This document shows, piece by piece, positions 1 to 41,753 of a stretch of 41,753 nucleotides of DNA. Positions within the stretch are counted from its first letter, which is position 1. Every line of letters starts with the position of its first letter. Under the pieces are notes generated by a model. It was not told where the DNA came from and searched no databases. It was given only the letters and a program-made list of their open reading frames with translations. This DNA comes from Nitrospirota bacterium. GTDB taxonomy: Bacteria; Nitrospirota; Nitrospiria; SBBL01; JAADHI01. A program made the translations under genes and the position numbers. The stretch spans positions 1-41,753 of the forward strand of contig JAJDBX010000012.1 in NCBI GenBank assembly GCA_029261135.1, written 5' to 3'.

Positions 1-1
1 A

Positions 2-301
2 ACGCTTTCCGGGGTCGCATTTCTTCGCCTGATTCTTCAGCATGTTTTACCCAAAGGCTTCAGGAGAACACGGAATTTTGGATTCCTTCATCCTAACAGT
101 AGGGGCTTGATTGCTTTGCTTCAATCTCTATGCGGGATCAATGCTAAGCGGGCGCTCTCCTGGTTAAGGGAGCGGCCAAAGTTCACTTGTTCCTGCTGTG
201 GGGGTCTGATGAAGATTATAAAGACGATGATTAAGCCCTGGCTTAAGTTCTTGTACCTTCCCGACAAGATCAAGGATACGGAGCTTATCCAGGTGATGTA
301 A
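2..301 (+). CDS. IS91-family transposase, C-terminal end (partial)
   Basis: The reading frame starting at base 2 is open from the left edge to a TAA at 299-301 and gives about 99 residues. It includes FLRLILQHVLPKGFRR, then NFGFLHPNS and the Cys-rich FTCSCCGG segment. This is the usual C-terminal end of IS91/ISCR Y2 rolling-circle transposases, where a histidine/leucine-rich segment is followed by a fragment ending in a Cys motif. The catalytic HUH and tyrosine motifs lie outside the window, so whether the gene is intact cannot be judged. It reads toward the cassette array, so the 3' (oriIS-type) end of the element should lie between here and about 600. Family recognition is by eye. Confidence 0.75.
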   Translation, partial: TLSGVAFLRLILQHVLPKGFRRTRNFGFLHPNSRGLIALLQSLCGINAKRALSWLRERPKFTCSCCGGLMKIIKTMIKPWLKFLYLPDKIKDTELIQVM

Positions 302-502
302 GCGTAAGGGCATACGATCTCCCAAAGTGGTTTTATTCAGCCGGGGGCTTCGCTTGCCTGAAATACGGGAAATCAGGTCGAAATTGCCCGCTTCTCTGAC
401 CCCCGATTGCAAGAACACTGAAATAAGCCGTCTTCCCGGCATGCTTGCTTCTTAAGTTGCCAACGCAAGAAGAAATCCTCAAGAGATATTTTCTTAATAG
501 GA

Positions 503-530
503 CAAGCCCCTACTTAAACAGCCGGGCTTG
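503..530. repeat. Hairpin, possible 3' end (oriIS) of the IS91-like element
   Basis: CAAGCCC (503-509) and GGGCTTG (524-530) form a perfect 7-bp inverted repeat with a 14-nt loop. The 12-mer CAAGCCCCTACT at 503-514 is also the exact reverse complement of 98-109, inside the transposase gene. IS91-type elements carry a hairpin close to their 3' end and insert next to GTTC/CTTG tetranucleotides, and a CTTG is the last part of this stem. The assignment to oriIS is inference; the element boundary cannot be fixed without a second copy. The rest of 302-571 shows no credible gene. Confidence 0.35.
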
Positions 531-571
531 TACAACAATCGGTTCAGATTGTGGTTCGCTTTGCTCACACG

Positions 572-592
572 ATCTAACCTTATTCGTTGGGC
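572..592 (-). other. Degenerate attC-like site after cassette gene 4
   Basis: Reading the minus strand, GCCCAAC (592-586, RYYYAAC-type R'' core) is followed after 7 nt by GTTAGAT (578-572, GTTRRRY-type core). It starts 12 bp after the stop codon of the upstream minus-strand gene, the position expected for an attC. The central hairpin arms are missing, so this looks like a collapsed or recombined site, possibly damaged by the neighbouring IS91-like insertion. Confidence 0.4.
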
Positions 593-603
593 CGAAATTC
601 AGA

Positions 604-1386
604 TTAGGGAGGATATAGTCTCATAATTTCAGTACCCACGAACACTCGCTCTAGAGAATTACCTTCCCATTTGTACCGCTTGTCATAGGGGCCGATAAAC
701 ATATTACTCGAAAGAGGAATCCGAGCAAATGGGTTTTCGAAAACGACAACACCTAACTCTCGCTCTTTCAAGTCAAAGTCTACCTTCATGTCAAACCAAT
801 CCTCCTCTGTCACCGGTTGGCGCTTTTTTAGATCACGCATATGTGCCTCAAGGCGGACTCTCCCCACAGGCACATGGCGCAGAGCAATGAGCGCACTAAT
901 AGTCGTGTTTTGCGTTTGGCCAGTTTTCGGTCTGAACATTTTCCCTCTGTCTAAAAAACCCCATTTTATTGCTGAGGAATCTTTGACACCAGGTGCCGGA
1001 TTAAAGGATTCAATGACACCACAATCACCTAGCATAGCACCGAACATTACATTAGGGTCTTCCAAATTTATAAGAGGCAGGCTTCCACCACTGTAAAGAA
1101 CTAAACAGCACGGCCAGTCTTTGTACTCCTTGAATTTCTTACGACCTGCTTCTATTTTTTCTCGAATCGGATCGTAAGGATCATAGCACCCTACCTCACT
1201 CTCTGGAGGCTTCGATTTAAATTCTTTGACATCAAAAAGGTATTCCTCTTGGTTAACATGTAGCGTGTAATCCGGTAGTCTACTCTTACCAGGATATTCT
1301 CTTTCGAACTCCCAATTCGTCAATTTCTGACTAGCGAGATATTCTTCAAATAGATTTTCACCTGGATAATGTTGAATTGAATTCAT
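604..1386 (-). CDS. PD-(D/E)XK nuclease-like cassette protein
   Basis: This 260-residue protein starts at the ATG at 1386, which begins MNSIQHYPG; a TTG 27 bp upstream is in frame but lies within the attC remnant. Residues about 35-70 carry the pattern of a PD-(D/E)XK nuclease core: an early Glu (FEREYPG), then PDYTL and FDVKEFK, where PD...DVK supplies the two acidic residues and the lysine. The remainder is not recognised. It is flanked by attC-type sites and so behaves as a gene cassette. A role as a restriction or defence nuclease is inference from the motif alone; a protein that only shares the fold is possible. Confidence 0.55.
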   Translation of the reverse strand: MNSIQHYPGENLFEEYLASQKLTNWEFEREYPGKSRLPDYTLHVNQEEYLFDVKEFKSKPPESEVGCYDPYDPIREKIEAGRKKFKEYKDWPCCLVLYSGGSLPLINLEDPNVMFGAMLGDCGVIESFNPAPGVKDSSAIKWGFLDRGKMFRPKTGQTQNTTISALIALRHVPVGRVRLEAHMRDLKKRQPVTEEDWFDMKVDFDLKERELGVVVFENPFARIPLSSNMFIGPYDKRYKWEGNSLERVFVGTEIMRLYPP

Positions 1387-1401
1387 ACCTCTATATTCCC
1401 C

Positions 1402-1428
1402 GCCCAACGCCAACTAGCACATAATTCC
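1402..1428 (-). other. Truncated attC remnant between cassette genes 3 and 4
   Basis: After the stop of the upstream gene the minus strand reads TTGGCGTTGGGC, ending in a GTTGGGC core at 1408-1402. These last 12 bases are identical to the end of the well-formed attC at 1805-1870. The left core and hairpin are absent, so only the right-hand end of an attC seems to survive. This suggests that the two flanking genes now form one unit. Confidence 0.45.
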
Positions 1429-1788
1429 TCACCGACATTGATAAAAACGGCGTAGTACCGAAAGAACAGCATCATGAGCATTCATTGCTCGCAACTGGCT
1501 TGAAGCAGTAATTTCTTTCTCTGTAATAGTCACGAGGTCGGTGCGTGAAGTACCATTCGGGAGACAAATCTTATCATCTTCACGAATGCCATCAACAACA
1601 GCTTGGATGTAACCGTTACAGAAACTAACCCAACTCTCGTCAGCCCGCGTGCAGGCATTTGAAAAACTTGCTCCGGTCATCTGCATTTTAGAATCAATTG
1701 CAAATGCTGGAATTGAAAATAATGTAGTTGCAAAAATGACAGCTACCCCCCACATACGAAAAATCTTACCGAAGGTTACGTTAAACAT
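1429..1788 (-). CDS. Rap1a/Tai-like immunity-type secreted protein on an integron cassette
   Basis: The product is 119 residues with a signal peptide (hydrophobic residues about 10-28, predicted cleavage after AFA). The mature part has the spacing typical of the Rap1a/Tai family: SNAC, then FCNGYIQAVVDGI, then ICLPNG and a terminal YQC. Four cysteines could form two disulfides. Rap1a and relatives are periplasmic immunity proteins against type VI secretion effectors in Serratia; many distant members have no known partner. No effector gene is visible here. An orphan immunity gene on a cassette would fit selection for protection against neighbours, but that is inference. Confidence 0.65.
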   Translation of the reverse strand: MFNVTFGKIFRMWGVAVIFATTLFSIPAFAIDSKMQMTGASFSNACTRADESWVSFCNGYIQAVVDGIREDDKICLPNGTSRTDLVTITEKEITASSQLRAMNAHDAVLSVLRRFYQCR

Positions 1789-1804
1789 CTCTTTCTCCTA
1801 AAGC

Positions 1805-1870
1805 GCCCAACGCCAAAGCTAAGGGGCGCGGCGGCTTTTTGCCGCGTCCCTCTTGAGCGCCTTGTTAGCC
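1805..1870 (-). other. attC recombination site
   Basis: Minus-strand reading runs from GGCTAAC (1870-1864) to GTTGGGC (1811-1805), 66 bp in total. Between them is an imperfect palindrome with arms GCGCTCAAGAGGGACGCGGC and the complementary GCCGCCGCGCCCCTTAGC around an AAAAA loop. This is the fold of a cassette attC (59-base element). It starts 7 bp after the stop of the preceding minus-strand gene, which gives the array orientation. Confidence 0.8.
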
Positions 1871-1877
1871 CATTTAT

Positions 1878-2417
1878 TCATTCTTTGATCTTGTAATCCT
1901 TCAGGATATTATCTATAAAATCTATAAATTTCAGGGCGTACATAGACAAGAGCATTGGAGGTCCCGGCTCCTCTTTCTCCTGTCCGATAATGTTCCAATA
2001 TGCCTTTACCCCCAAATGCCAAGCTGGTCCAGCACCCTTCTGGTTTCTCAAACATTCGCCATATTCGCCGAATCTATTATCAATCATTTGAATAATCTGT
2101 TCGACTGTGCCCATATTCAAATCTGGCTTTAATATCGGCTGGATGTGAGCCATGAATTCTGAGTGAATACCTTTCATGACCTCTAAACCTGTTGAAGATG
2201 GATACTTCTTCGTTAATGTCTCAAAAGATAGGTACATGGCAAATATGAGGATTTCAATCGAATAACTCCATTTGAGATTGTCGGGGTCTTCGCTTAAATC
2301 ATTGATCAGCTTGTTATGATTAAATGGAGATTCGGAAGACATTATTCTATAGCGAATATCCGTGTACAAGACTTTACCTAAATCTTTTGGCGATATCTTT
2401 TTCTTAAAGAGTGCCAT
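1878..2417 (-). CDS. Hypothetical cassette protein (179 aa)
   Basis: I do not recognise this family. The protein begins MALFKKKISPKDLG and looks soluble and mostly helical, with a hydrophobic stretch around IEILIFAMYLSF that is amphipathic rather than a clear membrane segment. It is bounded by attC sites on both sides (1805-1870 and 2459-2548), with the start 42 bp inside the cassette, so it is a complete one-gene cassette. Confidence 0.75.
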   Translation of the reverse strand: MALFKKKISPKDLGKVLYTDIRYRIMSSESPFNHNKLINDLSEDPDNLKWSYSIEILIFAMYLSFETLTKKYPSSTGLEVMKGIHSEFMAHIQPILKPDLNMGTVEQIIQMIDNRFGEYGECLRNQKGAGPAWHLGVKAYWNIIGQEKEEPGPPMLLSMYALKFIDFIDNILKDYKIKE

Positions 2418-2458
2418 TTGAGCTAATCTTTCCTATCCGCATGATCATTTCATATCAA

Positions 2459-2548
2459 GGCTAACGTCTGAAATAAGTGGCGATGCGCGTTTTATGCGCA
2501 GCGTCCAGCCCGCGCCTTTTGCGGGCGAACTTGATTGATTTGTTAGAT
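2459..2548 (-). other. attC recombination site
   Basis: On the minus strand the site runs from ATCTAAC (2548-2542), overlapping the end of the preceding stop codon region, to GTTAGCC (2465-2459), 90 bp in total. Inside are two palindromic blocks, GCCCGC...GCGGGC and GCTGCGCAT...ATGCGC, which would fold into the hairpin expected of an attC. The orientation matches the site at 1805-1870. Confidence 0.75.
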
Positions 2549-3082
2549 TTATCTTGTGCCATTGTAATGAACGCTATCATCATACAAACCAATGTCTCGA
2601 CGTATACCTGATAAAAATATTAAAGCTTTATCTCTAAAAGTATCAAACTCCCAATCTTGTTTTTTCTCAAAGGAGTCATAGATGTAATCAATCATGTCGT
2701 TGTATGTATCAAATACATCTTGAGGTGCGAACATAGCTAATAATGCAGTTGTAGAAAGACGCTCATTATCAAATTGCTGCAAATCTCCTTTGGGTAAATC
2801 TCCTTGATGAAGTGCTTTTACTACTAAAGCAATAACTGGGTTTGCAGCTTCTTTGTACAGTGAAATTTTTTGTAATAAAAGATGATTATTATGCTCTGCT
2901 TCTTTATGCAGTTTCGCTTTTAATTCCTCTAGCTCTGATGCGTATTTTGCACGTTCGCTGACCATCATACGACTAGCCCATACTTTACCTAACCAACTTG
3001 ATAATCCAACAACAATAATAGCTCCACCACCCAATGAAAGTAGGATTGCTTGCGCTATTTGAAATGCTTGTTCTGTATTCAT
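2549..3082 (-). CDS. Hypothetical membrane-anchored cassette protein (177 aa)
   Basis: The product has one N-terminal membrane segment (residues about 10-32, QAILLSLGGGAIIVVGL). A charged helical, probably coiled-coil stretch (about 40-75, rich in Glu/Lys) and a mixed C-terminal domain follow. It resembles a class of small anchored proteins of unknown function often seen on cassettes and islands. It is the first gene of the array in transcription order. No function is assigned. Confidence 0.75.
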   Translation of the reverse strand: MNTEQAFQIAQAILLSLGGGAIIVVGLSSWLGKVWASRMMVSERAKYASELEELKAKLHKEAEHNNHLLLQKISLYKEAANPVIALVVKALHQGDLPKGDLQQFDNERLSTTALLAMFAPQDVFDTYNDMIDYIYDSFEKKQDWEFDTFRDKALIFLSGIRRDIGLYDDSVHYNGTR

Positions 3083-3092
3083 ATTTTTTAAA

Positions 3093-3110
3093 ATCTAACA
3101 GATATTAGAT
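3093..3110 (-). other. Cassette boundary core site upstream of the first gene
   Basis: The minus strand has GTTAGAT at 3099-3093, preceded by ATCTAATATCT, giving an 18-bp near-palindrome. GTTAGAT fits the GTTRRRY core consensus and lies 11 bp before the first cassette ATG, where the attI or previous attC junction should be. The following stretch 3111-3525 contains no integrase or other gene I can support; a 63-residue ORF at 3168-3359 has no recognisable features. Confidence 0.45.
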
Positions 3111-3525
3111 GGAATGTGACATATTCATACGTAAGTATCAGCCAGTATGTAATAGGTAACATTCTGTCTAGTACGAAAAATTGGTTCTGAAGGCTGGAAA
3201 AACCTTCCTTGGCAGACCTTTATAGAACGATAAGAGAAATATTGTCAACAATAATTTCCATTTGGAACCTTGGACAGATTTGATTTTATCAAAAAGAATG
3301 TTGACAGGAAGAAGTCCTAAAGAAAAAAATAGAAAAGATAATAACTGAAACCGTCTCAATAGAGGGACTCATCCCAGGGGATTGTGATAAATTTGTGATA
3401 AAAACACTCAAAAACCGTGTAATTCGTAGCACTGAATAGAATCAATGGTATTGGAATAACAACTTGATTTTATTAAGAAAGCGGGAAAACCAAACTAAAT
3501 CAAGCCCTTGTGAAATTCCTTTAAT

Positions 3526-3575
3526 TTTCCTTCACACGGAAGAGGTCGCAGGTTCGATACCCGCATCGCCCACCA
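3526..3575 (+). pseudogene. 3' half of a tRNA-Val(CAC) gene; probable attachment site
   Basis: The sequence reads as an anticodon arm with loop TTCACAC (anticodon CAC, valine), a short variable loop, a T arm with GGTTCGA, and an acceptor end ATCGCCC plus ACCA. A 5' half beginning GGGCGAT would be expected about 26 bases upstream and is absent; the preceding DNA does not resemble tRNA. The T stem pairs GCAGG with CCCGC, leaving an A-C mismatch, so this copy is also degraded. Such 3' fragments mark the distal attachment site of elements that integrate into tRNA genes. The intact tRNA should lie left of the window. Confidence 0.75.
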
Positions 3576-3727
3576 GGGTTTTCAAAAACTTACAAATACA
3601 TCCTCTCCGACAACTGCATAACTGGGCCTAAAAAGAGATCCCTCAAATCATGGAATTGAAAAATATCTGGAAAACCTGAGGGATTCAACTCTATTTATTT
3701 TGTCCCATATTTAGAGAGGGCTCCGAC

Positions 3728-3755
3728 TTGACATCTCCTTTATTCTTGGTACATT
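3728..3755 (+). promoter_or_regulatory. Sigma-70 type promoter upstream of the c-di-GMP riboswitch
   Basis: TTGACA at 3728-3733 (perfect -35) and TACATT at 3750-3755 (-10 with one or two changes) are separated by 16 bp. Transcription would start near 3762, about 25-30 nt ahead of the riboswitch. No competing gene lies on this strand. Confidence 0.6.
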
Positions 3756-3784
3756 TAATAGAGCGAGTAGAGATATAAAATAAG

Positions 3785-3893
3785 ACGACCCGATAAAAGC
3801 AAAATCACCGTAAGGTGATGACGCAAAGCCACCGATCCTAAAATTAGTGCAAGTGTATGTGGTAATTTTGGACAGCGGAGTTGCCAAAGTGGT
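3785..3893 (+). ncRNA. Cyclic di-GMP-I (GEMM) riboswitch
   Basis: Conserved GEMM-I parts appear in order. There is a GCAAAA segment (about 3799-3804) and a P2 hairpin ATCACC/GGTGAT (3804-3819) capped by a GTAA tetraloop of the GNRA type. The nearly invariant GACGCAAAGCCACCG joining segment starts at 3820. CCTAAAATTA (3837-3846) then pairs with TAATTTTGG (3863-3871) as P3, followed by ACAGCGGAGTTGCC. The GNRA loop and its receptor next to CCTAA are hallmarks of this class. The aptamer lies between a promoter and an intrinsic terminator, upstream of an HDOD gene, so c-di-GMP would control transcription readthrough. Whether the switch is ON or OFF cannot be read from sequence. Confidence 0.88.
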
Positions 3894-3899
3894 TTTTTC

Positions 3900-3937
3900 A
3901 CCCATTTTTCTTTTATCAGGGGAAGGTGGGTTTTTTT
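3900..3937 (+). terminator. Intrinsic terminator, expression platform of the riboswitch
   Basis: ACCCATTTTTCT pairs with the facing GGGGAAGGTGGGT as a continuous stem of about 12 bp with several G-U pairs and an 8-nt loop. A run of seven T residues (3931-3937) follows at once. It sits 7 bp after the aptamer and about 57 bp before the HDOD start codon. Confidence 0.7.
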
Positions 3938-3993
3938 ATATAAAATAGAACAGATAGTTTCACAAAACGTGGAAAAAATTGGAGCGCCTTATT

Positions 3994-4875
3994 ATGAGTA
4001 ATGACGTGATTACCCAGAAGGAACTTACACACGCTAAAAAAGTATTGAGCAGTATCACGATTTTTTCTCAACCGAATAATGTGATCGAAATTAATAGAGA
4101 GCTCAGAAAATCGGACCGGGATTTTGGGAAAATCAACAGTCTTGTTTCTAAGGATGTTGCATTGTCTGCCAAGGTAATAAAGCTCGTGAATACTTCTTTC
4201 TTTGATTTTAAAGGACCCGTTGATTCAACTCAGCAAGCGATTAATTTAGTGATCAAGAGCAATCTCTTTAAAAGTGTTATCGCAACCTCTTTACGCGATG
4301 CTTTAGAAAAAGAGGAACTGGGAAAATATCGGGCGATGTATGAAGAATTTTGGTCCCACTCTGAGCTTGTGTCGGCCATGTCAGGTGTCATTGCACGCCG
4401 GGTGGGTGTCGTGGGCGTGACGACGATAGACCAGGCCCTCATGGCTGGATTATTTCATGATTGCGGTGTACCCATCATGGTGAATCAATTCTCAGACTAT
4501 ATTGAAATGATCAATACGGCCCTCAATGGTGAGACATCAGCCATTGCAGTAGAAAATGACCGCTTCGATACCAACCATTGTGACGTCGGGTACGTGGCAG
4601 CCCAGTCCTGGGCCCTGCCTGAGCCAGTATGTCAAACCATACGCGTCCATCATGATGCGGATATTAAAAAGATTGAGGATCCTTCGGCGAGAAGATTGTC
4701 CGGCATTGTAATGATGGCAGAACATGTGACCCTGGCCTACGGATCTGTCGGGTACAACAGCATGGAGACTGAAGAGCATTGGGTCGCTTCTCACATGGAA
4801 GTCATGAAGGAATTGGACCTCAATCTCTCTGATTTACAAGATCTCAAAGAAGAAGCCTTTGAATTACTGGCTTAA
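3994..4875 (+). CDS. HDOD-domain protein
   Basis: The product is 293 residues from the ATG at 3994, which has GGAG 9 nt upstream; an in-frame TTG at 3979 is less likely. An HDOD domain spans residues about 15-235. It includes the helical core DVALSAKVIKLVNTSFF, then GLFHDCGVPIMV, DTNHCDVGYVAAQSWALP and QTIRVHHD. HDOD is a relative of HD-GYP that usually lacks a complete metal site and acts in signalling. It is downstream of a c-di-GMP riboswitch and 121 bp before an MshEN-like gene. A role in c-di-GMP controlled motility or surface behaviour is inference. Confidence 0.85.
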   Translation: MSNDVITQKELTHAKKVLSSITIFSQPNNVIEINRELRKSDRDFGKINSLVSKDVALSAKVIKLVNTSFFDFKGPVDSTQQAINLVIKSNLFKSVIATSLRDALEKEELGKYRAMYEEFWSHSELVSAMSGVIARRVGVVGVTTIDQALMAGLFHDCGVPIMVNQFSDYIEMINTALNGETSAIAVENDRFDTNHCDVGYVAAQSWALPEPVCQTIRVHHDADIKKIEDPSARRLSGIVMMAEHVTLAYGSVGYNSMETEEHWVASHMEVMKELDLNLSDLQDLKEEAFELLA

Positions 4876-4996
4876 GTTATGGTTCTTGTTGACCCATAAG
4901 CTTTGGAAATGACCAAAAGGATCTCCCTTAAGAAAATCGGAGCAGATCTGATCCTAAATTAAAACAGATCAAAATGATATCATCGAAGGAAACGCT

Positions 4997-5365
4997 ATGG
5001 TTAAAAGTATGTTTGGACAATTCCTCGTCGAACTGGGCATTGTCAATGAAACTTCAGTCTATGAGGCCTTAAATATCCAATTGGGCCAAAAAATTCCTAT
5101 CGGGAAAATTGCACTTCAAGAAGATGTCCTGACGATGAAACAAGTATTTAAAATCTTGAATGTTCAGGCAGACAACAATAAGCGTTTTGGAGAAATCGCC
5201 ATTGAACTGGGGTTTATAGATGGGTTACACCTCAAGGAACTCTTGGCGACCCAAAAAAATAAGATTCAACCCATTGGGGAGATCCTGTTTAAAATGGAGA
5301 AAATCAGTCATGATGTCCTGGAAAGGACTTTGAAAGAATTTAAAGAAATAATGCAGGATGCATAG
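4997..5365 (+). CDS. Stand-alone MshEN-like (GspE N-terminal type) protein
   Basis: The 122-residue protein is almost entirely repeats of the pattern (R/K)(L/F)G..L...G.I....(L)...L..Q. Copies are seen at MFGQFLVELGIV (about 5-30), PIGKIALQEDVL (about 35-55), RFGEIAIELGFI (about 63-88) and PIGEILFKMEKI (about 92-115). In MshE-type ATPases two such motifs bind one c-di-GMP. Here there is no ATPase domain, so this would be a free c-di-GMP receptor or adaptor. SD-like GAAGGAAA lies upstream of the ATG. It probably shares the riboswitch-controlled transcript with the HDOD gene. Ligand binding is unproven. Confidence 0.7.
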   Translation: MVKSMFGQFLVELGIVNETSVYEALNIQLGQKIPIGKIALQEDVLTMKQVFKILNVQADNNKRFGEIAIELGFIDGLHLKELLATQKNKIQPIGEILFKMEKISHDVLERTLKEFKEIMQDA

Positions 5366-5416
5366 CAAACACGATCAATCCCATTCATGAAAAACCTGCT
5401 TTTTAAACAAAAATAC

Positions 5417-5503
5417 TTATTCATTTTTAACTTCAATCACAAAATAAACAAATACCGCTAAAATCAGAGTGCAGATTGCAAGTTTCACCAAAAAAAATCT
5501 CAC
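5417..5503 (-). CDS. Possible 28-residue single-span membrane peptide
   Basis: A GTG-initiated ORF encodes MRFFLVKLAICTL followed by more hydrophobic residues and a charged end (VIEVKNE). It is one membrane span with a positive N-terminus. It lies in an otherwise empty 678-bp stretch (5366-6043). No good ribosome binding site is seen, and the ORF is short enough to arise by chance. Confidence 0.25.
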   Translation of the reverse strand: MRFFLVKLAICTLILAVFVYFVIEVKNE

Positions 5504-5735
5504 TGCGCGTCATTTACCTATTTTTTCCTGTCTATAAACAATAACTCCGTTTGAATATGGCTTAAGAAGAATCGAAATACAGAGAGACTCAGAGCGATGC
5601 CCAGAAGGCCGGGTCGACCTTTTTGAATGGATCTAAATATGATTGATGCGTTTTATAGAAATCTGAACAATGCAAAAGTTTGATGCTTATATTTCTTCCC
5701 ACCCATTCTTTAATAGAGGAGAACAAGAGTCAAGT

Positions 5736-5934
5736 TCACCGGGGTTTCTCAAACATCTTTTGGCAATGCTCACAATTATAAAGGCTCCCTTCAATATGGG
5801 ATACTGTGATACGCCGTCCACAAAACAGGCATTTCGGGATACTGGGATCGATCGTCTTCTTTTTTTTATCTTTCTTTTTCCCGATGGAGCACCTCGTTAT
5901 GGCTTGACTGATTTTCCTGATAGATGACCCACAT
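5736..5934 (-). pseudogene. Small zinc-ribbon protein, frame interrupted
   Basis: The minus strand encodes IPKCLFCGRRITVSH, then NCEHCQKMFEKPR and a stop: a classic CxxC...CxxC zinc ribbon. This frame has no start codon before its upstream stop. An ATG at 5934 opens a different frame (MWVIYQENQSSHNEVL...) that ends in the A-rich tract at about 5860-5880. A one-base change in that A run would join the two into a protein of about 65 residues. Either the gene is frameshifted or there is a homopolymer error. Function unknown. Confidence 0.4.
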
Positions 5935-5955
5935 TATAGACTGAATTGACGGGTC

Positions 5956-5971
5956 AAGCCCCACGGGGCTT
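5956..5971 (+). terminator. GC-rich hairpin, possible terminator
   Basis: AAGCCCC and GGGGCTT form a perfect 7-bp palindrome with only AC between them, followed on the plus strand by TTTCT. It could end transcripts entering from the left. The T tract is short and no gene ends nearby, so it is weakly supported. Confidence 0.3.
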
Positions 5972-6043
5972 TCTAGCAATTAGGTAGTAAATTTTATCGA
6001 TTAAACTCATGTTCTTACTTGATCTCGCGCAGGAAATAAACCC

Positions 6044-6448
6044 TCACTCAAGCGACTTCAAAAGCTCCCGTATATTTCGGGCATTTTGACCAAAATCTCC
6101 TTTTCCGACACGAGAGGCAGACCGCAGATTCACAGTGACTTCCTCCTCTCCTTTTTTTGTCATCTGAACATGAACATCATCAATAAAACGAAAAAGGCGT
6201 GTTTGGCGTGTGGCTTGAATCGCCCCCATTTCCCGATCGGATTGAACCACCTCCCATCGAGGAAGCCCTTCGATCACCTTCAGCACTCTTGAAAAAAAGA
6301 CATCATAATCAAGGGTGTAAGTCCGTGTCCGAAGTGAGGGATCAGCATGATCTGGCCGGGTTTCGGCATTATTATGTGTGAGTGCCCTACATCCCATAAA
6401 ATTGAAGGCCATCATCAAGACCACTGAAAAGAAAAATGACTTTGCGAT
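6044..6448 (-). CDS. DUF1499-like lipoprotein
   Basis: Residues of the C-terminal half (RSASRVGKGDFGQNARNIRE) match the end of DUF1499 proteins, and FSRVLKVIEGLPRWEVV plus TRLFRFIDDVHVQM match the core. A lipobox NFMGC follows a hydrophobic run. The first conventional start is a GTG at 6424, but that leaves the signal peptide without its positive N-terminus. In-frame ATCGCAAAGTCA at 6448 sits 7 nt after a GGAGGG ribosome site and would give MIAKSFFF... through the Cys, so a rare ATC start, or a mutated ATG, is likely. The coordinates given use 6448. Confidence 0.6.
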   Translation of the reverse strand: MAKSFFFSVVLMMAFNFMGCRALTHNNAETRPDHADPSLRTRTYTLDYDVFFSRVLKVIEGLPRWEVVQSDREMGAIQATRQTRLFRFIDDVHVQMTKKGEEEVTVNLRSASRVGKGDFGQNARNIRELLKSLE

Positions 6449-6561
6449 CCTTAAACCCTCCCTTTGAGCACAAGCTTAGGGCCAATACGATTTCCGTTAA
6501 ACGGGGCGTCGCAGTAAGACGATCGGATTTTGTAAAGCAGATTATCCCTCATCGCTCAATT

Positions 6562-7818
6562 TTACGCAAAGAATTTAATGGCTTTCTCGAGGGCTAAAAC
6601 CAAAGCGTCAACATCTTCTGGTTGATTGTAAAGACCAAAACTGGCGCGTGCCGTTCCTGTGACCCCCAAGTAATGCATCAATGGTTGGCAACAATGGTGT
6701 CCTGCACGTATAGCCACCCCATTTTCCCCGGCCACCTGCGCGAGATCGTGGGGATGAATGCCTTCGACGTCAAAAGAAACAATTGACGCTCGAACGGTAT
6801 TTTGATCTGGGAATAAACGAATCCCTTTCAAAAGGGGAAGTTTTTGGATGGCATCTCGGGTCAAGTGACTCATATGAGCTTGGATCTGTTTTAAGCCGAT
6901 CTTAGAAAGATAATCAGCCGCCGCTGAAAAACCGATCGCCCCGGCGAGATTGGGTGATCCCGCTTCAAAACGTTGGGGGATTGGTACCCAGGTCGAATGA
7001 GTGTCGTAGACTTCATCGACCATCCCACCGCCCAATAGGGCAGGTTCCATTTCTTCAAGGCGTTCAAGTTTTCCGTAAAGGGTACCAATACCGGAAGGCC
7101 CATACATTTTATGTGCAGAGAAGGCGAGGAAGTCACACCCCAAGGTCTGAACATCAATCGCTTGATGTCCCACAGACTGTGCGGCATCGATGAAGACTGG
7201 AATCTTTGCAGCCTGTGCTTTTTCGCATATATTCCGAATCGGGTTTTCTATGCCAAGTACATTGGACACATGACAGAGCGTAATCAGACGCGATTGTTTG
7301 TCGAAGAGTCCATTTGCATCCTCTAGGTTAAGCGTCCCGTCTTCATGTAACTCAATGATGCGTAATTCTGCCCCCGAAACTTGGCAAATCCGTTGCCAAG
7401 GTAGAAAATTCGAATGGTGTTCCATTCTACTCACCCAAATTCGGTCACCAGGATTCAAACGGGGCAGCATCCAAGCTGAGGCGACCATATTGATTGCCTC
7501 AGTGGCAGAACGAGTAAAGATGACTTGATGAGGTGTCGGAGAACCAATAAAATCCGCTAAGGTCTTTCTTGCATTTTCATACGCAGAGGTGGCCGCTTCG
7601 GCCAAAGGATAGATGCCCCGGTGGGTCGGGCCGTATTGATGCGCATAACAGCCACTGATTGCATCAATGACCGATGCTGGTTTTTGGGTGGTTGCGGCAT
7701 TATCAAGATAGTGAAGTGTGCTTCCGAGGATGGATGTTTGAAATAAGGGAAAATCTTTTTTACAATCGCTGATTTGCCAGGAATTCTGATGTGAACGATC
7801 TTGACTCGAAACTGACAT
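6562..7818 (-). CDS. sufS: SufS/CsdB-type cysteine desulfurase
   Basis: This 418-residue PLP enzyme removes sulfur from cysteine as a persulfide. Visible features are YLDNAATTQKP near the N-terminus, the PLP lysine in FSAHKMYGPSGIGTLYGK, and the catalytic cysteine in RAGHHCCQPLMHYLG followed by ARASFGLYN, which marks the SufS group. It begins 3 bp after the short XdhC-like gene in the CODH locus rather than next to sufBCD. It may therefore supply the sulfido ligand of the molybdenum centre (XdhC-like proteins receive sulfur from a desulfurase in other Mo hydroxylases). That role is inference; general Fe-S assembly is the alternative. Confidence 0.9.
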   Translation of the reverse strand: MSVSSQDRSHQNSWQISDCKKDFPLFQTSILGSTLHYLDNAATTQKPASVIDAISGCYAHQYGPTHRGIYPLAEAATSAYENARKTLADFIGSPTPHQVIFTRSATEAINMVASAWMLPRLNPGDRIWVSRMEHHSNFLPWQRICQVSGAELRIIELHEDGTLNLEDANGLFDKQSRLITLCHVSNVLGIENPIRNICEKAQAAKIPVFIDAAQSVGHQAIDVQTLGCDFLAFSAHKMYGPSGIGTLYGKLERLEEMEPALLGGGMVDEVYDTHSTWVPIPQRFEAGSPNLAGAIGFSAAADYLSKIGLKQIQAHMSHLTRDAIQKLPLLKGIRLFPDQNTVRASIVSFDVEGIHPHDLAQVAGENGVAIRAGHHCCQPLMHYLGVTGTARASFGLYNQPEDVDALVLALEKAIKFFA

Positions 7819-7821
7819 GCC

Positions 7822-8421
7822 TTAAGCTTCTGAAGACTCTGCTATCATTTGTTTTCTTTTAATTAGGAACTTGTCCCGCATTTGAATGCCGCTGCCGCCA
7901 CGGCGTGTGAGAACGATTTCACTCATGACACAAAGGGCAATCTCCTCAGGCGTCCGTGCACCAAGATCTAGGCCAGAGGGAGCCACCACGCGATGGAGCG
8001 CCTCTTCGCTGATGCCTTCCTCTCTCAGATAGTCGAGAACCAGGCGGGAGCGTTTTCGACTGGCGATCAATGCGATATAACCCCCTTCGGAATTCAATGC
8101 GGGTTTCGGCAAGATCGGTTCCACATAAATACGCATACTGCCGCCACAGGGCATCCCCGTCCCCAGCATTTCGTCATCCAAGTCAAGTTCAAGCACCGTG
8201 GTTTCCCCTGTTTTGATACATTCCAGTGCCTCTGTGCAAGTGGCCGACTCTGCACAACCCCCGCCCACCCAACCCGCGACAACATTCCCCTCTTCATCAA
8301 TCACCACTTTGGACGATGTTTTTGCAGAGGAAGAACCGGTCGTTTCAATCACGGTGGCGACCGCGAAGGGGCGGTCTTGCTTTCGCATATCTTGAATGAT
8401 GTCGAATATTTCTTTTGCCAT
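7822..8421 (-). CDS. Short XdhC/CoxI-like Mo-enzyme maturation protein lacking the Rossmann half
   Basis: The 199-residue protein has the XdhC N-terminal domain (VATVIETTGSSSAK, VAGWVGGGCAES, GMPCGGSMRIYVEPI). It then runs straight into the C-terminal block (YIALIASRKRSRLVL, LGARTPEEIALCVMSEIV). Compared with the neighbouring 345-residue paralogue, about 80 residues between VEPI and YIALIAS are missing, including the LLIIGAS nucleotide-binding segment. The frame is intact, so this is an in-frame internal deletion. The invariant N-terminal Cys residues are kept. It may be non-functional or a partial partner of the longer protein. Confidence 0.8.
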   Translation of the reverse strand: MAKEIFDIIQDMRKQDRPFAVATVIETTGSSSAKTSSKVVIDEEGNVVAGWVGGGCAESATCTEALECIKTGETTVLELDLDDEMLGTGMPCGGSMRIYVEPILPKPALNSEGGYIALIASRKRSRLVLDYLREEGISEEALHRVVAPSGLDLGARTPEEIALCVMSEIVLTRRGGSGIQMRDKFLIKRKQMIAESSEA

Positions 8422-8434
8422 CTTTTTTATCCTT

Positions 8435-9067
8435 TTATGGAGAACTGAGTTTCCCCATCATTTCGGTCTGAGCAAGACGCACTTGGAGAAGGATCGCCTC
8501 CTCCGGGGTATCCAGGTCAAAAACAACATGGTCGTTTCCCATTTCGACGGTCGTTACCCGCTCGGGGTTTCTATCGATAAAATTTTTGCACCCGAGATTC
8601 CGGTTTCCATTGAGAATTTCCTCTTGGTGTTCGGAGGAAAGAATGATGGGATTGCCACGACGACTTTTAAAAGTTGGCACCAATACAGAGATTGATCGAT
8701 CATTCAGAAAGCAGGTCACGAGCTGATTAATATCTGCTATTTGCAACAAAGGGAGATCAGAGAGACAGATCATGATCCCTTCACAGGGCTCACGTAAGGC
8801 TTTCAAGCCACAATGGACAGAAGTCATCTGTCCTTCTGCGTAACATTCATTGTAAGCAATCTGCAACGGCATCCCGCTGAGGTAAGTATATGCAGTACCT
8901 GCTTCGTGTCCGATCACAACGACCACTTCACCTAAATTTGCATTCAATAAGATCTGTGCGGTCTGCTTCAATAAAGGTCTGCCATTGATCGGGATGCTCA
9001 ACTTATTCAAACTTCCCATCCGTCGGGACTGCCCGGCTGCGAGTAATATAGCGGATACGCCTTTCAT
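8435..9067 (-). CDS. mocA: MocA-like molybdenum cofactor cytidylyltransferase
   Basis: The 210-residue NTP transferase begins SAILLAAGQSRRMGSLNKL, the nucleotide-binding loop of MobA/MocA enzymes. It has ICLSDLPLL in the metal-binding position and RRGNPIIL in the cofactor-recognition region. MocA converts Mo-molybdopterin to the cytosine dinucleotide form (MCD), which is the cofactor of CO dehydrogenase. It lies between the two XdhC-like genes, 11 bp downstream of the longer one, as expected in a CODH maturation operon. Confidence 0.85.
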   Translation of the reverse strand: MKGVSAILLAAGQSRRMGSLNKLSIPINGRPLLKQTAQILLNANLGEVVVVIGHEAGTAYTYLSGMPLQIAYNECYAEGQMTSVHCGLKALREPCEGIMICLSDLPLLQIADINQLVTCFLNDRSISVLVPTFKSRRGNPIILSSEHQEEILNGNRNLGCKNFIDRNPERVTTVEMGNDHVVFDLDTPEEAILLQVRLAQTEMMGKLSSP

Positions 9068-9078
9068 GTCTTCACATC

Positions 9079-10116
9079 CTAAGCTGATAAAAACTGTGCG
9101 GGTGTTTTCTCAAAAAGATGCTGGCAAGCCCCACAACAAAAGTAATAGTTGTGAGCATGGTGTACGCTCTTAAATTCAGCAGTGGGCACATCAACCTGCA
9201 TTTTGCAGACGGGATCGATGGCTGTTGCTGCTTGATCGGAGTCAGCTGTATCTAAATTATAGATTTTTAAATCAACACTTTTTTCTGAAATCGACGTTTC
9301 CTGTGATTCACTGATATTCTCGATCCCGCCATCACGCCTTATTTTTACGAGTGCAGCGAGAACCGACAGTGCGATTTCTTCAGGTGTTACCGCACCAATT
9401 TCGACGCCTGCAGGGGAGTCGATTGCCGCAACGCGTAAGGGATTATGACCGCGCTCTTTCAGATAAGTACGAAGTTTTTTAGCCTTCTTCGCACTTGCGA
9501 TAAAAGCGATATAAGGAGAACCACTTCCCAGAGCAGCTTCGAGACTCGGTTCATCCCGTTTTCCTTGTGTGGCCACGACAACAAACGGCGGTGGACTCGA
9601 GAAAGAAGTATCCAGCCCATCGACGATCTGCTGCGCATCGGGAAACATCTCTTCATTTGCCCCTGGAAAGACAGCCGTAACGTTAAAGCCGCTACGCGTC
9701 GCTAAGCGCGAGAGAGCTTGGGCCGCGGGTGAAGCCCCGATGATTAATAACATGGGTCGCGCCACAACCGGTTCAATAAAAATATCCAATGTGCCTCCAC
9801 TGTGACAGGTCATCCCGAAATCAACAATCCCTTTCTCTCCTTCCTCATTTTTAGTGGGACTGACCCGAATGAGCCGAGGCTGCCCATCTTTGAACGCTTC
9901 TTTGGCCGCAGAAATGACAGCCGGTTGAGCACAACCTCCGCCCACCCAGCCATCGATGAGTCCTTTAGCGTGAATAATGGCTTTTGCTCCCGGTTTTGCT
10001 GAAGTCGGGGATTCAGCCCTGACAACGGTCGCCAGCACAAAGGGAATGCCTTTCAACTTCATATCACTTACTTTCTCATAAATAGACTCGTTCTTTAACA
10101 TTGAGTGCGTCCTCAT
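9079..10116 (-). CDS. coxF: CoxF/XdhC-like maturation protein with C-terminal YHS metal-binding domain
   Basis: Residues about 10-120 form the XdhC N-terminal domain (SPTSAKPGAKAII, DGWVGGGCAQPA, FGMTCHSGG). Residues about 123-270 are the Rossmann half (LLIIGASPAAQALS, YIAFIASAKKAKK, GAVTPEEIALSVL). A linker then leads to a YHS domain at about 297-343 with DPVCKMQVD and YYFCCGACQHLFEKTP. YHS domains are common in copper and other soft-metal handling proteins. CODH needs copper bridged by sulfur to molybdenum, so this fusion could couple sulfuration with copper supply (inference). The start may be the ATG at 10101, which has a better SD, rather than 10116. Confidence 0.85.
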   Translation of the reverse strand: MRTHSMLKNESIYEKVSDMKLKGIPFVLATVVRAESPTSAKPGAKAIIHAKGLIDGWVGGGCAQPAVISAAKEAFKDGQPRLIRVSPTKNEEGEKGIVDFGMTCHSGGTLDIFIEPVVARPMLLIIGASPAAQALSRLATRSGFNVTAVFPGANEEMFPDAQQIVDGLDTSFSSPPPFVVVATQGKRDEPSLEAALGSGSPYIAFIASAKKAKKLRTYLKERGHNPLRVAAIDSPAGVEIGAVTPEEIALSVLAALVKIRRDGGIENISESQETSISEKSVDLKIYNLDTADSDQAATAIDPVCKMQVDVPTAEFKSVHHAHNYYFCCGACQHLFEKTPAQFLSA

Positions 10117-11307
10117 CTAAAGGTTGATCAGCGCGGGTTCCAATTTGATCAAACTGCTCAAGTTATGTGCAGGGACGAAGAGATCAATAAAGGGCAAAGC
10201 GGCCATCATGCTGCCCGTTTTGGGTGCGTAACCCTCCCTTCCCAAGAGTGGATTGAGCCAGACCAATTTACGACAGCGCTTTTTTATTTTTTCGAGTTGC
10301 GGTAGAATCCGTTCGGGTTTATCGGTATCCAACCCGTCGCTGACAATAATCACGACAGAGCGGTTACTGAGACGATTACCGTAATCTTGGTTAAAAGAAT
10401 CTAGAGATTCGGCAATTCGTGTTCCTCCGGCCCAGCCTTGAGAGATCATCGCCAAGCGATGTTCTCGTTTGATGAAATCGGGTTGCCGCATGGCTTGTGT
10501 AATGTTGACCAATTTCGTGTGATAAGCGAAGGCCTCGGCATCAGAAAAGGCATTGACAATGCCCCGAGCAAAACGTAAAAAAACGTAGCTGTACATGGAC
10601 ATGGATCGGCTGACATCCACCAGTAATAAGAGGCGTGGACGTAATTTGTTCCGCTGGCGAAAAGCCAGATCCAGCGGCGTTCCGCCGTAGCGCAGACTTT
10701 TCCTGAGGGTTCGGCGTAGATCAATACGGCGACCTTGTGTCTGAATCTTTTCTCTGCGAATCAGTTTACGACGCATTTTTCTAGCAAGCTGTTCAACAAG
10801 GGCTTCCACTAAACGCATTTGCCCCTTATCTCTAATAAACTGGAAATCGGTCTGTAAGAGATTTTCTTGAGCACTTGCCCCCTTGCGTGTTCCTTCATCA
10901 CTGGCATTCTGACCTTTATCGTCTTTTTCACGTGAATCCACATCAAGGCTGGCCCCCTCTCTGGAATAATACCTATTCCCGCTTGGGCTGTTATCTCTTG
11001 AGACAGGCATGCCTTCCGTGGCTTGGGAGGAGGTCTTGAGATGGCGCGGTTTCCAGTACGCATCAAAGAGTTCATCAAATCGTTCCCAGTCATCTTGATC
11101 CGAAGAAAGCAAACTGCGCAGTCCCCAACGCAAACGCCGGGGGTGCATGATGCCACACATGAGCGCGATCCGCTGTGCGTCGATTTCTTCAGAAATACCG
11201 ACACAGAAACCCTTCTCACGCGCCAGATGGACAAACTCAAGGAGACGTGCTTGCAAAAAAGAGCCGATGGGTGGGTCTTCTTCTATTTTTAAAAGTTTTT
11301 GACTCAT
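10117..11307 (-). CDS. coxE: CoxE, von Willebrand A-domain CODH maturation protein
   Basis: The N-terminal half is charged and low in conservation (residues about 100-160 are rich in Ser, Asp and Lys). The C-terminal half is a VWA domain with the metal-adhesion motif DVSRSMSM, followed by YSYVFLRFARGIVNAF and VVIIVSDGLDTDKP. In Oligotropha CoxE works with the AAA+ protein CoxD in building the CuSMo active site. Two in-frame starts exist; 11307 is used here because it avoids a longer overlap with coxD, and 11316 is possible. The stop abuts the next gene. Confidence 0.88.
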   Translation of the reverse strand: MSQKLLKIEEDPPIGSFLQARLLEFVHLAREKGFCVGISEEIDAQRIALMCGIMHPRRLRWGLRSLLSSDQDDWERFDELFDAYWKPRHLKTSSQATEGMPVSRDNSPSGNRYYSREGASLDVDSREKDDKGQNASDEGTRKGASAQENLLQTDFQFIRDKGQMRLVEALVEQLARKMRRKLIRREKIQTQGRRIDLRRTLRKSLRYGGTPLDLAFRQRNKLRPRLLLLVDVSRSMSMYSYVFLRFARGIVNAFSDAEAFAYHTKLVNITQAMRQPDFIKREHRLAMISQGWAGGTRIAESLDSFNQDYGNRLSNRSVVIIVSDGLDTDKPERILPQLEKIKKRCRKLVWLNPLLGREGYAPKTGSMMAALPFIDLFVPAHNLSSLIKLEPALINL

Positions 11308-12191
11308 AGCGCACATGCAACCAAGCGTTCAACTTCAGCACGACCAAAGCTTTCACGATCTTCTCGCGTTTTCAGAAGACACACAAGGGAATCCAAAATG
11401 GAATCCATATCCTGATCCAGTCTTGAAATATCCAAGCGAATCAAAGCGGCAGCCCAATCGAGGCTCTCAGAGATTCCCGGGTTTTTGCGCAGATCATTTT
11501 TGCGCAGGTCTTGAACAAAAGAGACCACCTGATGTGCCAGTTGCGACCCAATTTCAGGTAGACGGGTATTGATGATCCGTAACTCTTTATCGAAATCAGG
11601 ATATCCAACATAATAGTAGAGACAGCGGCGGCGGAGTGCATCACTCAGTTCACGTGTCGCATTGGAGGTGAGCACGACGTAAGGCTTGCAGCTTGCTTTG
11701 ATCGTCCCAAGCTCAGGAACACTGATTTGGAAATCCGATAGTATCTCAAGTAGATAGGCTTCGAAAGCTTCGTCTGCGCGATCAAGTTCGTCAATGAGCA
11801 GGACGGGTGGAACCGATTCTGTAATCGCTTGCAACAGAGGTCTTTTTAAGAGGTATTTTTCACTGAAGATCTGATGTTCAGCTTTTTCTGGATGGGTCTC
11901 TTCCTGCTCCAGAAGTTTAATGGCGAGTAGTTGGTGCTGGTAGTTCCATTCATAAACGGCGGTATTCACGTCCAGCCCTTCGTAACACTGGAGCCGAATC
12001 AAAGGGCAGTCGAATATCTTGGCCAGCGTTCGGGCGATTTCTGTTTTTCCAACGCCGGCATCCCCTTCGACCAGCAAGGGGCGATGCAACTGGGTCAATA
12101 ACTCCAGCGTGGATGCAAGACTGCGTTCTGCAATATAACCGGCTTCCAATAAGCGCTCTTGGAAACGCGCTTTTTTGTCTGTTTTTGGCAT
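11304..12191 (-). CDS. coxD: CoxD, MoxR-type AAA+ ATPase for CODH maturation
   Basis: The 295-residue protein has Walker A GDAGVGKTE (43-51), Walker B VLLIDELDRAD (about 129-139), sensor 1 VVLTSNATREL and an arginine-finger region ALRRRCLYYYVGYPD. This is the MoxR/CoxD subfamily, which with a VWA partner acts on large metalloenzymes. CoxD is required for adding sulfur and copper to the Mo centre of CODH in Oligotropha. The gene overlaps coxE by 4 bp, which implies coupled translation. Confidence 0.92.
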   Translation of the reverse strand: MPKTDKKARFQERLLEAGYIAERSLASTLELLTQLHRPLLVEGDAGVGKTEIARTLAKIFDCPLIRLQCYEGLDVNTAVYEWNYQHQLLAIKLLEQEETHPEKAEHQIFSEKYLLKRPLLQAITESVPPVLLIDELDRADEAFEAYLLEILSDFQISVPELGTIKASCKPYVVLTSNATRELSDALRRRCLYYYVGYPDFDKELRIINTRLPEIGSQLAHQVVSFVQDLRKNDLRKNPGISESLDWAAALIRLDISRLDQDMDSILDSLVCLLKTREDRESFGRAEVERLVACAL

Positions 12192-12226
12192 TCAATGCTT
12201 CCAAAAGGAATATTTTTCCTCGACCC

Positions 12227-12817
12227 TCAATCCTTTTTTTTCGGTGAAATGAGATTTTTTATAAATCCCGCAGCAAGTGAGCCAGCAAAAGAAATGCCGT
12301 TGAGTGTCTTGGCTTGTTCTGCCAATTTCTCCCTTGCACTCTCAGCGGCCTTCCCTTCCCCCAAGGCAGTGATCTGATGGACAAAGTTCTTTCCAAACTG
12401 AGCTAGAATTTGATCAGACACTTGCGTCATCATCCGCCCTCCGAGACTGGCGAGCTTTCCATTGACCGTGATGGTGGATTTCCCCTTGAGTTCACAGCCT
12501 TCTCCGTCTTTCGGGACAAGCCAGGCGGTCATCTCCATTTCTGCAGATGAAGAACCCTTGAGATCTTGTCCTTTTCCGATCATCTGTAACTCCTGTTTAA
12601 GATCATCAATATTCTTAACGATAATTTTCCCCTTGAATGCCATCGTGGCCGGACCGACCTTGACCTTAACCTTTCCTGTGTAATGGTGGTCGTATACTTT
12701 TTCGATAATTTCAGCGCCTGGCATACAGGTTGCGACAAGCGGAAGATCGCTCAGAAGTTTCCATGCCGTAGTGGCGGGAAATTCAAAAGGAAAGGTTTTC
12801 TCGACCTTAACTTTCAT
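12227..12817 (-). CDS. coxG: CoxG, SRPBCC-domain membrane-associated CODH protein
   Basis: The start is the ATG at 12817 (MKVKVEKTFPFEF), with GGAG 8 nt upstream; a longer in-frame start at 12886 would reach the coxL stop and is unlikely. The 196-residue product has a CoxG/SRPBCC ligand-binding fold (MPGAEIIEKV, GPATMAFKGKI, KGKSTITVNGKLASLGGRMM). It ends in a hydrophobic tail (ISFAGSLAAGFIKNLISP) with terminal lysines. CoxG proteins attach CODH to the membrane and are linked to quinone access. Here it sits between coxL and coxD. Confidence 0.88.
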   Translation of the reverse strand: MKVKVEKTFPFEFPATTAWKLLSDLPLVATCMPGAEIIEKVYDHHYTGKVKVKVGPATMAFKGKIIVKNIDDLKQELQMIGKGQDLKGSSSAEMEMTAWLVPKDGEGCELKGKSTITVNGKLASLGGRMMTQVSDQILAQFGKNFVHQITALGEGKAAESAREKLAEQAKTLNGISFAGSLAAGFIKNLISPKKKD

Positions 12818-12886
12818 CGGCGATCTCCAAAGTAAAGATGCAGGTGAGGGGGAAGCTCCTTTCCTCGGCTCCAATGACAGGTACAC

Positions 12887-15294
12887 TCAGTCACGTTTGT
12901 CGAGTCCCAATTCATGGATTTTTTTCCAAACTTTCTGTGCGGTGTGAGGCAAGTCCATATGCGTCACACCCAAGTGAGCAAAGGCATCAACAACGGCTGA
13001 GGTAAAACAGGGAATGCTACCCACATGGGGTGATTCGGCAACGCCTTTGGCACCCAAGGGATGATGGGGAGAAGGCGTGACAGTGAAATCAGTTTCCCAT
13101 TGGGGCGTTTCAACAAAGCTTGGAATAAAATAATCCATGAAGGTGTTTCCCAGAAGGTTCCCCTCTTCGTCAAAGGGCATTTCCTGTCCCATGGCCACGG
13201 CAAAACCCTCGGTCAATCCGCCATGAATTTGGCCTTCGATGATCATCGGGTTAATCCGGGTGCCGCAGTCGTCAAGGGCATAAAAACGGCGCACCTTCAC
13301 CTCGCCTGTAAATTTATCGATATCAACGACACTCAGATAAACACCGTAGGGATAGGTGAAATTGGGTGGATCGTAATAGTCCACGGCTTCCAGACCCATC
13401 TCCATGCCTTCAGGCACATTGTTGTAAGCAGCCCAGGCGATCTCTTTCATCGTCTTTTCCTGACCGGGAACCCCTTTCACCTTGAAGCGATCGATCTCCC
13501 AGTCGAGGTCGTCTTCGCTCACTTCCAATAAGTGCGCAGCGATTTTTTTCGCCTTTGCCCGTACCTTGCGTGCCGCAACGGCAGTGGCCGCGCCACCCAC
13601 GGGTGTGGATCGTGAGCCATAGGTCCCCAGCCCATAGGGGGCTGTGTCGGTATCTCCTTCTTCGATCGTGATCTCTTCAGATGGAAGGCCTAGCTCAGTC
13701 GCGATGATTTGCGCATAAGTGGTTTCGTGGGCTTGCCCCGTGCTGATTGTGCCCATGCGCGCCATGACACTTCCGGTAGGATGGACGCGGATTTCCGCAC
13801 TTTCAAACATGCCGACACCGAGTACGTCACAGGCCTTGCTCGGCTCGGCCCCAACGATTTCGGTAAACGTGACGAGCCCGATCCCCATGAGCTCACCTTG
13901 GGCGCGTTTCTCAGCTTGTTCTTTGCGAAGACCTGCGTAATCGACGGCATCCAGCACTTTTTTCAGGGCAGTTGGATAATCGCCACTGTCCAACTCCCAA
14001 CCCAAGCTTGTTTTGTAAGGAAACTGCTCCGCTTGAATAAAATTGCGTGAGCGGATTTCGGCCTTATCGATCCCCAGTTTTTGGGACAGGATATCCATCA
14101 TCCGCTCAATTAAATAGACGGCTTCAGCCACTCGAAACGAGCATCGGTAAGCAACGCCACCTGGCGCCTTGTTGGTGTAAACACCATCAACATTCACATG
14201 TGCGACCGGCACCTGGTAGGAGCCGGTACAGACACTAAATAAACCAGCCGGCCACTTGGTCGGCTGCGCGTGTGAATTGAAGGCCCCATGGTCAGCAAGG
14301 ACCTTGACTTTCAAAGCTTTAATCTTACCATCCTTGTCTGCTGCCAATTCACCCGTCATGTGATAATCCCGTGCCCACGCCGTGGTGGAAAGGTGTTCCA
14401 TTCGGTCTTCAATCCACTTGATCGGACGCCCCAATACGATGGAGGCAACGATAGCGGTAACATAACTGGGATAAACACCCACTTTGTTTCCGAAACCGCC
14501 ACCAATGTCGGGTGAAATAATTCGGATCTTGCTTTCTGGAACACCGGATAAAATGGAGACGACCGTACGCACAATATGAGGGGCCTGGGACGTAATATAA
14601 ACCGTCAGATTTCCTTTGATCTTATCAAAGGAGGCCACACAGCCACATGTTTCTAAAGGGCTTGGATGCACGCGAGGGTATAACATGTCTTCTTTTACAA
14701 CGACATCTGCGGATGCCAGTGCGCGATCGGTGCCTTCTTTGTCGCCTACGGCCCAAGTAAAAATATGGTTAGCATGTTTTCGTGGTCCTTGCCCCACCTT
14801 GTCTTTTTTGACGACATCTTCACGCAGGATGGGTGCGTCCGCATCCATAGATCTGTGCGGATCAACAATGACAGGCAGGGGTTCGTATTCAACTTCGACC
14901 AAGTCAAGGGCATCCGCGGCGATATAACGGTTGTCGGCAATAACCGCCGCAACCTCCTGATATTGAAAATGAACCTTTTCATCTGCCAGCACGGCCTGTA
15001 CATCACCGGCCAAGGTCGGCATCCAATGGAGTTTTAAAGGTTTGAGATCATCGGCAGTGAGTACACTGCATGAACGCCTTTCAGCGCCAAGGCCTTTTTT
15101 TTATTGATCGAGATGATTCGGGCATGGGCGTAGGGACTACGGACCATGTCGGCGAATAAGGTGCCAGGTAATTTAACATCGTCGACGTAGTTTCCTTTAC
15201 CTTGAACAAAACGCGGATCTTCTTTACGCTTGCGTGAACAGCCAATCCCTTCTAGTTTTTCTGCTCGTGCAATATCTTCTGCTGTCGTTCCCAT
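12887..15294 (-). pseudogene. coxL: coxL, large catalytic subunit of form I CO dehydrogenase, frameshifted
   Basis: An 86-residue ORF (MGTTAEDIARAEKLEGIG..., 15294-15034) and a 711-residue ORF (15022-12887) together cover a full-length CoxL. The break is near 15062: homologues continue GVHAV-LTADDLKPL, but here GVHAV is followed by YSLPMISNL and a stop, while the LTADDLKPLKLHWMPTL continuation is in another frame. Two extra bases (TA, 15062-15063), or one missing base, explain it. The catalytic form I loop AYRCSFR (Cu-ligand Cys), GGGFGNK and GAKGVAESPHVG with the Mo-proximal Glu are all present. No other stop occurs, so the lesion is recent or a sequence error. Confidence 0.93.
15054..15069. 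repeat. Hairpin at the coxL frameshift site
   Basis: GCAGTG (15054-15059) and CACTGC (15064-15069) are perfect inverted repeats with loop AGTA. The two bases that appear to be extra in coxL lie in this loop. Small hairpins favour strand slippage, which gives a possible origin for the lesion. Confidence 0.6.
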
Positions 15295-15319
15295 AGTCTC
15301 TGTCCCCTTATGATGCCAT

Positions 15320-15787
15320 TTACATCTTTTCCGCCGCTGTTTTGACCGCTTTGACGATATTTTGATATCCGGTGCAACGGCACAGATTGCCCGATAGCCC
15401 TACGCGAATTTCCTCTTCTGTCGGACTCGGGTTTTCCTGGAGTAATCGATAGGATCGGATCAGCATCCCGGGTGTGCAGAAACCACATTGGAGGCCATGA
15501 TCCTGAATAAAGGCTTGCTGAAGTGGATGTAGTTCCCCGTTTGTGGCAAGACCTTCGACGGTCATCACTTCTCCGCCATCTGCTTGTACGGCGAGTATGG
15601 TGCACGATTTGACCGAATTGCCATTGAGGTCAACGGTGCAGACACCGCAGTGACTGGTATCGCAACCAATATGAGTGCCTGTTTTTCCAAGCTGCTCACG
15701 AATGACATGGGCAAGGAGCTCACGTGTTTCGACCTCCACCTCGACCTCTTGCTCATTTAATTTGAAGGAAATTTTCTTCTTAATCAT
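15320..15787 (-). CDS. coxS: CoxS, small iron-sulfur subunit of CO dehydrogenase
   Basis: The 155-residue protein carries two [2Fe-2S] clusters. The plant-type site is [16 protein letters not shown] with a later Cys in VKSCTI. The second, in a four-helix domain, is [10 protein letters not shown] and [10 protein letters not shown]. CoxS passes electrons from the Mo/Cu site to the FAD of CoxM. Its ATG overlaps the coxM stop (ATGA), so translation would be coupled to coxM. The gene is intact, unlike its two partners. Confidence 0.95.
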
Positions 15788-16664
15788 TCTGCTGACCTCC
15801 TTGCTCCCGACAATGCATCGCGAATAGAACGTCGAGTCATTTCCGCGGCCATATGTGTCTTGTATGTGACATCCCCACGCAGATCTTCAGCGGGTTCGCA
15901 GGTCTCCATTACATTTTGTGCGGCTTCTTCAATGAGCGCGTCATCAATAACTTCGCCCTTGAGCAAGCTCTCGGCTTCATCGGCACGGAAGGCACAGGGG
16001 CCGACGTTGGTCAAGGCAATCCGGATTCCATCACAAATCTCTCCCCTGAGACCGAGGACAACCGTTGATCCTGCTGTTGCAAAATCGCCTGTTTTACGTT
16101 TCAGTTTGTTGAAGCCATAACCGGTACCTGGTGTAAGACTGGGGACGATCACGGCGACCATTATCTCGTCGGGTTCAAGGCCAGTCATGTAAGTGCCGAG
16201 AAAAAACCCATTCGCCGGGATAGTTCGTTCCCCTTGAGGACCTCTGATGACGAACCTTGCACCAAGCGCCAACATGACTGCAGGGTGATCGTTGCCTGGG
16301 TCGCCGTGTGCGATATCGCCGCCGATCGTTCCTCGGTTTCCTATTTGCGGGTCGGCAATGAGTTTTGCCGCTTCTACAATCAATGGGCACTTGGATCGGA
16401 TCGGATCAGCTCAGATTCAATGAGCTCTGTTTCCGTCGTCATCGCACCGATACGAATTTGAATGCCTTCGTCTATAATGCCTTTGAGTTCTGGTATTTCA
16501 AAAATATTAATAAGATGCGCCGGTTCCGCAAAGCGGAGTTTCATCATGGGCAAAAGACTATGTCCCCCGGCAATAATTTTGGCATCTTCAGAGTACTCGG
16601 TCAGTAATTGGATTGCATCATCCAGGCTCGCTGGGGTATGAAATTCAAATTCACTCGGAATCAT
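15784..16664 (-). pseudogene. coxM: coxM, FAD-binding medium subunit of CO dehydrogenase, frameshifted by a 5-bp repeat
   Basis: The start is the ATG at 16664 (MIPSEFEFHTPASLDD), with GGAGG 6 nt upstream. The first part shows the FAD motif AGGHSLLPMMK and runs to SELIRSDPSAH and a stop. The remainder (KCPLIVEAAKLIADPQIGNRGTIGGD onward) is in another frame to 15784. The junction holds three tandem GATCC units (16393-16407, plus strand GGATC x3). With two units the reading would be SELIRSKCPLIVEAAK, exactly as in homologues. So one 5-bp unit has been gained. The second FAD motif TIGGDIAHGDPGND and KRKTGDFATA are intact. Confidence 0.93.
16393..16407. repeat. Three tandem 5-bp units inside coxM
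   Basis: The plus strand reads GGATC three times in a row. The unit length is not a multiple of three, so gain or loss of one copy changes the frame. Two copies restore the full coxM frame. Confidence 0.9.
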
Positions 16665-16861
16665 AACTTTCCTCCAGGATAATAAGGTCAGGGAAAGGCC
16701 TTCCAAGGAAGATGGCTTTTCCAAAATTAAGAAAACGTCATCTTAGCTCAAGCACTAAAGGATGCAATCGATAATTCTTGAATCGCCTGATTCCTGCTTA
16801 AAACCCCTCATATCGTGAATGAAATAAGAGTCGGTCGAAAAAAATCTAGTTTTTATAACTC
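16665..16861 (-). promoter_or_regulatory. Region upstream of coxM, expected RcoM-controlled promoter
   Basis: This 197-bp non-coding stretch separates rcoM from coxM and ends with the strong coxM ribosome site. It is the expected site of the CO-responsive promoter by comparison with rcoM-cox loci elsewhere. I cannot pick out a convincing -35/-10 pair or a convincing set of RcoM repeats by eye. Confidence 0.35.
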
Positions 16862-17588
16862 TTAAGAAAGGCCGAGGAAGTGTTTGGTTTGGGTCACTTT
16901 GGTTTTGCTGATGGGGATCTTCATGCCATCTTGATAATCCACAATCAAGTAATGGTGTTCATCCTCTTTTTCAAATCCCTTGGCATGTCTAAAATTGACA
17001 ATATGACTCCGGTGAACCCGAAGGAAATATTTAGACTGAATACGCCATTCTAAATCCGATAAGGATAGGTTGCAGAGATATTCTTCGTTTTCAGAATAGA
17101 GTGTCGAGTAGTGACCATCGGCTTTTATGGCACACACCATATCTAAATCAATGAGCAAAACTTGATTGTTTTGATAAACGGGGAGTTTGAAGAGTTGTAG
17201 GCGTTCTTTTTTGAACTCACCCTCTGAGGACAGATCATCAGGCTGTGTCGCGAGATCAGTCATATCATAAAAAACCATACAGGTGCCCATGTGGGTCTTA
17301 TTACTGACCATCTTTGAGACTTTGATCATGAGCAAGCGTTCCGGAATATTAATCATCATGCTCATAGGAGGGGGAGAATACAGGACAGGACGAATTATCC
17401 AGTAGGAATTTGACCTTATCCTGGCTATTTTTGGGATGAAGTTGCAGCACCTCTTGACCAACCAGCTCTCCTGTTTCACCACCAAACGTTTCAGCGGCAA
17501 AGCGATTTAAACCAATGATGATATTGTTGGGATCCAACCAAACAATGCCAGGATTAAACTCCTGGAGTTTGTGCTGTATCGTTTCCAC
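16862..17588 (-). pseudogene. rcoM: rcoM, PAS-LytTR carbon monoxide sensor/regulator, frameshifted
   Basis: Two overlapping frames form one RcoM. The first starts at a GTG at 17588 and has the PAS part (FNPGIVWLDPNN, EVLQLHPKNSQDKVKFLL). The second (entered near 17372) has SPPPMSMMINIPERLLMIKVS, then FYDMTDL and a LytTR DNA-binding domain (LIDLDMVCAIKADGHYS, FLRVHRSHIVNF). In RcoM a His in the LQLHP segment (His51 here) and a Met in the MMINIP segment bind heme, and CO displaces the Met. The frame breaks at a run of five C (plus-strand G5, 17370-17374), exactly between these two ligands. One fewer or two more C would join them. The gene sits directly upstream of coxM on the same strand. Confidence 0.9.
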
Positions 17589-17722
17589 TTTGCTTGCCTT
17601 TATTTATTTTGAAGGCTCAGGCTCAGTCGGCGGATGATCATATTGAGAGGCGAAACGTGTGGAATTCTACCATTACTCAAGATTAATTTAAAGCGCTTGC
17701 TCGTAATGAGATGCAAGTAATA

Positions 17723-17748
17723 CAAAAACATCTTGCAAGATGTTTTTG
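17723..17748. repeat. 26-bp perfect palindrome between rcoM and the Spy-like gene
   Basis: CAAAAACATCTTG (17723-17735) is followed directly by its reverse complement CAAGATGTTTTTG (17736-17748). It lies in the 406-bp interval between the divergent rcoM and Spy-like genes. It may be a dimeric regulator's operator. As RNA it would fold with a T-rich end and could also act as a weak terminator. Confidence 0.7.
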
Positions 17749-17823
17749 ATCCGTGTAGATAATGAGGCTTAGGAAAAAGATCGCCCGGTACTAATCGGTC
17801 TGTATCATCAGGGAAGGACTCTC

Positions 17824-17937
17824 ATGGCCTTTCGAATGCAACGCTTCCTGGCACGATTTCTCGCTCAGAACGACGCAAAAAAATCCATTCTCTCACATTC
17901 CTCCAACAGTAAAATAAAAATTATTCCGGTGTTTTAA
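17824..17937 (+). CDS. Possible 37-residue ORF upstream of the Spy-like gene
   Basis: An ATG with GGAAGGA about 6 nt upstream opens MAFRMQRFLARFLAQND and ends IKIIPVF. The N-terminal part is amphipathic with Arg at regular spacing. It could be a leader peptide or chance. The rest of 17589-17994 holds no other gene I can support. Confidence 0.25.
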   Translation: MAFRMQRFLARFLAQNDAKKSILSHSSNSKIKIIPVF

Positions 17938-17994
17938 TACGAATAACAAATGCATGAACATCTCCATAAATCATTTAATTAAGGAGTCAATGTC

Positions 17995-19239
17995 ATGATG
18001 CATCATCAAAAAATAAGTCCCCAATCACAAAATCTATTTTTTTTAAGACTGTTTTTTTTCGCCTTACTCATAATGACATGGGTCGCACCGGCCGCAGCAG
18101 CGCCGCCCCATCGCATGTCTGGCGTGGAAATGACGCCAGGGCCGCGCATGATTCGCGCAGTGGAAGCCTTGGCCAATGATTATCTGGCGGCAAAAGCATC
18201 GCTTCAATTAACCTCGTCACAGGAGAGCAGGATACGAAAAGAGGTCATTGCCTTTAAAGCCGATATTTGGAGAAAAGAAGCGGCCTTACTGGCGATGTTT
18301 GAAGAGGTCGGCTTGAAACGTCGGCATGGTCTCATTACGAAAGGGACTTATGAAGCAACAAATGTATTGACGGGAGGCATTGAAACAGATGAAATGATTC
18401 GCTTAATCGGATCCGTCAAAATTCTCCAAGACACCCTCAGCCCAGAGCAGAAATCCATCTTCCAAGAAATTAGGCGTCCCAATGTCACACTTGATGCGCC
18501 TGAAGGATTTAATCTGCGCATCGGTCTTTTGGCTCTGAAAAAATACGGGCGTGCTTACGGGGAATACAGAAATGACATCGGGCTGACCAAAATCCAACAA
18601 GTTGCACTGAAGGTTGCCCTTGAAGAAACCCGCAAAGAAGTGATCCGGATCGGGACGGATATTGAACTCAGCCGGATGGAAGCCTACGATCTTTTAAAAG
18701 AGCCGATCATTGATTTAAAAGCCACCCAGGAAGCCATGGAGCGCACGGCCACACTCGAAGGGGTCTTTTTCCCGAATCTGTCAGAATATTCAAAACGCTT
18801 TAAGGAGATTCTGACGGCGGAACAAGTGCTGACGATGAAAGATATTCGCAGCAATGGTAGACGACAAAAGGCGTCTGGGCCGCATCACGGTCGAAGGGGC
18901 GAGGGCCCTGCGGATCAAAAATCGGGTTCTTTGTTAGATCAAGCGGAGACCTTGGGTCTTAGTCGAACTCAGATTGAACAATTGGTTGCAGTAGAGATCG
19001 CCGCCGTTCAGAAGAGGCAACAAGATGACGCCGCGTATCGCACGCAGATCATCGAACTCGAAGAACATATCCGATCAAATGCATCTGAAACAGAGATTGA
19101 AACCCGAATCGAAAAGATTTCACAACTCAGCGCAGGGATAGAAAAGGCCCGTTTACAAAAACGCGTGGCCGGTTTAAAAGTACTGAACTTGGAACAAAAA
19201 GTGTCTGTTCAAACGCTTTTAGCGAAGAAGGCAAAGTAA
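17995..19239 (+). CDS. Large Spy/CpxP-like periplasmic protein with several LTxxQ motifs
   Basis: This 414-residue protein has a long signal peptide (FLRLFFFALLIMTWVAPAAAA, cleaved near residue 36; a second Met lies next to the first). The mature part is helical and has repeated LTxxQ-type motifs at LTSSQESRI, LSPEQKSIF, LTKIQQVAL, LTAEQVLTM and LSRTQIEQL. LTxxQ motifs define the Spy/CpxP family of periplasmic chaperones and stress or metal sensors. Those are usually about 150 residues, so this looks like two to three such modules in one chain. AAGGAG precedes the start. The stop is followed by CGAAAA/TTTTCG, a weak hairpin. Confidence 0.65.
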   Translation: MMHHQKISPQSQNLFFLRLFFFALLIMTWVAPAAAAPPHRMSGVEMTPGPRMIRAVEALANDYLAAKASLQLTSSQESRIRKEVIAFKADIWRKEAALLAMFEEVGLKRRHGLITKGTYEATNVLTGGIETDEMIRLIGSVKILQDTLSPEQKSIFQEIRRPNVTLDAPEGFNLRIGLLALKKYGRAYGEYRNDIGLTKIQQVALKVALEETRKEVIRIGTDIELSRMEAYDLLKEPIIDLKATQEAMERTATLEGVFFPNLSEYSKRFKEILTAEQVLTMKDIRSNGRRQKASGPHHGRRGEGPADQKSGSLLDQAETLGLSRTQIEQLVAVEIAAVQKRQQDDAAYRTQIIELEEHIRSNASETEIETRIEKISQLSAGIEKARLQKRVAGLKVLNLEQKVSVQTLLAKKAK

Positions 19240-19278
19240 CAGACGAAAAAAGATTTTCGGCTGTCCGTTGATCGTGTC

Positions 19279-19791
19279 TTAGCTTTTTCGGTTCGGGGTG
19301 ATGTGTTGGAGGGTGTCGTCTTTTAAATTAATGCTGAAGGCTTGGCCGAAGCCCACGACATATTGTCCGCTTTCCGGCTGCAAAGCAAATAAGTGAAAAT
19401 CGGGCAAGGTGCGCAAGATGCCGACCACTTCACCAAACTCCTCTTGCAAGGCGTCAATTCGATTTGGGTAAGTTTCATCTTCACGCACCACCTCTGCAAC
19501 ACGGCAACGAAAGACAGCGCGCTCCCGCGCAAACAGGTTGCGGGATTCCGACTCCGGACGAATAAATAATATCGATGCCCGCTGATTTTGAAGCAAGTTC
19601 GCTGTATGCCGCGCCAACTCGCTCACATAGATATAGTAGGTCCCCGCCTCATCCCGCACATAAGGCGCAAAACTAATCTCCGGCACATTTTCAAGAGAAG
19701 CCGTCGATAGCAGCATTGTTTTTTGAGAAGCGATCAGCTTTCGATAATCGCCCGCCATATTTTCAAGTTCTTTTGGATTGATTTCTTCCAA
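19279..19791 (-). CDS. HugZ/HutZ-like split-barrel protein (heme utilisation family)
   Basis: The 170-residue protein has the FMN-binding split-barrel fold: LLSTASLENVPEISFAPYVRD, then YYIYVSELARHTANLL, LFARERAVFRC and FGEVVGILRTLPDFHLFAL. It ends in GQYVVGFGQAFSI and HITPNRKS. The order and the VSELARHTxNL motif match HugZ/HutZ, which help release iron from heme. A general pyridoxamine-phosphate-oxidase-like function is the alternative. It stands alone and converges with the Spy-like gene. Confidence 0.75.
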   Translation of the reverse strand: MEEINPKELENMAGDYRKLIASQKTMLLSTASLENVPEISFAPYVRDEAGTYYIYVSELARHTANLLQNQRASILFIRPESESRNLFARERAVFRCRVAEVVREDETYPNRIDALQEEFGEVVGILRTLPDFHLFALQPESGQYVVGFGQAFSINLKDDTLQHITPNRKS

Positions 19792-19902
19792 TGGAATACC
19801 TTTTGTTTTTTATTATGCCCTCGTCTGACTCCCTAATCTCGACTCGGCCCAAAATCAAAGAAGGTATTTTGGGGTGTGGTTGAGTAGTGGGTTATGTATT
19901 TT

Positions 19903-20385
19903 TTAACTATTTTCATCTCGGGCATTTCTGATGTGCTTTGGTATTTCAGGTTCGTGGTGGTTTTTTGTTTTATTAGCCTTTTGTTTTACCACAAAGACAT
20001 TTTGCATGAGACAATCTTGTAATTGTTGAGAATCTTCCACACCTGCTTTTTTTATTATAGTTTCATATTTGGGATGCAAGCAAAATGTTTGAACTACAGT
20101 ATAGTGATCAATGTTATATATATTTGGTGCATCTTTTTCATCAAGACGGACAACATCGATTCCAGGATCGGGATTTTGAATGCCACTTGCAGTAACTGCA
20201 ACTACCTGGGCCTCATGCATCACATTCATAAAAGGTTTTGGCAACATTTGAACATTGGTTACATAGCCTTCAGGGTGAACCAATGCTTCCCATTCGGAAC
20301 GTGTTACAGTCGTGACGCTTCGGTTGAGTACGTTTTGTGTTGCATACTTAAGGCGCTTTAGAATAATTTTAATATCCTTCATCAT
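19903..20385 (-). CDS. Hypothetical protein (160 aa)
   Basis: I do not recognise the family. The product begins MMKDIKIILKRLKYATQ and has no signal peptide or membrane span. It has a Cys in VQTFCLHPKYE and another in LQDCLMQN. Its C-terminus is basic and His-rich (KTKNHHEPEIPKHIRN). The intervals on both sides (19792-19902 and 20386-20503) show no further gene. Base composition is more AT-rich than the genes on either side. Confidence 0.55.
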   Translation of the reverse strand: MMKDIKIILKRLKYATQNVLNRSVTTVTRSEWEALVHPEGYVTNVQMLPKPFMNVMHEAQVVAVTASGIQNPDPGIDVVRLDEKDAPNIYNIDHYTVVQTFCLHPKYETIIKKAGVEDSQQLQDCLMQNVFVVKQKANKTKNHHEPEIPKHIRNARDENS

Positions 20386-20503
20386 TTTCTACATAACGAT
20401 CTGGGCCAACTCATCGGACCCATGGCTCAGCTTAAAACCAATACTGTTATTTGCTGGTTGGTGTTGATTGAAGCTTTGGTGCTTACAACGACATATACAG
20501 AAT

Positions 20504-20914
20504 TTATTCACTTACCCTCGACGCGTCGCCTACAAACGAGGACACCACATCTGAGAACAGTGGTGCGACCGTTTTTGTCCCAATTCTGGTTTTCACATAG
20601 AGAAGTTTCCTCTTTTCTCGGTCAAGTTGATAAACCTCAAAGAGTTCATTTCCCTTGTCGTTGGAGCCATAGCCAGCCAAGGTCGACTGCCCAAACTTTA
20701 TGAATCTAATATCCGTCCCAGTGACTGTGCCACCTTCTGGGGAAAAGCAGAGTAGTAGTGTTTTTTTGATTCCGTCCTCCACAAACTTATAGTCTTGATC
20801 TGCATTGGCCGAGTAGCCTTTGATATTTGAAATCCTCCAGCACTCACTCGCGAGTGTAGGTAGAGGCGTGAACAGAACGAGTGTTATGCAAATGGCTAAA
20901 TAGAATCGACTCAT
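20504..20914 (-). CDS. Hypothetical secreted protein (136 aa)
   Basis: The start is the ATG at 20914, preceded by AAGGAGA; the longer reading frame upstream lacks this support. A signal peptide (MSRFYLAICITLVLFTP..., cleavage after LAS) leads to a small mature domain with two Cys (ECWRI and LLCFSPEGG). It has a basic stretch REKRKLLYVKTRIGTK near the end. No family recognised. It lies downstream of pheT on the same strand with a gap of about 100 bp. Confidence 0.6.
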   Translation of the reverse strand: MSRFYLAICITLVLFTPLPTLASECWRISNIKGYSANADQDYKFVEDGIKKTLLLCFSPEGGTVTGTDIRFIKFGQSTLAGYGSNDKGNELFEVYQLDREKRKLLYVKTRIGTKTVAPLFSDVVSSFVGDASRVSE

Positions 20915-21015
20915 AAAGTCTCCTTTACGTGATACCCAATAGGTGTAATGAAAAGCCCAAGAGTCTAGCAAAATCCAAGATCCAAGATCCAAAAAGATCT
21001 ATCTTGCTAAAGAGC

Positions 21016-22716
21016 TTAAAGCTTTTCCAAATCGATCTCAAAGGCAACGGTTGGCATACCGATCTGCCAGGCATCAAGCACTTCGGGGTTGATTTCTCCG
21101 ATCAATCCAATTTCTTGATTTTCGACCATTATTTTTCCTGAGCGGCCTTCGATAAAACTGGGATGCGGGATGGGTTCGAGTTCATACGGTGTGGAGAGAC
21201 GGCCAAAAACCGTTTCAAGAATGGAGTGGAGTTCGGAGAAATTTGCACCGGGGTGGGCGATTAATGCCGCAAGATGGACTTTTGTTTCTGTCTTTGCGCC
21301 TGTGTCGGGCGCGAGTCGGGCCACTTCACCCACTTCAAAAATGTAATGCGGATAAAACGCTTTTGAGCTGCTTCCTTCCACACGAAGTAGAGAAGGCAGC
21401 AACCACGAACGAAGCAAAGAAAAGCGTTCGGTCATCGGATTTTCGATTTCGATGATCGCGGTTTCCGGGCGATGGCTCTTGTCTGAATCCAGCGCCATTT
21501 TTTCAATAAAATCTTCGGATGAGCCCAGGATGTTCGACACCACCTCTTCAAAACCAAAGCCGACCATCGCCCCTCGCATCGCATCTGAAAATTGCTCGAT
21601 TTGAGAGAGTGCCCCCACGGTAAAGGTCGCAGGCATGTCCGGCGTGAAAGAATTGTAGCCACGCGAAATGGCAAAATCTTCCACCAAATCAATGGCGTGC
21701 ATGAGGTCATCCCGATAAGGGGCTGCGTTCACGGTAATTTTTTCGCCTTCTGTTTTGACAATCAAGCCATATTTTTCAAGCACCGAAACCGCCTCTTCCA
21801 AATCCACGGATTCCCCGAGGACTTGATTCAACTCGCTCAAGGCCACATCAACCGGCTCGCTTAGATTGTAAGGGGTCTGAAAAACCGATCCAAAATCGCT
21901 TGCTTCCGAATAATTTAAAGCCACCGGCTCAATGCTTGCCCCGCGGTCTGAAAGGTTTGCAGCAAAAATATTGAGCGCCAAAGTCACCATGCGCAGATCC
22001 GTCCCTGTCACTTCGACAAAGAGTTCGGAGTCGCCCACTTCAACTTCTCCCAATCTGCGGCTATTGATAATCGGCGGAAATGAGAGGATCTCTCCCATCG
22101 CGTCCATCAAAATAGGGAAACGTTCGGCACCGCTCAAAGTGTTGGCATATTCAATCCCTTTGGGATGTTCTGTCATAATTTTTTTCAGACTCATCGGTGT
22201 TTCAAAACCCAGCGGAACAAATTCGGTTGTTTCAGGATCGACCAACTGATACTTGACCGGGAACTTGATTTTTTGGAGGCGATAAAGACCGATGGAGACC
22301 ATTTGACGATTGCGTCCAAAACTATCCGCCAGTTTTTCCTGTGTTTGAATCAGCTGTTCTAAAATGGGTTCCGTCACGGTCATGCCACGCGAAATACAGG
22401 CGGCCAGATAAGGACGTACGGATGAAACCTCTTTTGAAATATCGACTTGGTGATTGGCTTTTTTTGCATCACTAAAAAAAGGATAGGCTTGCGACCAAGG
22501 TTTTGTCGCGGGAAGGATTTGCCGCACCACCCCTTCGGGAGACCAGAGGTCAGGGCGATTGGTGTCATTGAGTTCAATTTTGACTGAATCACTCTCCCGG
22601 AAAAAATCTTTGACTTCCCCTTTCACTTTTTCAAGCAAGGTTTCAAGCTTTTCCTGATCCACTTTTTCTTTGAGCAACGATTCAAAATCGCTGATTGACA
22701 CTTCAATCGTCGGCAT
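21016..22716 (-). CDS. pheT: Phenylalanyl-tRNA synthetase beta subunit, archaeal/eukaryotic type
   Basis: At 566 residues this is far shorter than the usual bacterial PheT (about 790). It lacks the N-terminal EMAP-type tRNA-binding domain and the C-terminal anticodon-binding extension. It begins MPTIEVSISDFESLLKEKVD and has DTNRPDLWSPEGVVRQI, the pattern of archaeal PheT. Central parts include the B3/B4-type editing region (RFPILMDAMGEILSFPPIIN) and the B5 domain. It forms an alpha2-beta2 enzyme with PheS, whose gene ends 3 bp upstream. Confidence 0.92.
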   Translation of the reverse strand: MPTIEVSISDFESLLKEKVDQEKLETLLEKVKGEVKDFFRESDSVKIELNDTNRPDLWSPEGVVRQILPATKPWSQAYPFFSDAKKANHQVDISKEVSSVRPYLAACISRGMTVTEPILEQLIQTQEKLADSFGRNRQMVSIGLYRLQKIKFPVKYQLVDPETTEFVPLGFETPMSLKKIMTEHPKGIEYANTLSGAERFPILMDAMGEILSFPPIINSRRLGEVEVGDSELFVEVTGTDLRMVTLALNIFAANLSDRGASIEPVALNYSEASDFGSVFQTPYNLSEPVDVALSELNQVLGESVDLEEAVSVLEKYGLIVKTEGEKITVNAAPYRDDLMHAIDLVEDFAISRGYNSFTPDMPATFTVGALSQIEQFSDAMRGAMVGFGFEEVVSNILGSSEDFIEKMALDSDKSHRPETAIIEIENPMTERFSLLRSWLLPSLLRVEGSSSKAFYPHYIFEVGEVARLAPDTGAKTETKVHLAALIAHPGANFSELHSILETVFGRLSTPYELEPIPHPSFIEGRSGKIMVENQEIGLIGEINPEVLDAWQIGMPTVAFEIDLEKL

Positions 22717-22719
22717 CGC

Positions 22720-24300
22720 TTACCTGTTTATTTTAGAAGAAATATGTTGTTTTTCTCGGATCAAACCCAGATCCGAGGAGAATAAATCGCGGATATCGGA
22801 GATCCCTAAAGCGATCATCGCCATACGATCCAGGCCCAGTCCCCATGCGATCACGGGCACGTCCACACCCAGAGGCCCGGTCACTTCAGGCCGGAACAGG
22901 CCTGCACCGCCCAATTCCATCCATCCTAATTTGGGATGACGCACATGCATTTCAACCGAGGGCTCGGTAAAAGGGAAGTAGGCGGGCAAAAATTTAATTT
23001 CTTCCGCAAGCGCCACCTCTTTTGCAAAAAGGGTTAGTAGACCCAAGAGCGTTCTGAAGTGAATCTCCGCGCCGAGCACAATGCCTTCCACCTGAAAAAA
23101 ATCGGGCGCGTGCGTGGCATCCACTTGATCGTAACGAAAACAACGCGCAATTGAAAAATACTTTCCAGGGCTTTCCGCACCTTCGCCAAGTGTCCGCGCG
23201 GAAACGGAGGTGCCCTGACTTCTTAAGATCAGCCGCCGTGTGCGCTCTGCATCAAAGGGGTAACGCCAGCCGCGCGAACCGCTCTCTCCACCGTTTTCAT
23301 GGGCATCCGCCACACGGTCAATCACCGTTTTATCAATAGTTTCATCATGGGGATAATCTTTAACAAAATACACATCGTGGATCTCTCGTGCGGGATGAAA
23401 TTGCGGCATGAAGAGGGCATCCATATCCCAAAATTCATTCTCGACGAGTGGCCCCCGCATTTCAGAAAAACCCATTGAAACAAACTTCTGTTTCACCTGA
23501 TCTAAAAAAGCTTTGTAGGGATGTAATGCCCCGCCGGTCAAACGTGAGGGCGGAAGCTGGATATTGTATTTTCGAAATTGTTTCCCGCGCCAGCTGCCTT
23601 CTTTAAGGAGTTCCGGCGTGAGTTCATTCAAGGTTTCAATCACTTTTTCTGAGGCGATTTTTTGGAAGAGCGGGTCAAACAAATTGGTCTTTTCATAAGT
23701 ACGCGTCACTTCGGCATCCACACGAAAAATACCTTTGGAGGGACTTCTTTTCCGGTGATTGGCGTCAATGATCAATTGGTCTTGATCTGAAAAATCGGTC
23801 AGCGGAGAGACATTGCCATTGAGGCTTAATCCGTCGATTACCTTTTGAAGGGCGCGAAATTCAAGGAGTTTACCTTCGTCAGAAATTTTGAAGGCTCCAC
23901 CTGGCACCACCTCTACCACGCCTTTTGTTTTAAGCGCTCCAATGGCCCGGCTCTTCTCTTCCTGTTCCATATCTCTGCGCTGCTGCAACTCTCGAATAGG
24001 GACTTCTCCGCGTGCAAGAATTTCCTCTGCCATTCGAAGCGGAGGATTTTTGGCTTCAGCATATTTTTGCCCAATATCCGTCAATCGCACAATTTGATTT
24101 TCTGTCTCGTCTGAAACTGAAATAACTTCTTTGGCCAACAACCACTGAAGGGCCGAAGAAATTTGGGCAGGCTTTAATCCCGATCCCTCAACAAGAGCCT
24201 GGGGATCTATACTTTCTTTTTCCGAAAAAAGACGCAGCACCTGTTTTTCAAGCGGATGCAATCCCTCAGCTAAATTGGAAAGGGCAGATTCGTCGATCAA
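22720..24300 (-). CDS. pheS: Phenylalanyl-tRNA synthetase alpha subunit, archaeal/eukaryotic type
   Basis: The 526-residue protein starts with winged-helix modules ([20 protein letters not shown], then helices to residue about 170) in place of the coiled-coil N-terminus of bacterial PheS. The class II catalytic domain shows [21 protein letters not shown] (motif 1 region), [20 protein letters not shown] (motif 2) and [13 protein letters not shown] (motif 3). It charges tRNA-Phe together with PheT. The start overlaps the rpe stop by 4 bp. Confidence 0.93.
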
Positions 24301-24962
24301 AGACTGGCCTCCTTTCGGAGAGCTTCAATCGCATCGGAATACTTGGGATGGGCTTTGTTCTTAAAAACAGCCGTTCCGGCGACAAAGACGTCCACCCCTG
24401 CTTCCGATAAGGATTTGATATTCTTCACCGTCACACCGCCATCAATTTCGATCAGGGTCGAAAGATCCCGCTTTAGAATCATGTCTTTTGCGCTGCGGAC
24501 TTTATCGTAAGCGCTCTGGATAAACTTCTGCCCGCCAAAACCCGGATTAACCGACATAATGAGCAGCAAGTCTAGTTCATCCAAGATGGATTCAATGGAA
24601 GAAATGGGCGTCGCCGGATTCAAGGAAACCCCGGCTTTTTTCCCAAAGCTTTTGATGAGTTGAATGGTGCGATGTAAATGCGGACAGGCTTCAACATGCA
24701 CGGTCACGGAATCGGCACCGGCTTTAATAAATTCGGGTATGAGCTGATCCGGCTCGACGATCATCAAGTGAACGTCGAGCGGCTTTTGGGTCACGGCCTT
24801 CAGAGATTCGACCACTAAGGGCCCAATCGTCAGATTTGGCACAAAGCGGCCATCCATTACATCGACATGAATCCAGTCCGCACCGGCTTGATCAACGGCT
24901 TGCACTTCTTTTCCGAGTTTTGAAAAATCTGCGGAAAGGATGGAGGGTGCAATCTTAGGCAT
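24297..24962 (-). CDS. rpe: Ribulose-phosphate 3-epimerase
   Basis: The 221-residue TIM barrel begins [17 protein letters not shown]. It has metal and catalytic segments [40 protein letters not shown] and [10 protein letters not shown]. It interconverts ribulose 5-phosphate and xylulose 5-phosphate in the pentose phosphate (or Calvin) pathway. It overlaps its upstream neighbour by 8 bp and pheS by 4 bp, so it is embedded in a translationally coupled operon. Confidence 0.96.
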
Positions 24963-25752
24963 GACGCCGACTCTTCATAATGGTGTCATGGGCCTCAGAA
25001 AATTGCTGCATCTGTTCTTTTGCAAATTTCATGAAACCATCAGGCAAGCCTTTAGAGGCCAGTTTATCAGGATGGTATTCCTGCGCTTTTTTCCGAAACG
25101 CGCTTTTCACTTCGGCATCGCTCGCCGTTTTATCAAGATCGAGTATCTTGTAATATCGATCCAGATTGCCGCTATATGTCGGTTTTGCACCAGAACCATT
25201 CTGCGATCTCGAACGAGAGCGACCCGATAATTCTGCTTCCATACGACCGTAAAGGTCATCGTCAACCTGGAGGTACATCGTAATCTGCTGAAGGATTTCT
25301 TTTTCCGCCGGGTGAAGTTGTCCGTCCGCCAAGGCCACCATAAAAAGCACGCGATAGATCGTCTCGCGCATCGGATCATCCAGCACGAAAATTTCTGTAA
25401 ATTGCTGTGCATATTTGTAAATCGAGGTGTTGTCCATCTTGGCGCGATCAAAGATTTCAATCGCGACCTGCCTCGATTTTGCGTCTAATTCAAGTTCCTG
25501 CTGAATAAAGCGTTCAACAAAAGCCACTTCTTCTTTTGAAACACTTCCATCCGCTTTGGCCATTTTCGCCAGCATTGAAAATGCTGCAACCAAAAAACCG
25601 ACCTGACGTTGTTGTCCAGAACCCAGGTTTTCCTGAAAGGGCTGTTGGTCTTTTGTGAGACTACTCCCGATGCCTGCCCCGATAATTGCGCCAATCGGCC
25701 CACCGAACATCAACCCAATTGTTCCACCGATGCCGGCACCCCACCAAGCCAT
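24955..25752 (-). CDS. TerB-DnaJ (DjlA-like) membrane-anchored co-chaperone
   Basis: The 265-residue protein has a Gly-rich hydrophobic N-terminus ([18 protein letters not shown]). A TerB-like helical domain spans about 50-165 ([33 protein letters not shown], both acidic metal-binding-type loops). A J domain forms the C-terminus ([17 protein letters not shown] with HPDK). DjlA proteins have the same order and stimulate DnaK. The role here is inferred from domain order. Confidence 0.88.
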
Positions 25753-25815
25753 TATATTCTGCTCCTAAATTTGTGACGATTCATTTTCATGTTCAAAATA
25801 CTTCTCTCTTTATTG

Positions 25816-27189
25816 TTATTTTTGCTTGATCCAAGAGACTGCAAAAAATCGATCCATTTTATCGGAATTGATTGCTGTTGTAAAATACGCTTGTGTGTTG
25901 ATATAACTTCTCGCGCCCGAAGGCAGGATCAGAGATGGATCTTCCCCTTTTATTTCTGGATGTTGTACTGCAAAGGCTTCGACAACCGCTTCATTTTCTT
26001 CCGGCTCTGTCGAGCAAGTCACATAAATCAAAGATCCCCCGACTTTAAGGTAAGACAACACCTTTTCTAATATCTCACGCTGTATTGTTGCGTGCTTCTC
26101 AATGATGTCCTTCTTTTTCCACCATTTTCCCTCTGGGATGCGTCGCAAAATTCCAAGTGCGGAACAGGGCGCATCGACCAATATTTTATCGTATAAACGC
26201 CCTGGGGAAAGTGCCTCTTCCATCGTTTCAATCGTAACCCCGGGCGTTTCCAGCCGATCTACATTTTCTTTTAAAAGCGAAAGCCGATCTACATTCACAT
26301 CGGTCGCCGTCAGCTTCGCCTTTCCATCGGACAATTCGGCAAGATGTGTGGTCTTGCCCCCCGGTGCGGCACAGACATCCAAAATTGCTTCACCGGGCCG
26401 AGGATCAACCAAATACGCCGTTAGTTGTGCACCCTCATCCTGGATGTAAAATTCTCCTCGATCAAAAGAAGGGAGAGAAGCCACAGAAAGCCCTTTCACG
26501 ATTAAGCCATTTGGAGACAAAGTCGTGGCTTCAACCCTTCCCCCGGCATTTTTGAGTTCATCAGACAAGCGGTCTCGATTTGTCTTTAAGCAATTGACTC
26601 GCAAGGTCATCGGAGGAATTTCGTTGTTGGATTGGCAAAATTCGAGCGTTTTTTCTTCTCCAAATCTCTCCAGCCAACGACACACCATCCATTCGGGGTG
26701 AGAGGTCATGATGGAAATATAAGTCTTTGCATTCTCTCGACTCGGCTCCGCCAGGTCTGCTTTTGATCGGATGATATTTCTGAGCAGTCCATTCACAAAT
26801 CGGCCGGCGCCAATGCCATCCGAAGTTTTTGAAAATTCTACTGAGGTATTCACAATGGCATAATCAGGAATGCGATCAAGAAATAACAACTGATAGAGCG
26901 CCAAACGGAGGATCAAACGTGTCGGCGTTTTAATTTTTTTGACGCGAGAAAAGTGATCGATCAGCCAGTCCAGGTAGCCTCTCTGCCGAAAAACGCCGTA
27001 GACCAATTCCGTAATCAGGGCTTGGTCGCGCCGCTCAAACTGACGTCCCTTAAAATGCACATTGATGAGGGCACTCAGGTCTTTTCGGGTTGTCTCGGCC
27101 TGCTCAATTAAATAGAGCGCACTTTTACGCGGATTGGGGGGGTGCTTTTTTAAGTAAACCGACTGCTTTGTTTTCGTCTGATTATTAAT
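25816..27189 (-). CDS. rsmB: 16S rRNA (cytosine-967-C5)-methyltransferase RsmB
   Basis: An N-terminal NusB-like RNA-binding domain is followed by an S-adenosylmethionine methyltransferase domain. That domain has LDVCAAPGGKTTHLAELSDG, the DAPCSALGILRRIPEGKW motif (a conserved Cys) and YVTCSTEPEENE (catalytic Cys). The first ordinary start codon is a GTG at 27060. However, homologous sequence (NPRKSALYLIEQAETTRKDL) continues upstream in frame without ATG, GTG or TTG, back to a TGA at 27222. The end coordinate uses an in-frame ATT at 27189 as a probable rare start. It follows the membrane-protein gene after 26 bp. Confidence 0.88.
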   Translation of the reverse strand: MNNQTKTKQSVYLKKHPPNPRKSALYLIEQAETTRKDLSALINVHFKGRQFERRDQALITELVYGVFRQRGYLDWLIDHFSRVKKIKTPTRLILRLALYQLLFLDRIPDYAIVNTSVEFSKTSDGIGAGRFVNGLLRNIIRSKADLAEPSRENAKTYISIMTSHPEWMVCRWLERFGEEKTLEFCQSNNEIPPMTLRVNCLKTNRDRLSDELKNAGGRVEATTLSPNGLIVKGLSVASLPSFDRGEFYIQDEGAQLTAYLVDPRPGEAILDVCAAPGGKTTHLAELSDGKAKLTATDVNVDRLSLLKENVDRLETPGVTIETMEEALSPGRLYDKILVDAPCSALGILRRIPEGKWWKKKDIIEKHATIQREILEKVLSYLKVGGSLIYVTCSTEPEENEAVVEAFAVQHPEIKGEDPSLILPSGARSYINTQAYFTTAINSDKMDRFFAVSWIKQK

Positions 27190-27215
27190 GACCGAAGTAA
27201 CTTTCTTCCCAACAA

Positions 27216-27974
27216 TTAATCATCGGATTTTAACTTGGCGAGCAGATGGAGAATTTCCAGGTACAACCAGACCAGTGTCACCAATAGGCCGAAGGCGCCG
27301 TACCACTCCATATATTTTGGCGCGCCATGCGCCGCACCTTTTTCAATGAAATCAAAATCCAGTATCAAATTTAAAGCCGCAATGACGACCACGGCTAAAC
27401 TGAAGAGGATACCAAAGGTCCCGCTTGAATGAATCAAGGGAATCGAAACACCAAACATGCCGACAATAAAACTCAAAAAATAAACAATGGCGATCCCGCC
27501 TGTGGCGGCAACCACACCCATCTTAAATTTCTCTGTGGCTTGAACGAGGCCCGAACGATAAGCCAGCAAGAGCGCACCCAGAGTACCGAACGTCAAAAAA
27601 ATAGCCTGACTCGCAATGCCCGGATATTGCAATTCAACCCCGACGGAAATTCCACCCAAGGCAAGCCCTTCCAAGACGGCATAGATCGGTGTTGTATAAG
27701 GGGCCAAGTGCATTTTAAAAATGGTGATCAGTGCAACGATCAACCCGCCGACGAATCCCATCATCACAAAACCGGTAAAGGGCACACCCTCCATCCCCAT
27801 ATTCCAGGTAAAGCTTGCAGAGGCGATGAGAATCATCAGTGAAAGCGCCGTTTTATTCACGGTTCCATTGATGGTCATCACACCCCCTCTCAGGCCAGCG
27901 GTGATATCCGCAAAAGGGTTTTTCTTTAATGCTGGATTTGCAGAACGAAAATTAAAACGCCGAGACATGTTCAA
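27216..27974 (-). CDS. Bax inhibitor-1/YccA-like membrane protein
   Basis: The 252-residue protein has about seven membrane spans. After a short basic N-terminus (SRRFNFRSANPAL) it has TINGTVNKTALSLMILI, the usual entry to this subgroup. Later come TPIYAVLEGLALGGIS and, near the end, LNLILDFDFIEKGAAHGAPK with the conserved acidic pair of the BI-1 calcium-leak fold. Physiological role in bacteria is poorly defined. It is part of the def-fmt-rsmB operon, 18 bp after fmt. Confidence 0.88.
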   Translation of the reverse strand: MNMSRRFNFRSANPALKKNPFADITAGLRGGVMTINGTVNKTALSLMILIASASFTWNMGMEGVPFTGFVMMGFVGGLIVALITIFKMHLAPYTTPIYAVLEGLALGGISVGVELQYPGIASQAIFLTFGTLGALLLAYRSGLVQATEKFKMGVVAATGGIAIVYFLSFIVGMFGVSIPLIHSSGTFGILFSLAVVVIAALNLILDFDFIEKGAAHGAPKYMEWYGAFGLLVTLVWLYLEILHLLAKLKSDD

Positions 27975-27992
27975 CTCCTTATTATAATAATA

Positions 27993-28961
27993 CTAACTTT
28001 TTTCATCTTTGGATTGCCGAAGAATACATCCCAATTCAATCCGATGGCCTGCAGCATATTCGATCGGGGTCATTTCTCGCTTCCCCTCCGCTTGCAGACC
28101 TTGGATCAATATATAACCATCATCCGTCGCAACTTCAAGCCCTTGATTCGAAAGGGCCAATAAGGTTCCGGGTGCGGCAGTCTTGCCTTTTTCATGCCCC
28201 ACCTTCATCGCACACACCTTCCACCGTTTATTCTGGTAGTAGGTTGTTAAACCGGGCCACGGGAAAAGGCCTCGCCAGCGATTGTAAATAGACTGGGACG
28301 ATGCTTCCCAAGTAACGAAACCTTCCGATTTTTTTAAGAGCGGAGCAAGGGTCGCTTTCGCATTGTCTTGCAGTTCAGATTTCAATTGACCCGCTTTCAA
28401 CGCTCTGACGGTTTCAAGCAATAAGCTTGCACCCAGTTCGGCAAGTTTTGGCGATAAAGCCGCCGCCGTCTCATCTGCTTCAATCTTTAATGTTTTTTTC
28501 AATAACATGGGGCCGGTATCCATACCGACATCCATCATCATTGTTGTCACCCCGGTTTCTGATTCTCCACGAATGATTGCCCATTGGATGGGGCCTGCCC
28601 CGCGATATTTGGGGAGCAAGGAGGCATGGACGTTGATACAGCCATGTCTCGGAATCTCCAACACAGACTCCGGCAAGATCTGCCCAAAAGCAATGACAAC
28701 AATCAAATCCGGATTTAGTGCTCTCAATTTTTCAATCAGTTCTGGAGACTTTTTCAAGCGCTCCGGTTGAAAAATAGGGATGCCTAAGTTTTCGGCGGCT
28801 ATCTTAATCGGGGGTGGGCTGAGAACCCCTTTTCGCCCTTTCGGTCGATCCGGCTGGGTGACTACGGCAATCACAGTTTCGGAGACCACAATGGCTTGAA
28901 ATGCAGGTATTGCGAAATCAGGGGTCCCCATGAAGACGACCTTCAATTTTTCATCTGCCAA
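27993..28961 (-). CDS. fmt: Methionyl-tRNA formyltransferase
   Basis: The 322-residue enzyme begins LKVVFMGTPDFAIPAFQAI and has VTQPDRPKGRKG. The catalytic region is GCINVHASLLPKYRGAGPIQWAI followed by VGMDTGPML, and it ends with the OB-like C-terminal domain. It formylates initiator Met-tRNA. It follows def by 16 bp, the common def-fmt arrangement. Confidence 0.97.
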   Translation of the reverse strand: MADEKLKVVFMGTPDFAIPAFQAIVVSETVIAVVTQPDRPKGRKGVLSPPPIKIAAENLGIPIFQPERLKKSPELIEKLRALNPDLIVVIAFGQILPESVLEIPRHGCINVHASLLPKYRGAGPIQWAIIRGESETGVTTMMMDVGMDTGPMLLKKTLKIEADETAAALSPKLAELGASLLLETVRALKAGQLKSELQDNAKATLAPLLKKSEGFVTWEASSQSIYNRWRGLFPWPGLTTYYQNKRWKVCAMKVGHEKGKTAAPGTLLALSNQGLEVATDDGYILIQGLQAEGKREMTPIEYAAGHRIELGCILRQSKDEKS

Positions 28962-28977
28962 AGGGATTTAGGACAAC

Positions 28978-29505
28978 CTACTTTGTCTCAGCGTTTTTCT
29001 TCTGTTTTTTGTATTTTCTTAGGAAAATATCGCGTTTAAGCGGACTCAAACGGCTGAGCATGAGCACGCCACTAAGGTGATCAATTTCATGTTGAAAAAG
29101 TCTTGCGGCAAGGCCTTCTCCCTCGATGCGAATCTCTTTCCCTTCACGATCCAAGCCTTTCAACTGCACCCGGTAGGCTCGACTTATTTTTTCAAAATAA
29201 CCGGGGATGGAAAGACAACCCTCATCTGCAATCTCTTCTCCCTCTGTTTCAACGATTTCGGGATTTAAGATCACAATAGGGCCTGATCCATGATTGGGTT
29301 CATCCTTCTGAGTGGACAAATCGTAAATAAAAAAGGATTGCAGGCAACCGACTTGGGAAGCGGCCAAACCCAAGCCTTTAGAAACATAAAGGGTTTTAAA
29401 CATCTTATCGATTTGCTTTTGAAGCAAGCCATCGATATTTTTAACCACTTCCGATTTCTCCAAAAGCTGGGCATTAGGATATTTTAATATTTCTAAATAA
29501 GACAT
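28978..29505 (-). CDS. def: Peptide deformylase
   Basis: The 175-residue metalloenzyme shows all three family motifs: GLGLAASQVG, EGCLSIPG (Cys ligand) and QHEIDHLSG (two His ligands and the catalytic Glu). It removes the formyl group from nascent proteins. It is the first gene of the minus-strand operon that runs through fmt, rsmB, rpe and pheST. Confidence 0.97.
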   Translation of the reverse strand: MSYLEILKYPNAQLLEKSEVVKNIDGLLQKQIDKMFKTLYVSKGLGLAASQVGCLQSFFIYDLSTQKDEPNHGSGPIVILNPEIVETEGEEIADEGCLSIPGYFEKISRAYRVQLKGLDREGKEIRIEGEGLAARLFQHEIDHLSGVLMLSRLSPLKRDIFLRKYKKQKKNAETK

Positions 29506-29637
29506 TTTCGTTCCTTAAAAAGCGTGCATCAATTATAACCTGTGTCATAGGCTCTGATCAATATCCATCAATCACCGGCACCCAATGTATCTTAAGCCTT
29601 CAGAATAGGCGAAAATGGCATAAAATACTGGTTCTTT

Positions 29638-29668
29638 TTGGAAAAAGAGGTGTCTCTCAAAAGAGACA
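29638..29668 (-). terminator. Hairpin after the chemoreceptor gene, possible terminator
   Basis: GTCTCT (29652-29657) and AGAGAC (29662-29667) form a 6-bp stem with a 4-nt loop. On the minus strand it is followed by ACCTCTTTTTCC. It lies about 55 bp after the stop of the minus-strand chemoreceptor gene. The remainder of 29506-29721 would contain the promoter of def and shows nothing else. Confidence 0.4.
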
Positions 29669-29721
29669 GAATCGATGACTTAGAAAGAATGGATCGGGAA
29701 TTTTAAGATCGTTAATGGATT

Positions 29722-31812
29722 TTAGAAAAGAATATCTGCGGTGGCGGCTTCGTCACTAATTTCACTACTAACTTTGTCCTCCAACTGATATCCACTGATG
29801 GCATCTTTGAGTATTATAGACAATACCCTGAGCTCTACCGCAATGGCGGCAGTCTGTTGTGTTGTCGCCGCAAATGTTGAGGCGACGTCGTCGATCTTCA
29901 TGAAAGCCTCAACAACTTCTTCCGCACCGGACTTTTGCTGCATGGTTGAGATTGAGATTTCCTTGATCACCTGAACTGCTTGGCTCACCTTCTCGAGTCC
30001 CTTGTCGGTTCGCGCACTGGCCTCCTCCACCCCGATGATTGTCGCACTAATTTCGGATTGGATCTCGCTAATGAGCTTATGGATGTCATTGGTGGATTGC
30101 GCCGACTGATCCGCGAGCTTGCCCACTTCCCCTGCCACGACCGCGAAGCCATGGCCCGCCTCTCCCGCTCGGGCTGCCTCGATTGAGGCATTCAAAGCCA
30201 AAAGATTGGTTCGATCTGCCAGGGTATCAATCAGTTTTGTGATTTTACCGACCTCCTGAGATTTTTCTCCGAGCGCCAATACTTTCTGAGCCACTTCGTC
30301 TACTTTGGCTTTCGCCTCCGTCATGCCTTGGAGCGTCTCCTCTGCAGACAGGGCAAGATCTCCGGCATTGTCGGCAATATTGGAGGCCGTTTGGGAGAAT
30401 TCTGCGACTGTCGTGGTGACCTGCGCAACGGTCGCAGACTGCTGGGCGGCTCCGGCAGCCTGGTCATTGACTCCCTCACTGATTTCAGAGGATTGGGAGG
30501 AGATCCGAAGCCCGACATCTCGAATGCTGACCATAAGGCCGCGGAAACTCTGTATCATGACATTAAAGGATTCGGCCAGTTCTCCGATCTCATCCTTGGA
30601 GCGCACGGGCATTCTAAAAGTTAAATCGCCTTCTCTTTCAGCAACCCTGAGAACCTCTCCCGAAATCTTTTGAATGGGGCGACTCAAGGATTGCGCGACA
30701 AAAAAGGTGACACAGACCACAACAAGAGTGCTGATAATAAACAACAACACGAAAAAAACACTGAACTCTTTCTTCCCCTCACGGTAACGCTCCAAGGATT
30801 GGAGAAGCCCGATGCCTCCTTTTATTTTTCCATCACCATGAGAAAACAGCAAGAAGACACTCATGTAATCTCCGACTTCATGTACCATTCGGAGGTTATT
30901 TGAGAATGCCTCTTTGAGCGAGAGTTCGCTCAGCTCTGATCGTGTTGAGACGATATGATTCCCATTGGAACCAATAAGTACCACCTCAAGTCCTGTCTTT
31001 TCGTTCACATGATTCACAAATGATTTGTCAAGTTCGATGGCTTGATGCAATATTCCGATGGGGCGTCCGTCAAAGTGAATCCGTTTGAAAACAGAAATTC
31101 TGATCGCTTCTGGCTCGATACTTTGGTTCAAGCGGATCCCTTGATCTATAATTTTATGGAGTAAGTCTCGGGGGATTTTCTCGATGTCTACAGATTTAAT
31201 GCCAGATTCCAACTCCTGAGTCTGCTCTTCCTCCGAATCCGATGCTTTGGACTCGAAAGTGAAGTCATCACCGGATTCGGAGGATTCCGATTGAGAACCT
31301 CCAACATCAAAAATAAAGTCATCTTCGGCAAAGGCTGATGAACCCCACTCAAAATTTTTCCCGGAGAACGTTTTATTTTGGAAAGAAATTGAATGGGATT
31401 GGGCTTCCTTCACCCGAACCTCCGGTTTTTCAAGGTGTAGGAGAGAATTCCCTTGCTCATCGTATAGGCCGATCAGGCTATAATGAGATAGGATCAGAAT
31501 CTGGCTGAGGACTTGTTTCAAGGCCTCCATATCACGCAATCGGGCCGCCCGAACCAAAACCGGAAGTTCAGCGTTTCGATTGACTGCATGCATCAGCTGA
31601 TTTTCCTGTTGCTGAAGTTCGATATCAATCCCATGATGATTATCCATTAACTGCTTTCTGGTCCCTTTTCGTAATGAATTATCGGAAAAAGAAAGACTTG
31701 CAATCATCACCACAACCAAGGGCAGAATCGAAACAAGCAGAAACCACGACATCAGCTTTACACGGATGCTTCCTCGCTTCAGGCCCTTGAACATTTTTTG
31801 GAGATCAATCAT
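29722..31812 (-). CDS. Methyl-accepting chemotaxis protein with an acidic periplasmic insert
   Basis: The 696-residue receptor has TM1 (20-40), a periplasmic sensor region (about 45-355), TM2 (about 360-380), a HAMP domain (starting [14 protein letters not shown]) and a signalling domain. The signalling hairpin tip is [21 protein letters not shown]. Within the sensor, residues 157-208 are a low-complexity insert rich in Ser, Glu and Asp that holds two DDFxF motifs (DDFIFD 164-169, DDFTFE 182-187). The ligand is unknown. The gene follows the porin by 76 bp, and the porin N-terminus has a similar DDEFTF motif. Confidence 0.92.
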
Positions 31813-31888
31813 CCCACAATCCTAAAATGAACCTTGGGAGGGACGTGTTTTAAAAAATGGCCCGTCCCTCCCGTATCGCTTGCTCGGT

Positions 31889-33010
31889 TTAAAAAAGGAC
31901 ATTCAACTGCAAACCGAACTTATCGTTGTCCACTTCTGGGTTCGTCCCATCTTCACTGTTCATCTGATGTTCAATTTTTGCCCAGGTGTTTTCATAAAGG
32001 CGATAGCGGATGCCATATGCCCTTTCAGAAAAATCGTTCTTCGCATCGTCGTCGACGGTCCAGTCCGTATACCGGACGCTGACATCGAGCCTATCCTCAA
32101 GGCCTGAAATCGGTGGCGTAAGAGATACGGTCACGTAATACCCGGCAAGATCCGCATCCGTGGTGACCGTCCCTGTGCCTTCGTCCGTTCCCATCACATA
32201 TTCAGCGGTCACATGGACGGTCTTAAGGTCGGCCACTGCATGTACGCCTATCCGAGATGAATCTAATTTGTCTGCGGTATCATGTGTTCCTGTGACATAG
32301 GACGCCCCAAAATTGAGACCGGGGAAAACCTCGGTGATCTGGATCTCTGCGCCGAAGGATTTCCCTTCATTGGCGTTTGCTCCTTTTGTGTCTCTGCCCC
32401 GTGTTGATTTGGTTTGAAGGGCACTTCCATTAATCACATAGAGGTCGAGTGTTCCCCACTGTGAGATATCTTGTGTGAGTTGGATGCCCACATCTGTCCA
32501 GGTATTGTTTAGAACGGGACTCCCGTTGGCTCCGCTTTTAGCAATCGGGGGACGTGTAATAAGACGAATATCGGAAGGCGCGTGGAGGTAATTTTCCAAT
32601 CCGAAAGGAACCAGTATGGCGCCGAACCCAATCGATGTGCCTTCCCTAGGGATGATGTCAATCTCGGCCTGCTCAATAAAGAGCTCGACATATTGACCCG
32701 TACCTTGTTTTTCAGGGCTATGTTCAAGTTCAAAGATGAGCTTGGCAAAAACATGGTCGTTGACCTGATAGCCAAAGAAGGGTTCAAAGATATGCTGGTC
32801 AAACGAGCGGTTTCCTCCCGGTTGGGCGCCTTCACTATCAAAATACTGGAAGGCAACATAGCCGTGAAAAGTCACTTTCTCCTCACTACTTTTCTGTACA
32901 AAGACATCTCCAAAGGTAAATTCGTCATCTTCTGCCCATGCACCTTGAGGGGAAACAACGGGGGCTATCAGCATGCCGATCGAGATGATTATGATTGTAA
33001 TGCCTTTCAA
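31889..33010 (-). CDS. Outer-membrane porin (beta-barrel)
   Basis: The start chosen is a TTG at 33010, which has AGGGAGGA 7 nt upstream and gives a signal peptide MKGITIIIISIGMLIAP ending AWA. The frame is open far upstream, but that part belongs to the disrupted gene before it. The 373-residue product has alternating beta-strand patterns (VTFHGYVAFQYFD, HVFAKLIFELEHS, LDVSVRYTDW) and ends in the outer-membrane signature LQLNVLF with terminal Phe. The mature N-terminus, EDDEFTFGDVFVQK, is an acidic Phe-containing segment. Substrate unknown. Confidence 0.82.
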   Translation of the reverse strand: MKGITIIIISIGMLIAPVVSPQGAWAEDDEFTFGDVFVQKSSEEKVTFHGYVAFQYFDSEGAQPGGNRSFDQHIFEPFFGYQVNDHVFAKLIFELEHSPEKQGTGQYVELFIEQAEIDIIPREGTSIGFGAILVPFGLENYLHAPSDIRLITRPPIAKSGANGSPVLNNTWTDVGIQLTQDISQWGTLDLYVINGSALQTKSTRGRDTKGANANEGKSFGAEIQITEVFPGLNFGASYVTGTHDTADKLDSSRIGVHAVADLKTVHVTAEYVMGTDEGTGTVTTDADLAGYYVTVSLTPPISGLEDRLDVSVRYTDWTVDDDAKNDFSERAYGIRYRLYENTWAKIEHQMNSEDGTNPEVDNDKFGLQLNVLF

Positions 33011-33030
33011 TGGGTCTTCCTCCCTATTGC

Positions 33031-33647
33031 TTAATAATATGTGTAAACGTTTGTGATCTTGGTTTTGATGGTTTTTGATCGCCGAAAAAAATCCGTTAGA
33101 ATCTGGGGCAAGCTTTCTTTTGCCCGAGGCACCCAATTTCCCAAGCGCACGTTTTGCATTTTCAAATTGATTCATAATGTCGTCGTGAATACGAGGGTCT
33201 TTACGTTTAATATTTCCTGAAAAAATAGACTCATAATAAGTTTGTGCATACTTCAAGCTTTGAAGCCTCTTCGTAATCATCAAGGCCTTTCCCGGTATTT
33301 TTTAAGCTTTCCTGAATGGCCAAATAAACCAAGTACGCTGAAATTTTAGCGATGCCCTTTGTGTTTTTGTTGCTCACCGCTTCTTTGTAACCTCCGAGTA
33401 AATCAACACCGAGATCTCTTTTTAATATTTTTAGCGCCGGCTTAATTGTGATGATGGCTTTACTCACCTCCGACCATCGGACTCTATTGCTGGAATAGAC
33501 GGTGAATTTGAAGAACTCGATAATAGGATATTTTTGCCCAAAGGCTTGTTTGCCTCGAAGGTAGTTGGTTGCCGTTTCCGCCCCGATGGATTGAGACAGC
33601 AGCAACAAATCCCCGACAACAAAGATCATCGACATGAGTTTCTTCAT
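33031..33647 (-). pseudogene. Secreted paralogue B, two frameshifts
   Basis: The first frame (33647-33231) has a signal peptide (MKKLMSMIFVVGDLLLLS...) and runs to DDYEEASKL. The second continues KYAQTYYESIFSGNIKRKDP to SNGFF, and a third ends ITNVYTYY with a stop at 33031. Joined, these align end to end with the intact gene at 33739-34374 (SGNIKRKNP, KKVYTYF). The breaks are near 33254 (one extra base beside an AAGCTT) and at an A7 run (plus strand 33085-33091). Without the last correction the frame runs directly into the porin. Either this is a decayed duplicate or the sequence has indel errors. Confidence 0.75.
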
Positions 33648-33738
33648 TTTGATTCCCTCACTTCAAAGCCAGGGTCATTTTTTTCATTGGCTTCTCTTTG
33701 AGTCTTCCGATCTATAAAAACCGGACTTGGGCTTCATT

Positions 33739-34374
33739 CTAGAAATAAGTGTACACCTTCTTAATTTCGCCTTCTATGACTTCCGTGGCGGTTTTAAACC
33801 CTTCAAGGTCAGCTGGAGATTGAGGTATTAAAGGGTTGATGCCCGGATTGCCCAAGGCGATCTCGGCGTCGAGAAATGCCGCTTCTACACGCGTATTTGC
33901 CTTCGGGTTTTTTCTTTTGATATTTCCAGACAGTATTTCGATATATCCTTCCTTTGCATCCATCAGCCTTGCTTTCGAATCGAGGGAGTCACTCATTTGG
34001 CTGTCATTGATGATCTTGAACTGAAATTTCATGGATAAAAAGACCTCCTGAGCCAGTAACTTGAGAATGGTTTTGACCCGTTTTATATCCATCGCCTTAT
34101 TGAGCTTTTCCTTTAAATCGATCCCAAAGACCTTTTTATATTCAGAGAAATGCGCATCTAATCTTGCGATTTCACTTTCAATTTTTCGCCAGTTATTTTT
34201 TTTTACCGCAAAGACTATATTTTTAAAAACCAAAACCGATAAGCCTTGATTCTCAACCTGATGCCGTCGGTGCATCACGTCGGCAGAGCTCGTTGCCATC
34301 AACTCATTAGCCAAGGGCATAAAAACGACAAGCATTGAAATGAATAGATATGTAAACATTGCCCTGGGATGCAT
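33739..34374 (-). CDS. Secreted helical protein, paralogue A (211 aa)
   Basis: The family is not recognised. A signal peptide (MFTYLFISMLVVFMPLANELMA) is followed by an all-helical, charged domain without cysteines. It includes NNWRKIESEIARLDAHFSEY, EGYIEILSGNIKRKNPK and a C-terminal KKVYTYF. The gene immediately downstream is a related copy, so this is a tandem duplication. Together with the porin and chemoreceptor, gaps of 91, 20 and 76 bp suggest one transcription unit. Confidence 0.75.
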   Translation of the reverse strand: MHPRAMFTYLFISMLVVFMPLANELMATSSADVMHRRHQVENQGLSVLVFKNIVFAVKKNNWRKIESEIARLDAHFSEYKKVFGIDLKEKLNKAMDIKRVKTILKLLAQEVFLSMKFQFKIINDSQMSDSLDSKARLMDAKEGYIEILSGNIKRKNPKANTRVEAAFLDAEIALGNPGINPLIPQSPADLEGFKTATEVIEGEIKKVYTYF

Positions 34375-34747
34375 CGCAGCCCTTCACTGTGATTCATTGA
34401 TCGAAACCTTCAAGATCTATCCGATCACTAATATTTATCCCTGAATCAGGGTGCCTCAAGTTACTGTAAAGTCAAATACGTGTTTGGGTAAGAGAACAGC
34501 GTTTACGATCTCTACTCAACTTCCCCAGCTTCTCAGTCAGATGATGTGTTTGCTTGGCAACTCCCTACCAAAAACGTACAAGAACATTCAGATTTAAAGG
34601 TAATCGGCAATCTATATTCTGTCAAGAAATGTGGCAATACCGGAGAGGGCGAGTATTTTGAAAATTCTATTTAGATTTCAACAACATAGGAAAACTATCT
34701 ATCGTAAGGATTTGCAGAGATAAAAACCTTTAAGAGGTCCTTCTCAA
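34375..34747. other. 373-bp non-coding interval
   Basis: No ORF here is convincing. It should hold the promoter of paralogue A (near 34375-34500) and the end of the kinase transcript (near 34747). A small inverted repeat, CCCTG/CAGGG around AAT at about 34440-34452, is the only structure I see. Confidence 0.5.
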
Positions 34748-36469
34748 CTAGCCTGCCAAAAAATATAAAAGCAGGATGTTGATGACGAAAAGGAGAAGGA
34801 CGACGCTTTTCCAAAAAGTCACCGGATCTCTCTCCAGGAGCGGGGGAACCGCTTTGTTCAGAAAAACGGGGTTCGGGTGGGAAAGGTCATAAAGAAATTC
34901 AGAGAGTATGGGATATCGGCTCTTGGGGTCTTTATGAAGGGATTTTTCTAGTGTTTTATCCAGCCATATCGGAATGTCTGAATTGTAGTGCCGAGCAGGC
35001 GTGTAAGACAAACGGGTTAGGTTTTTTACGGAGAGCTCCTCTTTGTAAGGCAGTTTCCCACACAACATTTCATAAGTGATCACCCCGAGGGAGAAAAGGT
35101 CGGATTGTTCTGTCCCGATAGATCCTTTTAAATATTCGGGTGCCGTGTAATTTCTTGTGCCCAGCAGATGATGACGTTCCCAGGGGACGTCAATTTCCTC
35201 AATGCCTGCAATTTTACTCGAACCGAAGTCGATAATTTTTACGGTGCCATGCGGGTCGATCAGGATATTTTCGGGTTTGAGATCCCGGTGAATCATTTCC
35301 ATCTGATGAAAGACCATGAGTCCGGTGACAATTTGATTAACAATTTTCCTCACTTCGTTGATGGAGGGCAGAGGGTGATCGGATATCCATTGTCGCAAGG
35401 TTTCACCTTTGACATATTCGCTCACAAAATAAAGGCAGCTTCTCCGACGCGTCAATGCCTTTATTTTGAGGATCTGCGGGGAGTTAAGGCGTCGACCCAC
35501 CCATTCTTCGTGCATGAACCGTTCGATATAACTCGGATCGTCCTCATAATTGATCGAAGGGGTTTTAATGACCACTTCTTCATTTGTTTCCCTATCCAGG
35601 GCAAGGTAAATTTGCGTCTGTTTGCTGGTGTGCAGTTCACGGATGATGTGATAGCCATCCAGCGTCATGCCCGCTTCCAGTGGAGGAGGAAAGGGAAGTT
35701 CAGTCAGTTTTTGATACAGGTCGTCTTTGCTGTGGAGAGGAAGCTTTTCGATGGTGACAATCTGGCAGGTGAGGTTGTCGTGGCTCCCGTTTTTTCCCGC
35801 TTGGCTTATGATTTCGTGGACGGTTTTTTCCGGATCATCCACATTTTTGAGCAAGGTTTTGATTTCCAGGGTTGAGAGATATTCATACACTCCATCGGTG
35901 AGCAAGAGGAAGAGATCCCCTTTCTCGACAGGCAAGCTTTTGTAGTCTATTTGTAAATCCACATCAATGCCCATCGCACGTGAGAGGTATTGTTTCTCGC
36001 CACTCATGACAACACGATGGTCGCGTGTGAGGCCTTCTAAGTCGCCTCGACGATACCGATATATGCGGGAATCCCCGACGTGAAGCAGATGTGCAGTGGT
36101 CGATTTGATGATCAGCGCGCTGAAGGTGGTGACCATGCCCTTGTTTGAATTGTGATGTTGAAGACCTTGTCCGCAAAGCCAGCGATTGAGGGCTCCCAAG
36201 ATTTTGGCACCTGACTTTTTGACAGACCAAGAATCCGGGGTACTGAAATAATCGGCTAAAAACCCGAGTACACAGGCTTCTGCTGCTTCTTGTCCCCCCT
36301 CACTGCCGCTCATACCATCGGCAATGACAGCGGCGATGCCTTTGTTCAAAAGAACCTGTCCTTCGGGAATTTTTATGCCGCAGGAGTCATCATTGCTGGG
36401 TTTGATTCCTGCAATGCTCTTTTGACCGGCTTTCACTTCAAGGTTTGCTGCCACTCGATCCCACTCCAT
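34748..36469 (-). CDS. PP2C phosphatase / Ser-Thr kinase fusion, membrane-anchored
   Basis: Residues about 15-240 are a PP2C phosphatase (AVIADGMSGSEGGQEAAE, LLHVGDSRIYRYRRGDLEGL, LFLLLTDGVYEYL). Residues about 268-525 are a Hanks-type kinase (DRETNEEVVIKTP with the ATP lysine, MIHRDLKPENILIDPHG, IIDFGSSKIAG, then a TAPEYLKG segment). A single membrane helix closes the protein (SVVLLLFVINILLLYFLAG). The gene follows the nitrate transporter on the same strand. The same pairing is known next to nasA in Pseudomonas, where this fusion sits between nasA and nirB. A regulatory role in nitrate uptake or assimilation is inference. Confidence 0.93.
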   Translation of the reverse strand: MEWDRVAANLEVKAGQKSIAGIKPSNDDSCGIKIPEGQVLLNKGIAAVIADGMSGSEGGQEAAEACVLGFLADYFSTPDSWSVKKSGAKILGALNRWLCGQGLQHHNSNKGMVTTFSALIIKSTTAHLLHVGDSRIYRYRRGDLEGLTRDHRVVMSGEKQYLSRAMGIDVDLQIDYKSLPVEKGDLFLLLTDGVYEYLSTLEIKTLLKNVDDPEKTVHEIISQAGKNGSHDNLTCQIVTIEKLPLHSKDDLYQKLTELPFPPPLEAGMTLDGYHIIRELHTSKQTQIYLALDRETNEEVVIKTPSINYEDDPSYIERFMHEEWVGRRLNSPQILKIKALTRRRSCLYFVSEYVKGETLRQWISDHPLPSINEVRKIVNQIVTGLMVFHQMEMIHRDLKPENILIDPHGTVKIIDFGSSKIAGIEEIDVPWERHHLLGTRNYTAPEYLKGSIGTEQSDLFSLGVITYEMLCGKLPYKEELSVKNLTRLSYTPARHYNSDIPIWLDKTLEKSLHKDPKSRYPILSEFLYDLSHPNPVFLNKAVPPLLERDPVTFWKSVVLLLFVINILLLYFLAG

Positions 36470-36578
36470 TGGAGTTCAAAAAAGAAGCGCCAGGACGATC
36501 TTAATCAAATCATCCCGGCGCTGCAACTGATCTTCGGTAAACCAATATCTTATTCGAGGCAAAAATAAGGAGGGAATC

Positions 36579-38048
36579 TTATGTGACTTCGATCATCTGG
36601 ACCGTTCCATCCGGTAACACTTCTGCCATATGGCCTTCCGGTTCTTCAAGAAACAAGGAGACGAGACATAGGATCAAAATAGCTGCCGCAACGATGACCA
36701 TAAAAAAGATCTGCGGAGACACAAAAGAAAGCACGGTAAGAAAAGAGACGGCCCCCACATTGCCATAGGCGCCTGCCATACCCGCGACTTGACCGGTGAG
36801 GCGTCGTTTGATCAGGGGCACCATCGCAAACACGGCACCGTTTCCGGAAGTAACCAGAATTGCACAGAAGACGGTGACCCCCACGGCAAGAAGCAATGGC
36901 CAGCTTGCATCGATTTGCGACATCAAAGAATATCCGATTGAGAGTCCGCCTAAAAGCAGAAGAAGGGAATATTTTCGTCCGATCTTATCGCTCAGCAGAC
37001 CGCCTAAGGGACGCGCAAATAAATTTGTGATGGCAAAACTTCCAGCCAATAATCCGGCCACAGTTTGGGAAACGCCATAGGTATCGAGAAAAAAGAGGGG
37101 CAGCATGGACACCACGGCGAGTTCTGAACCAAAAGTGACAAGATAGACCAGATTGAGAATAGCCACTTGTTTGAATTTGTAGCGCTCAATTTCCGGAACG
37201 GGCTCAATAAAAACATGTTTGTTGATTTGATAAATCCGCAAGACCTGGAATAGATAGATGCCCGCAAGTCCGGCATAGATGGCAGAGGTCATCGTTGCGC
37301 TTAACAAACCCGAATGCTCTGGCCCCAATTTCCAAGTCAAAATAGCAAGGGCGGCGCACATGGGGATATAAACGAGACAATAGAGGAAAAAATCCTTTGG
37401 ACTGGTCACTTCCATCGCGCCACTCTTTTTAGGTTTGAAATAAGTGGCACCTTTTGGCGAGTCGCTGACAGAAAAGAAATAGACAAATGAATAGATGAGT
37501 GACAAGACACCCGTCATCCCAATGGCATAACGCCAGCTGTTTACACCACCGAAGACCAACACAACAAGTGGAAGTGACATGGACGCGGCGGCGGAACCGA
37601 AAGCGCCCCATCCGCCGTAAATGCCCTCTGCCAGACCAACTTGTTTTGCAGGAAACCACTCACTGACCATTCGTATGCCAATCACAAATCCTGCGCCCAC
37701 AAAACCTAACAAAAAACGCATGATCGCCAATTGCTCAAAACTGTTTGCCATTGCAAAACCAAAGCAGAGGAAACTGGAAATAAACAGGAGAAGAGAATAC
37801 ATACGGCGCGGGCCGTAGGAATCGACCAGCATGCCAATGATCACACGTGCCGGAATGGTGAGGGCTACATTTAAAATCAATAAAACCTTTACCTCTTGAT
37901 CCGATAAACCCATCGCATCACGAATGGATGCCATCAGGGGAGCATGGTTGAACCACACAAAGAAGCTTAAGAAAAAAGCCATCCAGGAGAGATGCAGAAT
38001 CTTCATCTTTCCCGTAAAGGACATCAGTTTTAATTTTGCTTCAGACAT
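36579..38048 (-). CDS. narK: NarK/NasA-family nitrate/nitrite transporter (MFS)
   Basis: The 489-residue MFS protein has about 12 spans. Both nitrate signature regions are visible: GIRMVSEWFPAKQVGLAEG into YGGWGAFGSA, and GQVAGMAGAYGNVGAVSF. The substrate-contacting arginines of NarK correspond to PARVIIGMLVD and FARPLGGLLSD. The C-terminus (EGHMAEVLPDGTVQMIEV) resembles NrtP/NasA proteins, favouring uptake for assimilation. No nitrate or nitrite reductase lies in the window. Confidence 0.9.
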   Translation of the reverse strand: MSEAKLKLMSFTGKMKILHLSWMAFFLSFFVWFNHAPLMASIRDAMGLSDQEVKVLLILNVALTIPARVIIGMLVDSYGPRRMYSLLLFISSFLCFGFAMANSFEQLAIMRFLLGFVGAGFVIGIRMVSEWFPAKQVGLAEGIYGGWGAFGSAAASMSLPLVVLVFGGVNSWRYAIGMTGVLSLIYSFVYFFSVSDSPKGATYFKPKKSGAMEVTSPKDFFLYCLVYIPMCAALAILTWKLGPEHSGLLSATMTSAIYAGLAGIYLFQVLRIYQINKHVFIEPVPEIERYKFKQVAILNLVYLVTFGSELAVVSMLPLFFLDTYGVSQTVAGLLAGSFAITNLFARPLGGLLSDKIGRKYSLLLLLGGLSIGYSLMSQIDASWPLLLAVGVTVFCAILVTSGNGAVFAMVPLIKRRLTGQVAGMAGAYGNVGAVSFLTVLSFVSPQIFFMVIVAAAILILCLVSLFLEEPEGHMAEVLPDGTVQMIEVT

Positions 38049-38236
38049 CAGTGAATACTCCCTTGGATTTGGTATCGACCTTTTATGTGTTTCATAGAGT
38101 TGTATGGTTATGTAGCAATCATAATGCCAAAGAGACCATCTAATAATTTTACGTTTAGAATCAATTATTTACATTTAAAAACCTTGAGAAGTTTCGGGGA
38201 GAGTATCCGTGAACTTGCGACAAGTAAGCCTGCCTA

Positions 38237-38252
38237 CCGACATTTTTGTCGG
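38237..38252. repeat. Hairpin between narK and ttuB
   Basis: CCGACA and TGTCGG form a 6-bp stem with a TTTT loop. It lies in the 304-bp divergent interval 38049-38352 between narK (minus) and ttuB (plus). It could be an operator or a leader hairpin. Nothing else is evident in the interval, and ttuB has no strong ribosome site. Confidence 0.45.
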
Positions 38253-38352
38253 AATATTCTAAGAAAAAAGAACATTAGGGCAGGGCTTTTCCTTTCGATG
38301 GATGTCATTCTAAAATTGCATTTCGCTTCTCTTTTCAATAGAATATCGCCCC

Positions 38353-38547
38353 ATGCAGATTAAACTTTTTCATCCGAAAAGAGAGCTCTCTTTCAAGGGG
38401 CCGAAACAGGTTTCATCCATTTTGTATCATCTGGGGCTTCCGGTAGAAGCGCATCTTGTGATTTGTGACGATGTCTTAGTAACAGAAGATGCAGTCATTT
38501 CAGACGACGCTGTGATTGAAATTCGCCCTGTTATTTCTGGAGGATAA
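38353..38547 (+). CDS. ttuB: TtuB-like ubiquitin-fold sulfur carrier
   Basis: The 64-residue beta-grasp protein ends IEIRPVISGG. The terminal Gly-Gly is activated and thiocarboxylated in ThiS/MoaD/TtuB proteins. The next gene, 3 bp downstream, encodes a TtuA-type tRNA thiolase, so TtuB is the most likely assignment over ThiS or MoaD. No E1-like activating enzyme (TtuC/MoeB) is in the window. Confidence 0.85.
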   Translation: MQIKLFHPKRELSFKGPKQVSSILYHLGLPVEAHLVICDDVLVTEDAVISDDAVIEIRPVISGG

Positions 38548-38550
38548 GCC

Positions 38551-39459
38551 ATGAAGTGCCGACGATGTAAAGGGCCGGCGGTCATTAAAATGCCCCGGCA
38601 CAATACGGCCTTTTGCGACTCCTGTTTTCAGGATTACCTCTTGAAGCAGGTGACCAAGGCCATCTCCGCCGGAAAAATGTTTCAAAAGGAAGTTCCGGTT
38701 CTTGTCGCGGTTTCAGGTGGAAAAGACAGCCTCGCTTTATGGGATATTCTAATCAAGCTGGGTTATAAAACCGCAGGCTTACATTTAAATCTGGGGATTG
38801 GAGCATATTCTCAAATTTCTCAAGAAATGGTGGAGAATTTCGCCCGTGCACGGGGCTTAGAGCTAATCATCCATCAATATCAGGAAGCCTATGGACTCGG
38901 TGTTGTTCAAATTGCGAAAGAAACAGCACGCCCCGCCTGCTCTGCTTGCGGCACGATGAAGCGCCACCACTTCAATCGCATTGCTATCGAAAAAGGCTTT
39001 CCTGTTGTGGCGACAGGGCATAATTTGGACGATGAAGCGGCGCGTCTCTTGGGAAACTTATTGAAATGGCAAGTGCCCTACCTTCAAAAACAAAGCCCTG
39101 TGCTCTCAGACGAGGGGGGTAAATGGGCCAAGAAGGTCAAACCGCTTTATCGATTGCCGGAACGTGAGATTGCCGCGTATACGATTTTGAACCGCATTGA
39201 TTACATTGTTGAGGAATGCCCGATGTCGAAGGGGGCGAAAATGTTTACTTATAAAGAAACCCTCAATCAACTCGAAAAAGCCTCTCCCGGAGCAAAACAT
39301 CAATTTTACCTCGGGTTTTTAAAACAAAAAGAAGCTTCATTCCCAACACCACCACCGCCAGAAAATGAAGACGCTTGCCACACTTGCGGCCAACCTTGTC
39401 AGGGCGAGCGCTGTGGTTATTGCCGCTTGATTGAGCGTGCGACTGCAGTCCCTACTTAA
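38551..39459 (+). CDS. ttuA: TtuA-type tRNA 2-thiolation enzyme
   Basis: The 302-residue protein has an N-terminal zinc finger (CRRC, CDSC) and the PP-loop VAVSGGKDSLALWD. Iron-sulfur cysteines are in CSACGTMKRHHFN and VEECPMSKGAK, and TGHNLDDEAARLLGN is conserved. A C-terminal zinc finger (CHTCGQPC, CGYC) completes the TtuA/Ncs6 layout. In Thermus, TtuA uses TtuB thiocarboxylate to make 2-thioribothymidine at tRNA position 54. The substrate nucleotide here is not established. Confidence 0.9.
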   Translation: MKCRRCKGPAVIKMPRHNTAFCDSCFQDYLLKQVTKAISAGKMFQKEVPVLVAVSGGKDSLALWDILIKLGYKTAGLHLNLGIGAYSQISQEMVENFARARGLELIIHQYQEAYGLGVVQIAKETARPACSACGTMKRHHFNRIAIEKGFPVVATGHNLDDEAARLLGNLLKWQVPYLQKQSPVLSDEGGKWAKKVKPLYRLPEREIAAYTILNRIDYIVEECPMSKGAKMFTYKETLNQLEKASPGAKHQFYLGFLKQKEASFPTPPPPENEDACHTCGQPCQGERCGYCRLIERATAVPT

Positions 39460-39485
39460 AGGTTCTTTATTTTCCTGATTCGACT

Positions 39486-41753
39486 TTACTCCAAGGCTTT
39501 CAGAACGGATCTGGCCTCTTCAGCACCACGAAAATCCTGAGACAATTTCAAAGCCGCAGTGAGTTCCTTTTTTGCTAAATCGGTTTTCTCCGCTTTAAAA
39601 TAGGCCATTCCGAGCCGGAAGTGGATCCCTGGGATATTAGGTTCTTTCTCCAGACTTTCCTTAAGCAGACTAATGGCTTTAAGGTAGACATTCTTTTTGT
39701 AATAAATCCACCCGAGCGTGTCGGCGATACCGGGGTCGTCGGGGGCTTTTTCCCTTGCTTTTTCTGCAAGAGAAAGTGCGAGGTCGATATTGCCGTCGTG
39801 TTCTACGTAGATCCAAGCGAGGTTGTTTGCTGCAGCAGGAAAATCAGGGGCTATCTCGAGCGCTGCTTCGTATTCCGATTTTGCTTTTTCGTAGTTTTTT
39901 TCTTGCTCGTAGAGCAAGGCAAGTAAAAAATAGGCCTGCACGTTCTTTGGATTTGTCTTTTTTGCTGTCTCATATTGTTCTTTTGCAAGCGCGATTTCTC
40001 CTTTTTGCCTGTAGAGATTACCTAGAATCATACGGGCACCGGGAAGGTTCGGGTCCTCTTTTATGGCCATTTTATAGCTTGATTCTGCTTTAGAGAAATC
40101 ATTTCGTCGAACATGGATTTGGCCCAAAATCAGATGGATAGGGGCTTTAAGTGTTGCATGCTCAAGCTGGGCTGTGCTTCGCTCAAGCGCCTTTTCGCCT
40201 TCTCCTTGCGAAAAGAGGATTTCAGCGATTTTTCCAAGAGAATCGACCTGATTCGGATTGATTAAAAGTGCCTTTTCAAAGGCACTTAGGGCAGATTTTG
40301 TATCTCCTTGTGCCTGATGGAGGAGCCCAATATTATTGTGGACTCTATCTATATTTGGGTTCAGGGCGGTGACTTTTTTGTAGCCGATCAAAGCTTTCTC
40401 AAAATTCTTTTGCATAAACGCCGCATCCGCAAGGATCAACATCGCCCCAATGTTGTTTTCGTTTTGCGCGAGAATAAATTGGGCATCCTCTTCAGCAAGG
40501 CGTGCATCTCCAAGATTGAGATGAATTTGAGCCAAGGCTTGCCGGGCCGGAATATAATTTGGCACAATATTTAAGGCTTCTAACATTTGCGCTTTTGCAT
40601 TTTGAAATTCACCAAGTGAAATAAAAGCAAGGCCTAAATAATGGTGTCCGATCGCATAACCCGGCGCTTTTGAGACAACTTTTCTCAGTATGGAAACCGC
40701 TTCATTAAATCGCTTGTTTTCGGCATACCACCTCCCTTTAAGTGCCATTCCTTCCGTGTCATTTTCGGCAAGTTTCAATATTTTTGAAATATGTTGTTCT
40801 GCCAGATCTAATTTTCCTGTATCGAGGTAAAGTGTTGAGAGATTAACATGAGGAAGACGCGCTTCCGGGTCTACTTTTATGGCGTCTTTGTATTGTGTGA
40901 TTGCCGGGTCTTGCCTTCCCGAGTTTAAATATAAATTACCCAAAGCCATCCGGGCCTGAACATTGTTCGGATCAGATCGGATGATTTCAAGGAATTTATC
41001 TTCCGCTTCCTTTTCTTTATCATTCGCGAGGTAAACAGAGGCGAGTTTAATCTGTAAATCCGTATTTTTTTGATCCAGTTCAATCGCCTCCTTTAGGACA
41101 GATTCCGTCTTATCACGTTCGCCGAGTTGTTGATAAAAATTCGCCAAGGCTAAACGGGCTTCAACTGGATCGCCCTCAAGGGACAATGCTTTTTTAAATG
41201 TGCTTTCAGCGGACACCATGTCTTGTTTCATCGTGTAGTATGATGCTAAAAGCAAGTTTGTGTTCATTTTTTGCGGATCGAGATCAATCGCTTGTTTGAT
41301 TTCCCTGATGCCATCATCGAATGCTTCTTTACCTACAAAAGCATTCCCCTTAAGGATATAACCTTCCGTGTTGTTCGGTTCTTTTTCAAGAACGTGTGTT
41401 CCTTTCTCGATCGCTTTATCATATTCCCCGGCCATCAGGTAAAGGACACCTAACTTAAGGTGGGCATCTGTAATCTCCGGCTTGAGCTCGACACTTCGGG
41501 TCAAGACTTTAAAAGCTTTTTGTAGATTGTCAGGGCCACCCAGCTTGAGATGGACGAGACCCAATTTGTACTTGGTCTCTGCATCATCGGGAGCCAATTG
41601 GATTACATTTTTATATTCGATCAGGGCTTCGTTATATTTTTCCTCATTAAAATAAGCTTCTGCTCGGGCAAGATGATCTCCTTTTTTAGCCTCGTCGGAA
41701 GAACAGGATGTAAAGAAAAAAGTAAAGAAAATCCCAAGAAACAAGGTTGTTTT
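39486..41753 (-). CDS. Large TPR-repeat lipoprotein (5' end outside the window)
   Basis: The frame is open to the right edge, reading KTTLFLGIFFTFFFTSCSS, so the true start is just beyond it. Hydrophobic residues end in a lipobox (FTSC), making this a lipoprotein. The remaining 730 or so residues are about 20 tetratricopeptide repeats with the usual spacing (EAYFNEEKYNEALIEYKNVI, then GLVHLKLGGPDNLQKAFKVL, and so on to the C-terminus). It resembles PrsT-like and other TPR scaffold proteins of exopolysaccharide or cell-envelope systems. Without neighbours no system can be named. Confidence 0.85.
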   Translation of the reverse strand, partial: KTTLFLGIFFTFFFTSCSSDEAKKGDHLARAEAYFNEEKYNEALIEYKNVIQLAPDDAETKYKLGLVHLKLGGPDNLQKAFKVLTRSVELKPEITDAHLKLGVLYLMAGEYDKAIEKGTHVLEKEPNNTEGYILKGNAFVGKEAFDDGIREIKQAIDLDPQKMNTNLLLASYYTMKQDMVSAESTFKKALSLEGDPVEARLALANFYQQLGERDKTESVLKEAIELDQKNTDLQIKLASVYLANDKEKEAEDKFLEIIRSDPNNVQARMALGNLYLNSGRQDPAITQYKDAIKVDPEARLPHVNLSTLYLDTGKLDLAEQHISKILKLAENDTEGMALKGRWYAENKRFNEAVSILRKVVSKAPGYAIGHHYLGLAFISLGEFQNAKAQMLEALNIVPNYIPARQALAQIHLNLGDARLAEEDAQFILAQNENNIGAMLILADAAFMQKNFEKALIGYKKVTALNPNIDRVHNNIGLLHQAQGDTKSALSAFEKALLINPNQVDSLGKIAEILFSQGEGEKALERSTAQLEHATLKAPIHLILGQIHVRRNDFSKAESSYKMAIKEDPNLPGARMILGNLYRQKGEIALAKEQYETAKKTNPKNVQAYFLLALLYEQEKNYEKAKSEYEAALEIAPDFPAAANNLAWIYVEHDGNIDLALSLAEKAREKAPDDPGIADTLGWIYYKKNVYLKAISLLKESLEKEPNIPGIHFRLGMAYFKAEKTDLAKKELTAALKLSQDFRGAEEARSVLKALE

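Follow-up and report, generated by a model that had tools for sequence, protein, structure and literature searches.

Organization of the locus

The 41,753-bp window analyzed here is a stretch of a Nitrospirota genome assembly (3.2 Mb, 77 contigs, 95% complete, 2.7% contaminated) in which a riboswitch precedes two genes, one encoding an HDOD-domain protein and the other a small protein made up of MshEN-type motifs. The arrangement raises the question of which cyclic dinucleotide controls this gene pair, and in which direction. An earlier note on this sequence had proposed a transcript gated by c-di-GMP that also encodes a putative c-di-GMP receptor, providing a two-level response. The elements that it listed, namely promoter, GEMM-I aptamer, terminator, HDOD gene and a 122-residue MshEN-type gene, are all present in the order claimed on the forward strand between positions 3728 and 5365 (Table 1).

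Table 1. Features of the riboswitch locus and its two downstream genes (window coordinates).
Feature	Position	Strand	Evidence
Sigma-70-like promoter, TTGACA-16-TACATT	3728..3755	+	-35 and spacer recurrence in homologous loci
GEMM-I aptamer (c-di-GMP-I)	3788..3888	+	Rfam RF01051, 65.4 bits
Aptamer 5' strand GATAAAAG, antiterminator helix 1 with 3910-3917	3792..3799	+	Complementarity, folds
A at Vc2 G20 / 84Gm A14 position, directly 5' of P2	3798	+	Rfam alignment, 54 aptamers compared
P1 3' strand AAAGTGG, antiterminator hairpin 2 with 3902-3908	3886..3892	+	Constrained fold
Intrinsic terminator (3900-3931) plus T run	3900..3938	+	Terminator scan, fold
HDOD-domain protein, 293 aa	3994..4875	+	Pfam PF08668, E 3e-39
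Free-standing four-motif MshEN-type protein, 122 aa	4997..5365	+	NCBIfam NF053729, E 1.8e-21; model

The promoter was not significant in a bulk promoter scan, and comparative recurrence was used for this reason: 8 of 11 homologous riboswitch loci have TTGACA followed by a 16-base spacer 28-32 nt upstream of their aptamer. The HDOD gene starts with an ATG at 3994, with GGAG upstream. The 121 nt separating the HDOD and MshEN-type genes revealed neither a terminator-like nor a promoter-like site, which makes their co-transcription likely.

Just upstream of the riboswitch, positions 3542-3575 repeat without mismatch 34 nt from the 3' end of tRNA-Val(CAC), a gene present in full on contig C65; this copy looks like the attachment-site remnant of an integrated element. 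The genes at 604-3082, near the tRNA copy, are of mostly unknown family, and a Rap1a-type immunity protein (PF18602, E 1.2e-12) is encoded on the reverse strand at 1429-1788, with no evident partner gene nearby. Also on the reverse strand of the window are an aerobic CO dehydrogenase cluster at approximately 8435-16383 (CoxL, TIGR02416, 1297.8 bits), where the neighbors of CoxL resemble by eye Cox/XdhC maturation genes, and, at 21016-24300, an archaeal-type phenylalanyl-tRNA synthetase in a bacterium (pheT_arch TIGR00471, 494.8 bits against a cut-off of 282.65, and PheS NF003210).

Aptamer and ligand specificity

The sole Rfam match in the window, identified with cmscan, is RF01051, which extends over model positions 1-87 of 87 with a score of 65.4 bits (E 9.5e-11; gathering score 35), so that the GEMM-I call of the earlier note holds with a full-length hit well above threshold. 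Nine GEMM-I aptamers are present in the window genome.

Papers from 2015 reportedly treat an A at the position of Vc2 G20 (A20) as the natural mark of Geobacter cGAMP switches, in keeping with the crystal structure and the Geobacter loci considered below. The window aptamer has an A at this position (A3798), as do four other GEMMs of the same genome. In the crystal structure of a cGAMP riboswitch, the equivalent of Vc2 G20 is A14, and P2 starts at C15 (PMC6274999). The window aptamer shares with the Geobacter GEMM-Ib switches (pilM, pgcA, Gm0970) the GEMM-I fold, the A at the G20 position and the GAUAA J1/2 bases, but differs from them in the P2 bases beside A20, which are G-C in the window, as in Vc2, and C-U in nearly all Geobacter A20 loci. 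Given this Vc2-like pair, dual binding of cGAMP and c-di-GMP is possible; G20A versions of c-di-GMP aptamers also accept cGAMP, and cGAMP riboswitches can bind c-di-GMP (PMC6274999, PMC9262584).

The likeness to the Geobacter GEMM-Ib systems extends to the presence of a Hypr GGDEF (GacA) partner in the genome. Three GGDEF domains of the window genome have Ser at the Asp344/348 position, and the copies on contigs C41 and C45 combine Ser348 with GGDEF rather than GGEEF. The C41 domain (C41:86718-87200) carries Ser348, the GGDEF motif and Leu304 in place of Arg, matching the Hypr features (Ser348, GGDEF, non-Arg304) named in PMC6456294, and, of the solved structures, the Hypr GGDEF 6d9m of Geobacter metallireducens is closest to it (1.6e-49, compared with 1.7e-29 for PleD). 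This GacA-like Hypr GGDEF is probably the maker of cGAMP for the switch. The third copy, in an FHA-GGDEF-like protein of the same genome (G000:C72:89429-89899, L038), pairs the Hypr-type Ser with GGEEF; this pairing is reported to be inactive (PMC6456294), and the copy is predicted to be inactive as well.

Orthologs of the C41 enzyme (Ser348, GGDEF, no Arg304) occur in 16 of 21 genomes and stand apart from other GGDEF domains (E 7e-59 or better, with the next GGDEFs at approximately 1e-41). An ortholog is present in all 15 genomes carrying an A20 aptamer, is absent from G018, whose only GEMM has G20, and is found in one (G020) of the five genomes devoid of GEMM. The association between GEMM presence and the GacA-like enzyme (Fisher test, P 0.004) comes from related genomes, and is for that reason suggestive only. 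No cGAMP riboswitches described in Nitrospirota were found in the literature covered.

The A20 pocket and the GacA-like Hypr GGDEF together make 3',3'-cGAMP, or cGAMP plus c-di-GMP, a more likely ligand than c-di-GMP alone. The c-di-GMP gating put forward in the earlier note is hence upheld as regards the GEMM-I aptamer, but not as regards c-di-GMP as the lone ligand. An ordinary c-di-GMP OFF switch, in which A20 is tolerated, c-di-GMP is the physiological ligand and the operon is off at high c-di-GMP, would fit the Rfam class (c-di-GMP-I), the approximately 30 GGDEF domains of the genome, nearly all canonical, and the P2 base pairs, which are as in Vc2; G20 also occurs with the same layout in G001:C71 and in two G006 loci. 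Nevertheless, A20 is found in 8 of the 11 loci of this layout and co-occurs with the GacA ortholog, and we regard such a switch as rather unlikely.

Expression platform

The layout set comprises eleven loci of the CGATAAGAGC-type, the window included. The loop region of the window terminator (3910-3917, CTTTTATC) matches the aptamer 5' strand by complementarity that takes in A20 and G21, and in a constrained fold of the window the hairpin between 3886-3892 and 3902-3908 nests inside this helix 1. Over the eleven loci, 91.8% of the cells of the antiterminator helix are paired, falling to 50-71% when the alignment is slid by one to three columns. Two pairs are changed on both sides, one of them being the window's G-C to A-U; because 54 of 500 shuffles do as well, the covariation support is moderate. 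When transcripts that stop short of the terminator 3' arm are folded, 9 of the 11 loci, window included, form the antiterminator helix with a probability near 1, and the folds of the two G006 loci do not contain helix 1. With the whole of the 3' arm transcribed, the terminator prevails over the antiterminator in the folds, and the full-length minimum free energy structure of the window transcript favors the terminator even without ligand, so that OFF control would have to be kinetic.

A ligand-OFF switch is predicted from the potential antiterminator pairing between aptamer 5' strand and terminator loop. A separate terminator and a competing antiterminator drawn from aptamer strands correspond, in anatomy only, to the Cd1 type of OFF switch, which in Clostridioides difficile responds to c-di-GMP. 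In Cd1, a transient antiterminator later refolds into the terminator, and ligand binding preserves the aptamer so that the terminator can form (PMC9262584), as is predicted for the window. The two systems differ in that Cd1 senses c-di-GMP and controls flagellar genes, whereas the window combines an A20 pocket with HDOD-MshEN genes.

The opposite direction, in which the ligand raises HDOD-MshEN transcription as in Geobacter, has precedent in the characterized Geobacter cGAMP switches, which are ON (PMC9262584, PMC6456294), and in the other A20 class of the same order, which has the ON layout. The A20 aptamers of three Geobacter-type genomes, used as a control, have terminators that mostly use the aptamer 3' strand, which is the ON layout. 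In contrast, the window terminator is separate from the aptamer, a Cd1-like OFF anatomy, and its 5' arm and loop can pair with both strands of the aptamer to give the predicted antiterminator. An ON platform was rejected on this anatomy, and we consider an ON response improbable.

The second A20 GEMM class (CTTTGCTCAGAGC) is represented in the window genome at G000:C35:23953-24077 (L007) and in its order-mates G005, G006 and G011-G017. Its terminators overlap the aptamer 3' strand, and its members are predicted ON switches.

The interpretation that we favor, to which we assign somewhat better than even chances, is that an HDOD-MshEN operon is controlled by a GEMM-Ib (A20, cGAMP-type) transcription-termination switch whose platform is ligand-OFF. 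In the ligand-free state, 3792-3799 and 3886-3892 would pair with the terminator 5' arm and loop (3902-3917) as an antiterminator, allowing RNA polymerase to read through into both genes. Binding of 3',3'-cGAMP, or of cGAMP and c-di-GMP, would hold the aptamer 5' strand in the pocket, whereupon the terminator would form and both HDOD and MshEN would be shut off.

The MshEN-type protein

The product of the second gene matches NF053729, an MshE-related c-di-GMP motif domain, in three overlapping registers, and consists of four 24-residue motifs in register, separated by 5-residue spacers. A single-sequence fold was poor (pLDDT 41), and an alignment-based model was used instead (pLDDT 91, eight helices), in which the four motifs are predicted to fold as two MshEN_N four-helix bundles. 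The top Foldseek match of this model is the MshE-c-di-GMP complex 5htl (rmsd 0.7 Å over 56 columns, probability 1.00, E 0.13), in line with the MshEN assignment originally made from the sequence. Motif length, spacer length and superposition on 5htl are shared with the MshEN domains of Vibrio cholerae MshE and Thermus PilF GSPII-B, from which the window protein differs in its four consecutive motifs, in the absence of ATPase and MshEN_C domains, and in a mostly lost Arg. The canonical Arg-Leu-Gly (RLG) motif starts read MFG, PIG, RFG and PIG in the window protein: the Arg is replaced in motifs 1, 2 and 4 (by M, P and P) and kept in motif 3, none of the four motifs has lost the Gly, and the Gln is missing from motif 4 only. 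The motifs score 5-9 of 11, compared to 11 of 11 for MshE. Homologs in C61 (68-69% identical), G007 and G005 are without even the remaining Arg.

The C61 homolog (G000:C61:61547-61897, L107) is a solitary MshEN-type paralog of the window genome, with an IS3-like transposase fragment, recognized by eye, approximately 0.9 kb upstream.

The loss of the RLG Arg in three of four motifs makes c-di-GMP binding uncertain. In MshE, however, R9 changes have at most an approximately fivefold effect on affinity, and changes of the hydrophobic residues a more than tenfold effect (Wang et al.; PMC5013675), and the window protein may bind despite the Arg loss. A degenerate relic or structural repeat protein, binding no nucleotide, like XpsE, would account for this loss, which affects all four motifs of the C61 paralog, as well as for the missing Gln and the lowered motif scores. 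The retained Gly and Gln residues, the limited effect of R9 mutation and the conservation of the MshEN-type family across Nitrospirota and Geobacter speak against a relic, which we view as a sizeable possibility falling short of even chances. The protein is instead probably a tandem MshEN_N module whose binding of a cyclic dinucleotide is weak or relies on altered contacts. The putative c-di-GMP receptor of the earlier note thus keeps its fold and a plausible role, with the loss of Arg counting against it.

Relatives of the window protein in Geobacter and Desulfuromonadaceae are 288-residue MshEN-CheX fusions. Their N-terminal four-motif half is homologous to the window protein (28-33% identical), which differs in having no CheX domain. 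Of the three MshEN-CheX loci with neighbors examined, two have a CheY-like gene immediately upstream.

The HDOD protein and its pairing with MshEN

The first gene of the pair encodes a clear HDOD protein, at 135 bits against a PF08668 cut-off of 22.9. Its translation reads VHHDADIK, has no GYP motif, and scores below the cut-off of the HDIG model; an HD-GYP phosphodiesterase was rejected for lack of the GYP motif, and the protein is a probable non-catalytic signaling scaffold. In Pseudomonas fluorescens, the HDOD protein SadB is a c-di-GMP binder with a part in controlling flagella (PMC6543031), and by analogy the window HDOD could itself be a receptor. The window protein shares with SadB and GsmR an HDOD domain and a setting of cyclic dinucleotides and motility; it differs in having no YbaK and in that its function is a predicted one.

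Homologs of the HDOD protein at E 1e-25 or better were not found in the same order, and a contig scan with HDOD found no relatives. The best homologs are 34-38% identical and belong to other classes of Nitrospirota, and no GEMM was found with Rfam in the loci of the closest ones. The scarcity of homologs within the order suggests that the window HDOD was recently recruited.

This history bears on a further proposal of the earlier note, according to which the MshEN protein serves as a c-di-GMP-dependent adaptor for its HDOD neighbor. The two genes are adjacent on one strand with no terminator between them, the 122-residue protein has an MshEN fold, and SadB provides an instance of c-di-GMP binding by an HDOD protein (PMC6543031). 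Yet a comparison of coordinates in 20 relatives placed no HDOD gene near MshEN or GEMM among the MshEN matches listed, and the notion of a conserved HDOD-MshEN module was rejected. With the pair seen in the window genome alone, an HDOD-specific adaptor is without comparative support; moreover, MshEN paralogs occur without HDOD, the Geobacter versions are fused to CheX instead, and the HDOD appears to be a recent arrival, all of which make a dedicated adaptor quite unlikely. The HDOD-MshEN operon under the switch is best read as newly assembled.

Sister switches

Switches of the same layout precede SLT lytic transglycosylase genes on contigs C40 and C72, the next gene encoding PilZ (C40) or a DnaJ-PilZ-like protein (C72) whose PilZ part scores under the Pfam cut-off. 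In G001:C71 the switch is immediately followed by a PilZ gene, and in G006:C41 by a flagellar-like gene (by eye) and then PilZ. Other switches of this layout lie before a CheX-like gene in G007:C88 (by eye; no Pfam match) and before a cytochrome/porin operon on C50. The repeated occurrence of sister switches before PilZ genes points to a regulon theme in which the riboswitch is paired with cyclic-dinucleotide receptor domains, a pattern that the window MshEN gene looks to fit. The two-level response of the earlier note is supported in this broader form, and a c-di-GMP receptor role for MshEN within it is plausible.

Discussion

The observation that opened this analysis is confirmed, and its interpretation is partly supported, with changes to the ligand, the receptor role and the adaptor. 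Beyond the single locus, we tentatively envisage a cGAMP-OFF regulon in Nitrospirota, possible but not the likelier outcome, in which cGAMP would shut off the synthesis of c-di-GMP receptors (PilZ, MshEN) and set the motile state; the downstream phenotype may be motility or cell-envelope remodeling.

In the literature covered, the cGAMP riboswitches described come from Geobacter, where they act as ON switches connected with extracellular electron transfer. The occurrence, in another phylum, of A20 switches of OFF anatomy alongside a GacA-like enzyme would broaden both the range of organisms that use cGAMP and the ways in which they use it. If the cGAMP-OFF regulon is true, it would amount to direct cross-talk between cGAMP and c-di-GMP at the RNA level, and an A20 switch beside PilZ or MshEN genes would make this cross-talk testable in vitro.
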